Below, one piece after another: positions 1 through 64,000 of a stretch of 64,000 nucleotides of DNA (positions are counted from its first letter, which is position 1; each line of letters starts with the position of its first letter). The DNA comes from Porphyridium purpureum. Lineage: Eukaryota; Rhodophyta; Bangiophyceae; Porphyridiales; Porphyridiaceae. The DNA lies in the NCBI GenBank assembly GCA_008690995.1, contig VRMN01000001.1, forward strand, positions 4,898,001 through 4,962,000, given 5' to 3'. Position numbers and translations under genes: made by a program. Under the pieces are notes generated by a model. It saw nothing but the letters and a program-made list of their open reading frames with translations. It ran no database searches and was not told where the DNA came from.

Positions 1-3000
1 TGCAGGCGTAGCAGACGACCCAGCAGCACCGAAACTTGAACTGGGCGCCAATGCCAACTGTGATGTTGCGGGAGAAGCAGACGCAGATGCCAGTGTCCCA
101 ACGGCGCCTCCAAAGAGCGATGTGCTGCTTGAAAAAGGTGCAGCTTTTTCATCCGCAACAAACGCACTTGGCTCCGACGCAGATACCGCTGCTCCAGTTT
201 CCGCCATTCTTTTTCCTGTTTGCGAAAGAGGCTGCGCTTGCGACTGCTGACCCAACATGAAAGCAGAGTCTGACAATGGTGTAGAAGTCTGAAATCCAGT
301 GTTGGGAGCAAGCAATGAGCTGCTTGCGTTCGACTGGCCCAAGCCAGCCACGGGAGCTATCGGTGTGACGGAGTGTCCTTCTCTACCACCAGGTCCAAAA
401 TCTGGCGCGCCAAACAACGAGGAAGGTGCAACATCAGCGCGCATCCCCGATTCAGCTGCACTGGACTGGCGCGCAAACCCTGAGTCCGAACCAGACACCT
501 TGCTAGAAGCCAGGATTGCGGGAGAAGCAGCAGTATTTGTCACCGCGCTAGAAGATCCAAACGCAAACGCCGCCGAGGGTGGTGCATGATTCTTTTCACC
601 GTGCTTATCACTGCTGCTGCTCCCAAACGCCGGGAACGACACTGATGACGCAGCACCGGTGTCAGACGATGCAGGTGCCGAGAAGCCTGCAGGAACTGAC
701 CCAGATATATCGCCTGCCGCCGTACGCTTCGCACTGGTTTCAGCTTCGCCAGCAGCTTCAGCATCCAGCTCGTCTCTACCCGTCCGTGCAGCCTGGGATG
801 CAGCTTGATCGAACGGGCTCCTGCCGGATGCAGAACCGAACTTGAATGCAGCTTGCGGCTCGGATGTATCTTTTGAGCTGGCAAAGAACAATGCATTTGA
901 CTTATAGTCGTCATAAGACGCTTTCTCAGGCACTTCCACTACTGAGACGGACCGTTCCTCCTCTGGCGGCGTGAAAGATTTCCGACCAGAAGCCAAAAGG
1001 TTCAAACCATCGCTAGGTAACGGAAACTTGGCAGCGCTGCCTGCACTAGAAGCCGGGAACGAACCAGACCCTTTTCCAGTACCGCTTACACTTTCGCCGG
1101 TCGCGAAGAAACCAGTAGGAGCGACTGTAGTACCTTCACCACCATGTGCATAGTCCGGAACCTGCGATTTCATACCAGGCTGCATGCTATCACCATCAGG
1201 GGATCCAACCCCGCGAGGTCGCTTTCCAGCCTGTCCTAATGCATCCGCTTGTGAATCGGAATCTCCCCTCTTCCTTCGAGTATCCGCAAACACCACGACG
1301 CTTTCGGGTGCAATCAGCGACGCACCTGTAGTCGATGAATTAGCTGGCGCTTCAGAAGTATTCGAGAACAAGGAACCCGGATTCAAACGTGCTGACCCTA
1401 CACCTTCACTGCGTCCCCGAATCGCATCCTCCTTTTGATTTTGCGTTTGTGCGCGAGACTCCGATTGGGGCTTCCCGCTTGAACTCGCGAGCACACCCGG
1501 CTGAAATACCCCGTTTCGGCCGGGCACTGATCCGAACTCAAATCCAGGCTTTACAGGCGCGTTGGATTTCATATCCAACATATCCTTGCCGATATTCTTC
1601 ACGCTTGCCTGACCTCCACTATCATTTAGAGAAACAAGGCCGGTGACTTTCGAAGCAGCTTTGGAGTTTGCGTCAAACTCAACCGCAGGCGGAGAAGGGC
1701 TGGATCCAACCCGCGACGCACTGAGCGTTTGAGCTGAAAATTCTGTACGCATTGCCGAAGCCGTGCCAGCTGCTGAGGCAAAGTCCGGCATATGCCGCTT
1801 GTCGCGACCAATTCCATCTTCGGGAGCCGAAAAGTGAACCGTCTTGTTTCTCGACGATTCGCGCTCCGCCTGGAGTCCGGTCTCAGCCTGTCCAAACGCA
1901 GGTTGACGGGGCGTGGCTACGGCAGGCGACGCAATAAGTGGCCTTCCGCCCGACATCTGATTGATCTTTTCCCGACGAAGCCTTTGAAGTCTGCTTTCGC
2001 TCGCGACATACGCCTCAAATGCACTGCCACGTGCACCATTACCACCTGCAACTTTCGGAGTCTCATTGTGAGCATGGTGCACATTGCGGATCTGTACCAC
2101 TTGGGCAGGTTGTGCAAGTGACTGCTGACGTTGCGCCGACGACGCAAACGAAGAACTAGCTGGACCAACAGCCGAATTGGCCTGCGGAAAAACGACATCT
2201 AGTCGCACGCGTTTGGCACTGGACGCTGGAGTATCTGAATACTCAAGTCTCGACGGAGGAATCAGCCCGTTGGTCGCTGGCCTTTCATCCAGTTCCTCGG
2301 TTCTCCTCTTTTTTCCTCCAATGGTAGAACCAAACGAAGGCAACGGCGGGCGCATGGCCGAAGCCGCCTCGAATACTGCTTCTGAACGACTTCCATAACG
2401 CTGTGCGGCGCTTGCGCGCGGCTGTGTCAGACTTGGAGTGCGAATACGCTGGAGTGTTTGAAGAATTCTTTGCGTTGACTGAGCACCTCCGCCAGACATG
2501 TTAGGGTCGTCAAAGTGTTGCTGGCGGCTAACGCTTCCATCACCAGCGGTATCTCTCAGATGCGATCGAGCTTCTGGAAGCCTGCCTGCTGGCGTTCCAG
2601 GTCCAAGGCTTTTCTTCCGGCTCTGTTGACTCTTCCACAGAGTACGAAATATTGAGGCCGAGCCATGCCTGTTTCCACGGTACCCCGGAGCCACGTCCTT
2701 TCCAGAAGTCGAAGTCGGCATGGCAAATACGCCAAACGAAGAGCCGGCGAGCATGCGCTCGCCTGCTTCATCCGTAGAGTTATACGCTTTTGAATTCGCA
2801 CCAGGACGCCGCGACGCCGCACCACTGGGGCCCATTTGCGTACGGATGATATCTGACGGTGTTGCGTACAGATTCTGCACACTTACGCGCGCAGGAGTCT
2901 CCTCCTCGGCTGTGAACTGGACACCTTTGTGAAGAGGGCTGGAAGTGATATCTTGCGGATGCCCCGAAAACGGTGCAGCTGTTGTAATGGTCAACTTGCG

Positions 3001-5820
3001 CCTTTTCATTTCGCCCGCATACCCCAGAAAGTCGCCTTCCTCGACACTTACAGCAGGAATGTCATTACCATTTCCAGTCCCTGCACCAATTGTATCAACT
3101 CCGGCAAGAGCACGAACCGATGACGAGCCAGCCGCAGTTTTCATCTCCAAGTTCGCCGCTGCTGAGGTCGGAAAGCCCTTTCCCGCTTCTGCAGCTCTGG
3201 ACGCTGTGGCAGGTGCTGTCACTTCTGCGGATGCCATTGGCTGCGATCTTGAATCATCTACCGGGACAGGCCAAGGCCGCGTCCTCTTGACGGGTGGCTT
3301 GCCGTTCATCGGAGAAAGAAATTTCGTTGGAGTAGGAACCACCACAGCTGGCGCCGCCCCAACACGGGCGACACCCATTGGAGGGTGTCTTTCGTACGTC
3401 CGTAAGCCGCTTGAAGGTCTTACCCCACGGCTACTAGATGGCGGGATGGCAACGTGATCTCCGGACGCACGTGCAACTGCTTCATTTCTTGAGCTGGGCA
3501 CCGCAGACACCATTTCCTGACGTTCTGCAAGCTCTGTGTGAACCTCCTGTTCGCCGGTGCCATCCAGAGACCGAACGCGTGAGGCGCGATCTTGTTCCTC
3601 TAACGACACGTCGACCTCTGCTTCCACGTCATGCGAAGGTTGTGTGAGATCCGCAGCAGACGCGAGACGCTGATTCTGATGCTCTCGTATCCGAGGCTGC
3701 GGTGTCATTGAACCCGCTGTGGCAGCCACCGTCGCTGCCTGACTCACTTTATGCTCCTTCGGTGCGCTGTCAAGCGTGTTGTTTTGCGGTCGCTGAATGC
3801 TACCTGCTGCCCCGGCGACATCTCGCGAGATACTGCGATCAGCCACTGCGTCAACGCCATCCGACCCGGGCACTTGAGTCCCTATCGCCGCAACAGATGC
3901 TGTGTTTGCGTTCACGTTTGCGTCCATCGGACTGCCCGCAACAAAAGGCCGGGTTGATCTCGGACGGGTGAGCGCATTTTCACTCTTTGTGACCAACGCC
4001 GCGCCGCTGCCATCACCACCATAAAAAGTCGTCGTGTTCGTCTCTTTGGACGCATGATAATGATTTTGACGGTGGTGATGGTGGTGACGCGCAGGGGTAT
4101 GCGCGGCCACACTGCTAAAGCGAGCGTCATGGCTCCCAAACGTGGGACTACTTGGAGCGCCGCAGTCCGCACCTTCGTCCTTCCCTTCTTCGTCCAGGGG
4201 TCGTTGCGTTTGCTCGCGGCTATCCTCGGCTTCCTGCCGAGCGTTCACCGCCAGAGTCAGACCTTTTGCTTGCGGATCCGCCTGTGGAATAATGCTACTT
4301 TGACTATTCCCCACCGAAGCCGATGCCGAATCGCGTTTCTCTCGCTCGCCTAGGCGCCCGCGTTGGGCGTCTTCGTCTGCAGAAGGACGAGATTTCATCG
4401 TCCCGTTTGTACTTTGCTTGCGTTTTTGCTGCTGAGCGAGCAGCTGCTGCACTTCTTGAAAGATAGCAGACGCGTCGCCGCTTCTGATTAATTGTGTTAA
4501 GCGCTCCTGGAATTCGTCATCCAGCCGCACCTGCCGGTCATGCTGATTCTGGTTTTGCGACAGAACTGCATCCGCAGCTGTGGCACCTGTTGTCCTCGTC
4601 GCGCCGGCGGTCAAAGGTACTAGTCCTGACGCCGCGAGACCAGAGCTGTCGCCAAAAGTATTATCCGGGATAGACACGGAGCCCCTCGCTTCTGTCTGCC
4701 GCTGTTGCGGCCGTCGCCGTTCGTGTTTACCTCGATCTCCATCGTCATCCTTCTTATGCTGATAACTCTCTGTGGCAACGTATACAAGCTGCGTTTCCTC
4801 ACCTTCGTACGCCTGCGTGCGATTCTTCAACGTGTCCGCAAGTCGCGATTGCAAAAGTTCGTACTTGCCGACCGCAGGGACGTGCAGAAGCCGCGCCAGA
4901 ACTTGGAGCTGGCGATAGTTCATACGCATGACGTCATCGTGTGTGACAGCGTGCAGTGGCACCTCGCGCTCGCCGCCGGGTTCCCCGTTCACATCTGGCA
5001 CAATCACAACTCCCTCTATGGTTGTGTTTGTCGGTGTGCCTTGTACCGTGGTTGTAAGACCCTTATTCGTGTTTTCCATACTTTGGTTTGTGCCGCCTCC
5101 TGTGCCAATAGAGCGCGATGATCGACCTTTGCCAGGCGTTCTGTTGGACAGCTGTCCGCGTCCAGTGCTACTTTCACCACGCGGGAGATGATTCACGGAC
5201 GTGGTCGGCTCCAGTTCCGGCGCCGCGCCGAGTTGGTGAGCTCCACCCCTGCCCCCTGTGCCATCGTCTCCATACGTTCGACGCATTCCAGACGCAACCA
5301 TGTCAACAGAAGCCTCATCGTCCCGCTGGAATCGGCGCTTTGGTGTCCGCTCAGAACGCCGGATCGTAGACGGCGTTGCCCGTGCTGGCGGATGCGGCCT
5401 CGGCGAGACGTGCGCTTCTCTCGCGTCAAGATCGGCAAGAAGCACGGCTTTTCCTTCTTCGGATGTTTCTGATGGATGCGCTTGCGCTGGAGGAGTCTTC
5501 GGGGCCCGGCCGTTAGACTTCGCCGCAAGCGACTCGGCTGGCGCCGCCGCCAGGGTTGTCGCGCTGGCAGGCGAGGTGGTACGACCAGGTAGCACACCCA
5601 CGCCACGGCTGTGCTCAGATTTTTCATGCGCCGCCGCTGAACCGTTGATGTCCAGGACCTCTGTTTGTGGACGAGCAGGAGGTTGTTGTTGCAGGTCTGT
5701 GCGCGGTGGTCCTTCCGCGACACGCATGTCTGTGTCGGCCTCTAACGCCTGCATGGCGCCACTCTCGCTGGCTCGCTGAGGAGCTGGACGTTTCCAGAAT
5801 GACGAAAGCACGGAATTCAT
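1..5820 (-). CDS. FG-repeat nucleoporin-like protein with SAP-like motif (3' end beyond window)
   Basis: From ATG at 5820 the minus-strand frame stays open for 1940 codons to base 1 and leaves the window, so the C-terminus is missing. An in-frame stop lies about 110 bp upstream with no other ATG between, which fixes the start. The N-terminus (MNSVLSSFWKRP) could be a short amphipathic helix. Residues about 293-332 (from DDVMRMNYRQLQVLARLL to the TLKNRTQ end) resemble a SAP DNA-binding motif. A His-rich stretch (RHHHHHR) and basic clusters (GGKKRR, KPPVKRTRP) look like nuclear localisation signals. From about residue 1160 onward FG motifs appear in a Ser/Ala/Gly-rich low-complexity background (PSFGST, FEFGS, FKFGS, AFAFGSS, SLFGAPDFG, LFGGA, SSFGAAG) and become denser toward the edge. 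This is the signature of FG nucleoporins; size and basic character suggest a nuclear-basket type (Nup1/Nup136/Nup153-like). Family assignment is inference, and sequence beyond the window is needed to complete it. Confidence 0.65.
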   Translation of the reverse strand, partial: MNSVLSSFWKRPAPQRASESGAMQALEADTDMRVAEGPPRTDLQQQPPARPQTEVLDINGSAAAHEKSEHSRGVGVLPGRTTSPASATTLAAAPAESLAAKSNGRAPKTPPAQAHPSETSEEGKAVLLADLDAREAHVSPRPHPPARATPSTIRRSERTPKRRFQRDDEASVDMVASGMRRTYGDDGTGGRGGAHQLGAAPELEPTTSVNHLPRGESSTGRGQLSNRTPGKGRSSRSIGTGGGTNQSMENTNKGLTTTVQGTPTNTTIEGVVIVPDVNGEPGGEREVPLHAVTHDDVMRMNYRQLQVLARLLHVPAVGKYELLQSRLADTLKNRTQAYEGEETQLVYVATESYQHKKDDDGDRGKHERRRPQQRQTEARGSVSIPDNTFGDSSGLAASGLVPLTAGATRTTGATAADAVLSQNQNQHDRQVRLDDEFQERLTQLIRSGDASAIFQEVQQLLAQQQKRKQSTNGTMKSRPSADEDAQRGRLGEREKRDSASASVGNSQSSIIPQADPQAKGLTLAVNARQEAEDSREQTQRPLDEEGKDEGADCGAPSSPTFGSHDARFSSVAAHTPARHHHHHRQNHYHASKETNTTTFYGGDGSGAALVTKSENALTRPRSTRPFVAGSPMDANVNANTASVAAIGTQVPGSDGVDAVADRSISRDVAGAAGSIQRPQNNTLDSAPKEHKVSQAATVAATAGSMTPQPRIREHQNQRLASAADLTQPSHDVEAEVDVSLEEQDRASRVRSLDGTGEQEVHTELAERQEMVSAVPSSRNEAVARASGDHVAIPPSSSRGVRPSSGLRTYERHPPMGVARVGAAPAVVVPTPTKFLSPMNGKPPVKRTRPWPVPVDDSRSQPMASAEVTAPATASRAAEAGKGFPTSAAANLEMKTAAGSSSVRALAGVDTIGAGTGNGNDIPAVSVEEGDFLGYAGEMKRRKLTITTAAPFSGHPQDITSSPLHKGVQFTAEEETPARVSVQNLYATPSDIIRTQMGPSGAASRRPGANSKAYNSTDEAGERMLAGSSFGVFAMPTSTSGKDVAPGYRGNRHGSASIFRTLWKSQQSRKKSLGPGTPAGRLPEARSHLRDTAGDGSVSRQQHFDDPNMSGGGAQSTQRILQTLQRIRTPSLTQPRASAAQRYGSRSEAVFEAASAMRPPLPSFGSTIGGKKRRTEELDERPATNGLIPPSRLEYSDTPASSAKRVRLDVVFPQANSAVGPASSSFASSAQRQQSLAQPAQVVQIRNVHHAHNETPKVAGGNGARGSAFEAYVASESRLQRLRREKINQMSGGRPLIASPAVATPRQPAFGQAETGLQAERESSRNKTVHFSAPEDGIGRDKRHMPDFASAAGTASAMRTEFSAQTLSASRVGSSPSPPAVEFDANSKAASKVTGLVSLNDSGGQASVKNIGKDMLDMKSNAPVKPGFEFGSVPGRNGVFQPGVLASSSGKPQSESRAQTQNQKEDAIRGRSEGVGSARLNPGSLFSNTSEAPANSSTTGASLIAPESVVVFADTRRKRGDSDSQADALGQAGKRPRGVGSPDGDSMQPGMKSQVPDYAHGGEGTTVAPTGFFATGESVSGTGKGSGSFPASSAGSAAKFPLPSDGLNLLASGRKSFTPPEEERSVSVVEVPEKASYDDYKSNALFFASSKDTSEPQAAFKFGSASGRSPFDQAASQAARTGRDELDAEAAGEAETSAKRTAAGDISGSVPAGFSAPASSDTGAASSVSFPAFGSSSSDKHGEKNHAPPSAAFAFGSSSAVTNTAASPAILASSKVSGSDSGFARQSSAAESGMRADVAPSSLFGAPDFGPGGREGHSVTPIAPVAGLGQSNASSSLLAPNTGFQTSTPLSDSAFMLGQQSQAQPLSQTGKRMAETGAAVSASEPSAFVADEKAAPFSSSTSLFGGAVGTLASASASPATSQLALAPSSSFGAAGSSATPA

Positions 5821-6399
5821 GACCCGCTTGACCACGCTCTTCTGCTGCGGCGGCTGCTGCGGCGTTTCGAACCGCGCATCCACGCTTGTGTTCGCGATGC
5901 GCGCGTCTGCGCCGCCGCGCGAGTCTCAAGCGTCCCCGCGCGCCCTCGCTCGCCGTCTTCATGCTGCGCGTCCTCGCTGGTGGGCGACGGCGGCGCACGG
6001 CTCGTCGGCGTCGTCTGCCACTGCCACACCGCGCGGCATGCTGGCGTCCGCGCTCATGCCCACGCCCCGCTGCACGCCGCGCGAATCGCTCGTCCAGACG
6101 CCAGCCCGGCCTCTGTCGCTCAGCGCCACACCTCTTCTTCCTTCCCTCCCAACACACACGTTCACACAATCATGCACTCGCCGTCTTTCCCCGCTGCCTC
6201 CCCTCGTACCAGTGCTTCTCCGATCGTCGTTCGCTCTCGTTCTCATTCACACACACGAAAATGAACCCGACCGCGGTTTCCTATTACAACCGCCTCCTTT
6301 TTCTATTAAAGGTGCCTCACCATGCACCGCGCGCTTCGTCTTTCTTTCCCGCTCATTCATCTATCAAACTGGTGTGGGGAGGAGGGGGAGTTCTGCTCA

Positions 6400-6436
6400 C
6401 ACTGTACATGAATAGATGTACAGCAGGAGTACAGTG
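6400..6436. promoter_or_regulatory. Inverted pair of GTACAGTG motifs
   Basis: CACTGTAC at 6400-6407 faces GTACAGTG at 6429-6436, with a further GTACAG at 6418-6423 between them. The same octamer recurs upstream of many genes in the window. It lies 580 bp from the nucleoporin-like start and about 750 bp from the START-like start, so its target is unclear. Confidence 0.5.
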
Positions 6437-7037
6437 CGCGGTGGCAGCTCGGGTGTGCGTGCGCGCGTGCGCGGTTCTGTCTCGCGTTGCTGCGTGGACG
6501 TCGTGCGTCAGATGTGCGGCGTGCGCAAAGCGTCCGTGCTTGGTGTGTTATGATGGTTGGCGAGTATGTTGTCTCGGCACTGACTCGGCCCAGCTGCACG
6601 CAGTGAACTTTGCAACACTGGCGTGCTCCGGGAGCGGTGGTGGAAGGGCAGCGCGTCGTCCGAACATCGCCGTGCTGAATGCAGGATCATGCGAGCGGCG
6701 GCATTAAGTCAAAGGTGGCGGCCTCGCCTGCACTGCGCCCGGTTTCAAATGGCGCAGAAATAGAGCAAGCGAGTTGACGTCCTGCAGGTGATTGGTCTTG
6801 TCTGACGAGGCAGCGCCCAGCGCGGACGCAGAAAAACAGAAAAAGTGCGTCTCAAAGCAAGCCTTCACGAAGCGTGTTCAAGCCACGTCGTTTTCTCACA
6901 GACAGCGAGCACCTTTGAATCCAGTCTCGCAAGGCCATGACCGCATCTCGAAAGCACCGTGCGTCGCAGAACTGGAAAGCACCAGGCGTTGCCGGACGCC
7001 CACTCCCTCTCGGCTGCAGCCAGATTCTGCTCACGGC

Positions 7038-7058
7038 AGTGTACTTTTAACTGTACAC
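7038..7058. promoter_or_regulatory. Paired GTAC motif upstream of START-like gene
   Basis: AGTGTAC (7038-7044) and CTGTACAC (7051-7058) form an imperfect inverted repeat ending about 130 bp before the ATG at 7191. Spacing to the start codon matches other copies of the motif, so a promoter role is likely. Confidence 0.5.
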
Positions 7059-7190
7059 CTTCCACGTCCCTCAGGGCGGATGAGCGTCGTTCCGAGTAGC
7101 TGAAGGGGAATGTGACGGGCGCGAGACAAAACAGAGAGAGAGAGAGGGGGAAGGAGAGCGGATGTGGTATACATTCAGATATGTTACAGA

Positions 7191-7979
7191 ATGGGATTCG
7201 CGCACGCGTTGATGTTTTGGCGCCGAGGCAGAATAGAGCAGCCGGGAGCGACGGAAGTAGAAAATGAGGTGGGGAGGAGCGCCCGCTCCAAGCGCTTTGC
7301 GCCCGAAGTGAAAATCATTCGCACGGGACGTGGCAAGGCCATGTCGTGTACCGTGCGCGTGCGCGCTGACATTGGTATGTCGCCAGAGCTCACGTACTTT
7401 GTGCTCACCTCGCCGGAGAATTTCAAGGTCTTCAGCAATCAGCACAAGCCTGAGACTCGCATCGTGCGCAAGGAATCCGCAACGGCGCAAGAGGTCGAGA
7501 TTCATTCGCGCGGTTCTTGGAAGTTCCTTCGGTTCCAGGGTAGCTTTCCCGTGCATCTGCTGGTCAAGCAGGACCTGGCACAACGGCGCGTTACCTTTGA
7601 ACTGCTGTCGAAGGGATTTATGAATCGGTTTAATGGGGTCTGGCGCGTCGATACATGCTCGGCTCCGCTTCGAAAGGCTAGTCCGTGGTCGGCGCAGTCG
7701 ACAGTCGCTACTGCGGAGCCAGTAGCGGCAATACCAGCGTGTAGCGTGACGCTGGAGCAGACTGTCAAGCTGGCCGTGATGCCGCCGCCGCCCCTCGATC
7801 GCCTTTTCTATCGCATTGTGGGGCGCGTCGTCGCCAGAGTATTGCGCGACTTAGAGAATGAGGCAGTTCGCGTCCAGTCCGGTCAGCCTTCGATATCGAT
7901 TCCAGCACATTTACTGAATCCATTCCTGGCGGCCAGAAGGGCGGCCGGGGCGCCTGTACTTTCAAAGCCACCTCGGTGA
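7191..7979 (+). CDS. START/Bet v1-like (SRPBCC) domain protein
   Basis: A 262-residue protein counted from the ATG at 7191; other in-frame ATGs at 7212 and 7341 could be used instead. The body from about residue 50 (MSCTVRVRADIGMSPELTYFVLTSPEN, then ETRIVRKE and a long central strand region, ending in a helix with LDRLFYRIVGRVVARVLRDLE) has the order of beta strands and a long C-terminal helix expected of the polyketide cyclase/START superfamily. The pattern FMNRFNGVWRVD resembles the conserved core of plant DUF220 members. Such domains bind a hydrophobic ligand; the ligand here is unknown. The preceding 50 residues are basic and could be a targeting extension. Convergent with the methyltransferase gene, 57 bp apart. 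Fold call is moderate, function unknown. Confidence 0.5.
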   Translation: MGFAHALMFWRRGRIEQPGATEVENEVGRSARSKRFAPEVKIIRTGRGKAMSCTVRVRADIGMSPELTYFVLTSPENFKVFSNQHKPETRIVRKESATAQEVEIHSRGSWKFLRFQGSFPVHLLVKQDLAQRRVTFELLSKGFMNRFNGVWRVDTCSAPLRKASPWSAQSTVATAEPVAAIPACSVTLEQTVKLAVMPPPPLDRLFYRIVGRVVARVLRDLENEAVRVQSGQPSISIPAHLLNPFLAARRAAGAPVLSKPPR

Positions 7980-8036
7980 GTCGCCCCAACCTTTACCTGT
8001 GCGACGACGCTATCGCGAGCAAATGTGGTGTTCATT

Positions 8037-8948
8037 TTAATCTGTACAGTCGAATAATTGCGCATTCGAGCTCGCGCCTAAACTTTCCTTGTGTGACCCG
8101 ACCATCTCCACACCGTACACCGCCTGGAGCCACCGACGTTCCATGTGTAGGTCCAATTTGCGGTTTGTGATACTGCGCGAGACAATGCGACTAGACCTGC
8201 ATTGTAAGCCCGCTTGAGTACACGTCGCATCGAGCCTGTGTTGCTCGAAAAAAAATGAACGCGTACCATCCTGTCGCACGAAGAAATGCTCATCGAGCTG
8301 ACTCGACCGCTTGAAACGGAGCTCAGCGAGATCTCCGGCCGCGTAGTCCCGGAACAGCACCACGCCATCTGGCTTCAGCACACTGGCCAAGTTTTCAAGC
8401 GCGCGCACGTGCTTCGAGGGACTGATGGCGCTCAATACGAAAAACAGAAGCACAATGTCGACCGACTTGGGCGCCACGTGAGCCGCAAGTGAATCGGATG
8501 TGACATCGCACACAAACACGTTGCACTGCGCCGAGTACTGCGCAAACTCGGGAAGCTGTTTGAAAATTTCGACCGCCGACGGCGCAAAGTCAAATGCGTG
8601 CACGAACAATCCGTCGCCGCACGACGCCAGCAATGGCAAGGCAGTATTACCCACTCCACAGCCGACTTCCAAAACAACGCGTGGCGACGAGGAATGCGGA
8701 CTTCCACTCGCACAGCACTGCGCGCGATTGAAGTTTAGCTCCGCAAACCCGTCCGTGTCTTCATTTTGCATCCAGTGCCGGTCTTTATACGCGCGCGTGC
8801 CATGCGTCCTGTAAAACTTGTTCCAGTTCTTGCTCGCCTCGCGCTCATACAGCTCTACCCAAAAGCGCCGCACCCCGTACTCCGGCTGTTCATTTCCCGT
8901 CCTCGAGGACGCTCGTACAGACGCTGATCGCAGAGCGGCATCGCCCAT
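8037..8948 (-). CDS. METTL2/6/8 (Trm140)-type tRNA 3-methylcytidine methyltransferase
   Basis: 303 residues, ATG at 8948. The N-terminal block KNWNKFYRTHGTRAYKDRHW matches the segment that precedes the methyltransferase fold in METTL2/METTL6/METTL8. SAM motif I is VLEVGCGVGN at about 92-101, and later blocks FDFAPSAVEIFK, VLLFFVLSAISP, LKPDGVVLFRDYAAGD and FFFEQHRL are family hallmarks. The C-terminus ITNRKLDLHMERRWLQAVYG corresponds to the conserved end of METTL6. Family members methylate cytidine 32 in the anticodon loop of certain tRNAs (Ser, Thr, Arg); which of these applies here cannot be read from sequence. No organelle presequence is evident, so cytosolic or nuclear action is likely. 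Confidence 0.85.
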   Translation of the reverse strand: MGDAALRSASVRASSRTGNEQPEYGVRRFWVELYEREASKNWNKFYRTHGTRAYKDRHWMQNEDTDGFAELNFNRAQCCASGSPHSSSPRVVLEVGCGVGNTALPLLASCGDGLFVHAFDFAPSAVEIFKQLPEFAQYSAQCNVFVCDVTSDSLAAHVAPKSVDIVLLFFVLSAISPSKHVRALENLASVLKPDGVVLFRDYAAGDLAELRFKRSSQLDEHFFVRQDGTRSFFFEQHRLDATCTQAGLQCRSSRIVSRSITNRKLDLHMERRWLQAVYGVEMVGSHKESLGASSNAQLFDCTD

Positions 8949-9163
8949 GCTTTTCCTCCTCGTTCACCGTGTTGGAAGAGGACGAACGCCGGCGTTCAGA
9001 AGGAGCACCTTGATGGACGAGGCAGACATTCTTGCAGAGTGCGCTACAGAAAACTTTCCTTAATAATTTGTTACCTCTAGTCAGTCACAAGGCGGTTGAA
9101 ACAACTGTGTAGCATTGGCCACTCAAATGGCGGATGGATCCGCCCGCCATTTGCTAGACAAAG

Positions 9164-11656
9164 CTACTCTAGGCTGAACAGACGCACCAGTCGACTGCGG
9201 TCCTGTGCCGAAAAGTTGAGTGGCTCTGCTAGTGAAGCGAGCTGGGTCAGCAGGGCATTACTAAAGCGCCGCGAGTCAACGCGAACTGCATCGGTACTCG
9301 AAAACTCTGTCGCAAGCGGGTACTTGGCTGCAATACCGTCCGCAATGGGCTGAGCGTACTCTGAAACCACCCGCAGCGCAGCGCTCATACTGGCGCCGGC
9401 GCCGCGGTAATCCTTCATGCTAAAGCTGCGCGCTGCGCGTTCAATGTAAGCATTGACGCGCTCCTGAAGCACAGACTGGAGCACCGCGGCGCCGCTGTCC
9501 ACGCCCATTTGGTATGCATCGAACATGTCAAGCAATGCGTCTACATCTGCGCTCACCAGCCCATTTGGGCGGGCCTCAAGATAATTGACAAACTTCACGC
9601 GTAGGTCCTTGCTCACAAGTGACTCGGTCGCAGCAGCACCCGCGTCACGGCTAAGGCCGAGCATGTCGCGGAACGCGTCAGCTTCGAGTGCCTTGCTGCC
9701 TGGGCCCGCACCGGGCGCAGAGCGCAACGCAGATGTTACATACTCCCGAAAAACATTTTCCTTGAGGGCGACAAGCCGCTGTTCGTCGAGTTCCAGCATG
9801 ATCGCCAGCTCATTCACAATCTGTCGTGCCGCCGTGGACTCGCTAACATGCATGCGATACTCGGTGGCGAGGTCTTGCACAAATCCAGTCCAGCACTCGG
9901 AGCAGATTTCGACTGCCGTTGTGGTAGGAAGCGCTACGACACGTCTCATGATACCTGGCATGCACATGAGTTCCGCGCGCACGCAAGGGTCTGAAACCGA
10001 TCCGAACACATAGTCATTCATGCATCGCTGAGCAAACGCACGAAAGAGGTTTCGCGAGTCGTAGCCAATTTGCCGCCCTAGCCCCTGGATGTATTGTTGA
10101 ACGCTTTCAAGCCGAGCCTGCAAGGCCGGCAGGCTCTCGAACATCAGTGCATTGCGGGATACGGCCGCATCCAGCTCCCAAAAGTGGTCATGAAAATCAA
10201 ATATCAGCATACAAAGGGCACTGCCTTCGAGCATCGACAGCGTGAGCCGCGCCTCGCGCGCAAACTTGGCCATGTTTGTCACGGCAGTATCGACGACGCG
10301 CCGCACTTCAAGGCTGGCCACCGTGTTAATCGACTGCGTGCTCAGCGACGACAGCGACTTGCACGCCAGGCGCAGCTTCCGCAGTGCGGCTTGCGTTCGC
10401 ATGCGTTGCGTCGCAACGCCCGGCCATTCGCCGAGCACAAATTGGCGCCCTGCGGGAAGAATTGTCACTTTCTCGTTCAACGTCGCGTTATCGAGAGACT
10501 CTCGAAGCAGCGACCGGGCATATGAGTCCGCGAGTGTTTCTTCGCGTGGATCAAAGCGAAGCAGGGTGTGTATTCGTCTCGACAAGTCGTCTCGGACCGC
10601 TAAAGCGCCCCGTGCTTCTAGTAGCACGTTGGCGAGATTCAGAAGCACGCCGCCTAGGACGCGCTCGCTTGCTCGCGTGGTGCTGTCAGCAGATGAGCGC
10701 AGCAACATGTTGGTTGCTTCGGAGTACTGATAAGCAACGTCCAAAAAGGCCTCTTGGACATCACCGACGCTGCAATCGGCATTGGTACTGGCTGCGGAGC
10801 GAGCGAGCTCAAGAAAGGTGTGAACATCAAGACCAGATATGCTGCCGTCTTGAGCGCGATTTACAACTCGCTCTACGCTTTCCGCCATGCTTCGAATTGA
10901 GGGCTTCGTACTCTTCATTCGCCGTGATGGTAAAGGAGCGCCTCCCACCACGTTTTTCTGGTTCGGGTTCAGCGAGGCTTCTAATTTGCGCTGCTGGACT
11001 TTTCGGGTAAGAAGGCCCCGAAGTCCAAGAAAAACAATCAAAAGTCCAATGGCCGAGAAGATGTACGACTCGTTTCGATAATAGACGCGCCGTACTGTAT
11101 CCATGTTCACAAGCTGTGTCGTCTGGACTTTCGATTTTGAAGCCGTGCTGGACTTTATCTTGGCCGTTTCACGTACCTGTTTCGGGGAGGACGATCGGAT
11201 CTGTCTTTTGCCCTTGGCCGATTCCCGCGCGGAATCAAAACTCTTCTTTGTCTCCTTTGAACGGCCATTATCACTGCCCGCGCGGCGCTCGTTAAACGCT
11301 TTCCGTCGCGCCTCATGCTCTTCGATTCGCGCTGCCTCGTCAGCTTGCTTTCGCCTCTTCTTCTCCAGCTGAATACGAACTGCGCGCCGATCTGAGCGCC
11401 GCTTCTCGACGGTCTCTTTCATGCTGCTACCACTCGGCAGCACGCGCACCACCACGCGCTCACACACATCCTGCACGTGATCAACTACATCCTGCCACGC
11501 GGATTCTACTCGGGCCTGGGACCAGCGTCCGCTTCCATTTCCAGATCCCAACGCAAGCAACACCGTGCAGTTGTTGCGCGTCCCACATCGCGCGTGCGTG
11601 CGCTTGGCATTCACGCACGACACATTTGGCGCGACGAATGCAGGTGCGATCTCCAT
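9164..11656 (-). CDS. Plastid-targeted helical membrane protein, possibly TIC110-like
   Basis: 830 residues from the ATG at 11656 (another in-frame ATG lies three codons upstream). The start MEIAPAFVAP followed by a Ser/Arg/Cys-rich stretch is a red-algal plastid transit peptide with the AFV core. Residues about 80-185 are strongly charged (Lys/Arg/Glu, possible coiled coil), then one hydrophobic helix at about 198-216 (YIFSAIGLLIVFLGLRGLL), then about 600 residues of predicted helices. The passage ARQIVNELAIMLELDEQRLVALKENVFREYV resembles the repeated helical units of TIC110, the inner-envelope import scaffold. TIC110 usually has its membrane helices nearer the mature N-terminus, so the match is tentative; another plastid membrane protein is possible. 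It is divergent from uS11m with about 200 bp between starts. Confidence 0.4.
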   Translation of the reverse strand: MEIAPAFVAPNVSCVNAKRTHARCGTRNNCTVLLALGSGNGSGRWSQARVESAWQDVVDHVQDVCERVVVRVLPSGSSMKETVEKRRSDRRAVRIQLEKKRRKQADEAARIEEHEARRKAFNERRAGSDNGRSKETKKSFDSARESAKGKRQIRSSSPKQVRETAKIKSSTASKSKVQTTQLVNMDTVRRVYYRNESYIFSAIGLLIVFLGLRGLLTRKVQQRKLEASLNPNQKNVVGGAPLPSRRMKSTKPSIRSMAESVERVVNRAQDGSISGLDVHTFLELARSAASTNADCSVGDVQEAFLDVAYQYSEATNMLLRSSADSTTRASERVLGGVLLNLANVLLEARGALAVRDDLSRRIHTLLRFDPREETLADSYARSLLRESLDNATLNEKVTILPAGRQFVLGEWPGVATQRMRTQAALRKLRLACKSLSSLSTQSINTVASLEVRRVVDTAVTNMAKFAREARLTLSMLEGSALCMLIFDFHDHFWELDAAVSRNALMFESLPALQARLESVQQYIQGLGRQIGYDSRNLFRAFAQRCMNDYVFGSVSDPCVRAELMCMPGIMRRVVALPTTTAVEICSECWTGFVQDLATEYRMHVSESTAARQIVNELAIMLELDEQRLVALKENVFREYVTSALRSAPGAGPGSKALEADAFRDMLGLSRDAGAAATESLVSKDLRVKFVNYLEARPNGLVSADVDALLDMFDAYQMGVDSGAAVLQSVLQERVNAYIERAARSFSMKDYRGAGASMSAALRVVSEYAQPIADGIAAKYPLATEFSSTDAVRVDSRRFSNALLTQLASLAEPLNFSAQDRSRLVRLFSLE

Positions 11657-11864
11657 CCGATGCATCGTCCGTCACGCTCAGCGACTTGCCACAAGCCAGT
11701 CGTGTCGCGCTCGCGAAAGCTGTTGAAAGCCTCCGCCGTAAAATATGGGTTTCAAGCAGGAGCGAAGCGCAGGACTACTCTTTGGCGGAACGTGGTTGTG
11801 TCGGGAGGTTGAACACGGGCGGAGACCACAAGCGAAGAGCGAAAGAGGAAGAGGAACGGAAGAG

Positions 11865-12609
11865 ATGCGGTGGGTGGAGGTGGCGGCAAGACGGATTGCG
11901 CAGCATGCGTCGCGCGGAAGATCTGGGCTTGAGTGGCCGCGCTTCGGAAGCAGAGAGACTGCTTTGCGATGGGGCGAGCCTTTTGGACCCACTACATGGA
12001 GCCGGGCGCTGGCTGGGCGGGTTGGGAGACCGACGGGGAAGGCGCGTTCGAAGGACGGAGGATCTGGCGGGCAAGGAAGCAAGCCGGCGACGCGCGGACC
12101 GATTGTGGCGCTGAGTCCTGACCAGATCACCGAGCCCAAGCACGAGCTGGCGCAACTGCTGTGGAAGTTTGGACTGCCGTGCGGGATGGACGAGCGAGAA
12201 AACGCGTTCCCGATTTTCTACGCGGACTCGAAGATAGACATGTCGCTAGACGACATGAAGGAGCTGATGCGCACGCATTGCGTGGCGTGCATCAAGTGCA
12301 CGATGAACAATACGATTGTGACGATGACCGACTACAAGGGCGCGGTGAAGACGCAGTGCTCCGCCGGGTCTGTCGGCTTCGCGGGGCCCAAACGCGGGCA
12401 GCCCGGCCGGCGCGCGGCGGCCTGCAGCCGCGCAGCGCATGCTCGCGTCGGGATACCGGACGTGCCATGTACAGTACCGCGGCCTTGGCAAGGGCCGCGA
12501 CGTCGCCGTCCGCTCCATCCGCCAGGGCGGCCTGGTCCTCACGGCCATCATCGACGTCACGGGCTACCCACACAACGGCTGCCGACCCAAAAAGAAACGA
12601 CGCATCTAA
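11865..12609 (+). CDS. MRPS11: Mitochondrial ribosomal protein uS11 (S11), apparent +1 frameshift
   Basis: Small-subunit protein of the mitochondrial ribosome. The ATG at 11865 starts an Arg-rich presequence (MRWVEVAARRIAQHASRGRS); an alternative ATG in the same frame is at 11745. The first frame carries the S11 core VACIKCTMNNTIVTMTD and CSAGSVGFAG up to about 12389. The C-terminal core, from AAQRMLASGYR through YRGLGKGRD to IIDVTGYPHNGCRPKKKRRI, is in a different frame (one base later) from about 12420 to the TAA at 12607-12609. The number of codons between the two blocks agrees with bacterial S11 if one base is extra. No GT-AG intron can bridge the break without losing conserved residues. 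Sequencing error, a true frameshift mutation or programmed shifting are all possible; strong conservation on both sides argues against a long-dead pseudogene. Confidence 0.75.
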
Positions 12610-12627
12610 ACCCCCGCTGTACCTCGG

Positions 12628-12684
12628 CACTGTACTGTATCCTCACTCATTGGAGGTGTACAGTGTGTGTTGTACAACTGTACA
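12628..12684. promoter_or_regulatory. Cluster of GTACAGTG motifs downstream of uS11m, upstream of OGDH
   Basis: CACTGTAC at 12628-12635 faces GTACAGTG at 12658-12665, followed by TTGTACAACTGTACA at 12670-12684. Starts 19 bp after the uS11m stop and lies about 410 bp before the OGDH ATG at 13094. It may belong to the OGDH promoter or to the 3' region of uS11m. Confidence 0.45.
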
Positions 12685-13093
12685 TCTGAGTATTAAAAAA
12701 AGAAACGGCGCAGCCGCTGGCACAAGCCGAACGCGCGCGTCCACGCGCTGCACGGGCTGGAACGGCATCGCAACGGGACAGCGAGAGGGAAACACAGGGG
12801 GAAAAGAGCCGCCGCACCACGCGATATCCACGAGACGCGTGGAGCAGCCGCGCATCGGCACCTCGCCACTTGTACATCCGTGTCTGTGTATCCCCCTGTC
12901 CCTTCACGGCACGTGCGCGGTGCGCAGCGCTTGGAGTGACGCCGCGCGCCCTGTACGTTTGGAACGCGGCGTATCTGTGTGTCGGTGTTGCGCGTATCGA
13001 TTCTGTGCGTCCGAGAGATAGGGGGGACGGAGTTTGGGAATTGAAGCGCGTACGAGCAGGTGTGGAGGCATTCGCGCGGCGTGCCGAGGAAGT

Positions 13094-16000
13094 ATGCCCT
13101 CCAGAGCAAGCGCTGTGCGCGTGGCGCGCGCGCTCGCGCAGAGTGCGCGCGACGTGGCCACGCCGGCTGTCCAGAGCCGCAAGCAAAATGTCGCAGGGTG
13201 CCGGTGGTCCTCGCCTCAGTCACAGTACCGCGCACTGCGCGCGTTTGCTTCCGAGAGTAAACCCCACGCGCAGCAGCAAGCACGCCCGTCCCAGCAGGCG
13301 GGCACCGCAGGCGCTCCGTCGGTGTTGGGACTCAACGTGGCGTCGCCCCAGCAGCAGCCGCCAAAGGCAAAGCGAGATCCATTTCCTGTGCTTTCAGGTG
13401 GCAAGCTGGATCCATCCGAGTCATTCATGACGGGCACGAACGCCGCAGTGCTGGAACAAATGTACGACCGGTACATGGAGGATCCATCCAAGCTACATGC
13501 GTCATGGGTGGCGTTTTTCAACAATATCGAGGCGGATGTGAAACCGGGACAGGCCGTGGCGCTCAGCCGCCAATCGCGCAACCAGCTGAGCAAGATTCCA
13601 GCCAGCATGACCGAAGGTCGCGACTTATTCCAGGTGTCTGAGGATACCATCAAGCTGATGGCGATGATGCGGGCCTATCGGCACCGAGGCCACTTGGTGG
13701 CAGATCTAGACCCGCTCCAGCTCAACGACTCGATCGACGTGGACGATGTTCTGGTGCCATACATTTCACGCAAAGAGCTCGAGCCGTCGTATTACGGCTT
13801 CACCGAGGCTGATCTGGACCGCGAGTTCGTGGTGTCGGGCGAAATCCCCGGCCCAGCCGTGCGCAAGTTGCGCGACGTGTATAACTTGCTGCGTGAATCA
13901 TATTGCGGCAAGGTCGGCGTCGAGTATCGCCATATGGTATCCAAAGAGGAGAAAGTCTGGATTTCGTCGTTTGTCGAGAATCCGAACAAGAGCAAGTTTT
14001 CGGTCGCAGAGAAGAAAATCATCCTTGAGGATTTGGCGCGGGCCGAGCTGTTTGAAAAATTCTTATCATTTAAGCACTCCACGGCCAAGCGCTTTGGTCT
14101 CGAAGGAGGAGAGTCAGTCATTCCCGGCCTGTTGGCGTTGGTCGAGCACGGTGCTGCGCTTGGCGTTGAGAACGTGATCATGGGCATGCCGCACCGCGGT
14201 CGCTTGAATGTTCTTGGCCATGTTGTACGCAAGCCCCTGGAACAGATCTTCCACGAGTTTACCCCACATGAGGACCCTGATGCAGACCAATACCTAGGGT
14301 CTGGAGACGTCAAGTACCATCTGGGCACCTCGCAAGAAGCATCGCTGCGTAATGGCCGCCGCGTGCACTTCTCGCTACTTGCTAACCCATCACATCTGGA
14401 GGCCGTAGACCCCGTTGTAATGGGGAAGACGCGAGCAAAGCAGTTTTTCACTGACGATTTTGATCGTCGCAAGACGGTCGCCGTCACGCTTCACGGTGAC
14501 GCGTCTTTTGCCGGCCAGGGCGTGGTGGCAGAAGTTCTTGAACTTTCGGACCTTCGAGACTACACGGTCGGCGGTACAATTCACATCGTTGTGAACAATC
14601 AAATTGGCTTTACGACAGATCCACGCTACGCGCGGTCGTCGCCATATCCCACGGACGTTGCCAAGACGGTCGGAATCCCAATTTTCCACGTGAACGGCGA
14701 CTCGGCGGAAGACGTTGTTCGCGTGTGTATGCTAGCCATGGAGTACCGCCAACGCTTCGGCAAGGATGTGGTCATCGACGTGTTTTGCTACCGTCGTCAT
14801 GGTCATAATGAGCTTGACCAGCCCATGTTCACCCAGCCGCTCATGTATAAGCGCATCAAGGAACACCCCACGGTGCTCAACGTGTACGCGAAGCAGCTAA
14901 TTTCTGAAGGCGCGGTTACCGAGGCCGAGTACAAGGAGATGCACGACACGATTATGGCCGAATTCAACAAGCGCTTCATTGCCGCAAAGGACTGGAAGCC
15001 CCACATGAAAGACTGGTTGGCTTCGCAGTGGAAGGGAATCCAGTCGCCGCACATCTTTTGCTCTCCCCGGAAGACCGGCGTCAAGGAAGAGCACTTGCGC
15101 GAAATTGGGCTCAAGACATGCAGGTTACCCACGGGCTTCCGCGCGCACCCACTCATCAAGAAAATTTTTGCAGAGCGTCGTACATCGATTGAGCTGGGCG
15201 AGTCGATTGATTGGGCAACCGCGGAGGCGATGGCGTTTGGAACTCTGCTTGCGGAAGGCACGCATGTTCGCCTCAGCGGACAGGACTGCGAGCGCGGTAC
15301 CTTCTCACAGCGCCATGCGGTGTTGCACGACCAAGACAAGCCTTCCAACTATATTCCGCTCAACAATCTCACACCAAAACAGGCCAAGTTCCGCGTCTGC
15401 AACTCAAACTTATCCGAAATGGCAGTGCTTGGTTTTGAAACAGGATACTCGCTGGAGAGCCCGAACGTGCTCGTTCTGTGGGAGGCGCAGTTCGGTGATT
15501 TTGCGAATGGTGCGCAGGTCATTATTGACACGTTTATTGCGGCCGGTGAGAAGAAGTGGCGTCGTCAAAGCGGTATCGTGTTGTTGCTACCACATGGGTA
15601 TGAGGGGCAGGGCCCAGAGCATTCGTCAGCAAGACTGGAGAGATACCTTCAGATGTGCGATGATGATCCGGATGTAGTCCCGGATCTAGACTCTGAGTCG
15701 ACCAAGCAAATTCAGGAGTGCAACTGGCAGGTGTGTAACCCGAGCACGCCGGCCAACTATTTCCACTTGTTGCGCCGTCAGATCCACCGCGGCTTCCGGA
15801 AGCCCCTGGTCGTGATGACTCCTAAGAGTCTGCTCAGGCACCCGCAGTGCAAGAGCAGTCTGTCCGACTTTGAGGAAGGCACAAGCTTCATCAGAGTACA
15901 GCCGGACGTGACCCCGGGCCTCAAGGCGCCTCACGAGATCAGACGTCTGGTGCTGTGCTCGGGCAAGGTTTTCTTTGATCTTTTCCGCGAGCGTACTAAG

Positions 16001-16306
16001 CGCGACGTAGAGGACGTCGCACTTGTGCGCATTGAGCAAATTTCGCCGTTTCCGTATGACTTGGTGGCGAAGGAGATCCGAAAGTACCCGAATGCAGATC
16101 TGGTGTGGTGTCAGGAGGAGAGCAAGAACATGGGCGCGTGGTCGTACGTGCTACCGCGCCTGGAGACCACACTCAGGCATTTTGATTTGAATCCGTCGCG
16201 CCGAATTCGTTACGCAGGTCGGTCGCCATCCGCCGCACCGGCAACGGGTAACGCTTTGACACACGCAGAGGAGACAACCGCGTTGTTGAATGCGAGCCTG
16301 CATTGA
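13094..16306 (+). CDS. OGDH: 2-oxoglutarate dehydrogenase E1 component, mitochondrial
   Basis: 1070 residues, the usual length of the family. It decarboxylates 2-oxoglutarate with thiamine diphosphate in the citric acid cycle complex of the mitochondrial matrix. The ATG at 13094 opens a typical presequence (MPSRASAVRVARALAQSARD). The N-terminal lipoyl-complex-binding segment ESFMTGTNAAVLEQMYDRY is followed by MRAYRHRGHLVADLDPL, the HRGRLNVL block at about residue 364, and the thiamine diphosphate site GDASFAGQG ... NNQIGFTT at about 470-505. The transketolase-like pyrimidine domain (GQDCERGTFSQRHAVLHDQ) and the C-terminal domain ending near NMGAWSYVLPRL are complete. Convergent with the GT92-like gene, 189 bp apart. 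Confidence 0.96.
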   Translation: MPSRASAVRVARALAQSARDVATPAVQSRKQNVAGCRWSSPQSQYRALRAFASESKPHAQQQARPSQQAGTAGAPSVLGLNVASPQQQPPKAKRDPFPVLSGGKLDPSESFMTGTNAAVLEQMYDRYMEDPSKLHASWVAFFNNIEADVKPGQAVALSRQSRNQLSKIPASMTEGRDLFQVSEDTIKLMAMMRAYRHRGHLVADLDPLQLNDSIDVDDVLVPYISRKELEPSYYGFTEADLDREFVVSGEIPGPAVRKLRDVYNLLRESYCGKVGVEYRHMVSKEEKVWISSFVENPNKSKFSVAEKKIILEDLARAELFEKFLSFKHSTAKRFGLEGGESVIPGLLALVEHGAALGVENVIMGMPHRGRLNVLGHVVRKPLEQIFHEFTPHEDPDADQYLGSGDVKYHLGTSQEASLRNGRRVHFSLLANPSHLEAVDPVVMGKTRAKQFFTDDFDRRKTVAVTLHGDASFAGQGVVAEVLELSDLRDYTVGGTIHIVVNNQIGFTTDPRYARSSPYPTDVAKTVGIPIFHVNGDSAEDVVRVCMLAMEYRQRFGKDVVIDVFCYRRHGHNELDQPMFTQPLMYKRIKEHPTVLNVYAKQLISEGAVTEAEYKEMHDTIMAEFNKRFIAAKDWKPHMKDWLASQWKGIQSPHIFCSPRKTGVKEEHLREIGLKTCRLPTGFRAHPLIKKIFAERRTSIELGESIDWATAEAMAFGTLLAEGTHVRLSGQDCERGTFSQRHAVLHDQDKPSNYIPLNNLTPKQAKFRVCNSNLSEMAVLGFETGYSLESPNVLVLWEAQFGDFANGAQVIIDTFIAAGEKKWRRQSGIVLLLPHGYEGQGPEHSSARLERYLQMCDDDPDVVPDLDSESTKQIQECNWQVCNPSTPANYFHLLRRQIHRGFRKPLVVMTPKSLLRHPQCKSSLSDFEEGTSFIRVQPDVTPGLKAPHEIRRLVLCSGKVFFDLFRERTKRDVEDVALVRIEQISPFPYDLVAKEIRKYPNADLVWCQEESKNMGAWSYVLPRLETTLRHFDLNPSRRIRYAGRSPSAAPATGNALTHAEETTALLNASLH

Positions 16307-16495
16307 ATACGGAAAAAAATAGTCGAGAAGGTGCAATAATAAAGAAGTAATGTGAGACAGAACCAGCTGGTTAAGAGAATGACCTGCAGCGCCTCATCGT
16401 AGGGCCCCCGGTGATGTGGAGCGAAGCGTGCCGCGTATATGCCATCTACGAGAGGGCGAAGCATAAACAATTAACACAATTTCATTGGAATAGGA
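16307..16495. other. Shared 3' intergenic region of two convergent genes
   Basis: Short spacer with AT-rich stretches including AATAATAAAG near 16335, a candidate polyadenylation signal for OGDH. Nothing else seen. Confidence 0.5.
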
Positions 16496-18448
16496 CTATT
16501 CGGCTTGCACAATACGTCGGGACAGGTCGTGCATGTAGTTAACAAGTACCGGCTCCTCAAGAGCATCCTGATGATCATTGCGCGGGCGTGCACGGAAGTG
16601 CACCGCGTGAGCAACGACTGGGTCCACGTAGACGTCACTTGCGGAAGTGGAACAGTCACGGCGATTGCGTCTCTGCAACCCATGCGTGTCGGCATATGCC
16701 GTAATCGCGCGAGAGTCAAACAATGCTTTGGAATCACTGCGGAACGGCTTGGCCACCTCCGTCCCGCGCTTGCGATACACACTGGTGATGTGCGGAGGAC
16801 GTGGTGCCTCCACTTCCTGAGCTGAAGACTCTGCAGAATCCGGAGTTTCATCCAATGCAAATAGATACTGCCAACGCAGTCGGAACTCGGGCGTCGAACA
16901 CGACGTGACCCACTGCGGCGACAAGTGCACGAGCAGTGAGTCCAGCAGAGACTCGTTGTTTTCCTTCACATCATGCTCCTCGTTCTGCAACTCGGGATTG
17001 ATGTATATGAACTCATCGATGTCCAGGATTGCCTGGAACGCAAAAAGTTCCTTATACCTATCGACGTGCGCAGAGAAAACGACATGCTGGTGCAAATACT
17101 TGAGGTTCCTTGGCTGTACACGCCCACCAGCTTCGATGGAAAAGCTTGGAATTTCAATGCGACGGGTCGAAATCACGGAAACCAACCCAGCGTTCACAAA
17201 TTCATGCAGAACAGCGGCAGCTTCCGCTCGCTCGCCATCAACGTACACAAAGATGTGCGAGATTCCCAGCGCCAAATGATACTGTGTCCATTCCAGCAAG
17301 AGGCTATGTTCAGTCGGCCGAATCGAATGGGCCGCCTCCTTGCGGTGATATGACAAGCGGACCAAAGTGACGAGGGCATGACGTAACTTGCCAGCTGACG
17401 CGGTTTCCAGGGGAGTATGCCCAATGTCAGGATCCCAGGCGCACGCCCGAATGGAAGCCGGTTCGATTACATGCTTAGGAATGGGATTCGGGTGGCCTCC
17501 TTCTGGAGAAGAAAGACGCTCTGTGTTTCGAATCATAATGGTGCCCGTCTGCTCATTTAGATCATCAGCAGAAGCCAGAGAATGAACAGATGTCGCGCAA
17601 GTAAACGCAATCAAACGCCCTACAGCGTCCCCTTTGCTCACGGGACTCACTGGATGGCACTCAATAGGGTCGTCTCCATCTTTATCTGCCGAAGGATAGA
17701 AGCCCACGGTCACAACCTCGTCGTTCAGTGCCCGCCAAAGCGCGGAATCATCAGTAGCAGGCGTGCTTGGTAGCGATGAGAACCAGAGCTGCAGATGCAA
17801 ATCGCCCTGCACTACATACGCGTTCACAAGATTCACCTTCACACCCGTTTCAGGAAAGAATACGAGTGGTTCGGCTGCGATCAGTGAGAACGATGAGCTG
17901 CATGCGATCTGGTAGAATGCGCCACTCCACCAAACAAACTGCATGTCGGCCGCCTGCCGCAAAATAATCGCACCTGAGTTGCGGAGAGTATGCACATAAA
18001 TCGCGAGATACCAACAAACATTTCGCAGAAACGAGGTCACGTTTGGAAAGCTGAGAGTCACGGCTGCGAGAAAAAGCAAAAAGTACCCAGCCGTAAGAAC
18101 GTACGGAAACCAAGCTTTCGAAAGCAATGAGCCCGCACGACTCGTGCTGAACTTCTGCTGCCGTTCCTCGTCGTCGTCTTTGTCGTCCCCTTTCACTTGG
18201 CTCATACCAAACAGTAGATGCGAAAGATACTGCATGCAGCTGCTCACGCTGCTGCCCGTGCTGGTAGAATCCGAAGATGGACTCTTGTTCGGCTGCGTTT
18301 CTGGCGACATATCGCGCTCACGACGCCTTGTATCCGTCGCAGGCGTCACGGGACTCATTGCCCGTGGACTAGTCAGCGGGGCCGACCGTGGCAAGCCCAC
18401 GCGGCGGTCCAGCCTCGACTGAGGCACACGTCCCAGCGGTCTTGGCAT
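16496..18448 (-). CDS. GT92 (DUF23)-like glycosyltransferase, type II membrane protein
   Basis: 650 residues from ATG at 18448. A cytoplasmic Ser/Pro/Arg-rich tail of about 110 residues precedes a hydrophobic segment at about 115-135 (YVLTAGYFLLFLAAVTLSF) and a second weaker one. The lumenal part contains the GT92 core: EWTQYHLALGISHIFVYVDG, then the basic RNLKYLHQHVVFSAHVD region and the acidic catalytic motif AILDIDEFIYI near residue 478. Family members transfer galactose or other sugars onto glycans in the Golgi. A second member of the same family lies head to head at 18983, with about 530 bp between starts. Substrate is unknown; red microalgae make abundant sulphated cell-wall polysaccharide, which is a plausible context only. 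Confidence 0.75.
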   Translation of the reverse strand: MPRPLGRVPQSRLDRRVGLPRSAPLTSPRAMSPVTPATDTRRRERDMSPETQPNKSPSSDSTSTGSSVSSCMQYLSHLLFGMSQVKGDDKDDDEERQQKFSTSRAGSLLSKAWFPYVLTAGYFLLFLAAVTLSFPNVTSFLRNVCWYLAIYVHTLRNSGAIILRQAADMQFVWWSGAFYQIACSSSFSLIAAEPLVFFPETGVKVNLVNAYVVQGDLHLQLWFSSLPSTPATDDSALWRALNDEVVTVGFYPSADKDGDDPIECHPVSPVSKGDAVGRLIAFTCATSVHSLASADDLNEQTGTIMIRNTERLSSPEGGHPNPIPKHVIEPASIRACAWDPDIGHTPLETASAGKLRHALVTLVRLSYHRKEAAHSIRPTEHSLLLEWTQYHLALGISHIFVYVDGERAEAAAVLHEFVNAGLVSVISTRRIEIPSFSIEAGGRVQPRNLKYLHQHVVFSAHVDRYKELFAFQAILDIDEFIYINPELQNEEHDVKENNESLLDSLLVHLSPQWVTSCSTPEFRLRWQYLFALDETPDSAESSAQEVEAPRPPHITSVYRKRGTEVAKPFRSDSKALFDSRAITAYADTHGLQRRNRRDCSTSASDVYVDPVVAHAVHFRARPRNDHQDALEEPVLVNYMHDLSRRIVQAE

Positions 18449-18737
18449 CTTGCGGAAACCCGACACTTGTATTCGGCGAGGAAGCCCACGCCCAACTCAC
18501 ACCCAAAGCGAGCCCCGACAGCTAGCACAAACTTCTCTTCGACTCCGATCCGTGGTCACGAGGCCGCAAGGCAGCCCTTTAAATAATAGTTGGAGCGGTG
18601 AACATGCGCTATAGCCATTCTTGCCGTCGCTTTATGCAATCACCCATCGCACTTGATGGCTTTGGGTCGTCTTCCAACTGGCAGACGAATTTAACGGTGC
18701 TTGACCGAAAGTATTTAAAGCGCAAAGGTTCGCCCAT

Positions 18738-18762
18738 CACCTGTACATTGTCACTGTACCTC
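18738..18762. promoter_or_regulatory. GTAC promoter motifs between divergent glycosyltransferase genes
   Basis: CACCTGTAC (18738-18746) and CACTGTACCTC (18752-18762) lie 290-315 bp upstream of the minus-strand GT start. Read on the minus strand the second is GAGGTACAGTG, the longest form of the recurring motif. A further copy lies near 18826 (GACTGTAC). Confidence 0.5.
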
Positions 18763-18893
18763 AGATCTTTTTCTACACGTTAAAAATGCACATGACAGTA
18801 GAACACTTACAGTTCTGCATTCGACTGTACTTCTGTCATGAGAACGTCTTGAGCTTCCTATTACACTGGCCTTGTTTTACAAGAAGAATGAAA

Positions 18894-18901
18894 GTACAGT
18901 G
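18894..18901 (+). promoter_or_regulatory. GTACAGTG motif 82 bp upstream of second GT92-like gene
   Basis: Exact GTACAGTG on the sense strand, 82 bp before the ATG at 18983. Together with 18738-18762 it gives each of the two divergent genes its own motif. Confidence 0.5.
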
Positions 18902-18982
18902 AAGCGACACATGTGATTGGCCGTTTGTTCACCCGAGCAGCCGCCAAGTGGCTGCGCAGCCAGTCGAGCAAGCGCAGTGACG

Positions 18983-20794
18983 ATGTTTCGGCGTGCGAAC
19001 AAGGAGCCAGAGCAGCCGGCCAGAGCTGCGGTCAACGCGCGCCACTCGCCGCGAACGCAGACGCAGCTGCAGGTCTTGGCGCGCGATCGATGGAGGAGGA
19101 AACAGGCAGCTTCGTATTGGGGCACTGCTGTGCTTGCAGGCAGTGCGCTCGCCATGTTGGCGTGCGTGCCGATTCTGGTGCTTCTGTTCACTAGAATACG
19201 GCCCGGAGCTGGGGTGCTGAGCCAGGTAGACTCCATTCTTCCTGGAAATCGCAAGGGCCCATCGCCGCTTGACGAGCAAACCACAAAAGCACAGCCGCAG
19301 AGCGCGGAGAGGGTGTCAAGCGAAAACATGCTCAAGCCTGCCGGATCGATCGAGACAGATTGGATGGATGCAGTCAAGGGTGAAACGGCGCAACGGATGA
19401 CCGCAGCGCCATTCATCGAGAGAGCACAGTGCGGTTCGTGGCAGTTTGGGCCATACGGAAAGCGGAACATAAAACATCTGCCGATTGGAGCGATAGAGTC
19501 GGCTTGGGTTGTCAAAGCATACCGGGAAACATCCGTCAAGTATGAGGTCGCTTTTTTCGTGAATCTTGCTCAGAATCTGCGAAAGCATAACCTGTTCATG
19601 TTGGATCTGAAGTTGGCGCTCGACATTGCCGATAGCGGCGAACGGATACCATGTGACAATGGCTACGAAAGCCATGCAACCGAGCTGAATGTCATTATAA
19701 CGTGCGCGGTGCCAAGCGCGTCGCGCACAGAGCAGCTACTGGAAACAAACTTTCGCGTCGTCGGAGACCTTGTTGACGTGGATCATCCGGACCATGCTCT
19801 TCGAAACCTTGGTCTGTGCTTGAACGAGCCGCTTCGAGCGGCGCGCGAGCCGACCAGCGCACTACTAGAAAGAGCTCTTTCTCTGGACCCTACACGTGGC
19901 AAACTTGCAGTTTGCCTGTACATGCGGAATGTGCGATGGCGCTTGCTGGAGTGGCTCACGTACCATTTTGCTCAAGGCGTTGATCATATCTATATCTACA
20001 AGAACGAGGGAGATGAGTTCACAGACACCTTTCTGCACAAGTTCATCGAAGACGGCACGGTTACGATTGCAAAGTGGGCGTACGCGTATACGGGGGTGGT
20101 GTATGACCGCTCACAGTCAACAAGTATCAACGAATGCCTTTGGACACTGCGGTACAAGTACGAGTGGATTGGAGTATTTGACGTGGATGAATTCTGGGTG
20201 TCGCGACCGGACCCGAAAGAGAACCTTGTCCAGTTTCTGGACCGACCCGAACTGTCGAATGCCAGCGCGGTGCGTTTGTCTACCATCAAGCATTGCTTTG
20301 GGCCGGAGTACATTGCGCAAGCGGGCCCGAATCTGAGCGAGCGGGGGATTGTGAGCCACGTGTCATTGCGGTCGCTGACGCCGGACAACTGGAAGAACTT
20401 TATTCGTCCGCACCTGGTTGGATGGGCGTGGATCCATGCGGTTCAGTACTTGAAGGCGCCCATGGCTGATTGGACGAGCTTTTCTGTGGATCGCCCGTTC
20501 TTCATGCATGTGCAGGCCGTCGAATTGCTCCAAAAGTTGGGCATGAAGGCGTGGCGTTCGCACACGCCGGACCCGAGCTGCGTGCACGCGGTGGAGAAGA
20601 GCGCTGCACAACTGGCAGTACCGAATCTCGAAGCGCTGGTGCAGCGGCACTGGCAGGAAGCGAACCGGTCCAGCTTTGAGCTGCGCAGCCAGCCCGAGTG
20701 GGACAAATACTACGACCTGAGCCAGGACTTCGAGCCGGGACCCTGCACGGACCGCACGCAATTACGCAAGTGCTGGCTCGAGGTTGAGACATGA
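18983..20794 (+). CDS. GT92 (DUF23)-like glycosyltransferase, type II membrane protein
   Basis: 603 residues from ATG at 18983, the first ATG of the frame (upstream frame lacks ATG). A basic N-terminal tail is followed by a single membrane anchor at about 45-67 (GTAVLAGSALAMLACVPILVLLF) and a stem. The catalytic region reads CLYMRNVRWRLLEWLTYHFAQG, then VDHIYIYKNEGDEF, then WIGVFDVDEFWV with the acidic motif near residue 399, and a conserved tail with KHCFGPEY and HLVGWAWIHAVQYLKAP. This order is that of GT92. It diverges from its neighbour on the minus strand and the two are only loosely alike, so duplication, if any, is old. Golgi location is inferred from the anchor topology. Confidence 0.78.
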   Translation: MFRRANKEPEQPARAAVNARHSPRTQTQLQVLARDRWRRKQAASYWGTAVLAGSALAMLACVPILVLLFTRIRPGAGVLSQVDSILPGNRKGPSPLDEQTTKAQPQSAERVSSENMLKPAGSIETDWMDAVKGETAQRMTAAPFIERAQCGSWQFGPYGKRNIKHLPIGAIESAWVVKAYRETSVKYEVAFFVNLAQNLRKHNLFMLDLKLALDIADSGERIPCDNGYESHATELNVIITCAVPSASRTEQLLETNFRVVGDLVDVDHPDHALRNLGLCLNEPLRAAREPTSALLERALSLDPTRGKLAVCLYMRNVRWRLLEWLTYHFAQGVDHIYIYKNEGDEFTDTFLHKFIEDGTVTIAKWAYAYTGVVYDRSQSTSINECLWTLRYKYEWIGVFDVDEFWVSRPDPKENLVQFLDRPELSNASAVRLSTIKHCFGPEYIAQAGPNLSERGIVSHVSLRSLTPDNWKNFIRPHLVGWAWIHAVQYLKAPMADWTSFSVDRPFFMHVQAVELLQKLGMKAWRSHTPDPSCVHAVEKSAAQLAVPNLEALVQRHWQEANRSSFELRSQPEWDKYYDLSQDFEPGPCTDRTQLRKCWLEVET

Positions 20795-20825
20795 TCATCA
20801 CCACCAAGCTCTTAATCTGCTCACC

Positions 20826-20826
<1 letters not shown>

Positions 20827-20862
<36 letters not shown>
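20827..20862 (+). repeat. (AGC)12 trinucleotide microsatellite
   Basis: Twelve perfect AGC units 33 bp after the stop codon of the second GT92-like gene, followed by CGCAGCGG. It lies in the presumed 3' UTR. A small open frame reading it as polyglutamine is not supported by any other feature. Confidence 0.9.
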
Positions 20863-20863
<1 letters not shown>

Positions 20864-20996
20864 GCAGCGGCAAAACGACTCGGGCTTTCCCGCCACCGCG
20901 CCACTCAAACGCGCGCGGCTCCCCACCACGTTCATAACAAAGCACGCGTTCTGCTTATGCTGGATCGTTCTTCGTCAATAAAATTGGTAAGCGTCC

Positions 20997-21013
20997 CAGC
21001 TGTACCGCCGTGT
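20997..21013 (+). promoter_or_regulatory. GTAC-type element shared with 48286-48302
   Basis: The 17-mer CAGCTGTACCGCCGTGT occurs here and again, identical, at 48286-48302. Here it continues into GTGTACCTCC, another GTAC motif. It lies about 240 bp upstream of the RNA polymerase start. Confidence 0.4.
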
Positions 21014-21250
21014 ACCTCCTCGTTTTTTGTGTCACCGCCGGAAATTCGTGTGCGGCGGATCGCGGAAGCCGTGTGTGGATGGTGTCGTGAGGGGCGCAGA
21101 GCATCTGACGGGAAGGAGGGTGACTTGTGCAAGCGCTAGGGCGGCGAGTGAGGGTTTGCCGCGGGGGTGTCACGCTCGCGCAGAACGGTGCCGAGAAACG
21201 TGCGGACTGTCGCGCGGTGGGGACGCGGTGTTGCGCGTGGAGGATCGAAT

Positions 21251-24200
21251 ATGCAAGGCTTTCATCGCGCCGTGCGCGTGGGCTCCGCGCTGTTTCGGCG
21301 GCGCGCAAGGCGCGGCAAGTCGACGTGGGCGTCCGCGGCATCGGCGGCTCGCCAGGATGCGCGGCAACAGCCCGTCACGCAGCACGCCCGCGAAGACGAG
21401 TTGCTCGGGCATGATGTGTTGCGGAGACGCGACACCGCCGCGGAACTGAACTTTGGCGCCCTTTTGACCGCGCGGCGCGCAGAGGAACATGCCGCACGGG
21501 CGCGGACCGCAGACACTTCGACGTCAGGACAGACTCAAGACCACCCGTTTCCGTTCTCCGAGATGCTTGATGCCGAAAACGGCGGAGACACAGGCCTTCT
21601 TGACTCAAGTGGCGCATTCGGCAGCTCCTTCGAGCGCTCGCTGCGGCCTGGCCGCGCGGAGCCCGCCGATTTAGATTCAGATACATGGTTGCGGTTTTTG
21701 GACAACGAACAAGCTCATCGCAGTCTTGGAGTGTCCCTACGAGCGACGGACGAAACAGACCCTCTTTTTGGAGAACCTTCGACACGTGGGCCGGAAAGTA
21801 CTGCGCGTGTGCCTTCGGCCTCCACATCGAGAGAATCGGAGGACATGAACCACCTCCTTGTCCCGTTGATGTACGGCGGAACGCCCGGCGAGCACATCCA
21901 GAAGCAGGTTGTTCATGAGAAGGAGTCCAAGGAGATGGGGTTGAAGAAAGAGTTCAAATTCCGGCGTCAACTATTCGCGCGCGGTGACATCGCAGGGATC
22001 ACGCGCGTTGCACCGCTAGTGCAAGTGTGGACAGACGTGCTTTCGGTAGCAGTGCGTGACTTGCAGATCAGCATAAATGACAACTCGTTCTTCGAGAAGT
22101 TCAAGATCAAGAGGGCCAGGTCAAACGGGGCGCAGCGCGCACAGAGTGCATACAGGCTTCTCGCCGATCCGCTTCTTCCGCCCGAACTGCTTGCTTTAAT
22201 GACCTTGCGCGTGGTTCTGGCGGCCTTGGCCCGACCAGGCGTTGTCAGGCTCAAAGATAGGGAGTTTGACGCTGTTCCGGGCAAGGATTTTGACTCCAAC
22301 GGCGGAGGTTCAGCTGATGATGAAATGGCGCCGTTTATGTCGCAAATTCATGGTTCCGATTTGCAGGAAGTTTTAAGCGACGTGACGGGCACTCAGGGCG
22401 GGTGGAAGCGTATGCTGTACCCGCGCGAGGTCGAGATGCTGAGTTTTATGCGCTCGACGAGGCTAACGAATTTGGCCACCACGCTTGGTACGTCCGTGTG
22501 TGGTGAGCTTGCACAGCGGCGCTCCAATCGTGCCGAGAAGCCCAACCCGGTGGCGGGCGTGGCATTTGAAACGGACACACCTTACAAGAACTTTTGGCGT
22601 CTTGGCCGGAAGGACCCAGAGCTGAATGAGCTCTTGGAATCACCCGAGCGATCCAGCGCGCTAGGTGCTGTTTTGCTTCAAGTCTGCATGGACGCATGTA
22701 TGATCGAGACCTCAAGCTCCGAGTACTTGACCCCGCTTGAACAAGAATTCAATATTTATCAGTTCAGTCTGGATAGTGCCAAGTCCAGCAAGGCTAAAAA
22801 GTCATCATCAACACCAGAAAAAACGGAACGGGCTCACGGATGGGCTCAAGAGACAAGAAGTGGTGAGTCTGTGCTCAGGCCTGCATGGCGGCGTGCATAT
22901 CGATGGAAGGTATCTCGTACGGGTAAGATTCACGAGTCAGTGCTGCTGGCTCATCCAGCGCTCAGTGAAGCCCTGAACATGAACGAATCATTGCGTGAAG
23001 TAGCGGAATTTGTCCGCCCGATTGCGCGCCCTATGCTTGCACCACCAAAGCCTTGGATGAGCCCCGCTGAGGGTGGATACTTGAAGAACCGCTTCTTTGT
23101 GATGCGCGCACGGACTGTTGCGCAACGCGATGCTCTGTGGTACTCTGACATTTCACGCATCTGCCGCGCACTTGATGGGCTTGGCAACCAGCCGTGGATC
23201 ATCAACCGACCTCTTTTCGACATTGTTGAAGTGCTTTGGCGCAATGGTGGCGGGCGCGCTGGCCTTGTGAACCGGGCAAATCTTCCCGTGCCTTCGAGTC
23301 AGATGACGCGCTTGTGGACGGAATGGAGGGAGATTCCGGAAGCTGAAACTGAAAAACGAAAGGCGAAAGTGCTGGACATTTTTAAGCACAAGGAGGAGCG
23401 GCTGCACGCGATGAAAGTGAATGCAGAGCGCCACTCGCTCCGATGTGACATTGAGTATAAGCTGACTGAATGCCGCGCCCTCCTAGACGAGGATTGCTTT
23501 TATCTGCCACATTCAGTGGATTTCCGTGGGCGCGCGTACCCGCTCCCCACTAACTTACATCACATGTCATCAGATATCACGCGAAGCTTGTTGCACTTCA
23601 AGCAAAAAGCGGTGCTCGGAAAACGCGGCCTGTTTTGGCTGAAAGTACACACGGCAAATTTGATGGGCATGGACAAGCTGACTTTTGAGGAGCGCGAGGC
23701 CTATGTCGATAATGAGATGCCGAGGATCTTAGAAGCGGCGCGGGATCCGCTAGGTAAGGATCGTGATTCAAACGTGGAGTACTGGATTGAGCTCGAGGAT
23801 CCGCTCCAGGCACTCGGTGCAATGATGGAGCTGGCAAAGGCTGCGCGCCTGGGGGCGAGCTACATGCACGAGCTCGAGTCCTCTTTGCCAGTGCATCAGG
23901 ATGGCTCGTGTAACGGATTGCAGCACTATGCAGCTCTTGGAGGTGATGTAGAAGGTGCGCTGAAAGTCAACGTGCTTCCCTCTGAGCGCCCTCAAGACGT
24001 GTACTCAGCCGTTGCGGATCAGGTGCGCGCCGCGGTCGAGCGCGATGCACAAGAGGGAAACGAGCTTGCGTTGCTGCTGCGTGACAAGATCTCGCGGAAA
24101 GTTGTCAAGCAAACTGTGATGACGTCGGTGTACGGCGTCTCACTGATCGGTGCGAGGCGGCAGATAGGGAACAAGCTGAAAGAAATTGATGCCGTGAGCG

Positions 24201-24817
24201 CAAAGGACCGACCCAAGGCCGCGCTTTACTTGGCCAAGCATACACTTTCTGGTATCGGAAACATTTTCCGGAATGCCACCCACATTATGGAGTGGCTACA
24301 GAGCATTTCGCATGAGATCACAAGGACTGGTAATTTTGTGCAATGGACCACACCTTTGGGGCTGCCGGTCATTCAGCCCTACGCCAAGCGGGCGGGTGGA
24401 AGCGCTGGGAATGTGAAGAAGAATAAGACAGTTTTAGGGGCGCTGTCGCTTAAATCACTGAATGAGGATTTGGGCAGTGGCGCAGAAGTGGATAAGCGCA
24501 AGAACAGCACTGCGCTCCCGCCCAACTACGTCCACTCCCTGGATGCGTCGCACATGATGATGACAGCGCTGGAGTGCCGCAAAGCAGGCCTTGCCTTTGC
24601 GTCGGTGCATGACTCCTTCTGGACGCATGCGCGTGACGTTGACGAGATGAGCCGAATCCTGCGAGAACAATTTGTTCTCTTGCATGAACGCCCGCTTCTT
24701 GAGTCGCTGGCCGAATCGATTCGCGAGCGCCACCCGGACATTGTTTTGCCGCCGGTGCCACCGCGAGGGCAGCTGGATCTAAGCCAGATCCACTCGAGCA
24801 AATACTTTTTCGACTAA
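21251..24817 (+). CDS. T7-type (phage-like) mitochondrial RNA polymerase
   Basis: 1188 residues from the ATG at 21251, whose product starts with a basic mitochondrial presequence (MQGFHRAVRVGSALFRRRARRGKS). The enzyme transcribes organelle DNA as a single subunit. The C-terminal half carries the T7 polymerase motifs: the catalytic Asp region VHQDGSCNGLQHYAALG at about 880, the O-helix region RKVVKQTVMTSVYGVS with its Lys and Tyr at about 950, and the second catalytic Asp in SVHDSFWTHA at about 1120. YLPHSVDFRGRAYPLP and LPPNYVHSLDASHMMM are also family blocks. The N-terminal 500 residues are less conserved, as usual. Mitochondrial rather than plastid targeting is inferred: the plastid AFV motif is absent and red algae use a bacterial-type plastid polymerase. 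Confidence 0.93.
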   Translation: MQGFHRAVRVGSALFRRRARRGKSTWASAASAARQDARQQPVTQHAREDELLGHDVLRRRDTAAELNFGALLTARRAEEHAARARTADTSTSGQTQDHPFPFSEMLDAENGGDTGLLDSSGAFGSSFERSLRPGRAEPADLDSDTWLRFLDNEQAHRSLGVSLRATDETDPLFGEPSTRGPESTARVPSASTSRESEDMNHLLVPLMYGGTPGEHIQKQVVHEKESKEMGLKKEFKFRRQLFARGDIAGITRVAPLVQVWTDVLSVAVRDLQISINDNSFFEKFKIKRARSNGAQRAQSAYRLLADPLLPPELLALMTLRVVLAALARPGVVRLKDREFDAVPGKDFDSNGGGSADDEMAPFMSQIHGSDLQEVLSDVTGTQGGWKRMLYPREVEMLSFMRSTRLTNLATTLGTSVCGELAQRRSNRAEKPNPVAGVAFETDTPYKNFWRLGRKDPELNELLESPERSSALGAVLLQVCMDACMIETSSSEYLTPLEQEFNIYQFSLDSAKSSKAKKSSSTPEKTERAHGWAQETRSGESVLRPAWRRAYRWKVSRTGKIHESVLLAHPALSEALNMNESLREVAEFVRPIARPMLAPPKPWMSPAEGGYLKNRFFVMRARTVAQRDALWYSDISRICRALDGLGNQPWIINRPLFDIVEVLWRNGGGRAGLVNRANLPVPSSQMTRLWTEWREIPEAETEKRKAKVLDIFKHKEERLHAMKVNAERHSLRCDIEYKLTECRALLDEDCFYLPHSVDFRGRAYPLPTNLHHMSSDITRSLLHFKQKAVLGKRGLFWLKVHTANLMGMDKLTFEEREAYVDNEMPRILEAARDPLGKDRDSNVEYWIELEDPLQALGAMMELAKAARLGASYMHELESSLPVHQDGSCNGLQHYAALGGDVEGALKVNVLPSERPQDVYSAVADQVRAAVERDAQEGNELALLLRDKISRKVVKQTVMTSVYGVSLIGARRQIGNKLKEIDAVSAKDRPKAALYLAKHTLSGIGNIFRNATHIMEWLQSISHEITRTGNFVQWTTPLGLPVIQPYAKRAGGSAGNVKKNKTVLGALSLKSLNEDLGSGAEVDKRKNSTALPPNYVHSLDASHMMMTALECRKAGLAFASVHDSFWTHARDVDEMSRILREQFVLLHERPLLESLAESIRERHPDIVLPPVPPRGQLDLSQIHSSKYFFD

Positions 24818-25261
24818 TTGTGTGCGGGATTTTCTTGCGAAGCCGGTTTCTCGGAATACATGGGTAGAGGTTTCCCAAAGTCGACGAGGCGCTCGCGCGC
24901 GAGCGTTCACACGAGCCAGACACCGCATTTGGGTGCGACAGCAGGTGCGAGCGATACCGTCGTGGGTTGATAGAAAAGTTAGCGCGATGTGCGATATTTA
25001 TTTGAGGCTGCGCGGGTTTAGGATGCCGCTGTGCGCGCACGGTGCGTGGGCTTCCATGGCCGTGAACGCACGCGCGAGCCCGCAGGCCGTCTAGAGTTAG
25101 AAACCAGACGGGCATGCATGGGGGGTGTCACTGTACTTTATAAACGGTACCGTTTCCCACTCACTGTACTTTACGTTCACCGGCGGCAGCCGCGTGTGCG
25201 GACTTGCGCGGGCCTGCGGGGCGCGGCAGTTGGTTCGTTCGGCGGGACACGGCGAGCAGAC
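24818..25261. other. Intergenic region upstream of TSR1
   Basis: 444 bp between two plus-strand genes. The open frame that continues upstream of the TSR1 ATG crosses this region and both promoter motifs at 25129-25169, so I treat it as untranslated. Confidence 0.6.
25129..25169. promoter_or_regulatory. Two CACTGTACTTTA motifs upstream of TSR1
   Basis: CACTGTACTTTA at 25129-25140 and again at 25162-25173, in direct orientation and 33 bp apart. The first runs into TTTATAAACGG, a TATA-like sequence. They end about 90 bp before the TSR1 ATG at 25262 and support that start over the longer open frame. Confidence 0.55.
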
Positions 25262-27808
25262 ATGGAAGGAACTCGACACCGCAGCGTGCTGTCTCAGAAG
25301 AACAAGCCATTCAAGTCGCGCCATGCGAGCAAGGGTGAGCAGAAACGCGCTCTCAAGGGCCGCGTGAATGTGGTGGAGCAGGGCGCGCGCACAGCAAAGG
25401 GCGCTCGCGTCGCAAGCTTCAAGGAGAACAAGAAGCTTGCTCGGGATGCACTGATTCGACAGAGACGCGGCTTGTCCGTGGACTCGAGTGCGGCTTCAGT
25501 CGAGCCAGCCGCACCGTTTTTGGTGGCCGTGCTGCCGCTCACGCACGATGCAGATGTGAGTTTCATCCTGCAGCAATTTGATCAAGTGATGGACTCTGGT
25601 GAGGTGAAAACACCGGAGCGATGTGTACAGCAGCTTGGCGTCGAGTGCCGCACTTATGTTTTGGGGAAGAAACTGCTCGCGAAAGGCGCCCCGGTGAGGC
25701 GCGTCTCGTTTGTACCGCTTCCGCGAGCATCAGAGATATATTCACATTCGCATCCTCCATCGTACCAGCAGGAGCAAGAAGCCAAATACATTCTGCGGGT
25801 CCTGGATGTTGGTAAAGTGGCCGACATGCTGCTCCTGGTCACAGGGCCGGGTGCAGTGCAAAAACTGGACGCCTTGTCCCTTGCCGTGCTTTGTGCTGTC
25901 CGCTGTCAGGGAATTCCAACCACATTCAGCGTTGCGCATGGTTCGCAAGATGAGAACAATGCGTTGAGTGCGAGCGTGCCACACAAGCAAAAAGATATGC
26001 TCTATGCCGGCTGCTCAAAAATCTTTGAAAACGAGCAGAAGCGCGAACGAGCAAGGCTACTGGCAGCCGAAAGTCTTGGCGATGAAAGCGAATTACGTCC
26101 CCATGTAATCTTTTCATCGCTCGACTCTTTCAACGTCTTACGGTTGCTCGTAGGAAAAGCGTGCAAGCGCTCACTGTCGTGGCGCGAGAAGTACTCATAC
26201 ATGCTTGCCGAGCACATGAGCGTGCACGTCGATGAAAACAGCAAGCGAAAGGTGCGCCTGGACGGCTATGTGCGCGGAGTTGTTTCGCTCGACGCAAACC
26301 GTCTCGTGCATGTTACGGGCGTGGGTACGTTCGCAGTCGACCGCATCGTGAGACAAAAAGACCCATGTGCGTTGCGCGAGGCCCATGGAGGAATGCAAAT
26401 CGACGATGAGTGTGCCGAGATTGTGATAGACGAAAGGACGGAGCAGCTTGCTGAGCCGCTTACACATGAAGCTGAGCCTGACCTTTTGAACATGGAGCAG
26501 ACGTGGCCGCCAGAAGACGGTGATGGAGAGATGGAGCTCGACATCGAATCAAAGTCTGATCCAAAGACGGCCGAGACGAAAGTCGGCTCGGAGAAGCCGC
26601 ACGGAGTCGCAGTTCCGAATGGACACTATGTGGAGGACGAGGACGAGGATGACGGAGAGCTGCCGCCAGAGATTCTGTTGCCAGACGAACCGAGACGCAG
26701 AAGAGAAGTTGGCCACGAGAGCGATGATCGAGACGAAGGCGACGACGAGATGGCAGATATCGCGGACGCAGACGAAGCCGCACGGAAGGAGGCGCGTGAA
26801 GAGGACGCCGCGTGGCCAGATGAGGTGGACACACCTGCCGGTCAACCGGCGAGGGAGCGGTTTGCGAGGTACCGAGGTCTCAAGTCGTTCCGCACATCGC
26901 CGTGGGATCCGAATGAGCTACTACCTTCTTCGTACGGTACCATTTTCAGGTTTCAGGACTTTGCGGCCACGCGCAAGCAGGTTCTCGAGGGCGTGCAGCA
27001 GCGGGAGCGCAGTCTCTCACAAGAGCCAGGTGTCACGGGCGCCCGTCCTGGTACGTACGTGGGAATCATTCTGCAGCTGCCAGACGAGCCGCACGCCGCA
27101 GACCAATTGTTACAGGCTTTCGAGAAGCGTGTCACGAGCGGGGAGCCCATTGTGTTATGCAATCTTCACAAGTTTGAAAATCGGAAAACGGTGATGCAAA
27201 TGAGCATTAGCCTCCTCTGCGACCCCGTGGACATGAACGCTGAGAACGCATCGTTGCACCCTACTGTTCGCTCAAAAGATTTTGTGGATTTGCATGTTGG
27301 CTTCGTGCGTTTCCCGAAGCGCCGCGCCATTTACTCGGAGCAGTCGGCGGCAAACAACGCGAGTAGCAGCAAGCACAAATTCGAACGTTTCTTGCAGCCT
27401 GGTAGGTACTCAGTGGCGTCTGCTTTTGGATGCGCGCTGTTTCCGCATGCACCTGTGCTGCTTTTTTCCCCGAGCTCTGGCGAGTTGGTGGCCGCCGGCT
27501 CGCTGCTTCCGCCGGATCCGAATCGGATCGTGCTCAAGCGCATTGTGCTTACTGGGCATCCATTCAAGATCAACAAGCGTCGCAGCACCGTGCGATTTAT
27601 GTTCCATAACCCGGAGGACGTGCGCTGGTTCAAGCCCGTCGAGTTATGGACCCGGCATGGACGTGTGGGACACATTGAGGAACCACTAGGTACGCATGGA
27701 TACATGAAGTGCATGTTTGACAGCCCACTTCAGCATGGTGACACAGTATGCATGAATCTGTACAAGCGTGTGTTCCCAAAGGAGCTTGAAGAGGGACCCT
27801 CAAAGTAA
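25262..27808 (+). CDS. TSR1: 40S ribosome biogenesis factor TSR1
   Basis: 848 residues. TSR1 is a GTPase-like but inactive factor that joins late pre-40S particles and blocks early entry of translation factors. The start METGTR-type N-terminus (MEGTRHRSVLSQKNKPFKSRHASKG) matches TSR1 proteins exactly in style, so I chose the ATG at 25262 rather than the upstream open frame. The AARP2CN-like domain includes RLDGYVRGVVSLDANRLVHVTGVGTFAVDRI. A long acidic linker follows (EDEDEDDGELPP, DEGDDEMAD), then the DUF663 region RYRGLKSFRTSPWDPNELLP, PLVLCNL-like IVLCNLHKFENRKTVMQMS and a C-terminal domain ending LRHGDTV-like LQHGDTVCMNLYKRVFPK. Complete and intronless. Confidence 0.92.
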   Translation: MEGTRHRSVLSQKNKPFKSRHASKGEQKRALKGRVNVVEQGARTAKGARVASFKENKKLARDALIRQRRGLSVDSSAASVEPAAPFLVAVLPLTHDADVSFILQQFDQVMDSGEVKTPERCVQQLGVECRTYVLGKKLLAKGAPVRRVSFVPLPRASEIYSHSHPPSYQQEQEAKYILRVLDVGKVADMLLLVTGPGAVQKLDALSLAVLCAVRCQGIPTTFSVAHGSQDENNALSASVPHKQKDMLYAGCSKIFENEQKRERARLLAAESLGDESELRPHVIFSSLDSFNVLRLLVGKACKRSLSWREKYSYMLAEHMSVHVDENSKRKVRLDGYVRGVVSLDANRLVHVTGVGTFAVDRIVRQKDPCALREAHGGMQIDDECAEIVIDERTEQLAEPLTHEAEPDLLNMEQTWPPEDGDGEMELDIESKSDPKTAETKVGSEKPHGVAVPNGHYVEDEDEDDGELPPEILLPDEPRRRREVGHESDDRDEGDDEMADIADADEAARKEAREEDAAWPDEVDTPAGQPARERFARYRGLKSFRTSPWDPNELLPSSYGTIFRFQDFAATRKQVLEGVQQRERSLSQEPGVTGARPGTYVGIILQLPDEPHAADQLLQAFEKRVTSGEPIVLCNLHKFENRKTVMQMSISLLCDPVDMNAENASLHPTVRSKDFVDLHVGFVRFPKRRAIYSEQSAANNASSSKHKFERFLQPGRYSVASAFGCALFPHAPVLLFSPSSGELVAAGSLLPPDPNRIVLKRIVLTGHPFKINKRRSTVRFMFHNPEDVRWFKPVELWTRHGRVGHIEEPLGTHGYMKCMFDSPLQHGDTVCMNLYKRVFPKELEEGPSK

Positions 27809-28004
27809 AGGTCGCGGCCAGACGTCTTTGAGCAAGCAAGTGTGCGCGAGCCAATGATGTAGTAAGCGCAGTCGACCCACGGCACGACGCTCAACGAGAT
27901 GCGCCCACGGGTACCCGCAATAAATTGGAAACGCTCCACGGAGAAACCGCGACACCTAAGTTTAGTCGAATCACGTCAGAGAGGCGTGGCAAACAAAGCA
28001 ACAG
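27809..28004. other. Convergent 3' spacer
   Basis: 196 bp between the TSR1 stop and the ABHD13-like stop. It contains CAATAAATTGG near 27918, a possible polyadenylation signal. Nothing else seen. Confidence 0.5.
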
Positions 28005-28955
28005 CTAATTTGTTTTCTTCGACTGCGAGTCGGCACCGGGTTCGGTGACCGTGCTGTCCACGGACTCATGTTTATCACCGACTGCGCGCCGCTGCTGAAA
28101 AGCCTGCTCAATAAATTCAGAGATCGTGTCCAAGTAGCGCGGGCCGCCCATGTACCATGTGTCGTTGTGAGTGGCATTCTCAAAGAGTTCCAGCTTCTTC
28201 AGGTGCGTCCCTTTGGCAGCGTGATACAACTCACGCATATGCCTCGACGGTACGATTTCGTCATCAAGCGACGACAGGAACAGAATAGGCAGCTGCAGGT
28301 TTTCGATGCGGCGCACATTGTTCCAAGTGTTCCGGTTGAGAAATTTGAATGGCCGCAGCGCCGGGAGCAGGGCGTCGATCATTTCGTTAATGGAGAGAAA
28401 CGTATTTTCGACGATGATCCCAGCGAGCTGCTCTTCGTGGCGCGCAGCAAGCGAAAACGCCACTGCGCCGCCGACACTCTTGCCAAAGGCAAATAGTTTG
28501 GATCGATCGAGTGCCGGGTGTTGCAGCACGTAGCGAAAGGCAGCCTCGGCGTCACGAATGAGCCCGAGCTCCGTAGGCTTTCCCTGTGAGCGTCCATACC
28601 CGCGGTAGCTGACCATGAACACGTTGCAATTGACCTGGTTGATCAAATGCCGCACGTCTGGCAGGCGGTGTGAGATGTTGCCGGCGTTGCCGTGAAAGTA
28701 GATCAGCGTCGGGGCCTCTCGCGTGGCGGCGGGCGTGCTCTGCGTAATCAGCCAGCCGTGAAGCTTGACTTTGTCACTTGCCTCAAACTGGACGTCTTCA
28801 TAAGTCAACCCGTACTCCTCCGGCATCTCCTCCAGCGTGCGCGTGGGCATGTCTGGCAAGTACAGCAACTTTTCCTGCAGAAAGTACACGCCCGCCGTGA
28901 TCAGCCCGAGCACGCTGCCCGACAGAATCAGGATCCCATTCAAAAGCCACGGCAT
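28005..28955 (-). CDS. ABHD13/BEM46/WAV2-type alpha/beta hydrolase
   Basis: 316 residues, ATG at 28955. An N-terminal membrane anchor (LLNGILILSGSVLGLITAGVYFLQ, about 4-27) is followed by the family block KLLYLPDMP. The hydrolase core shows the oxyanion loop FHGNAGN at 87-93, the nucleophile elbow FGKSVGG with Ser160, the acid SSLDDEIVP (Asp231 or 232) and the catalytic His263 in ENATHNDTW. The last motif and the overall length are typical of ABHD13/BEM46, a conserved eukaryotic family of membrane-bound hydrolases with poorly known substrates (linked to cell polarity in yeast and plants, and to depalmitoylation-like activity). The catalytic triad is intact. Confidence 0.9.
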   Translation of the reverse strand: MPWLLNGILILSGSVLGLITAGVYFLQEKLLYLPDMPTRTLEEMPEEYGLTYEDVQFEASDKVKLHGWLITQSTPAATREAPTLIYFHGNAGNISHRLPDVRHLINQVNCNVFMVSYRGYGRSQGKPTELGLIRDAEAAFRYVLQHPALDRSKLFAFGKSVGGAVAFSLAARHEEQLAGIIVENTFLSINEMIDALLPALRPFKFLNRNTWNNVRRIENLQLPILFLSSLDDEIVPSRHMRELYHAAKGTHLKKLELFENATHNDTWYMGGPRYLDTISEFIEQAFQQRRAVGDKHESVDSTVTEPGADSQSKKTN

Positions 28956-29176
28956 CCTGCTCTACCTTGTCTACCTCCACCCACACACGCGCAACGCATA
29001 CTCACCGTCTCTCTTCACCACTTTGCTTTCGCTCCGTCTCTCTGTCTCCCTCCTCATGCGCCCTCCCCTCTTCTATCAACTCACTTCCGTCTCACTCTCG
29101 CCGAATCGTTTAAACGGATTGCAAGAAAACCGGCGTCCGCTTTTCGCATTAAATTGTCATTCGCATTACAGAAGTA

Positions 29177-30721
29177 CAGTCCTGGCCAAGATGTTTGCAA
29201 CACCTGCATTTTGGTCCAAAAAATTGGATCTTATAGTGAAATAGCCCATTTTAATAGAAAACTTATTTTTAACTCTTTTTTTAACATTGTTAACATCGAG
29301 CATGACGATGAACCAAGGCGCGGCGCGCGCGTTTTTGTTTTCCCCAGACCTTCAGAAGGTGCTCAAAGGATCTTCGCTCGCTGATCCATCTCCTCGTGCG
29401 CAAGTGGAGAGTCTCCAGATCGAAATTGAGCGCGCAACGGCCGAACGATGGCGCCGTGGCTGTCGGAACACGAAAAAGGGCAGATCGACGCCCTTGCGGG
29501 CCAGGAACTGTCGGTGCGAGCCATTGCGAAGGCTCTGAAGCCTCGCCCAGATCGCTCGCGACCGTCCTATGCAACTGTGAGCCGTTATCTGGCGTCAAGG
29601 GGGCGCCGAATTGTCCGCAAGAAGCCAGGTCCGAAACGGCTTTTGAGTCGCAAATCGGAACGCCGCATCATTCGCGCCGTATCTGTTGATGCACTGACGT
29701 CCGGACAGGTGGTTCACGAGCTGCACTTGCAGTGCTCGGCCAGGACAGTGCGTCGGACGCTTCAAGCAGCAGGCTTTCTTCGCTACAAGCGAGTCTCGCG
29801 GAAACCTTCGCTGTCGTCTGACAACATCAGGAAGCGTTTGGCGTTTGCCACCGCATGCATTGCGAAACCAATGGCTTTCTGGCATCAAGTGGTCTTTTCA
29901 GACGAGAAGATTTGGAGCTGCGATGGCCCGTTCGGCTCCTCGCAGCGATGGGTCGACTGTCGCGCTAAGTCAAGTTCGTACGCCAGGCGCCAGCACTCTG
30001 GAGGTGGCAAGGTTCACATGTGGGCAGGTATGTCCCTGCGCGGCCTAACAATGGCCGTCTTCGTCGAGGGTGGCTTGAATGCCGTGAAGTATCAACAAGT
30101 CTTGCTGGAAGCCTTGCTTCCGTTCGGCCTGGAAATGTATGACTTCAATTTCACTTTCCAGCAAGACAATGCCCCGGCACATACGGCCAACTCGACCAAG
30201 GCGTGGCTCGACGCACTCGGCGTCACTGTGCTGCCGTGGCCTGCAAGGTCTCCGGACCTTAACCCAATTGAAAACATTTGGGGTGTCTTGTCGCGCGTGG
30301 TTTACCGAAAAGGCCGCCAGTTCGCACGCGTCGCAGAACTTAAGGCTGCCGTGCTTGCGGCGTGGGCGGCCGAGGCCCAAAAGTACGTAGTTCCACTCTT
30401 CGATTCCATGCCTTGCCGTCTTCAAGCTGTACTGGACGCGCGCGGCCACCACACCAAGTACTAAAGTCTCGTCCTTCTTGCTCTTCGTGTGTCTTTGTTA
30501 CGTTCCAAAACTTGCGCCCCTCGCCAATACCCCCTTTTTGGTGTCTCCATTGCCCAAGCGCTCTTTCCTTGCCTTTTCCTCCCGGTTGGACGCTCCCCAG
30601 TATTTCTTGGGACGCGCGATCGATTGGCGTGCTCAAAACGTACCCTTGTCTATCAAGATTCTTCACTTATACACGAATTTCCCTTTTTATGAGGGTGTTG
30701 CAAACATCTTGGCCAGGACTG
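29177..30721 (+). mobile_element. Tc1-type DNA transposon, complete (element 1)
   Basis: 1545 bp bounded by perfect 28-30 bp terminal inverted repeats beginning CAGTCCTGGCCAAGATG and continuing TTTGCAACACC at both ends (left 29177-29204, right 30694-30721). The flanking TA dinucleotides at 29175-29176 and 30722-30723 are the expected target duplication. The start CAGT-CTGGCC is like that of nematode Tc1. One uninterrupted transposase gene lies inside. Identical ends and an intact gene suggest a young and possibly active copy. Removing it and one TA restores AGAAGTACAGTTGGC, a copy of the genome's recurrent GTACAGT motif. The element stands between the ABHD13-like gene and the small Tim gene. 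Confidence 0.95.
29448..30464 (+). CDS. Tc1-family DD34E transposase (element 1)
   Basis: 338 residues. The N-terminal part has two helix-turn-helix units (about 5-50 EKGQIDALAGQELSVRAIAKAL and 65-115) with a GRRI-like basic linker between, the DNA-binding PAIRED-like region of Tc1 transposases. The catalytic triad is Asp152 in VVFSDEK, Asp240 in FQQDNAPAHTA and Glu275 in SPDLNPIENIW; 34 residues separate the last two, hence DD34E, the Tc1 type rather than mariner DD34D. The block WPARSPDLNPIEN is diagnostic. No stops or frameshifts are visible. It shares start, layout and many residues with the transposase at 60780 but is clearly a different subfamily. Confidence 0.96.
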   Translation: MAPWLSEHEKGQIDALAGQELSVRAIAKALKPRPDRSRPSYATVSRYLASRGRRIVRKKPGPKRLLSRKSERRIIRAVSVDALTSGQVVHELHLQCSARTVRRTLQAAGFLRYKRVSRKPSLSSDNIRKRLAFATACIAKPMAFWHQVVFSDEKIWSCDGPFGSSQRWVDCRAKSSSYARRQHSGGGKVHMWAGMSLRGLTMAVFVEGGLNAVKYQQVLLEALLPFGLEMYDFNFTFQQDNAPAHTANSTKAWLDALGVTVLPWPARSPDLNPIENIWGVLSRVVYRKGRQFARVAELKAAVLAAWAAEAQKYVVPLFDSMPCRLQAVLDARGHHTKY

Positions 30722-30780
30722 TACAGTTGGCACGCCGCTTATTTATTTAATGCTCGTGCGCGCCCTTTTTTAATGTAAGA

Positions 30781-30800
30781 AGTGTACCTAAAAGTACACT
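30781..30800. promoter_or_regulatory. Inverted GTAC motif upstream of small Tim gene
   Basis: AGTGTACCTAAAAGTACACT is a near-perfect inverted repeat (7-bp arms AGTGTAC/GTACACT) about 105 bp before the ATG at 30905. Another GTAC (GAGTACAAG) follows. Confidence 0.55.
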
Positions 30801-30904
30801 GAGTACAAGTGTGTGCGTGTAGGACGAGGCGGGCGTGCGGGTGGTGGGTAGGAATTGGCCAGGAGAAGAAGAAGGAGAGATCGAGCGGTGGCGAGCGGGA
30901 AAGC

Positions 30905-31204
30905 ATGGACGCGTACGGCGGTGGAGGAGCTGCTGGCGGCGCTCAAGCAGCACTGCCGCAGATAGAGTTGATGCGCCTGGAAATACAGTTCATGACAGAC
31001 ATGATTTCCAAGCTCTCGGATCAGTGCTTCAGAAAATGCATCGGCAACTCGTTTGGCGACGGAAACTTGACGCGAGCCGAAAAGGAGTGCGTCGATCGAT
31101 GTGTTGATAAGTATATGGATGTACGTTCTCGCTCTTTCTTTCATTTGATTATACCTCCGCTGCAGCCAAGTCGAGCGAGGCTGTTGGCATGCGCAATGCC
31201 CTAG
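30905..31204 (+). CDS. Small Tim chaperone (Tim10-like), 3' end uncertain
   Basis: Mitochondrial intermembrane-space chaperone that escorts hydrophobic precursors. From ATG 30905 the product has a Gly/Ala-rich start, then a helix (ELMRLEIQFMTDMISKLSDQ) and twin CX3C motifs: Cys41/Cys45 and Cys62/Cys66, with 16 residues between. The sequence MTDMISKLSDQCFRKC and RCVDKYMD is closest to Tim10. After KYMD the unspliced frame becomes unrelated (VRSRSFFHLIIPPLQ) and ends at 31204. A good 5' splice site GTACGT begins at 31121 directly after GAT, so an intron is likely there. Acceptors near 31165-31170 or 31212 are possible; one using TCGAGCGAG would give KYMD-SSEAVGM, which resembles the Tim10 tail. 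The true end is not settled. Confidence 0.75.
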   Translation: MDAYGGGGAAGGAQAALPQIELMRLEIQFMTDMISKLSDQCFRKCIGNSFGDGNLTRAEKECVDRCVDKYMDVRSRSFFHLIIPPLQPSRARLLACAMP

Positions 31205-31609
31205 CGGTCGCGTGCAGAAGAAGCGGGCGGAACATGTTGCTAATCTGGTCTTCAATCCTCTTCCTATGCGGCATTCCATAACTGCCGATGTTCCATGCGA
31301 TCTTTGTCGTGTCATTGGCTGAGTGATCGGTCAAGTACAGGCGACGAATAAGTGCGGAGAAGTTATTGCCTCCCAGATGCAGGCTGGCCAGCAGCAGTAA
31401 ATCGAGGGCACGTACACTATCGATTGCGCCCGTCGCAGATCTTGAAACGAGTGGAACTTTCCCAAACCTGCTCAACCAAGCACAAATCCACCGGAAAGCA
31501 AAAGGGAACAAGAACAAAACAACCTACACGTTTTACCTCACCAAACAAAAAAAGAAAACCACTCACAAGGCCACGACGGTTGCGAAAACGACCAGGTAGG
31601 CAGCCCACT
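31205..31609. other. Region between small Tim gene and CDC48
   Basis: 405 bp, holding the likely last exon and 3' UTR of the small Tim gene and the 3' end of CDC48. A minus-strand frame of 122 codons at 31149-31517 shows no family features and I do not call it. AT-rich, A-rich sequence lies at 31500-31560. Confidence 0.4.
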
Positions 31610-34285
<2,676 letters not shown>

Positions 34286-34298
34286 CTAACAACGCATT

Positions 34299-34321
34299 CA
34301 CACACACACACACACACACAC
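34299..34321. repeat. (CA)11 microsatellite
   Basis: Eleven CA units about 205 bp upstream of the CDC48 start, next to a long pyrimidine-rich tract (34140-34265). On the CDC48 sense strand this leader is purine-rich. Confidence 0.9.
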
Positions 34322-34591
34322 GCCACGCTTATTACGGTACGTGCGGTATGCGAGTGAAATCATCAATCGGCACCGTTTGCATAGAGCCGCATGCGTTGCC
34401 AGCACGCACAACCGCACTCGCCCCCAAACTCGGGCCTCAAGCAGAGTCGCGACTTGCCAGCAAGCACACCAAACACGTCACAGAACACCCGCTGGGTACA
34501 TGACTGAACCTCCGGATATTTATAACGATACTTAGAAAATGCAAAATTAAACTGTACTCCCTGAAAGATAAAATTAAATATAGACAGGGCG

Positions 34592-34599
34592 CACTGTAC
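34592..34599. promoter_or_regulatory. CACTGTAC motif upstream of DUF218 gene
   Basis: Exact CACTGTAC 106 bp before the ATG at 34705, with another CTGTAC at 34552-34557. A TATA-like TTTATAA is at 34519-34525. Confidence 0.5.
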
Positions 34600-34704
34600 G
34601 AAGGAGGGACCGGCGCAGTACTTTTTCGAGGCGGTTTTGGGCAGCGGGTTTGGGAGTGGTTCGGGGGGAGGACGAGTGGGAGAAGGGGAGAGCACGGGCA
34701 GAGG

Positions 34705-35403
34705 ATGGGAAGTGTGAGGACTGTGCTGGTTGTGCCGGGAGGTGGTATAGGCGAAGATGGACAGCCGCATGCGTGGGTTGCCGCGAGGTTAGATTGCGCA
34801 TTACAATTGCGCGAGCGTGAGTATGCAGACGCGGATGTGCTCGTCTTGTCGCGCGGCACCACGAACAGGCCGCCCCCCACAGACGCCGTCAGGCACGGCT
34901 TTGCGTTAGATGAAGCGACCGCGAGCGCAAGGTATTTGCTGCAGCGCGGATGCCCACCGCAGCGCGTGCTCGCAGAGTCGTGGAGCCTTGATACCATTGG
35001 AAACGCGTACGCGTGTCGCTGGATGATTACCGAGCCCCTCGGGATCAATGACCTGGTCGTGATCACCAGCGCATTCCACATGCCCCGCACACAGGCCATC
35101 TTCGACTGGATTTACAGCTTTCCGTCGTGCGTTCACATGCAGAGTGACCCTACCACCCAGCTTGGACGAAAAATCAGTATCCGCTATCAGCAAGTACCTA
35201 ACGCCGGAATGAGCGAAGACATGGCGCGTGTTCGCACCGAGAAAGAAATGCACTCGCTCGCAAATCTGCTCAGAACCATCGAACGTATCGGAAACGACCG
35301 CTCTGCATTGACCCGATTCATTTTCGCGGAGCACGCCGCATACGCGGTGCCAAAATTCGCCCTTTCGGCGAGCGTTCCGGAGGACCTGGCCAAAACATAT
35401 TAG
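34705..35403 (+). CDS. DUF218 (YdcF/SanA-like) domain protein
   Basis: 232 residues, ATG at 34705. The DUF218 fold is visible from the start: TVLVVPGGGIG, LVLSRGTTNRPPP, DEATASARYLLQRG, then AESWSLDTIGNAYACRWM and VVITSAFHMPRTQAIFDWI, all in the conserved order. Bacterial homologues (YdcF, ElyC, SanA) bind nucleotides or act in the cell envelope; plant and algal homologues are uncharacterised. There is no signal peptide, so the protein is probably soluble. Function is unknown. Confidence 0.85.
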   Translation: MGSVRTVLVVPGGGIGEDGQPHAWVAARLDCALQLREREYADADVLVLSRGTTNRPPPTDAVRHGFALDEATASARYLLQRGCPPQRVLAESWSLDTIGNAYACRWMITEPLGINDLVVITSAFHMPRTQAIFDWIYSFPSCVHMQSDPTTQLGRKISIRYQQVPNAGMSEDMARVRTEKEMHSLANLLRTIERIGNDRSALTRFIFAEHAAYAVPKFALSASVPEDLAKTY

Positions 35404-35624
35404 AAGCGCCTTCCCAACCACTTCCGGCTGACGAGGTCGGACATCGTGAAGCTGAATTGAGGTCGGCGTTCCCATGGCATTCGGCACTTTCATTCTCTCA
35501 AATCCAGAGCGAATCCTTTGGGGAGCAATACTTTTGAGTGCGCGGGAAAGGACTACCGGTTAAGCTGTGTGTGACTGAAATCGCCATGGAACATTGCTTT
35601 TCTACACTTCTCCGGATACGTTCT

Positions 35625-37784
35625 TTAGAACGTACTGAATTTACTCAGCTTGAGTGCACCAGTGCGCTTTGCGGTCGACGCTTCCTTGCCAGTATCGAAC
35701 GCAAAACTGGCGCTCTTCACTTTAAGCTTGCCCGTCTTTGTGGAGGAAGAATCCGTTGTACTTGTCCCCGATGATGTTGGCACGGAACGCATGGACATCG
35801 AGCGATGGAACGGAATGGTGTTGAAGTAGTACATGATATCACCAGTGTCCTCCAGCGAATGAGTGTGCGACTCCGCATGCGCCATGTCGAAAGCCACGGA
35901 ATGGTCCTTGTTGGTCCAGAGCGAGGACATAGGAACGGCCAGACACGCTTCTTCTGTGCGAACACATTCCTTGTAGCACTCAATGAAGGAGCGCCTTTGT
36001 TCCTCTTCGACCACAGAATCTAGCAAATTCGTTTCAGTCAGCCACTCGTGCAAAAGCTCGGCGAGTCCCTCGCCTCCTATGGGGAGCCGGTGCATGTTGG
36101 CTTGCGCTCGAGAAAGTAGCTGCGCGTCGCGAAACCACGCAGCAATGAGCAAAGACTGACACTCCAGGTCGTCCATGGTGAACTTGGTGCCGAAACGCAC
36201 AGGATCAACACTGCTTGCCACAGCCTTGATAATGATGTTCAACAGAATCGTGCTGGACCCGTGCTCCTCCAAAATGCTCACTAGCTCCTTACAAAAGCCG
36301 AGCGCTTGCATTTCCTTCTGCACTGAAAGGTCCCCAAAATCCATCAGCAAACAAACCAATTCGACGACGAGCATACGCACGCGGCACGCGTACTGGCATG
36401 GTTCTCTGTACCCTACCAGCAGGTTTTTGAGGCCCGGTAAGCACTGCGTGACCTGACGATGAAAATCTGCGGGGGCATTCCACGCCGCAAGCATGCGGCG
36501 CAGGTGATTCGTATTGTGCATCAACGACAAGCCTTGAACGTATTTGAAGAGGCGACCGGCGAGGTCCAATACGGAACATCCGAGCATCAAATGCAGTTCT
36601 GGATACGGCAACCCCCTGCGCGTCATGCACAATTCCAATAAGTTGATAGCCCGGTCTAGCGCGCTTGCTATGAACTGGCCATGGCACAAGATGTTCAAAA
36701 CGTCGACGGCGCGGTTATAGGCGCTCTGGTTCCCGCCCACGACAAACCCATAATTTGCATCATGTTTTTCCATGAGTGCTACGCGCTCGTAACATTGGAA
36801 CAGAAGTTTTAGTCCATTGTCTGCACTCTGGACAAGCATCACCAGATGTTCTGGCGGTAATTCTTTCATTGCGAATCCCGGCCGCGACAGTGCTGCCTTC
36901 TTTTCACACTCGCGGTCTTGTCGATAACGCGCACTGGTCAGCGCATGGGCAGCAGAAGCAGCAGCAGCACCGTCTGGGCTGCAAAGTGCAGCCGCTGCTG
37001 TTTGGAGCAGTGCGTCAACAGAGAGCACAACGTGTTGTGTGTCGCTCGGCGCCAAGAGAGCCATCCCTCGCTTGCGCGGAACGCTGAAGCGGATGTCAGC
37101 CACGTGCTCGTCGTACCGCGCGGTGCGATCCAGCTGGCGCTCGCAAAGCAGATTCGAAAGCAACAGAGGCATAAAGTAGTTTGACAGGAAGTTTGAAAGC
37201 AGTAGCTCAATAAATTCAAAACCGCGGACGGCAAACGCCTGCATGAGCTGGGCGGTGCAAGTATGCAAAAGCATGATGAGAAGACGGGTAACGTATGTGA
37301 CCAGTGTGTCGTCGGCGGCTTCGTGCACGATGTTTCCGTCTGGGGAGTCGCGCGCTGCTTGATTTGCGCACGTCGCGTAGAAATCGAACAGTGCATCCAA
37401 GCACCGACTCGACGTAGCCATATGCGTAAGCATGATTGAGCCAGAGCAATGAAGGAGCGTGAACGCGACCCAAGCCTCTTTGTACAGCTCGCGTTCGTCC
37501 TCAAACATTTGGTCAAAGCCGTTTCCGGGGCTCTCGCGCTTCGCACCTACCAACGCTTGCACGACCTCAAACAAGAGGGGCTCATTTTGTTCAAGAAGCA
37601 CGCGCAACTTGTGAGCTTGAGCATCACTTAGTGGCTCTTCCAGATCAAACAACAGTAGCGCCACCTCGCGGAACGACGAACTGTGCGACTTCCACGCCGC
37701 AAGCGCGCGCTCAAACGCGCCAGCAGGCGATGTGCGACTAAACGAGAGGCTGGTGTCCAGCTTCAGAGCGCGCTTGAAAAACAT
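35625..37784 (-). CDS. Large helical-repeat protein, possibly SAPS-like (PP6 regulatory subunit)
   Basis: 719 residues from ATG at 37784 (MFFKRALKLDTSL); the frame upstream has no ATG. It is alpha-helical throughout and looks like armadillo/HEAT repeats. The short N-terminus with MFF, the early acidic region, and stretches such as LLSNFLSNYFMPLLLSNLL and VTQCLPGLKNLLVGYREPC are reminiscent of SAPS proteins that bind the Sit4/PP6 phosphatase, but the match is by style only. The Ser/Thr-rich tail (RSVPTSSGTSTTDSSST) may be phosphorylated. No transmembrane segment or signal is evident. Other armadillo proteins remain possible. Confidence 0.55.
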   Translation of the reverse strand: MFFKRALKLDTSLSFSRTSPAGAFERALAAWKSHSSSFREVALLLFDLEEPLSDAQAHKLRVLLEQNEPLLFEVVQALVGAKRESPGNGFDQMFEDERELYKEAWVAFTLLHCSGSIMLTHMATSSRCLDALFDFYATCANQAARDSPDGNIVHEAADDTLVTYVTRLLIMLLHTCTAQLMQAFAVRGFEFIELLLSNFLSNYFMPLLLSNLLCERQLDRTARYDEHVADIRFSVPRKRGMALLAPSDTQHVVLSVDALLQTAAAALCSPDGAAAASAAHALTSARYRQDRECEKKAALSRPGFAMKELPPEHLVMLVQSADNGLKLLFQCYERVALMEKHDANYGFVVGGNQSAYNRAVDVLNILCHGQFIASALDRAINLLELCMTRRGLPYPELHLMLGCSVLDLAGRLFKYVQGLSLMHNTNHLRRMLAAWNAPADFHRQVTQCLPGLKNLLVGYREPCQYACRVRMLVVELVCLLMDFGDLSVQKEMQALGFCKELVSILEEHGSSTILLNIIIKAVASSVDPVRFGTKFTMDDLECQSLLIAAWFRDAQLLSRAQANMHRLPIGGEGLAELLHEWLTETNLLDSVVEEEQRRSFIECYKECVRTEEACLAVPMSSLWTNKDHSVAFDMAHAESHTHSLEDTGDIMYYFNTIPFHRSMSMRSVPTSSGTSTTDSSSTKTGKLKVKSASFAFDTGKEASTAKRTGALKLSKFSTF

Positions 37785-37926
37785 CGCGCGGCTGCCGGCC
37801 GGGACCACTCGCAAACGCAAGCAGCAGTAAGCGGCAGTATTCTGCGCGCGACCACATGGTACCCGATAAGCGGTCTGCCCCCCACTGGCTTATACAAACG
37901 CGCGTGCCGTTTGGAAAACGCTTACT

Positions 37927-37937
37927 GAGGTACAGTG
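37927..37937. promoter_or_regulatory. GAGGTACAGTG motif upstream of helical-repeat gene
   Basis: Full 11-bp form of the recurring motif, 143 bp upstream of the minus-strand start at 37784 and on the opposite strand to that gene. Confidence 0.5.
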
Positions 37938-38276
37938 ATTCGCCATCGTGAAAGCGTGCAGGGTACTGTGCAATGAGTAGCGGAACGGTCTCAAGGGCAG
38001 CAGGGAAGGTTTTCAAGTGATTGGCGCGCGTCTGTGCTTGGCTGCGCAAGGGTCGCACGTGTTAGCATGCGCATTCGATGACGGTAAGCGTGGCATCGAA
38101 GCACTGCGCCCATATTTTGCAAGCGCGACGCGATGGTACAGAGGATTGGTGTGCGCAAAACCAAAGGATGTGCCGGATTCATCGAGAGATCAAATACAAC
38201 ATGGATGTGGGAAAGGCCCACTGACCATACTTTCGTTAGATACACCTTGCAGACAACAAGAAACCCTGTGGAATCC

Positions 38277-39338
38277 TTACCAGTACATATCTGGAGGCGG
38301 CCCGCCGGGAGGAGGCCCGCTCGGACCTGACGGTGGACCATACATACCTGGTGGCATCATCATGTCATTGTCGGGTTCGCCAAGGCCCATCCCCGGCGGT
38401 CCGACTGGGTCATATCGCGCCCCCGGGGGTGGAGGCCGCATGCCTCGTCCAGGCATGCCAATGCCCATACCGCCACTGTAGCGCCCAGGATCCCCAAAGC
38501 CAGGGTGACGCGGGCCAACCAAGTTCCCTCCTCCTGGACCTCCAGGAAGTCCGCCACTCATCGAAGGAAACTGCGGTAGGCCTGGCGCATACAAGTCGTC
38601 GTCGCCAACGCCAAATGGAGGTCCGCGCGCGCGCATAGGCGGACCTACACGAAGCGGGTCATGGCGCTGCGGATACGAAGGTTCGAAGATAGGCGGTTCG
38701 CCCTGTCTGTAATCTAGCGCAGTTCGGTTCGCCGCGCTCGTCCTGCTGTTCCCGCTCGAAGCGCCTGCTGCCGTTGTTCTCGCCGCCGCGTAGTCGGCGT
38801 ATCCGTCTTTACTACTGTCAGGTACGAGCTTTTGAGCCAGACTGATTTGCACAACAGCGGCGAGTTCTTCCACATTTTGAAATAGCTGCGTCCATGACGC
38901 GGCATCTTTCCATGTCACTTCTGGCGCCTGCACTCGCTCTTCAAACTGACGCCCACCCAGCACGTACCTGTCGACATTGAGCTCGAGTGTGTGCATTTCT
39001 CTCTCGTCCTCGAGGAACGCACCATGGCACACCAGCCGGCTTCCAAGCGGTACCAGGCGTATTTCAAAGGTAAGGCTGCTACGACTGTGGCAGTATTTAC
39101 CTCCGTACCCCGCCTTACCCCAGTCGCTTGGCAGACGGATGCCTTCCAGACTCTTCATCTGCTCCTCATGCTCGTACACGGGCGTGCCCGCGCTTCGGAA
39201 ACCATGGTTTAACAGTAGCGCGTGCACCACCAACGCCAGGGCCTCATGCCGCTCGGCCCCATGCGGCGTGCAGTTCTCCGCTGCGCCCAGCCAGGCAAGA
39301 GCCTGAGCCACTGCCTGTCCGTAATTTGTGCCCGCCAT
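38277..39338 (-). CDS. PSMF1: Proteasome regulator PI31 (PSMF1/Fub1)
   Basis: 353 residues from ATG at 39338. PI31 binds the 20S proteasome and aids its transport and assembly. The N-terminal FP domain starts directly at MAGTNYGQAVAQALAWL and contains LALVVHALLLNHGFRSAG and LPSDWGKAGYGGKYCHSRSSLTFEIRLVPLGSRLVCHG. The C-terminal half is the disordered Pro/Gly-rich tail: DPLRVGPP, PGARYDPVGP and the end PPPGGPPPDMYW. The last block parallels human PI31 (PPGARFDPFGP ... DDMYL) and the final MYW is an HbYX motif for docking into the proteasome. The ATG at 39338 is preferred because family similarity begins there. Confidence 0.9.
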   Translation of the reverse strand: MAGTNYGQAVAQALAWLGAAENCTPHGAERHEALALVVHALLLNHGFRSAGTPVYEHEEQMKSLEGIRLPSDWGKAGYGGKYCHSRSSLTFEIRLVPLGSRLVCHGAFLEDEREMHTLELNVDRYVLGGRQFEERVQAPEVTWKDAASWTQLFQNVEELAAVVQISLAQKLVPDSSKDGYADYAAARTTAAGASSGNSRTSAANRTALDYRQGEPPIFEPSYPQRHDPLRVGPPMRARGPPFGVGDDDLYAPGLPQFPSMSGGLPGGPGGGNLVGPRHPGFGDPGRYSGGMGIGMPGRGMRPPPPGARYDPVGPPGMGLGEPDNDMMMPPGMYGPPSGPSGPPPGGPPPDMYW

Positions 39339-39507
39339 TTCCCTTATATCTCTCTCTCTCTGACCGCCTTGCTGGCCGCTCCCCGTTGTGGACGAAATGT
39401 GAACAAGACTTGGTGACGATGCCAACTGCAGGTTGCGAAGCGCGAGAGGGTCAGGTAATCGACGCAGGAGCTTTGGATGTCCCAGTAAAAGAAGGCAGGC
39501 CCGTCTG

Positions 39508-40110
39508 ATGTCCGCGGATCCTGCGGTGGCGGTGCTGCCAGCAGGAAACGAAGCGATTGACCTGTCGGAGCTGGACAAATTTGATGATGCAGCGTTTGAT
39601 GGCGATTTGGATTACGTCAAGGCGTTTGTTTCAACGTGCGAGGGGCCTGAGCAAGTGCGGCGGCTTGTGAACGCGCAGGACGGGCGCCGATGGACACCAT
39701 TGCTTCTGGCCGTCATGGAAGGCCACGAAGAAGTGGCCAGGTACCTGATTGAGCAAGGTGCAACCGTAACTCACCGCGACGGGAAAGAGTGGACCGCGCT
39801 ACACTGGGCCTCAGCCAATGGACACATGAGCATGATTCGCATGATCGTAGAGCTTCATCCGGAGCTCCTCAACTCGGCGAGCAGCACTGGGCTGACGCCG
39901 CTGATGCTTGCGTCGAGCGAGGGCTTCCACGACGCGGCGCGCGTGCTGCTAGAGTTGGGCGCAGACCCTTCCATCAAGGACGTGGAGGGGCGTTCCGCCG
40001 AGGACATGAAGGACGACGCTGTTCTAGACAGTGCCGCAAGCACATCACCTGCCGAGTCATGTAGCCACGGCAGCGCAAGCCACACGAGCAGCGCAACCGA
40101 TGCAGGCTGA
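39508..40110 (+). CDS. Ankyrin-repeat protein
   Basis: 200 residues, ATG at 39508. After an acidic start (IDLSELDKFDDAAFDGDLDYVKAFV) come about four ankyrin repeats: DGRRWTPLLLAVMEGHEEVARYLIEQGA, DGKEWTALHWASANGHMSMIRMIVE, STGLTPLMLASSEGFHDAARVLLELGADP and a capping unit ending DVEGRSAEDMKDD. The tail is Ser/His-rich. Small proteins of this kind act as protein-binding adaptors (the human 26S factor PSMD10 is one example), but nothing here fixes a partner. It is divergent from PI31 with 169 bp between starts, so the two may share a promoter; a link to the proteasome is speculation. Confidence 0.85.
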   Translation: MSADPAVAVLPAGNEAIDLSELDKFDDAAFDGDLDYVKAFVSTCEGPEQVRRLVNAQDGRRWTPLLLAVMEGHEEVARYLIEQGATVTHRDGKEWTALHWASANGHMSMIRMIVELHPELLNSASSTGLTPLMLASSEGFHDAARVLLELGADPSIKDVEGRSAEDMKDDAVLDSAASTSPAESCSHGSASHTSSATDAG

Positions 40111-40392
40111 AATCGGTGAACCGATAACCCGATAGCATTTTTATCCGTGAACCGCTAAACTGACATCTCGGGTATTTCGCCCACCCAAACATTGTTTCTA
40201 TGAAGACGGACGCTTTTTCCTATGAAATGGCGGACCTCATCTAGAAACACAAGCAGACTGGACGAACGATGTGGCGACTTGTGAAGAAAAAGTTGAAAGG
40301 TTTGGTTGTGAAAAAGAGGAACGTGATTGAGAGTCGAGGACGGAGCAAGCGGAAAGGGAAGCGGGGATAAGAGGGAAGGCGCAAGGAGGACA

Positions 40393-40773
40393 ATGGGAGG
40401 ACAGGTGTCGATGCCGCTGTGCCGACGGGCGCCGTGGGAACCCGGGATCACGCACAAGCAGCAGGTGCTGCGGCTGTACCGCCAGTCGATCCGCACGGCC
40501 AAGGACTGGACGTACTACTGGGATTACGACACGTGGATCCAGGAGTGCCAAAAGCTGCAGGCCGAGTTCCGCAAGAACAAGGACGTCTCGCTCGCAGAGG
40601 GAAGGGTGCTGGTGCAAAAGGGACTCGCAAAGCTCCTGGACTACCGCCACCCAGAGCCCATGATTCTGCCGTACCGGCCCGGCGGCTGCACATACCAGCG
40701 TAACGTTCCCATGTGCCCAACACTTGTCAAAGCGGGACCCCTGCCACCAGACGACGCAGACATCATTCGTTAG
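40393..40773 (+). CDS. NDUFB9: Complex I LYR-motif subunit NDUFB9 (B22)
   Basis: 126 residues, ATG at 40393. An accessory subunit of mitochondrial NADH:ubiquinone oxidoreductase that binds acyl carrier protein through its LYR motif. HKQQVLRLYRQSIRTAKDW carries Leu28-Tyr29-Arg30, and the following DTWIQECQKLQAEFRKNKDV, then KLLDYRHPEPMILPYRPGGCTYQRNVP match NDUFB9, where the corresponding end is [22 protein letters not shown]. The protein is somewhat shorter than the mammalian one at the C-terminus. No cleavable presequence, as usual in this family. Confidence 0.88.
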   Translation: MGGQVSMPLCRRAPWEPGITHKQQVLRLYRQSIRTAKDWTYYWDYDTWIQECQKLQAEFRKNKDVSLAEGRVLVQKGLAKLLDYRHPEPMILPYRPGGCTYQRNVPMCPTLVKAGPLPPDDADIIR

Positions 40774-40940
40774 TGGATACAGTCCGCCTCTGCGGAATCG
40801 GCACCTTATTTTATACGTGGGTAAATACAAGTTTCTCGCTCGGCTCCGACCTACGTCGGCTCTTTTTGGTACCGGCACTACGACAAGATCTAGAGCAAGC
40901 GCTGAATCAAAGAACAGTACATTACCAGTATGCCAGATGG

Positions 40941-43900
40941 CTACGCTTTGGCGGCTTTCGCCGAAACTTTCTTTTGAACGTCGCTCAAAAACTCGCGGTA
41001 TCCCCAACGTTGAGCACTGCGATCCTCTGTCATCAGTGACTCGACCATCGCCTGGCCAGGCCCGCCCTGAATCACCACGGTGAGCGGCGGCCCGTATCCG
41101 CCTCGCGCAGAGCGCACGGCACACACAATATCCCGCACACGGTCAAAGTCAGATGGTGGTGAGGCCCTCTGCGCTGCTCCGTTCATCAACGAGCTTGCCA
41201 GTGCGAGAACGTCTCCCTGCTGCGCCGCGTCGCTGTCGGCTTGCGATACAAACAGCTGTGCGGCGGCCGCTCCAATCCATACAAACAGTCGAGTACCAGC
41301 GTCTACAAGTACAACGCTCTCCGTCTTAAGCGAGCCTATTGACGCCGGGGCGGAAGGTGGAAACACCAGCCCTTCTCCGTCGTCCGATGGTGACGTCAAT
41401 GATTCTTCTGGTAATGGAATGAGGGGTAGCACTAGCGGGTAACACATGTTGGTGGTGACTGCTGTTCCCAGAACTTCTGTCTCGTGAATTAAAAACGCCT
41501 TGTCATCCAGTCGAAGCGCAAAGGCTCCCGCAGAATCGCGGCTTACGCTCCGCGCTTTGAAGATGCCTTGTACGTACAGCGGCAGTAACCGCATCGAGTC
41601 CGGAAGGAGCAGTTGCGTACCCGCAGCAAAGCTAGACCCACCGTATTGGCTGAGACACAACTGACGATACGCGGCAAGTGAGCTCACCAGAGACTCGAGG
41701 GTAGCGCTTTCGGCTTCCTTTAGTCCACGGTCTCGAACTCCCTCAACGGTCGTGCGCATCATCAAATTCGCTGTGGCAGCCGAGTCAATGTAGCACAAGA
41801 GGTCAGACAAAGAGCTGACGACAGGATACGCAACTGTGTTGACGCGAATCCGCCGCTCGCCGCGACTTGTTGTGTAGAGAAGTGCGTTTTGGAGCACAAA
41901 TGTGCTCTGCGTGAGTGACGTCTCGTCAAAGGCAAAGCGCACACCAAAGGCCTTGTCTTCGTCCACCGCCGGCAGTGCCATAAGGTCCGTAGAGCGTAAG
42001 AAAAATCGTCCCTGGAAGCCAGTGCAGCGCACGCCACGTGACGCGCGGATACGCATCACAGCCTCGAAGCCAGTCTCGCGGCTCAAATTCCGGCATATGG
42101 CTTCGAACAAAAATGGCATGTCACGCGCATGCTGATAGGCGCTGAACAGTTGCAAGTCACCACCGGAGTGCTTGGCAAGCGGCGCAATTGTGGCAACGTC
42201 TATATATCCACCAGGCGCGGGAGGACACAGAAACAGGTCTGCGGAAATCTGGAAGCGTGCCAAGTCCACACCAAGCTGCTTGTAGTGCGGGTCAGCCGCC
42301 TGCAGCATCGGTCTTTCCCGATCGGTACCGAGCACCGAATTATCTTCGCGGTCCTTCACGCTGCCCGGGCCTGCAGAAGGCCGTGACGTGAGCAGGCACA
42401 CCAGCTTTCCTCCATTGTGTTCAAGTAACATGCTTGCGCCTTTGATTGCGGCACCAAAGGCGTTTGCACCGCCAAAGCTGACCCCGCCACCTTTACCGCG
42501 CGAATAAGGCATCGCGGCTGCCGGATGGCTCGCTCCAGATGGGCTGTGAATCTGCGGAAGTCGATCCAGTAGCATCTCCAGAGACTCGCGACATTCTGAC
42601 AAATTCACCAGCACATCCTCCGGCGTTGGCAAGAAAATGTCGGCAATATCTGGCACTATCACGCAGCCGGGCTCGCCACCGTCCGGCTTGAGTGTGTAAA
42701 AGTGCACTGCCGAGTCATAGCAGATCACGCCCACTTGTGTTCGCGCTGATTCGTTGGGAAGGTGGTCTAGAGACGCCTTGATCGCACTCACGACAGTGGC
42801 AAATGCACCAGACGAAAGCGCTCCCGCGGTCGCATCCAGCACGAATACGTAGACAGGGCGCATCGGTGGACGTACCATGTACTCAGCGGGCGCCACAAAC
42901 TCAACCGTACCACGCGAGAGCTCTGGGCGCTCATCTGCATCGCGGCGGCGGCCTGACGCGTCTAGCGGACAAAAGTACTCGTTGGGAATGTCGTTCAAGA
43001 ACTGACACAGCGAGCAACGCCACCGGCGACCACCGTCGGTGAATGCGCACATGTAGTTGATGTATGAGCGACATCTACGGCAGCGCACAATGCCCGCGGG
43101 CCCAAAGTTCACCACTGGAATAGCATGCGAGTCGCCTGGACCATTAGCAAGCGGCTGAAGCACGCAGCCGAGCGGCAGTGCATACTTGCGCGCCAATTGT
43201 GAGCTGTTCGGAAAGGCGTGGCACGACGTGCGGAGATGCAGTGGTGAGCACGGCACGAAACGCTCCGGGCTGCATGCCACAGTTATGTGGCGCGCGTTCG
43301 TGCCTTGATCGCCTACAAACCCACCTGCGCCGGCTCCACCCATGAGCGAGCTCGAGGAGGGTGAAATAGTCGACGTGCTCTCGCCCTCGCATAAGCGCGC
43401 CTCGATACTCGCAGAGTCCATGAGAGGCCTTGGCAGAAAGCGAGGGTCGTCTGTGCTTGCCGCACTGACTTGTGCCGGCACCGCGCCCGCCGGCTGCTGC
43501 TGCTGCATTTGCATCTGAGGCGGGTATGTCGCTAGCCCCGGTGGGGTCGGTCCCAATCCTGGCTGTGGTTGCGGTGCGTACGGCCCTGCGTTCGGCATCG
43601 CGCCTCCCATTGGCTGTTGCGGCGCTACACTCATCCGCGCAAACTGATCAATCGGGAGCTGTCCGGTCATACCACCGGCAGCAGCCGGTACACCATAAGG
43701 AGCGCTCACCGTGGCTCCTCCCATTCCCGGCTGCATCATCTGTGGCTGCAGCAACGGCTGCGGTGCGCCGTACGCTTGGGGATGATACGGTTGATACGGT
43801 TGTTGCGGCTGCTGCGGGGGAATCTGTTGTTGTTGTGGCGGCACACCCATGCCCATAGCTCCATATCCTGCTTGCATCGGTTGCGGCTGATGCTGCAGCC

Positions 43901-44027
43901 CCGTCACTTGCTGCGGATTCATCATCATCATCTGCGGCGCGCCCGGCTGTGCCGCCGCGGGCATGGCATACCCCGATCCGCCAGACGGCGGCCCGGAAAT
44001 GTTCGGGTTCGGATACCTGCTCCCCAT
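40941..44027 (-). CDS. SEC24: COPII coat subunit SEC24
   Basis: 1028 residues from ATG at 44027. SEC24 selects cargo for ER-to-Golgi vesicles with SEC23. The first 230 residues are Gln/Pro/Met-rich and disordered. Then come the zinc finger VRCRRCRSYINYMCAF ... WRCSLC at about 315-345, the trunk domain (RPVYVFVLDATAGA, GVICYDSAVHFYTL, GKLVCLLTSRPSAGPG), the beta-sandwich (RCTGFQGRFFLRSTDLMALP), the helical region and the gelsolin-like domain ending with DAGTRLFVWIGAAAAQL. Complete and intronless. Confidence 0.96.
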   Translation of the reverse strand: MGSRYPNPNISGPPSGGSGYAMPAAAQPGAPQMMMMNPQQVTGLQHQPQPMQAGYGAMGMGVPPQQQQIPPQQPQQPYQPYHPQAYGAPQPLLQPQMMQPGMGGATVSAPYGVPAAAGGMTGQLPIDQFARMSVAPQQPMGGAMPNAGPYAPQPQPGLGPTPPGLATYPPQMQMQQQQPAGAVPAQVSAASTDDPRFLPRPLMDSASIEARLCEGESTSTISPSSSSLMGGAGAGGFVGDQGTNARHITVACSPERFVPCSPLHLRTSCHAFPNSSQLARKYALPLGCVLQPLANGPGDSHAIPVVNFGPAGIVRCRRCRSYINYMCAFTDGGRRWRCSLCQFLNDIPNEYFCPLDASGRRRDADERPELSRGTVEFVAPAEYMVRPPMRPVYVFVLDATAGALSSGAFATVVSAIKASLDHLPNESARTQVGVICYDSAVHFYTLKPDGGEPGCVIVPDIADIFLPTPEDVLVNLSECRESLEMLLDRLPQIHSPSGASHPAAAMPYSRGKGGGVSFGGANAFGAAIKGASMLLEHNGGKLVCLLTSRPSAGPGSVKDREDNSVLGTDRERPMLQAADPHYKQLGVDLARFQISADLFLCPPAPGGYIDVATIAPLAKHSGGDLQLFSAYQHARDMPFLFEAICRNLSRETGFEAVMRIRASRGVRCTGFQGRFFLRSTDLMALPAVDEDKAFGVRFAFDETSLTQSTFVLQNALLYTTSRGERRIRVNTVAYPVVSSLSDLLCYIDSAATANLMMRTTVEGVRDRGLKEAESATLESLVSSLAAYRQLCLSQYGGSSFAAGTQLLLPDSMRLLPLYVQGIFKARSVSRDSAGAFALRLDDKAFLIHETEVLGTAVTTNMCYPLVLPLIPLPEESLTSPSDDGEGLVFPPSAPASIGSLKTESVVLVDAGTRLFVWIGAAAAQLFVSQADSDAAQQGDVLALASSLMNGAAQRASPPSDFDRVRDIVCAVRSARGGYGPPLTVVIQGGPGQAMVESLMTEDRSAQRWGYREFLSDVQKKVSAKAAKA

Positions 44028-44331
44028 TCTACACGCCGCACGTGCATCCACCTCCGGCACACCACCCCGATCGCCCGTCAGCCTTGCTTCCTTTCTCCTC
44101 ACCTAAACGTCTCTCTTCTCACACCACTCTTGCTACCGCTTTCGCCGAGGCACGTCACTGGCTGTCCGGTTTTCATCCTTCTTTTCATAGTAATGCGCCG
44201 AGTTTTGCTATTGAGATCAACCGTACTAGCTTGAATTAGGGTTTCTTTGTGGGCGTGAAGTGAAGCATCAGTTCGAGTTTGCTTCTTTTTTTTTTTGTTT
44301 TTGGGTCCTTCGGGGCATGCTTGCGCTTGAT
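44028..44331. other. Spacer between SEC24 start and JmjC gene end
   Basis: 304 bp carrying the SEC24 promoter. It includes TTAGGGTTT at 44236-44244, which resembles the plant telo-box (AAACCCTA on the minus strand), and a T-tract at 44287-44300. Confidence 0.5.
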
Positions 44332-45807
44332 TTAACGCTTGGACTTTCGCTTGCCGCTGCTCTTCTTGGTGGTACTGCCGCCGCCAAAGCCACTGCTGGG
44401 GCCGCTGCCCACGACGGCATTGTCTGCTTTCGCACTGGCACGACGCATCGCGGGATCCAGCGGCAAGCTGCCAACGCGCTGCAGGAAGCCTTCCATCTCG
44501 GCGCCAAGACGGGCCATGTACTGTTGCGCGTGGAAATATGTAACGCGCGGAGAGCCTGGCGGGACATAGAAGCTCTCATTCAGCGTTTCAACGTACATAC
44601 GCGAGAGAAGGTCCATTACCGATTCGCCGTGAGTGGTCATTTCGTTCGCAATACGTGCCGCGATCTTCTCGAGAGCATGAAGCTCGTCACCTGTAATTTC
44701 GGGCTCAATGCGTCGGAGCTTTGGCATCAGCTGTGCAGCAATGTCCGTCCCTGAGGCCTGCAAATTGACGGGCTCAAAAAGGTCCATGTACATCTCCGCA
44801 GATAATTGGTAAATCTTCAGCGAGTCTTTTAGACCAGCTTCTTTGATCGCAGCTCGTCGGAGAAACTCGTACGTAAGACCCCAAATGATGTGGTCCAGAC
44901 CCACGGTCAAATGAAGTGAAGGAGCACTATCCGACGTGTCACCCCCATCGCCATCCAGAACCGTGCTCGTCGTATGCGGCCAGCCGGCTGGAATAAACAG
45001 CACCTCGCCAGGTGTCAGCACCGTCTCAATGCACAGCAGGCCCTCAAGCTCCTGCTCTGAGAGTGCGTCGTCGCCCTTCCCACGAGAAAACGCCTCACAG
45101 GTCGGCTTGCGGCCCGGCTCTGGAGGTCGATACACGCGCCAGTGCTTTCTTCCCTGTGTTTGCATGACAATCACGTCCTGCTTATCCGTGTGAGGAGGCG
45201 CAGATTTTTTCATCCCGGGCTTGGTCACGTATACATTTACATTGGCCGGAAAGCGAAATGCGTCTTGCGCAGCAAGGCACAGCTCTGCCAATTCCTTGAT
45301 GTGCCCGCCGGCTGAATTGAACACACATGTACCGTTGGCGAGTGCACCGATGAGATCTGAGTACCTAAGCTTCGCATCCTCAAACGAGTCGCCGCGCGGC
45401 TCGCCGACGCTACGCATGTACCATCCGGTACGGTTGCTTGGGGCGACACCCTGCACTGCGAGCAGGAAATCGTTTTCAATGCTCCGTTGCAGCGCATTCA
45501 TATCAAAGAACGCCGCCAGCATATTCAGCTTGGACTCACTGACGAATGCAGTCTTTCCGTATCGCGCATCGCTACGCAGCGCTGTGAAAAAATCGACGAG
45601 CGCTTGCTGAGTTTCGGAACGGACGTTCTGGAGCTGCGTACCACTCTGCTCCCGAGCGCTTGCGCGGCGCACGGCCGGCCTTGCGGCTCTCCCGGATGGG
45701 TTTCGAGGCGAAAGGGGTCGCGCTGTTGGTGGCCTTAAGACGCATGATCCATGACCAATTCGACGCCCGCACTTGGCGGCTCCCGGTGGCGCCACAACAA
45801 ACGCCAT
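44332..45807 (-). CDS. JmjC/cupin_8-type 2-oxoglutarate oxygenase, plastid-targeted
   Basis: 491 residues, ATG at 45807. The N-terminus MAFVVAPPGAAKCGRRIGH with Arg/Pro/Ser-rich continuation to about residue 55 is a red-algal plastid transit peptide. The double-stranded beta-helix core shows VTKPGMKKSAPPHTDKQDVIVMQTQGRKHWRVYRPP with the iron ligands His and Asp in PPHTD (about 206-208) and the distal His in FIPAGWPHTTSTV (about 278), followed by SLHLTVGLDHIIWGLTYEFL. This is the arrangement of MINA/NO66-like ribosomal oxygenases, which hydroxylate ribosomal proteins; the bacterial relative YcfD acts on L16. The substrate is unknown; a plastid ribosomal protein is a reasonable guess. The C-terminus is Gly/Ser/Lys-rich. 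Confidence 0.8.
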   Translation of the reverse strand: MAFVVAPPGAAKCGRRIGHGSCVLRPPTARPLSPRNPSGRAARPAVRRASAREQSGTQLQNVRSETQQALVDFFTALRSDARYGKTAFVSESKLNMLAAFFDMNALQRSIENDFLLAVQGVAPSNRTGWYMRSVGEPRGDSFEDAKLRYSDLIGALANGTCVFNSAGGHIKELAELCLAAQDAFRFPANVNVYVTKPGMKKSAPPHTDKQDVIVMQTQGRKHWRVYRPPEPGRKPTCEAFSRGKGDDALSEQELEGLLCIETVLTPGEVLFIPAGWPHTTSTVLDGDGGDTSDSAPSLHLTVGLDHIIWGLTYEFLRRAAIKEAGLKDSLKIYQLSAEMYMDLFEPVNLQASGTDIAAQLMPKLRRIEPEITGDELHALEKIAARIANEMTTHGESVMDLLSRMYVETLNESFYVPPGSPRVTYFHAQQYMARLGAEMEGFLQRVGSLPLDPAMRRASAKADNAVVGSGPSSGFGGGSTTKKSSGKRKSKR

Positions 45808-45944
45808 CTTGTCGTTCTTTTCCTAACAAGCGCTCGAAAGGTCAAATGTCGGCAGCCGGTGGTCTTCCCCTATAAATGGGACTGTTTTATTATTTCCTTC
45901 GAAGCCCCACATGTTTTTCTTCCGTGCTTCGTGTTCCAACCTGG

Positions 45945-46931
45945 TCACGACCGCGCAAGTTTCCATCTGCGACGCACCTGGAACTCAGACGCATTGAGCG
46001 TGTCGAGCGCGTCGACAAAGCGCAACATGTGCGGAAATTCCGGAAGGTACTTTCGCCCTCCCGACTGGCTGGCAGAATAGCTGCACTCGGCTCGCATTTC
46101 GTCTGTGAACGAGACGGTGTTTTCCGGGCACTGGTGCTTGAAATCCATGCCACTGTTGCATAGACACAAGGCCACAAAGTCAGGATAGAGCTGCTGGTAT
46201 GTGGCGATTTGAACATCTATCGGCACCTCGTACGCAATAAAGTGCGAAAGAAGCCACTCCATGCCTGCGCGCGAAAGCACATAAGCCGAGTTTCCCCAGC
46301 TTGGCTGTGGGTGAGTGACTTTGAGCCCGCGGCTCAGCTCCACGTAGACCGGGTCATTTAGAACCGAGTGCAGCGAGTAGCGCCGCAGGAACAAGTAGTG
46401 CCACGGCTTACCAAGTACGGCCGCTCGCTCGTCGATTTCGTCGAGATCGTGCTTCAAGGTGGCCATCATCTCATCCGTCAGATACACATCGTCTTCCAGC
46501 ACGAGTACGCGCTGCAACCCGCTGAACCACGCGTCGCGCATGATCCGCACGTGCGTCATGGAGCATCCCACCTGACCCTTCGTCACAGAGTCGAATCGCG
46601 TGTCGTAGTCAAGATTTACGACCGCCAGCGGCATGCGCTCCCAGTCGAGGTTATTGAACGACGTGGACAGAAAGCGCGTCATATTAATGCCGGACCGCCG
46701 AGCCCATTTTTCCATCAGTTTCCATCGCGAAGGACATGACTCCAGGTTCACAACATAAATCTTGTCCACGCCAAGGTCACCAAATGCCTTGCCCTGCCCA
46801 GACGCCAGCTCCTCGTCCCATCCTCGCTCTACCGCCGAAATAGGGCGCGCGCGCTCAAGTCTCGCTGTCGACGCCGCCGCTGCTGCGGCGACCAGCAGCG
46901 TCCAGAGCGCAAAAGCCGTCGTCCGGCTCAT
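45945..46931 (-). CDS. GT25-family glycosyltransferase with signal peptide
   Basis: 328 residues, ATG at 46931. The signal peptide or anchor is SRTTAFALWTLLVAAAAAAST. GT25 features follow: DKIYVVNLESCPSRWKLMEKWARRSGI, GQVGCSMTHVRIMRDAWFSGLQRVLVLEDDVYLTDEM with the EDD metal/nucleotide-sugar motif near residue 143, and PQPSWGNSAYVLSRAGMEWLL. Relatives include bacterial lipooligosaccharide galactosyltransferases and animal collagen galactosyltransferases (COLGALT). It acts in the secretory pathway by inference; acceptor unknown. Only 137 bp separate its stop from the upstream JmjC start. Confidence 0.88.
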   Translation of the reverse strand: MSRTTAFALWTLLVAAAAAASTARLERARPISAVERGWDEELASGQGKAFGDLGVDKIYVVNLESCPSRWKLMEKWARRSGINMTRFLSTSFNNLDWERMPLAVVNLDYDTRFDSVTKGQVGCSMTHVRIMRDAWFSGLQRVLVLEDDVYLTDEMMATLKHDLDEIDERAAVLGKPWHYLFLRRYSLHSVLNDPVYVELSRGLKVTHPQPSWGNSAYVLSRAGMEWLLSHFIAYEVPIDVQIATYQQLYPDFVALCLCNSGMDFKHQCPENTVSFTDEMRAECSYSASQSGGRKYLPEFPHMLRFVDALDTLNASEFQVRRRWKLARS

Positions 46932-47166
46932 CGCGACAAAATATTCCTTCAGGAGTAAGAGGCAGCTTCATAATTGAAATGTTTACAGGTAAGTTAGTCG
47001 TGTGGCTAGTTGCGAAAGCCTATTGAGATACGCGCGAATACAAGATAGAGGCGCGAGTAAGTAATCACCGTAAAACCCGATTGGCAACACCTCACATTTG
47101 GACGTTCGGATCCGTGCACTTTACTCGGGCCACTACAGTCCCAGAGTTCGTACAAGATCGACCAGG

Positions 47167-47418
47167 TCACTTCTTCTTACCAAACTTGGCCTTCAACTTG
47201 TCCTTCAGGCCGGCACCATTAGAACTCTTGGCCGGGTTTTTCCTGGTAGACGTGTCATCCGATTCGTTGCGATGAATGCTGATCTTGCGCGCGTTATTTC
47301 CAGATCGTGCGTCGCCGGCCTGTGGACCGGCGAATTCGAGCGACCTTCGCGACGTCTGAAATTCCATGTCGTCGTCCGAATCGTATGTCGCGGCTGCCGG
47401 GGCCTGATTCTGCTTCAT
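47167..47418 (-). CDS. Small charged protein of unknown function
   Basis: 83 residues, ATG at 47418. It has an acidic N-terminal part (YDSDDDMEFQTSRRSLEF) and a basic end (GLKDKLKAKFGKKK) that could be an amphipathic helix binding membrane or nucleic acid. Codon usage and balanced composition look coding, and no opposite-strand gene competes. I do not recognise a family. Confidence 0.4.
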   Translation of the reverse strand: MKQNQAPAAATYDSDDDMEFQTSRRSLEFAGPQAGDARSGNNARKISIHRNESDDTSTRKNPAKSSNGAGLKDKLKAKFGKKK

Positions 47419-48637
47419 CTCGACTTATTTCTTAAACTCTGCGCGTTCCCACGGAAAGAAACAAGTTTCACAGGAGCGCAATGTAAGAACAGAACAACGC
47501 GTCGACTCCCACCTTGAAGGCCCAAGGTTGCTTGTCCAGATAGTGCTTAGCTCCGATCCCACTGATGTTGAGTTACCTGCGCCCCTTTCACTCGAGCGTT
47601 GTGCGTCCTGGCCCTTCTTATACCGCCTTGTCCCAGTCCGCCAAAGTTCCGTCTACACTGAGCGGATTATCGTCTGCATCACCACAATCACCATCAGCAC
47701 AGAATCAAGCAGCAAAAGATTCAAAGGTGTTGAAATTCAGCCTCATCTTCATTACGCCGGGACATCTCCACTGAGGTGCGCACGACGGTGTGAAGCAAAA
47801 CGTGCTGGCGCAACCGCAGACGGGGCAACACCCACCGAAACCAACGCGCGATACGTTCAGTATCGAGCCTCCAAAACTCACATGTTCTGTTCAGAGATGG
47901 TTTGCCTGCTTTGTGTGCGTCGGCATGTCGCGTGCGGGGACGAAGGAGGGAGCGTCTGCGTAGGGTCCACGCGTCCGACTTGGCGTTCCGCTCATCAACG
48001 TGGACACACGGTTGTCGATCACGTGGCAAGTGCGCTTGTCCTGATGCAACAACGTGTTGAGTCCATGACGCCACGTGCAGCAACGCAGCAGCTCCTGCCA
48101 TCGCTTTCTCTCTCTTTCCTTCTTGCGCCTAACGGGACACTCGAGGTGCGGAGTCAGCTCGCTGGAATGTTGTTAGACGTTTGACCGTCCCACGTCGGTT
48201 CATAGCAGAGCCGCGAGGAAGTACAGTGTGACTCAGCAGGCGTCTGACAAGACGATGCGGAGGTACAGTGTGCCCACAGATTGGACAGCTGTACCGCCGT
48301 GTCTTTGTCCGGACGGCACGGCGAGCAGCCGCGCGGGTCACGCCAAGACGTTCACCACGTCGCAGCTTCGAGCCTCGGTGGGACATGCGACAACTGGCTG
48401 CCAACGTCGATGCGCGGCAAGAGCCTCGCACGGTGCATTCGTACATTCTCCGCCCATTAAGCTTGACGCAGAACGTGGTCACCGTGGTTATGGGTCGGAA
48501 ATGCCAGTAGGAAAAGTTATATGTTTAATATTGCTTGCGATACACGGGTTGTGGCTCGGCGACTCAGATCCGCGGAGCGAGGACTTTGAGAACTCTCATG
48601 TAAGCGTCCGGGAACAAACCCTCCCCACACATCACGG
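47419..48637. other. 1.2-kb region without a confident gene
   Basis: Several overlapping frames exist. A minus-strand frame 47721-48101 (126 codons, ATG at 48101) lies 120-170 bp downstream of two promoter-type motifs, and a plus-strand frame 47565-47774 begins like a mitochondrial presequence (MLSYLRPFHSSVVRPGPS). Neither resembles a known protein. An intron-containing small gene here is possible. Confidence 0.4.
48221..48302. promoter_or_regulatory. Cluster of GTACAGTG motifs
   Basis: GTACAGTG at 48221-48228 and GAGGTACAGTG at 48260-48270, followed by the 17-mer CAGCTGTACCGCCGTGT at 48286-48302 that is also found at 20997-21013. Such density marks promoters elsewhere in the window, yet no clear gene starts nearby. 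Confidence 0.45.
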
Positions 48638-49186
48638 TCACCTCTCGTGCCCATGTCTGCCCTTCTTCCGCGTTGGCATGTCGCTCCGGTCTGGTTTTCG
48701 CTTCGTTGACATGGGCCGGAAGAGGCGCTTCTTCGGGAGTTCCGATCTCATGCTTGGACGTCCAGCGCTTGATGAGCCATTTGGCTTGGCCTCCTCAATT
48801 TCTCCCGGCTCGCATTCCGTCCGGTCGCCGACGGCGGGGGCAACTTTCTCCTCCCCTTTCTGAAGCGCGCTGGGTTCGGGTCCAAGCACAGAGCGACCGG
48901 TTTTCCAACGTCGAGCGCTGGACAACCCTGCGCTCTCGTCAAGAATGGTTGTCTTACCCCCCGTCCCAGAATTTCCGGCAACCCCAGAAGGCCGCACCGG
49001 TCGACGAAACACCACAGCATCATCGCCCCATCGTGGGCCATCGCCGTCCCTGTCTGAACCTTGCACACCAATGTCGCGCTCCTCCAAGTGGGTCTTGTGC
49101 TGCCCGGACCTTGCGTCGACCTCTGTCTCCTCGACAGCGCGTGCAGCTCCGCGCATGAATTTCATGGATTTCAGCCTGTCGCTCAT
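48638..49186 (-). CDS. MPP6/MPHOSPH6-like nuclear exosome cofactor
   Basis: 182 residues from ATG at 49186; an in-frame ATG at 49231 would overlap the upstream gene. The start MSDRLKSMKFMRGA matches the conserved N-terminal motif of MPP6 (…L..MKFMQR), which binds the exosome subunit Rrp40 region and helps recruit the helicase MTR4. The remainder is low-complexity, charged and disordered (HKTHLEERDIG, ELPKKRLFRPMSTKRKPDR), as in MPP6 proteins, which show little other conservation. Because the motif is short the call is moderate. The start lies 7 bp after the stop of the RAD51-like gene on the same strand. Confidence 0.5.
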   Translation of the reverse strand: MSDRLKSMKFMRGAARAVEETEVDARSGQHKTHLEERDIGVQGSDRDGDGPRWGDDAVVFRRPVRPSGVAGNSGTGGKTTILDESAGLSSARRWKTGRSVLGPEPSALQKGEEKVAPAVGDRTECEPGEIEEAKPNGSSSAGRPSMRSELPKKRLFRPMSTKRKPDRSDMPTRKKGRHGHER

Positions 49187-49193
49187 GGCCGGC

Positions 49194-50165
49194 CTAGCCT
49201 TGGCGATCGTCGGCTTTGGACCTGCCTTCATCGCACCAGTCGCGAAAGTTACCACGTTCCCCTGCTGATTTGCGCTCCACGTATCCGGGCTCAATCTCGT
49301 ACATCCGTCCGAACGCTCCTACGGCGACACGCTGCTCGAGACCACCCGGCTGGAACAGGCTTTTCTCCAGCGTGATGGAGACGCTGTCGAAAGTCGATGC
49401 GGTGTCTGCGACGGCGTAATGTTCTTCTAATTTCACCCGGAGTACCACGGTGGCATAATCGCTCCACAGAGTGCCCAACACTGTGCCTATGTGGCTCGCC
49501 AAGGCACTGATAACGACCAATGATGGACCTAGGTGCGGGGCGCAATGTGCGACGCTGACGCGATATAGGCGGACAATTCTGTTCACCAGCACGCGCCGGT
49601 CACTCCACGAGCTTGTGCTGAGCCAGTTTGAGAGTGGGCCGATGACTACCACCTTTCTCTGCTGCGAGCGTGTTCCTTGTTGCGAATTTCTGGCCTGTGC
49701 GGCGGAAACATGCAACTGATCGTCAAACACGCTCAGGAGGCACGCGACGAGCTCCAAATCGTGCGCCGGCCGGACGACCTCAATTCTGTCGGCGGCTTCG
49801 CGAAAGCGCCGTTCCTGCTGCAGCCGGCTCTGGATGCACGCCAACGCACGTCCGTCCGTGTCCACATACACGCACTGCACGCCCTGCTGCGCCGCGCTAT
49901 GCAGCACCAGCGCACACGCCAACTGCGTCGCGCCGCTTCCTTCCGGCGTACCGACCAGCTCCAGCAGCTGTCCCGGACACAGACCACCCCGCAGCAACCC
50001 TTCGTCCACTCCTCCAATCCCTGTGCGCGCCGTCTGTTCCCCAACCCCAACCCCTACGCCATCCATCCGTTCATCCGTCCATCCCCACACAGCCACGAGC
50101 CGCGTCTCACCACCACCTCCCCCGACCTCGTAGGTTTTTCCTCTTTCGCGGCTGCCACTCCACAT
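49194..50165 (-). CDS. RAD51-paralogue-like protein with degenerate ATPase motifs
   Basis: 323 residues from ATG at 50165 (a second in-frame ATG at 50066). The block RTGIGGVDEGLLRGGLCPGQLLELVGTPEGSGATQLACALVLHS aligns with the start of the RecA core of RAD51 paralogues such as RAD51D and XRCC2. In it the Walker A Lys is replaced by Ala79 (GTPEGSGAT), and the expected Walker B Asp in RKVVVIGPLSNWL is Gly. LVVISALASHIGT and LWSDYATVVLRVKLEEH correspond to later core strands. It is therefore probably a structural, non-hydrolysing partner in recombination repair. The subtype cannot be fixed. Confidence 0.65.
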   Translation of the reverse strand: MWSGSRERGKTYEVGGGGGETRLVAVWGWTDERMDGVGVGVGEQTARTGIGGVDEGLLRGGLCPGQLLELVGTPEGSGATQLACALVLHSAAQQGVQCVYVDTDGRALACIQSRLQQERRFREAADRIEVVRPAHDLELVACLLSVFDDQLHVSAAQARNSQQGTRSQQRKVVVIGPLSNWLSTSSWSDRRVLVNRIVRLYRVSVAHCAPHLGPSLVVISALASHIGTVLGTLWSDYATVVLRVKLEEHYAVADTASTFDSVSITLEKSLFQPGGLEQRVAVGAFGRMYEIEPGYVERKSAGERGNFRDWCDEGRSKADDRQG

Positions 50166-50217
50166 CCCCCGACTTCATGTTTACACATTAAAAAATAAAA
50201 CGTAAATAATACAATCG

Positions 50218-50233
50218 GAGATTAATTAATCTC
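50218..50233. repeat. Perfect 16-bp palindrome
   Basis: GAGATTAATTAATCTC in an AT-rich patch 53 bp upstream of the RAD51-like start. It could be a transcription-factor dimer site. Confidence 0.6.
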
Positions 50234-50355
50234 TGTCCAGTAAACCGCGCTCGTCTCACAGTCACGCGGCCACCTTCCTCCCCACCGTCCCTCACCAAAA
50301 ACCAAACCCCCTGTCCCGAAGACCATCAGAATGCACACAAATACCACGTGCTGCG

Positions 50356-50363
50356 CACTGTAC
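50356..50363. promoter_or_regulatory. CACTGTAC motif upstream of RAD51-like gene
   Basis: CACTGTAC at 191 bp from the start at 50165, with GTGTAC at 50380-50385 and CTAGGGTTT, a telo-box-like sequence, at 50392-50400. Confidence 0.45.
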
Positions 50364-50562
50364 ACCATCGAGAGGAGAAGTGTACCGCTCTCTAGGGTTT
50401 GTCTTTGTTCTTGCCTTGTTTTGGGCTGACGGACCGCCGGGTGGTGTTTGTGTTCGGGTTGTCTTACCAAATCGAGGCTGTTTTTGGTCATGAGTTAGAC
50501 GGAGTGCGCGTGTGCATGTGGGTGCGCACTCCTTGTTCTATGGGAGTGACGGCGTCGGTGTG

Positions 50563-50594
50563 TTCTTCTGTTCTTCTGTTCTTCTGTTCTTCTG
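50563..50594 (+). repeat. Tandem repeat (TTCTTCTG)4
   Basis: Four perfect 8-bp units, in the intergenic region upstream of the eIF4B/4H-like gene. Open frames through it on the minus strand give Arg/Thr/Glu repeats of no known family. Confidence 0.9.
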
Positions 50595-50878
50595 GTCTTG
50601 TGCTTTTGTGTTTTTTGGGAATAAGAGACGTATTGAGGAGGAGCGTGATGGGTGGTGGTGTGAGTGTACATGGATGTGTAGTTGTAGGGGGGGTGGGGGC
50701 AGGTATGTGGAAGCGGTGAAGGCGTAAGAAGGGAAGAGAGGGGAACGACAGGGAAGGAGAGAGGATAAGAGTGGTGCAGTGGGGGTGGTGGGTGCGGTGC
50801 AGTAAGGTGGCATTCCGTGCTCGATGTGGGTAGGCGACAGGCACGGCGACGTAGCGGTGTAGAGCACAGACAAAGGTG

Positions 50879-50904
50879 GAGAGAGAGAGAGTGTGTGTGT
50901 GTGT
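50879..50904 (+). repeat. (GA)n(GT)n dinucleotide repeat in 5' leader
   Basis: A short GA tract followed by seven GT units, ending 16 bp before the ATG at 50921. Likely 5' UTR of the eIF4B/4H-like gene. Confidence 0.8.
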
Positions 50905-50920
50905 GGAGCGTCTCGGCAGC

Positions 50921-52603
50921 ATGGCGGCGACGGCGATGCCGGATTGGGACGTCGTGGAAACGACGTCCGAGGAGGAAGAGGAGGAGGAGGAGGAGGAGGA
51001 GCGCGAACAGGAGGAGGAGAGCGGGACGCAGGGCGAGCAGCAACGGCCTGGAATTTCGACAGCGGGTGCGGAGCGGGGAGATGCGAGTAGGAGGCGCGCG
51101 GGCGGCGGAGGAGGTGAGGCAGAGTGGCGACGCGGCGCGGCAAGCGCAAGCCGGCAGGATAGTGGTCGCCATGTGCAGCAGGGAGGTAGTGCATTCGACG
51201 CGAGGACGCCGAGCAAGGTAGCTGCGCCGCCACCGCGGCGCTCGAATGGCCTTGCGCACAACGAAGCGATCGCCGCGCTCGTGAAAGACAACCCAACGCT
51301 TAAGAGTGCGCTCGAGAAAGGGCCGCCGTTCTTGCTGGCTTTGTCGGAGCTTCCAGGAGAAGCAGACGAGGCGAGCTTGCGCAAGCTCTTCTCGATGTGT
51401 CGCCTGGGCAGTGTGACCGTCGAAAAGCCCGAGTCGGGCTCGTCCGAAGCCTCAGCTGAAGTGGAGGTGGAAGATGAACGCTCATTGATACGAGCATTGG
51501 GTATGAACGACAGAGAAGTTTCGAGTGGTGGCCAGATGAAAGTCGAGGTGACCACGGTTTATCGTCTCAAACGAGACGCGCCATCGATCACGCACGCGCA
51601 AACTTTAGAAGCACCCCGTCGCCAGGGGTCGGATCGATACGCTGGGTCAGGACCGAGCCGGAGCTCCTTTCGTGGAGGACCTCCTGGCGACGATTTGGAG
51701 CGTGCCTCGTCGGGTCGGAAAGTAGGATTTGGGAGCCGGATTTCAGATCGCACCGCGACAGGTGGCGCCCCGGACTTTGGCCCACGTGGCGGATCCGGGC
51801 GCGGCGAGCCTGATTTGGGTGCTTCTTGGCGTCGATCGTCGTCGGGACCATCACCACAACTATCTTCTCCTCACACGGGCCGTGAGCGGCCTACTTTTCG
51901 AAACAGCGCGAAAGCTGCACAAAGTCCCCTTGTCGCGAATGGCGGCGATGCCCCGAAAAGGGCCGCGGACGGAACGACAGCAACAATAACTGAACAACCA
52001 CCTCAGGATACTCCATTGAGAACATCCGGAAGAGCTGCGAGTAGTACTGGTCCGGGGGCTACTGGTTCGTCGTCCTCGGAGAGCAGCCGTCCGATTGGTT
52101 CTTCCAAGGTCCGAGGTGGCCCTGGAAGCAGAGAAGGTAGCCGAAAATTCGAAAGTGAGACCGCGTCAGGCGGAGGAGAAGCGCCAAGCGGAAAGTCCGT
52201 TTACAGAGCGCCGCGAGGGGGCGCAGCCTCCGCGGGCAGTGGAGGTTCCGGAATGCCCTCGCGGAAAGGAAGCTCGTACAAATCCGGCCCAGGAGTGCCG
52301 CCGACCTCTGGTTTCGCCGATGTTTCTCGAGAAAACTCGAGCAGGAGTACGAGGGGAGATTTGGGTGGCGGGGGAGACATTTCGCGTGGGAACTCTGCAA
52401 GAGGACGTAGTTCCTCGGGCGTAAGCCCGGCTGTGGGACCTCCGTCAGCGAATACGGCGATGCCTGCGCCAATTGAGAAAACGGTGATAAGGAACGAAAC
52501 AGACCAAATTGCCGCCGTGGACGCAGGTTCGGCGCCACCCAAAGCAGATGCTCCGGTCACGACAAAAAATCCATTTGCCGCACTTGGTGACGAAGTGGCG
52601 TAA
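50921..52603 (+). CDS. eIF4B/eIF4H-like RNA-binding protein
   Basis: 560 residues from ATG at 50921. An acidic tract of Glu residues lies near residue 15-30. A degenerate RRM-like segment is seen at about 130-215: KGPPFLLALSELPGEADEASLRKLFSMCRLGSVTVEKPE, comparable to the PPFTAYVGNLP start of eIF4B/eIF4H. The rest is a long Arg/Gly/Ser-rich disordered region (SSFRGGPPGDDLER, RENSSRSTRGDLGGGGDISRG) with phosphorylatable Ser, ending TTKNPFAALGDEVA. Such layout fits translation initiation cofactors that stimulate eIF4A. Other RGG-type RNA-binding proteins are possible. Confidence 0.55.
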   Translation: MAATAMPDWDVVETTSEEEEEEEEEEEREQEEESGTQGEQQRPGISTAGAERGDASRRRAGGGGGEAEWRRGAASASRQDSGRHVQQGGSAFDARTPSKVAAPPPRRSNGLAHNEAIAALVKDNPTLKSALEKGPPFLLALSELPGEADEASLRKLFSMCRLGSVTVEKPESGSSEASAEVEVEDERSLIRALGMNDREVSSGGQMKVEVTTVYRLKRDAPSITHAQTLEAPRRQGSDRYAGSGPSRSSFRGGPPGDDLERASSGRKVGFGSRISDRTATGGAPDFGPRGGSGRGEPDLGASWRRSSSGPSPQLSSPHTGRERPTFRNSAKAAQSPLVANGGDAPKRAADGTTATITEQPPQDTPLRTSGRAASSTGPGATGSSSSESSRPIGSSKVRGGPGSREGSRKFESETASGGGEAPSGKSVYRAPRGGAASAGSGGSGMPSRKGSSYKSGPGVPPTSGFADVSRENSSRSTRGDLGGGGDISRGNSARGRSSSGVSPAVGPPSANTAMPAPIEKTVIRNETDQIAAVDAGSAPPKADAPVTTKNPFAALGDEVA

Positions 52604-53108
52604 GCAAATATGGTGTACTTCACGATAGATGTTTGCGCGTCTCGTTCTGTATTTTCTCTGGCCCAACGTCATCTTGTGCGGGCGGGAAATAATAGCATAG
52701 TCAAATGGGGTAGAGATCGATCGACGCGGATTTCTGTGTCTCTTAATTTTCAAAGGTTTAAAGCGCTTGTTTCTGAACGTCAGCGTCGCGTCGCGATCCG
52801 GCACACTAGGGACGTTTTTCCGCGAGGGGCCCACATTGTATGGGTTTCCTGATCACCTGTCATTCCTTCAAATATTCTGGTAAGCAACTGAAGGATCGTG
52901 TTGGCAGAGCGCAGACGGCCGCGATGGCACGAGATACTGCCAGAAGTTTCAATTTCAATTTACTGCATTGCGATGCTCCTGGTCAAGACGTTAGAGTTGA
53001 AGTAACGTCGAGAGCCCGATCTCAAACGAGGCAACCAGTGCAAGCACGCCACAACTCGTGCCGCGACCCTGCTAATTCGGCTCGCCGGCGTGTTCCTATA
53101 CTCGCGCG
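52604..53108. other. Convergent spacer with a transposon-end-like sequence
   Basis: 505 bp between the eIF4B/4H-like stop and the ArgJ stop. At 52976-52996 the sequence CTCCTGGTCAAGACGTTAGAG resembles the outer end of the two Tc1 elements (CTCCTGGCCAAGATGGTT). No opposite end is visible, so it could be a decayed relic or chance. Confidence 0.35.
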
Positions 53109-54569
53109 TCATGTAGTATACTCTGCGTTAATTTTGACGTAGTCATACGAAAGATCGCAGCCCCACGCGTACCCGGACCCCGGCCCGCTTCCTACTTTGA
53201 TGCGAATTGCAACAGTATCATTTCCGCTCAGATATTCGGCCTTCGCAGCATCAGCCATGTACTGGCTCACATCCTTGGCCACAAAGTCTGTGGGTTGCCC
53301 ATTCACCAGCAGCGCGTACGGACCGATTGAAATCTCCAACTTGGTCTGATCAAAATTGACGCCAGCGCGACCAGCTGCGCCGGCGATACGGCCCCAATTA
53401 GGATCACGCCCAAACACGGCGGCTTTGAACAGGTGGGATCCGCACACCGTTTTGGCAATCTTGCGCGCGTCCGCGTCAGACTCGGCACCCTCCACAAAGA
53501 CCTCAAGCAATACGGTGGCACCTTCGCCGTCACGCGCTATGCTCATCGAAAGGTACTGGCAGCATTCTGTGACCATGGCTTCGATTGTTTCAAATTCTGG
53601 CGTGCCAGGCTGAATGCTTGCGCCTGACGCGCCGGACGCCAGGCCGATGAGTGTATCGTTGGTTGACGTGTCTCCATCTACCGTGATTTGGTTGAACGAC
53701 TTGCTCGCCGCTCTTGCGACCATGCCTTGCCACGCGTCACCATCCACTGCGACGTCACAGGTAATGTACGAGAGCATTGTCGCCATATTCGGGTGGATCA
53801 TGCCGGACCCTTTCGCCATCCCGCCTACTACCACGCGTTTTCCGTCAACCGTTGTCTCAAACGCAATGGCCTTGGGCACCAAATCGGTGGTCATGATGGC
53901 ACGCGCTGTACGAAGCCCAGCCTCGGTCGACGTGTCGGCCGCTGAAACGAGCGCGGGCAGCGCAGCCAACAGCTCTGGCATTTTGATGCGCCGCCCGATC
54001 ACGCCAGTGGAAGACACGAGAACCAGGCTCGAATCCTGCTCGCCAAGGATCTTTACGACAGTTGCAATCGTTTCCAAGGCATCCTGCCATCCTTTATCGC
54101 CCGTTGCCGCATTTGCCTGTCCCGAGTTAATTACCACTGCCCGCGCACGGTTCTTCGACTTTACAAGCTGTTCCCGATCAATATCCACGGGCGCCGCGCG
54201 AACCACAGACTGCGTGAAAACGCCGGCCGCCGCTGCGGGAGGCAGTGATGGGTCCACCAAGATGATCGCCACATCGTCCTTCTTCGACGGCTTGAGTCCA
54301 GCGCACATACCTGCACACAAGAATCCACGCGCCGACGTCACTCCTCCGTTCTCAATTTTAGTGAAGCGCGTCTCTGCCATCGAAATGACCCGCGTACGCG
54401 CCCGTTCTGCCGAGCAGGGCACAGTCTTCCACAGCGCTCTCGACCTCACGCAGGCGCGCGATCTCGCGACGTTAACGCACGCGCGATCTACTGCTTTCGC
54501 CGACGCTGTGAACTGCAGCAAATGGGCATCACCCGCGAGCCCGGACAAACCAAAGCAGACCATGGTCAT
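53109..54569 (-). CDS. argJ: Glutamate N-acetyltransferase/ornithine acetyltransferase ArgJ
   Basis: Bifunctional enzyme of the cyclic arginine pathway: moves the acetyl group from acetylornithine to glutamate. Similarity starts at ARGFLCAGMCAGLKPSKKDD and runs to the end. The self-cleavage site is Thr in GSGMIHPNMATMLSYI (about residue 260), which becomes the N-terminal nucleophile of the beta chain. NSGQANAATG, TVDGDTSTNDT and AAVFGRDPNWGRI are family signatures and the C-terminus is complete. I place the start at ATG 54569, giving 486 residues with an N-terminal extension of about 70 (Ala/Arg/Ser/Val-rich) that fits an organelle transit peptide; ATG 54563 and more upstream starts are also possible. 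Plastid or mitochondrion cannot be told apart. Confidence 0.93.
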   Translation of the reverse strand: MTMVCFGLSGLAGDAHLLQFTASAKAVDRACVNVARSRACVRSRALWKTVPCSAERARTRVISMAETRFTKIENGGVTSARGFLCAGMCAGLKPSKKDDVAIILVDPSLPPAAAAGVFTQSVVRAAPVDIDREQLVKSKNRARAVVINSGQANAATGDKGWQDALETIATVVKILGEQDSSLVLVSSTGVIGRRIKMPELLAALPALVSAADTSTEAGLRTARAIMTTDLVPKAIAFETTVDGKRVVVGGMAKGSGMIHPNMATMLSYITCDVAVDGDAWQGMVARAASKSFNQITVDGDTSTNDTLIGLASGASGASIQPGTPEFETIEAMVTECCQYLSMSIARDGEGATVLLEVFVEGAESDADARKIAKTVCGSHLFKAAVFGRDPNWGRIAGAAGRAGVNFDQTKLEISIGPYALLVNGQPTDFVAKDVSQYMADAAKAEYLSGNDTVAIRIKVGSGPGSGYAWGCDLSYDYVKINAEYTT

Positions 54570-55559
54570 CGCTGCTTCCACAAGCGCACCCCCCGCCCCT
54601 TTGTCGCAGTTCCTCTCGCAGACCTGGAGCTGCCTTGTCAACAGCCTGGCTGTGCCGACCTCCGGCTTTTGATCAATTCGCGTCATTTCTGTGGATCTGT
54701 ATTCCGATGATGAAACCAAGCACGGCCGAGTGGTCGGCGAGGGTATTTGTGAGCTTCGGAAAGCCGGGCTGCGATAAGAAGAGACGGGGGACCTAGCAGA
54801 GAAATGGCTCCCGTATGCGGAGCTTAGCACATGACAGGTTGAGGTCCCGGCCCATTTATGATGTTTGAGCAAAGTCCTGACGCGAAAAAGCCGCACGTTC
54901 GATATTTCAGTGTCAAGAAAGTCGCCGGCCACACGTGCAGGAGAACAGGTAAGCGGTCGAGGGCTGGGCTCTAGCTTTCAGCAGACGTGCAGCGAAAGTG
55001 GCTGCACGGTGCTCCGTGGTTCCCGGTGAGCGCCTGGACACCGATGCCTAGGTTGCCAACAAATCGCACAGGAATCGCCACCGGCAACGAACGCACGCGA
55101 CCAGAATCTCTCTTGCACGCAACCTCGAACCCAGATACCCCAAAGCACTTTGCCGCCTTGTTTTTCGCGCAGTGCGGTGCATGCTGACTAGAAAATGCGT
55201 GCCTTCGCGACCGAGAGCTCCAGACTCTCGAAACGAAACACTGCCCTGTCGCAAACAGAAACACGAGCAGTGTTCCGAGCTACGACATACCAGCACTGGA
55301 GTGAGGACATCCAAACTCTCACCCTGCTTTCTCACAGGTTATATTGCACGATATTGCACGTGGCTGCACGTTGAGTCGGCGACTCGGTGAGTTTCTTTGT
55401 CTGCAGCCGGGGTGTGATCCAGGTCTGCCGAGCGCCGCGCTGCTCGCGCAGTGCTGAGGAACTGTGGGTACAACGGTATTTACGCGTAAAATGTTGCCAC
55501 TTGCGACAGCGACACGCGGCGCGCGCCACCAAAAATGTTAAACATCCATTTTGTGTATC
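54570..55559. other. Intergenic region between ArgJ and tRNA-Leu
   Basis: 990 bp. It holds the ArgJ promoter and a tandem ATATTGCACG pair at about 55342-55361, with a GAGTCGGCGACTC palindrome at about 55373-55385. No gene recognised. Confidence 0.5.
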
Positions 55560-55669
55560 TGCTACCGACGGGGTTCGAACCCGTGTGCGGCATAACCGCA
55601 GGAGATCCCTTGTGACCAAAACTTAAGTCTCCCTCCTTCTGCAGCGTGAAACCACTCGGACACAGTAGC
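55560..55669 (-). tRNA. tRNA-Leu(UAA) with an anticodon-loop intron and extra D-loop bases
   Basis: Read on the minus strand from 55669. Acceptor GCTACTG (55669-55663) pairs with CGGTAGC (55567-55561), with discriminator A at 55560 as expected for Leu. A-box TGTCCGAGTGG (55662-55652) and B-box GGGTTCGAACCC are present; the T stem is ACGGG/CCCGT. The anticodon stem GGAGA (55632-55628)/TCTCC (55605-55601) encloses CTTAAG, anticodon TAA at 55625-55623. A 15-nt intron (55621-55607) follows G37, the standard site. The long variable arm is TGCGG-TTATG-CCGCA, a class II feature. The D loop between TCC (55660-55658) and GGA (55636-55634) is 21 nt; about 11 bases (TCACGCTGCAG, near 55649-55639) are surplus, and without them it reads GAGTGGTTAA, the canonical form. 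That looks like a second, ectopic intron. Confidence 0.85.
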
Positions 55670-56391
55670 GAATTGCGTGCGGGAGACAGCTTCTTTGCTT
55701 TCTGCCCCTCACCTTCAAAATAGATGCGCACGAAGGGGAAAATTTAAAATATTTATCTATGAGTGTGCTGATGGGTGCCTATTGAGTAATTTTTGGGAGG
55801 CGCGGTTTAGGTGTGTGAAAGTTGCTTGCTGGCGTTTTCTTGAGTTTGCTTCGATCACAGGCGAGATGTGTCGTCCATACCGGCAGAATCGACGGCTTCG
55901 ACATCGCCAAACTTGGCATTGACTTGCGACGCACAGAGCTGCTGTCCTGCGCGGTGCTTGGGGATCTGCCTCTTTGGGCGTTGCTGACGTCGAGTATGAC
56001 TGCGGCCAAGACAGACTTGTGTCTGCTTGGCGTGCGGCCCAAGCCGCTGGAGCCCTGCTAATCACGCTTCGTGTCTGACCGAGCCCTCCTGGATCAACAT
56101 CCTCGGCTCCTTCACGGCACGTCGTCGCCACTCTCGTCTGTACCGCATCGCGCCATCGGCGCAGATTCACGCGCGCGCGCTGGCCTGCCCCCTCATCACC
56201 CCCGCCCGCCCTCGGCTTCTTTCCGCGCAAAGCACGTGTGTTTTCAGCCAGCGCGCGTTTTTGATTGGTTGGTTGAGCTTGCACGTGAAAGGTTGCGGGT
56301 TGCGGGAAGGTGGGAAGGGGCTTCGTGGGAGAGACGTGGCGATGATTTAGGTAGAACGTTGGCGGTGAAGGAGGACAGGTGATTCAACGTG
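55670..56391. other. Intergenic region upstream of NF-YA
   Basis: 722 bp. Frames of up to 175 codons on the minus strand (to 56284) and 80 on the plus (55822-56061) show no family features. TTGATTGGTTGG at 56261-56272 contains an ATTGG (reverse CCAAT) box about 125 bp before the NF-YA start. CACGTG-type ATGs and CGCGCG stretches are common. Confidence 0.45.
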
Positions 56392-57693
56392 ATGAGCCGG
56401 CAGCACCTGCGCACAAGACCACAACAACTGGAGCTTGGGCATTCCGTGGAGCGGCACGCGGCCGGGATCGCCCGCCCAAGTCCCGCGCCTGCGCACACGG
56501 CCGGGATTGACGCGTACGCGAGGCGGAAAGCCGCCGCAACTGGTCGTGTGCAGAGTCCGGAGCGCGCCTTGTCGCCCTGCAGCGCGGAAGACGCCGTGGC
56601 CATAGTTATGGCCGCGGCGTCCAAGGCTGCGTTGAACGAAGAACGAGCAATCGGCGAGGAATTGCCAGGCGGCAGGGAACAGCCCGGCGCGGTCCCGCAC
56701 GGCGCGTCGCACGCGCAGGCCGCGCGGAACGATCAAAGGCGACATGAGGTCGAGCTGGCACATGCACCGCTGGCGTCGCGCGAAGGAAGCTCGGCGGGTT
56801 TGAAGAAGCGAAAGTCGCGCACGACGCCACGGCCGCCCCAACATGCCAGCGCGTCCGGAAGTGCGTCGAGCGGTTGGGGCGCGCCGACGAACGCCAAATT
56901 GGATTTGGTCGACGGCACGCAGAAACCAGCAGCGATTCCGGCAACTGGTTCCCTTGCCGTAAACATGACCGGAGTAGCCGACGTGCCGCAGGCATGGCAC
57001 ATGAGTCCACACCAGATGTACGCAGCAATGATGTCCAACTCTGCAGCGCCGCTAATGCATGTCTCGCCAATGCAAGTACAGCAGCCCGGTTTGTCTGTGA
57101 ACGAGCACAGCCTGCCGCAAAAGCTGGGCGGAACGTCATCTGGGTCGGCAGTGGCTATGGGGATGAACCCGGTCCGCGCCGCGATGACTGTGGGAATTCC
57201 TAATCACCACATTCCTTCTCCATCCGAGCCAAACGCAGCTGCTGTGCAGAAGCAGACGCCGCCGCTTTCCGCCCCATCCGTCGTGCTTCCTGTCGTAGTC
57301 CCAGGCGCTCAGCCGGTGTTTCCTCAGGTTGGTCCGACTTTCACAACGGCATCTGCTGGCGCGCTTCCACAACAGCCGATGATGCCGTCCCCTGCCATGA
57401 TGGCGACTGGAACACCCGTTGCGGCCGCGGCGTTTGGCAGCGGAGTAGCTGCTCCGGAAGAAAGCCCCGTGTACGTGAACCCCAAGCAGTTTTCTCGCAT
57501 CATGAAGAGGCGGGAGGCAAGAAGGAGGCAGTCCGGTAAAGTGGTTCCAACGACCACGCCGCAAAGATCGCAGAAGTACCAGCATGAATCTCGACACCGG
57601 CACGCGATGAAGCGAGTTCGTGGGCCCGGAGGACGCTTCTTGAAGAAGGAAGAGATGGAGGCCTTGACGAAGCAGCAAGATTCCTTTCTGTGA
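56392..57693 (+). CDS. NF-YA: CCAAT-binding transcription factor subunit NF-YA (HAP2)
   Basis: 433 residues, ATG at 56392. NF-YA joins the histone-fold pair NF-YB/NF-YC and gives the trimer its CCAAT specificity. The conserved core at about 358-418 has the subunit-interaction helix PVYVNPKQFSRIMKRREARRRQ and, after a linker, the DNA-contact part KYQHESRHRHAMKRVRGPGGRFL, with all His/Arg residues of the HESRHRHA signature. The long N-terminal region is Ala/Pro/Gln/Met-rich and disordered, a likely activation domain. Convergent with eIF2-beta. Confidence 0.96.
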   Translation: MSRQHLRTRPQQLELGHSVERHAAGIARPSPAPAHTAGIDAYARRKAAATGRVQSPERALSPCSAEDAVAIVMAAASKAALNEERAIGEELPGGREQPGAVPHGASHAQAARNDQRRHEVELAHAPLASREGSSAGLKKRKSRTTPRPPQHASASGSASSGWGAPTNAKLDLVDGTQKPAAIPATGSLAVNMTGVADVPQAWHMSPHQMYAAMMSNSAAPLMHVSPMQVQQPGLSVNEHSLPQKLGGTSSGSAVAMGMNPVRAAMTVGIPNHHIPSPSEPNAAAVQKQTPPLSAPSVVLPVVVPGAQPVFPQVGPTFTTASAGALPQQPMMPSPAMMATGTPVAAAAFGSGVAAPEESPVYVNPKQFSRIMKRREARRRQSGKVVPTTTPQRSQKYQHESRHRHAMKRVRGPGGRFLKKEEMEALTKQQDSFL

Positions 57694-57900
57694 GATCCGC
57701 AAGCCGGAAGGGTCCAACTATATATCTGTATGTAATTGTACTTTTATTTCGACGCAGTGGCTCTGTCCATTCGTGCGACAATGGCGGGAAAAGACACCAA
57801 AAAATAGTACTTTTTTCCGGGAAGAAAACATAATGGTATCTATTTGAATCAAGTGGTTTTGCCACCCGTCCGACACCGGCGAACTTCAGCGCACCGCCTC
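57694..57900. other. Convergent 3' spacer
   Basis: 207 bp AT-rich sequence between NF-YA and eIF2-beta stops, including TGTAATTGTACTTTTATTTCG. No gene. Confidence 0.5.
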
Positions 57901-58776
57901 CTAGGTCTTTCTCCTTGTCACCTGGGCCATGAACCCTTGCTTGATTGGTGTCACAGATCGCGTCGCACCGCAGCTCTCGCATTGCAAAAAGTACAGGCGG
58001 GAGTTGGCGTCGCGCATGAGCACAGTTTCCGGACTCATGCATGAAGAGCAAATCACATACTCCTTGATATACCTGCGCAATACGTTCTCAATGCCCTTTG
58101 GCTGAAACTTGCCCTTGATCACAAGCCGCCCTCCGTCTTGAAGGTTGGACGATGTTCCCAGCTCAGCGCCTAGGTACGCCATGAGATGGTCTGGCTGACG
58201 ATGAATACTCTTGCAAATGTCTCCAAAGTTGAAGAAGACCGTCTTTTTGGAACCCTCGCGCCCCACCTGCGGGGCACGAAGTCGGAACTTTTTGCGCTCA
58301 TCTCCTGAGCTGGTTGAGTTTGTGCCGTGCATGAGCTCGAACGCTCGCTGCAGCAGTTCCGAGTACGTATAGTCTCTGTCTGAGCTTTCCCAAGGCGCAG
58401 GGATACGCTCCTTCTTCGCTGCGCTTCCTCCCGCATTGTCCACAATACTCGTCGCATCTACGCCCGCCACTTCCTCCAAAATGGTGGAGAAGAGGGCGTC
58501 TTCGTCTCCGAACTCCACGACCTTTCGCGGGCGCTTCTTACCGGAAAAGTTGACTGTCGGAATATCCATCATGATCGCCTTGCTCTCCGAGTCTGCCGCA
58601 ATGCGGAGCTCGGCCTGCATCTGGTCGGCTAGCACCTGCTCTTCCTCGGCCTTAGACATCTTCTTTTTCTTGCTCTTCTTTTTCGCAGCGGTCGGGTCGA
58701 ACATCGCGACCGCATCCATGTCGGCTGCATCTCGATTGGTCCTCTCCAAAATTTCGGGCTCATTCGAGCCTGCCAT
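57901..58776 (-). CDS. EIF2S2: Translation initiation factor eIF2 subunit beta
   Basis: 291 residues from ATG at 58776. Part of the eIF2 heterotrimer that brings Met-tRNAi to the 40S subunit. The N-terminal part has a lysine block (AAKKKSKKKKMSK) that contacts eIF2B and eIF5. The conserved domain follows: DYTYSELLQRAFELM, KTVFFNFGDICKSIHRQPDHLMAYLGAELGTS and GRLVIKGKFQPKGIENVLRRYIKEYVIC. The C4 zinc finger is CSSC ... CESC at about 243-268, and the end is complete (VTRRKT). Only one clear lysine block instead of the three in many species. Confidence 0.96.
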   Translation of the reverse strand: MAGSNEPEILERTNRDAADMDAVAMFDPTAAKKKSKKKKMSKAEEEQVLADQMQAELRIAADSESKAIMMDIPTVNFSGKKRPRKVVEFGDEDALFSTILEEVAGVDATSIVDNAGGSAAKKERIPAPWESSDRDYTYSELLQRAFELMHGTNSTSSGDERKKFRLRAPQVGREGSKKTVFFNFGDICKSIHRQPDHLMAYLGAELGTSSNLQDGGRLVIKGKFQPKGIENVLRRYIKEYVICSSCMSPETVLMRDANSRLYFLQCESCGATRSVTPIKQGFMAQVTRRKT

Positions 58777-59855
58777 TTTGCCTGGCTCCGCAGATATCAC
58801 GGTAGACACAATCTGTCCGTATCGAGATGTGCTGTGTGTTTCGCTCTTTCGCCTGCTCTCCCGCCCTCTCTGTCTTCCGACGTCCGAAACTACGGGAAGG
58901 AGGCCAGGGGAAAACTGCGCGGCCGCAAGCAGGCTTTGTTCGAGTGCTGTGGTGGGGCACGAAGCGAATCAATCCCACAGGCTATTAGAACAAGTCACGT
59001 CTTGAAGTTTCTCTTGCCAGGATCAAGTTGCGTAGCCCCTCTTGTTCGCACGCACGTCTCCGGCGGGATTTGCATCCTATCCAGTTATTTCAAGGGCTCG
59101 TTCCATGGTTATTTCAAGGGTTCATCCGATACGGTGATGAGGTACAGTACGATGTACAGTGCCTCACAGGACAGGAGCGCGCGCGTTTGCTTCGGTCGGA
59201 AGGGATAGGTTGGTTGCGCGCTGGCCAGACCGTTGGCTGCCCCACAGCTTGACTTTGTGACGCGCCGCCTAAATGCACTGTGTCCCGCTGATTCACAAAA
59301 ACTACCCGGGAAGCGCCACAGCCTTGGTCTGAAGTGTATGTTTTGGGTCAAATGGGACAAAAGTAAATCGCACCCAACAACTCGCGCCACACGTATTTCC
59401 TTCCGACATTGGGGATATGTGGGCGCGCCAAGAAGTGAGGACATCGAGGTCGCCTCTGACCTCACGCACCGGGTGGTATCGTGCCGCCGTATGCTCCTCG
59501 CGAAAAGTGAAGACCAGTGCGTGCAGAATTACACTAGACGATTATTTATGTTGCAGGGTGGAACAACCCACTCTTCAGTAATCAAACAAAAATTCAAAGA
59601 ACAGAGGGCGAGAAACCGGCGAGAGAGGAACACCCCCCACTCCTGCAAACTCGGGCACTCACTCCCCACGATTTGACCGCGCGGGCCACCACAAGGAGCG
59701 CATCTTTCACCGTTCAGTTCCGGGTTTCGTTTCTTTCTTTCTTTCACCCCGGCAGTGCGCCGACTCTGTGAGCGCTCATTCACGCCGTAAGGACGCAGCC
59801 CCTTTCCCCGGCCTCCTCCCCGCCCGGCCTGCCCATGCACATGCTCGACGGCGCC
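58777..59855. other. 1.1-kb intergenic region
   Basis: Between the eIF2-beta start and the Hc1-like stop. It contains the motif cluster at 59139-59161. Frames of up to 147 codons are present without ATG starts of note or recognisable domains. No gene called. Confidence 0.5.
59139..59161 (+). promoter_or_regulatory. Two GTACAGT motifs in direct repeat
   Basis: GAGGTACAGT (59139-59148) followed by GTACAGTG (59154-59161), 5 bp apart. About 365 bp upstream of the eIF2-beta start. Confidence 0.45.
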
Positions 59856-60167
59856 TTATTCGTACCCCACAAAGGACACGTCGTGCGGCGCCATCATTTG
59901 CGGGTGATGCTGGGGCGCCATCATGTGCTGCTGCGGCGGCAGCTGGTGCGGCTGCAGGTGCTGCGGCACGCTGGAGCTATCGTCTGTCTGCAACCGATGC
60001 GCCTTGGTCTCCTGGATGGCCACGCGCAGCTCCTGGGCGAGCTGCTTCAGCTCCTGCAAGTGCTTGCGTGCGCGCGTGCCGGCCGCCTTGTTCCCATTGC
60101 TGTAGAATTTGGTGGTGTCGTTTTCGATCGTCTCGACGCACGACTTGAGCTCTACCAGCTTCTGCAT
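59856..60167 (-). CDS. Bacterial Hc1-type histone-like protein
   Basis: 103 residues from ATG at 60167; an in-frame stop TAG lies six codons upstream, so there is no hidden presequence. Residues 1-56 (from MQKLVELKSCVETIEND through GNKAAGTRARKHLQELKQ to LRVAIQETK) match the Hc1 family of small helical nucleoid proteins in Chlamydia and especially Bacteroidota, which share the core GNKAAGTRxRK and the helix LKxLAQEIRVxxQE. The tail, from about residue 60, is rich in Gln, His, Pro and Met with the repeated unit PQ-H-MMAP (QQHMMAPQHHPQMMAPHD), unlike the Lys-rich tails of bacterial forms. Chromatin or nucleic-acid binding is inferred; a bacterial origin by gene transfer is plausible. It sits between ordinary eukaryotic genes. 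Confidence 0.7.
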   Translation of the reverse strand: MQKLVELKSCVETIENDTTKFYSNGNKAAGTRARKHLQELKQLAQELRVAIQETKAHRLQTDDSSSVPQHLQPHQLPPQQHMMAPQHHPQMMAPHDVSFVGYE

Positions 60168-60516
60168 GGCTGCGGTGGGCAACTACGACTGCCGCGCCTT
60201 CCTATAAAAAAATCCTCGGCTGCAAGTTGCTCTGCGCTCTCCTTGCAAACTCACTCGCTAAGCCACACCCCCTCTCAAACCTTCTGTTTTCTCATCACGC
60301 CGCTTCTCCCCTCGCCACGAAGCCGCTTTCGCACCTTCCGCCTTTATACTTAGCCGCCCTATTTTTACTAGGACCAACCGAAAACACCACGAAACGACGG
60401 ACACACTTCATAGAAAAATGAACACGTTTCACTACGAACACGCATTTTGCACAAAAACGCGCGCGCGCCACTCGCCCAGGCCCGCACTGTTGCAAGCGTG
60501 TGCTGGAGGTACAGTA
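60168..60516. other. Upstream region of Hc1-like gene
   Basis: 349 bp up to the left end of the second transposon. It contains CCTATAAAAAAATCC (60202-60216) and ends in GGAGGTACAGTA, a copy of the recurring motif that directly abuts the transposon. Confidence 0.5.
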
Positions 60517-62065
60517 CACTCCTGGCCAAGATGGTTGTCCCAGGTGCAATTTCAAGGTCTGAACTCCAGTTTTATAGTAAAAACGAGCGTTTTCATATGA
60601 AATCAATGTTTATACCTTTTTTAACATATTTTTGTTCACCATGTCAGAGGTAAGCGCGCGCTTTTGCGGGACCCCATGAGGCCATGAAGGGGTTCAAGAC
60701 ATGTGAAAGAAGACTAACGCATCTACTGCACTCGGGCATACGATCGCGACCAAGTCCAGCAACCGCAAGCATCGGAAACATGGCACCACGGCTCTCCGAC
60801 TTCGAGAAAGGGCAGATTGACGCTCTGCACCGGCTCTGTCTGACGCCGCAGGCCATTGCAGCACGTCTTCGTCCGCGACCAGACAAGACTCGACCATCGT
60901 ACAAGACTGTGGAGCGATTTCTGAAGAATCGAGGCAAGAAGAGGGTTTTCAAGAAGCCCGGACCGGCACGGACAATATCGCCGAAATTGGAGCGTCGCCT
61001 GATTCGGCACGTCATTACGGATAGGTTGACGTCTGCACAGGCAGTGACGGAGCTGCAGCTTGCGTGCAGTGCGAGAACTGTTCGTCGTATCCTGCAGAGA
61101 TCACCAGAGGTTCGTATTATCGCGCAGAGGCGAAAGTTCTTCATTTCGGAAAAGAACCGAGTCAAGCGGCTTGCATTTGCTCGAGAATACGTTCACAAGC
61201 CGCTATCGTTTTGGAAGAATGTCATCTTCTCGGATGAAAAGATCTTTCGGCTGGACGGGCCACACGGGTACAACAAGACTTATCAGCGAACGCGAGGCCC
61301 TGAGCCCGCGCCAACCATGCGTCGCCATAGTGGCGGAGGATCCGCAATGTTTTGGGGTGCCATGTCGTGGTACGGACTGAGTACGTTGCATCGTGTTCAA
61401 GGCTCGCTGAATGCCGAGCGATATCGGCAGGTTATGCTGAACGTCATAATGCCCTGGGCACTGGAACTGCCTTGGCGCCTTGATCAGCCGGATTGTCCAT
61501 TCATATTTCAGCAAGATAATGCGCCCGGACATGCAGCGCTGAGCACGCGCGAGCTGTTTGACACGGTTGGAATCGCACTACTTGATCGGCTAGCGCGGTC
61601 GCCGGACTTGAATCCAGTTGAGAATCTGTGGGCGATCGTTTCTCGCCGTGTGCATTGGCAAGGACGCCAGTTTATGCGCCTCGATGACATGCTTCCAGTT
61701 ATCTATGACTGCTGGCGAACGGAAGCGCCAAAATATGTTGAGGCACTTTTCGAGAGCATGCCCCGTCGCCTGCAAGCTTGCATCGACGCCGGTGGCCGTC
61801 AAACCAAGTACTAGTTTCGTTACTACAGTTAAATCTCTTCTCATAAGCGTGTTCGTCCTCATCAACCTGTTTTATTATTTTTCTCTTTTTCGGCACTTCT
61901 CACACCTGTCGTTTTGTTCTACGATACCTTTGGACGCCCCTACCCATTTTCCGTGCCGCTGATTCTTTTCGTGCCATCAAAACAGACGACAACCTAGTCG
62001 AAAAGCCGAGTTATTCACAAAAAACTTCATTTAATCCTGTGGGACAACTAACTTGGCCAGGACTG
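60517..62065 (+). mobile_element. Tc1-type DNA transposon, complete (element 2)
   Basis: 1549 bp. Terminal inverted repeats of about 26 bp with three mismatches: left CACTCCTGGCCAAGATGG..., right (reverse) CAGTCCTGGCCAAGTTAG..., both continuing TTGTCCCA. TA duplications flank it at 60515-60516 and 62066-62067. The outer 14 bases match those of element 1, the inner parts differ, so the two are distinct but related families. The transposase gene is uninterrupted. Imperfect ends suggest a somewhat older insertion than element 1. Its left flank is GGAGGTACAG-TA, so it landed at the edge of a GTACAGT motif. Confidence 0.93.
60780..61814 (+). CDS. Tc1-family DD34E transposase (element 2)
   Basis: 344 residues from ATG at 60780, the position homologous to the start of the element 1 protein (MAPRLSDFEKGQIDAL versus MAPWLSEHEKGQIDAL). 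Helix-turn-helix region at about 8-110 with the linker RGKKRVFKKPGPARTI. Catalytic residues are Asp152 (VIFSDEK), Asp246 (FQQDNAPGHAA) and Glu281 (SPDLNPVENLW), 34 residues between the last two. LDGPHGYNKTY and HSGGGSAMFWGAMSWYG are family blocks. The C-terminus (MPRRLQACIDAGGRQTKY) is nearly shared with element 1 (MPCRLQAVLDARGHHTKY). No breaks are visible. Confidence 0.95.
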   Translation: MAPRLSDFEKGQIDALHRLCLTPQAIAARLRPRPDKTRPSYKTVERFLKNRGKKRVFKKPGPARTISPKLERRLIRHVITDRLTSAQAVTELQLACSARTVRRILQRSPEVRIIAQRRKFFISEKNRVKRLAFAREYVHKPLSFWKNVIFSDEKIFRLDGPHGYNKTYQRTRGPEPAPTMRRHSGGGSAMFWGAMSWYGLSTLHRVQGSLNAERYRQVMLNVIMPWALELPWRLDQPDCPFIFQQDNAPGHAALSTRELFDTVGIALLDRLARSPDLNPVENLWAIVSRRVHWQGRQFMRLDDMLPVIYDCWRTEAPKYVEALFESMPRRLQACIDAGGRQTKY

Positions 62066-63504
62066 TATGCACTCAGCGCGGTGCGGCCTTGGTCTGAGAC
62101 AGTGCATCCGAAGCAGCCCTGACAAAGACCTACATGCGCGCTGGGCGAGACGTGTCGCTGCATTCGATTCATGTCCGCGCCTTCCGGTGTTCGCTGTCGC
62201 TGGTGCGCGCGACTTGTCAGGATCTCAACCCTTCCAGACTCACGCGGAAGGCAGCAAGATGCTCTGTTGGTGGGCGCCATGCTTCGTTCGTCATTCAGCT
62301 CCCATCATTCGCGCACAGAGAAGAAGCTTGCATCTATGTCTTAGCACGAGAACTTTGGGAGCACTCCCGTTTGAAGTGGAAAGGAAGACGACTGCGACTT
62401 CCGTTCGGCGTGCTGCAGAACAAGCTTGCCGCGCGCGCATCTCAACCAGCAGGTGTCCGTCGAATCAAATCCATCCGTCCTTTGATTTATGTGCCGGGTG
62501 GATCTGCGCGCTTCAATGGACCAGAGTGCAAACTTCGTGCCCGTAATGTCGTCCGAGGAACGGTGTCGACATTCCTTGGCCTCGCGCATGTCGAGGCGCT
62601 TCAAATCCGACACCTTCCACGCAATCGGTACACATCAGCCATCCACTTGGAATTTCTCCCTTTCTGCTTTGTAACCGAATCAACAAAACCGGACCGCTTC
62701 ACCGATAACAGGAACTGGAAACCGCCACACCCCGGAAACTGACAAACCGACGACGAACCGACACACCGAAACGAACGGAAGGACAAGCAGGACAATCAGA
62801 GAAAAGTGGCTAGAAAGGAAGAGAGGACAGAAAATTCAACTTATAGGGGACTACGAGAGGGAGTGGACCGGTCTTGACAAGTGAAGGGTGATGGAAGGTA
62901 CGTTTAAACCCCAGCTGCCTTTTTAAAAACACTCCAGACCGATATCCGCTCGCACAACACGCTAGCGTGCCTCTCCCGCAAATCCAACCCAAGTCTTCCA
63001 ACGACTGCCTCAATCCAACTAACCAATTCTCTTTTTATTCTATTTGCCCTTACCTCTTCTTCTACCTTGACCTGGAAATTCCTGGGAACCAGCTTGCCCC
63101 TTCGTCCTTTTATACCCTTCGTCCTTGCTCTTTCCAGCAAGGACGGGAGAACAAATTTCTCCAACAGGACGAATTTCCACCACAGGTTTTGATTCGTTCC
63201 ACAACTCGCAACCACAGCCGGCCACGTATCCGGAAAATGGCCGGGAGGGCGCGTCAAGAACGAATCCAGAAGCTTCGGCCGGCCTTTGACCTTTGCACAA
63301 GGCCACACAAAACGACAATGACAAACATTTCGCAGGTCCGAGATCATCACGCTTCTCGAACAATCTTTCATCATAGAACTTTCTAGGGTTTTGTACTCAA
63401 AACCCTACGGCGTCTCTCGGGGCGGAACCCTAAAATTCCACGATCCACGGAACACCCACTGAACACCCCTTGACGAGCGAAGAATCTCAACTGGCTGGAT
63501 TGCC
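62066..63504. other. 1.4-kb region without a confident gene
   Basis: Overlapping frames of 90-202 codons on both strands (for example plus 62134-62742, minus 62904-63374) have no recognisable domains. The stretch 62740-62830 is rich in short GACAAACCGAC-like units. A hairpin lies at 63384-63407. Confidence 0.45.
63384..63407. repeat. Perfect inverted repeat (10-bp arms) with telo-box-like core
   Basis: TAGGGTTTTG (63384-63393), loop TACT, CAAAACCCTA (63398-63407). The arm contains AAACCCTA-like sequence, and AACCCTAAAA recurs at 63427. It lies about 100 bp upstream of the partial gene at the right edge. Confidence 0.7.
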
Positions 63505-64000
63505 ATGCCATTTGTGCTCACCGGCACCGAGACCCGACAGCTTGCGTGGGTTAAAGTTGACAACGAACGGGTGTTCCTTCCGCTCGAGCCGCTGCGGTAA
63601 CTGCGCATACGTGTGCCACCCCGCCTGCTACCGTTCTTCCCGCTACATTCACGTGCGGTTCCGCAGCAGGGATTTTGTTTTGCGCGGCATACACGACGTC
63701 GGCAATCAGGACGGAGAAGGCGGCTCTCGTTTGCGCACCGCGCTGTTTGCGCCCCCCTTCTTTGCTGGACGAAACCTGATCAACAGAGACGCCATGGCGC
63801 TTCTGGTGCTGATAGGATGGGCGATTCCGGGCTCCGGCGGATGCCAAACCTTCTCGCATGTGGTCAAGTGGTTCGAGGTGGAATGGCGGAGAAGCGTGGA
63901 AATTATTGGTGCCTTCGCATCGGACTCGTATGAGCGCGTGCTAGAAAGCACGAGCAAGGCAGACTCATACTCAGAGGCCCAAGTTATGCGCGCGACGTGC
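63505..64000 (+). CDS. 5' part of an unknown gene, probably with a 70-bp intron (continues beyond window)
   Basis: ATG at 63505 opens MPFVLTGTETRQLAWVKVDNE... up to LEPL, then the frame hits TAA. A donor GTAACT at 63597 and acceptor CCGCAG ending at 63666 give an intron of 70 bp; joining keeps the frame and continues RDFVLRGIHDVGNQDG, LFAPPFFAGRNLI, NRDAMALLVLIGWAIPGSGG and VVKWFEVEWRRSVEIIGAFASDSYERVLE to the window edge. A second acceptor 3 bp later (CAGCAG) would add or remove one residue. The piece LVLIGWAIPGSGG resembles a P-loop but lacks the Gly-Lys-Thr/Ser, so a nucleotide-binding role is only a guess. The unspliced alternative is Cys/Arg/Ser-rich and less protein-like. Confidence 0.4.

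What the first reader, a model, noticed from the sequence alone, without database searches (positions are those of the whole stretch)
55560..55669. tRNA-Leu(UAA) gene interrupted twice: anticodon-loop intron plus an ectopic D-loop insertion
All tRNA parts are readable and paired: acceptor, A and B boxes, anticodon stem GGAGA/TCTCC, class II variable arm, T arm and discriminator A. A 15-nt intron at 37/38 is conventional. The D loop carries about 11 surplus bases (near 55649-55639); removal gives exactly GAGTGGTTAA. Ectopic D-arm introns and permuted tRNA genes are known from the nuclear genome of the extremophile red alga Cyanidioschyzon merolae. A comparable gene in what seems a mesophilic red alga would suggest that disrupted nuclear tRNA genes and their processing are a wider rhodophyte feature.
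Basis: partly seen in the sequence, partly recalled or inferred. Interest (0 to 1): 0.78.

Follow-up and report, generated by a model that had tools for sequence, protein, structure and literature searches.

The report
Twice-interrupted tRNA gene in Porphyridium
In the red alga Porphyridium purpureum the only gene found for one leucine tRNA carries two small inserts that must be cut out, one of them in an unusual place, and many other tRNA genes of this ordinary-temperature alga are broken up or even rearranged in the same way.

Summary
The genome is Porphyridium purpureum, a mesophilic red alga. The insert is one of many: of 30 tRNA genes I rebuilt, 21 are disrupted outside the canonical intron, with 12 D-arm inserts, 8 T-loop inserts and 7 circularly permuted genes. 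Five class II genes share the D-loop site GGTT|AA; there the bulge-helix-bulge (BHB) central helix forms 18 of 20 pairs, reached by 32 of 200,000 shuffles. Sen2, Sen34 and Sen54 homologues are present. Best reading: a BHB intron removed by the tRNA-splicing endonuclease, as in Cyanidioschyzon merolae, whose tRNA-Leu(UAA) gene is permuted at 20/21 and has a 37/38 intron. No second Leu(UAA) gene was found. Excision is inferred; no RNA was seen. The kind is known; this extends it, genome-wide, to a mesophilic red alga.

The parts
55560..55669 (-). tRNA-Leu(UAA) gene, 110 nt, inferred mature form 84 nt
55650..55669 (-). exon 1: acceptor 5' strand, A box, D loop to GGTT (about position 20a)
55639..55649 (-). 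11-nt D-loop insert TCACGCTGCAG, read as an ectopic BHB intron; its CTGC pairs with exon GTGG (4/4, two of them G-U)
55622..55638 (-). exon 2: AAGGA G GGAGA CTTAAG, rest of D arm and anticodon arm to position 37
55607..55621 (-). 15-nt intron at the canonical 37/38 site; A-I pair C32:G(-3)
55560..55606 (-). exon 3: position 38 to discriminator A; class II variable arm TGCGG/CCGCA; T arm
55735..55756 (-). AT-rich box ATAAATATTTTAAATTTTCCCC upstream; a box of this kind was found by pattern upstream of 17 of the 30 catalogued tRNA genes
55531..55535 (-). T5 run starting 25 nt downstream, possible RNA polymerase III terminator

Best explanation
A functional nuclear gene for tRNA-Leu(UAA), the only one found in the genome, transcribed as a pre-tRNA with two introns. 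The 11-nt insert in the D loop is an ectopic intron: its joint folds as a bulge-helix-bulge of the relaxed (hBH) kind, in which D-loop exon bases GTGG pair with intron bases CTGC. The Sen2/Sen34 tRNA-splicing endonuclease would cut after GGTT and before AA, a ligase would join the ends, and the canonical 37/38 intron is cut as well, probably last. It is one case of a genome-wide system in Porphyridium purpureum that also has T-loop introns and permuted genes. Shown: gene anatomy, the same insert site in five class II genes, BHB complementarity above shuffles, presence of Sen subunit homologues, no second copy in the searches made. Inferred: transcription, excision, ligation and order of steps.
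For: Removing the insert gives a standard cloverleaf that ARAGORN names Leu(taa); keeping it gives none. Same site GGTT|AA in Leu(UAA), Leu(UAG), Ser(UGA), Ser(AGA), Ser(GCU), with lengths 11, 22, 26, 12, 30; removal restores the GAGYGGTTAA seen whole in Leu(CAA) and Ser(CGA). With boundaries fixed by that consensus, not by pairing, the BHB helix has 18 of 20 pairs; shuffle mean 9.99; the eight other registers tried give 6-12; 32 of 200,000 shuffles reach 18. 37/38 introns as positive control: 33 of 44 pairs, null 18.9; A-I pair in 10 of 11. T-loop inserts: 28 of 32 with the better of two junctions, null 19.6, 0 of 20,000 shuffles. Seven permuted genes in the same genome need joining to give any tRNA. 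PF01974 matches two loci, by PDB sequence Sen2 and Sen34; PF12928 one. The whole gene as DNA query finds only itself; the A-box scan shows one gene per Leu and Ser anticodon found.
Against: No RNA evidence. For Leu(UAA) alone the 4/4 helix is not rare: 1,539 of 20,000 shuffles. The minimum-energy fold of the unspliced RNA shows neither the D and anticodon arms nor the BHB, and is no more stable than usual (z -1.07). Class I D-arm sites are less exact: 22 of 24 pairs but with boundaries chosen among options, P 0.012. Permuted joints in the strict register pair in 22 of 28, with only 2 of 4 in Leu(AAG) and Ser(AGA), though these have 8- and 7-bp helices nearby. The AT box is at about -80, as against -23 to -47 in 13 of the 17 genes where the pattern found one.
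Confidence: 0.9

Rival explanations
1. The insert is kept: the mature tRNA has a 21-nt D loop.
For: The D stem TCC/GGA closes around the loop in the sequence, and no RNA was examined.
Against: Five class II genes share the site but have inserts of 11 to 30 nt; two intact paralogues have the short loop. BHB pairing is well above shuffles. The same genome disrupts T loops and permutes genes, which cannot be left unprocessed.
Confidence: 0.04
2. It is a decayed pseudogene; D- and T-arm insertions in eukaryotic tRNA genes are usually taken as such when synonymous copies exist.
For: A 2014 review says so (PMC4090602, passage seen). The upstream AT box is farther away than in most genes where one was found.
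Against: No synonymous copy was found. All stems pair, and 21 of 30 catalogued genes, one found per anticodon, are disrupted outside 37/38; they cannot all be pseudogenes. The DNA search and A-box pattern would miss a strongly divergent copy.
Confidence: 0.02
3. The insert is removed by something other than the Sen endonuclease.
For: The Guillardia theta nucleomorph removes 3-24-nt non-canonical inserts, many without a defined BHB, by means not known (PMC4090602 passage; PMC3978253 section 8).
Against: BHB complementarity in the register expected for the endonuclease at D, T and 37/38 sites; Sen2 and Sen34 present.
Confidence: 0.04

Closest known systems
Ectopic and multiple introns in nuclear tRNA genes of Cyanidioschyzon merolae (Soma et al. 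2007, 2013; seen through later papers)
   Same: Red alga; D-, anticodon- and T-arm introns with BHB joints; over 62% of its tRNA genes have introns and at least 12 have several (PMC9602550 introduction). Sen2, Sen34 and Sen54 homologues in both.
   Different: C. merolae is an acidothermophile; its Leu(UAA) gene is permuted at 20/21 with a 21-bp 37/38 intron (PMC3978253 Table 1), whereas here it is linear with an 11-nt D-loop insert and a 15-nt 37/38 intron. Sen15, not detected there, was not searched for here.
Circularly permuted tRNA genes (C. merolae, prasinophytes, Bigelowiella nucleomorph, Thermofilum; Auxenochlorella)
   Same: Seven genes of this genome have the 3' half upstream of the 5' half, each with a T run after the 5' half; Lys(UUU) at 59/60 and Leu(CAG) at 37/38 match C. 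merolae in isoacceptor and junction.
   Different: The window's own gene is not permuted. None of the passages and listings seen reports permuted genes in Porphyridium.
Non-canonical tRNA introns of the Guillardia theta nucleomorph (Kawach et al. 2005; seen only through reviews)
   Same: An enslaved alga's nuclear remnant (red-algal origin is recalled) with short D- and T-arm introns whose excision was confirmed by sequencing RT-PCR products.
   Different: Many of those lack a defined BHB; here the nucleus is that of a free-living alga.
Archaeal (Crenarchaeota) BHB introns at non-canonical positions
   Same: BHB-defined splice sites in many parts of the cloverleaf.
   Different: Eukaryotic tRNA genes with no encoded CCA (read from the sequences) and a Sen-type endonuclease.

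Membership tests
BHB-type ectopic tRNA intron | Insert outside 37/38 whose removal gives a standard tRNA | tested here: met
   ARAGORN on spliced and unspliced forms
BHB-type ectopic tRNA intron | 4-bp central helix in the register set by the splice sites | tested here: met
   Leu(UAA) 4/4 (alone reached by 1,539 of 20,000 shuffles); five class II genes 18 of 20, 32 of 200,000 shuffles. The register itself is recalled.
BHB-type ectopic tRNA intron | Strict form: second bulge and inner helix (hBHBh') | tested here: not met
   Inside the helix only TT plus a 5-nt stretch (TCACG) remains, so only the relaxed hBH form is possible; read from the sequence. Relaxed forms are accepted members.
BHB-type ectopic tRNA intron | Excision and ligation in vivo | not testable with these tools
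   No RNA reads at hand; public small-RNA data exist (SRP071761, named in PMC4981961)
Canonical 37/38 eukaryotic tRNA intron (55621-55607) | Lies one nt 3' of the anticodon, with an A-I pair | tested here: met
   C32:G(-3); 10 of 11 such introns in the catalogue keep the pair
Red-algal highly disrupted tRNA gene system | Many genes with D/T introns and permuted genes in one nuclear genome | tested here: met
   21 of 30 catalogued genes, 7 of them permuted
Red-algal highly disrupted tRNA gene system | Sen2, Sen34, Sen54 present, Sen15 not detected | tested here: inconclusive
Permuted tRNA gene | 3' half upstream of 5' half | tested here: not met
   The window's gene is in normal order

The most novel reading that the evidence does not exclude
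Disruption sites are old and convertible in red algae: the D-loop site of Leu(UAA) was already broken in the common ancestor of Cyanidiophyceae and Porphyridium, staying an intron in one lineage and becoming a permutation junction in the other; the reverse may hold for the T arm of Ile(UAU) (T-arm intron in C. merolae, permuted at 59/60 here), and Lys(UUU) at 59/60 and Leu(CAG) at 37/38 are inherited permutations.
Probability: 0.35. Interest if true: 0.85.

Novelty: new member of a known kind. Interest (0 to 1): 0.72.

Why it matters
In the reviews seen, ectopic introns and permuted genes of eukaryotic tRNAs are known from an extremophile red alga, small green algae and nucleomorphs, besides archaea. 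A mesophilic, culturable red alga with at least 21 such genes weakens heat and acid as the explanation, would explain why default scans find only 22-26 tRNA genes in three of four unicellular red algae, this one included (PMC10496412 passages), and gives a second red-algal genome in which to ask whether permuted genes are ancient or arise repeatedly from intron-bearing ones. The Leu(UAA) pair (intron here, permutation junction in C. merolae at the same D-loop place) makes the duplication model of permutation directly testable.

Tried and rejected
Rfam and ARAGORN on the window: nothing. B-box pattern GGTTCGANNCC: 169 places, fewer than its reversed control's 239. Of these, searches list 111 (79 and 32); 100 fetched regions cover 101 of the 111; of the other 10, five lie in genes already held (including the window's gene, twice) and five were never looked at; the 58 remaining places (GGTTCGANGCC) were not examined. 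In the 100 regions 30 places passed my T-stem filter, of which I recognised only L035 and L103 as tRNA genes. A search with 24 concatenated human tRNAs recalled from memory found 4 places, all already known. A-box scans: 9 of 27, 6 of 11 and 9 of 15 places are tRNA genes or candidates; the others were dropped by eye. (156 places, control 167, first 100 listed) was not followed up.

Whole-RNA folding was set aside as a test: the minimum-energy structure of unspliced RNA does not show the arms. Rejected: Lys(UUU) as a linear gene with a T-loop intron. cmsearch does align it as linear (52.6 bits), but by eye that leaves two acceptor mismatches and a T5 run inside the insert, while the permuted reading pairs 7/7 and 5/5 (three of the seven are G-U, by eye). 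Not supported: overlap of permuted isoacceptors with C. merolae as proof of common descent; two shared of seven, where 6 x 7 / 30 = 1.4 is expected by chance (hand arithmetic).

First-pass errors corrected: the boundaries of the Ser(CGA) and Ser(GCU) 37/38 introns were off (corrected); the T-loop boundaries of Pro(UGG) and Asn(GUU) were off (corrected); two spliced rows (eMet, Lys(UUU)) used a preliminary T loop. One search printed P=0.0000 for 20,000 shuffles; the larger run gave 32 of 200,000, the figure to use. In one search the enumeration chose other D boundaries for Gly(GCC), Val(UAC), Asn(GUU) and Ile(UAU) than one search uses, so class I D boundaries are uncertain by a few bases. The AT-box pattern hit 17 of 30 genes and missed several AT-rich stretches visible by eye.

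Full report
What is there. On the minus strand, 55669 to 55560 spells a complete class II tRNA gene with anticodon UAA. The acceptor, anticodon and T stems pair fully (7/7, 5/5, 5/5), the discriminator is A. Two pieces do not belong to a tRNA: 15 nt at 37/38 (55621-55607) and 11 nt in the D loop (55649-55639). ARAGORN finds no tRNA in the raw gene or after removing only the 37/38 intron, finds Leu with a 15-nt intron after removing only the D insert, and Leu(taa) after removing both. Scans of the whole window with ARAGORN and with Rfam at its gathering thresholds found nothing.

Which organism. A long ORF in the window (13034-16306, 2-oxoglutarate dehydrogenase) is 100% identical, over the 94% that aligns, to the Porphyridium purpureum protein, which lies on a contig of 5,717,864 bases, the length of contig C43 that holds the window. 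P. purpureum is called a mesophilic unicellular red alga in the abstract of PMC10991915 (start of abstract seen in the listing).

Is it a lone oddity? No. I searched the same genome (22.16 Mb, 46 contigs) with the Rfam tRNA family (17 matches, 12 over its cut-off), B-box patterns (100 regions fetched) and A-box patterns. From these I rebuilt 30 tRNA genes, each with a different anticodon; every raw string was checked against the fetched DNA, and all 30 inferred mature tRNAs were recognised by ARAGORN with the expected anticodon. Boundaries were chosen by me with the cloverleaf in mind, so that recognition is a check of consistency, not independent proof. Of 30: 7 uninterrupted, 2 with only a 37/38 intron, 21 disrupted in other ways. 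Twelve have a D-arm insert, 8 a T-loop insert, 11 a 37/38 intron, 7 are circularly permuted: Leu(AAG), Leu(CAG), Ser(AGA), Thr(UGU), Glu(UUC) at 37/38 and Lys(UUU), Ile(UAU) at 59/60. Leu(UAG) and Pro(UGG) have three introns, Asn(GUU) three and perhaps a fourth in the variable region. Val(UAC) is the weakest parse (acceptor 6/7, anticodon stem 4/5). Two more candidates (L018/L150 and L151) were left unassigned. The catalogue is incomplete: not found, for instance, were initiator Met, Trp, His, Cys, Tyr and Asp.

The D-loop site. Five class II genes carry a D insert: Leu(UAA) 11 nt, Leu(UAG) 22, Ser(UGA) 26, Ser(AGA) 12, Ser(GCU) 30. In all five it lies in GAGYGGTT|AA, and removing it restores the GAGCGGTTAA type of loop that Leu(CAA) and Ser(CGA) show without a break; the permuted Leu(AAG) and Leu(CAG) have an unbroken GAGTGGTCTAA. 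This fixes the splice sites without using pairing. I then tested the central helix of a bulge-helix-bulge: exon bases -6 to -3 before the 5' site against intron bases -6 to -3 before the 3' site (the register is recalled; it reproduces the A-I pair, position 32 with intron -3, in 10 of 11 37/38 introns). At the D site 18 of 20 pairs form, against 9.99 in shuffled introns and 6-12 in the eight other registers tried; 32 of 200,000 shuffles do as well. For Leu(UAA) the helix is GTGG/CTGC, 4 of 4 with two G-U; alone it is weak evidence (1,539 of 20,000 shuffles). T-loop inserts give 28 of 32 with the better of two junctions (null 19.6, 0 of 20,000) and 24 of 32 with 59/60 forced (null 14.5, P 0.00015). 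Class I D sites give 22 of 24 with boundaries chosen among options (null 17.4, P 0.012; six genes, Ala(UGC) left out). Permuted joints give 22 of 28 in the same register, only 2 of 4 in Leu(AAG) and Ser(AGA), with longer helices nearby and no shuffle control. 37/38 introns give 33 of 44 (null 18.9).

Copy number. A search with the whole 110-nt gene returned only itself. The A-box scan TGNCCGAGYGGT returned 27 places; 9 are Leu or Ser genes, one for each of five Leu and four Ser anticodons. A strongly divergent second Leu(UAA) gene is not excluded.

Machinery. PF01974 matches two loci over its cut-off. By sequence the first resembles Sen2 chains of the PDB (best 1.2e-13), the second Sen34 (4.5e-20; Pfam for both). 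PF12928, recalled as the Sen54 N-terminal domain, matches once. Sen2, Sen34 and Sen54 are the homologues reported for C. merolae, where no Sen15 was found (PMC3978253 section 8). Sen15 was not searched here.

Expression signals. A simple AT-box pattern hits upstream of 17 of the 30 genes, in 13 of these at -23 to -47 from the gene (or from the 3' half in permuted genes) and farther off in Leu(UAA), Leu(UAG), Ser(GCU) and Arg(UCU); a T4 run lies within 50 nt downstream in all 30. Leu(UAA) has the box at about -80 and T5 at +25. This is suggestive only; no shuffle control was made.

How it most likely works. Pre-tRNA transcription by RNA polymerase III; the D-loop BHB is cut by Sen2/Sen34 and joined; the 37/38 intron is cut, probably last, as reported for C. 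merolae (PMC3978253 section 7). The anatomy, shared site and pairing are shown; transcription, cutting and joining are inferred. Kept insert, pseudogene and non-Sen removal are the rivals and fit less well.

Compared with what is known. C. merolae has ectopic introns and permuted genes; its tRNA-Leu(UAA) is permuted with the junction at 20/21 in the D loop and has a 21-bp 37/38 intron (PMC3978253 Table 1). The Porphyridium gene is therefore broken at the same two places (within the uncertainty of numbering 20/20a), once as an intron rather than as a junction. C. merolae Ile(UAU) has D-, anticodon- and T-arm introns (PMC9602550 abstract and introduction); here Ile(UAU) has a D insert and is permuted at 59/60. 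The exact T-arm position in C. merolae was not seen. Lys(UUU) 59/60 and Leu(CAG) 37/38 are permuted in both. Against reading too much into this: two shared isoacceptors of seven is about what chance gives (1.4 expected, by hand). The Guillardia nucleomorph also has D- and T-arm introns (PMC4090602 passages). By default tRNAscan-SE the multicellular red algae and Galdieria have 82-165 tRNA genes, the other three unicellular ones, P. purpureum among them, 22-26 (PMC10496412 passages), which fits hidden disrupted genes in the latter.

What I saw of papers. PMC3978253: outline, first parts of sections 4 and 10, sections 7 and 8. PMC9602550: abstract and introduction. Passages only: PMC4090602, PMC4033280, PMC13353863, PMC12636532, PMC10496412, PMC4981961. 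Others: listings only.

In print? Full-text searches of the held open library joining Porphyridium or red algae with ectopic introns, permuted or disrupted tRNA genes or tRNA introns showed, in their lists (capped at 15-20 titles where more papers matched), none whose title or shown abstract reports such genes in Porphyridium; in the one paper holding Porphyridium, permuted and tRNA together the terms are unrelated. Soma 2013 and the 2013 Porphyridium genome paper were not held, Kawach 2005 was not looked up, and subscription papers are mostly missing, so a report elsewhere is possible.

Verdict. The kind (ectopic BHB introns, permuted tRNA genes) is known; its presence on this scale in a mesophilic red alga appears new within what I could search, and opens a test of how old such genes are.

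Noticed in passing
L013 (- strand; G000:C2, match 2091229-2091293, 3' half just upstream of the 5' half): tRNA-Lys(UUU) permuted at 59/60 with BHB helix TTCG/CGAA and a 27-nt intervening sequence; same isoacceptor and junction as in C. merolae.
   Followed up: yes
L016, L125, L133, L149, L154, L017: Six more permuted tRNA genes: Thr(UGU), Ser(AGA) (with D insert), Leu(AAG), Leu(CAG), Glu(UUC) (with T-loop insert), Ile(UAU) (with D insert).
   Followed up: yes
L174: tRNA-Asn(GUU) has D, 37/38 and T-loop inserts and 11 extra bases in the variable region, possibly a fourth intron.
   Followed up: partly
L018/L150 (G000:C1, about 440027-440247) and L151 (G000:C1, about 1360007): Two tRNA-like genes with matching 7-bp acceptor strands and A boxes whose anticodon I could not assign; probably several introns.
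   Followed up: partly
L008: ARAGORN calls the Gly(CCC) gene with its D insert tRNA-SeC(tca). A published scan reports tRNA-SeC in four unicellular red algae (PMC10496412); for P. purpureum that call deserves a check for the same artefact.
   Followed up: no
L171: tRNA-Val(CAC) T loop reads CTCAA instead of TTCRA, with C at position 54.
   Followed up: no
L001/window, L127, L142, L006: In Leu(UAA), Leu(UAG), Ser(GCU) and Arg(UCU) the upstream AT box lies at -67 to -108 instead of -23 to -47, as if these genes had long leaders.
   Followed up: no
window 29448-30464 and 60684-61814 (+): Two ORFs (338 and 376 aa) that look by eye like Tc1/mariner-type transposases.
   Followed up: no
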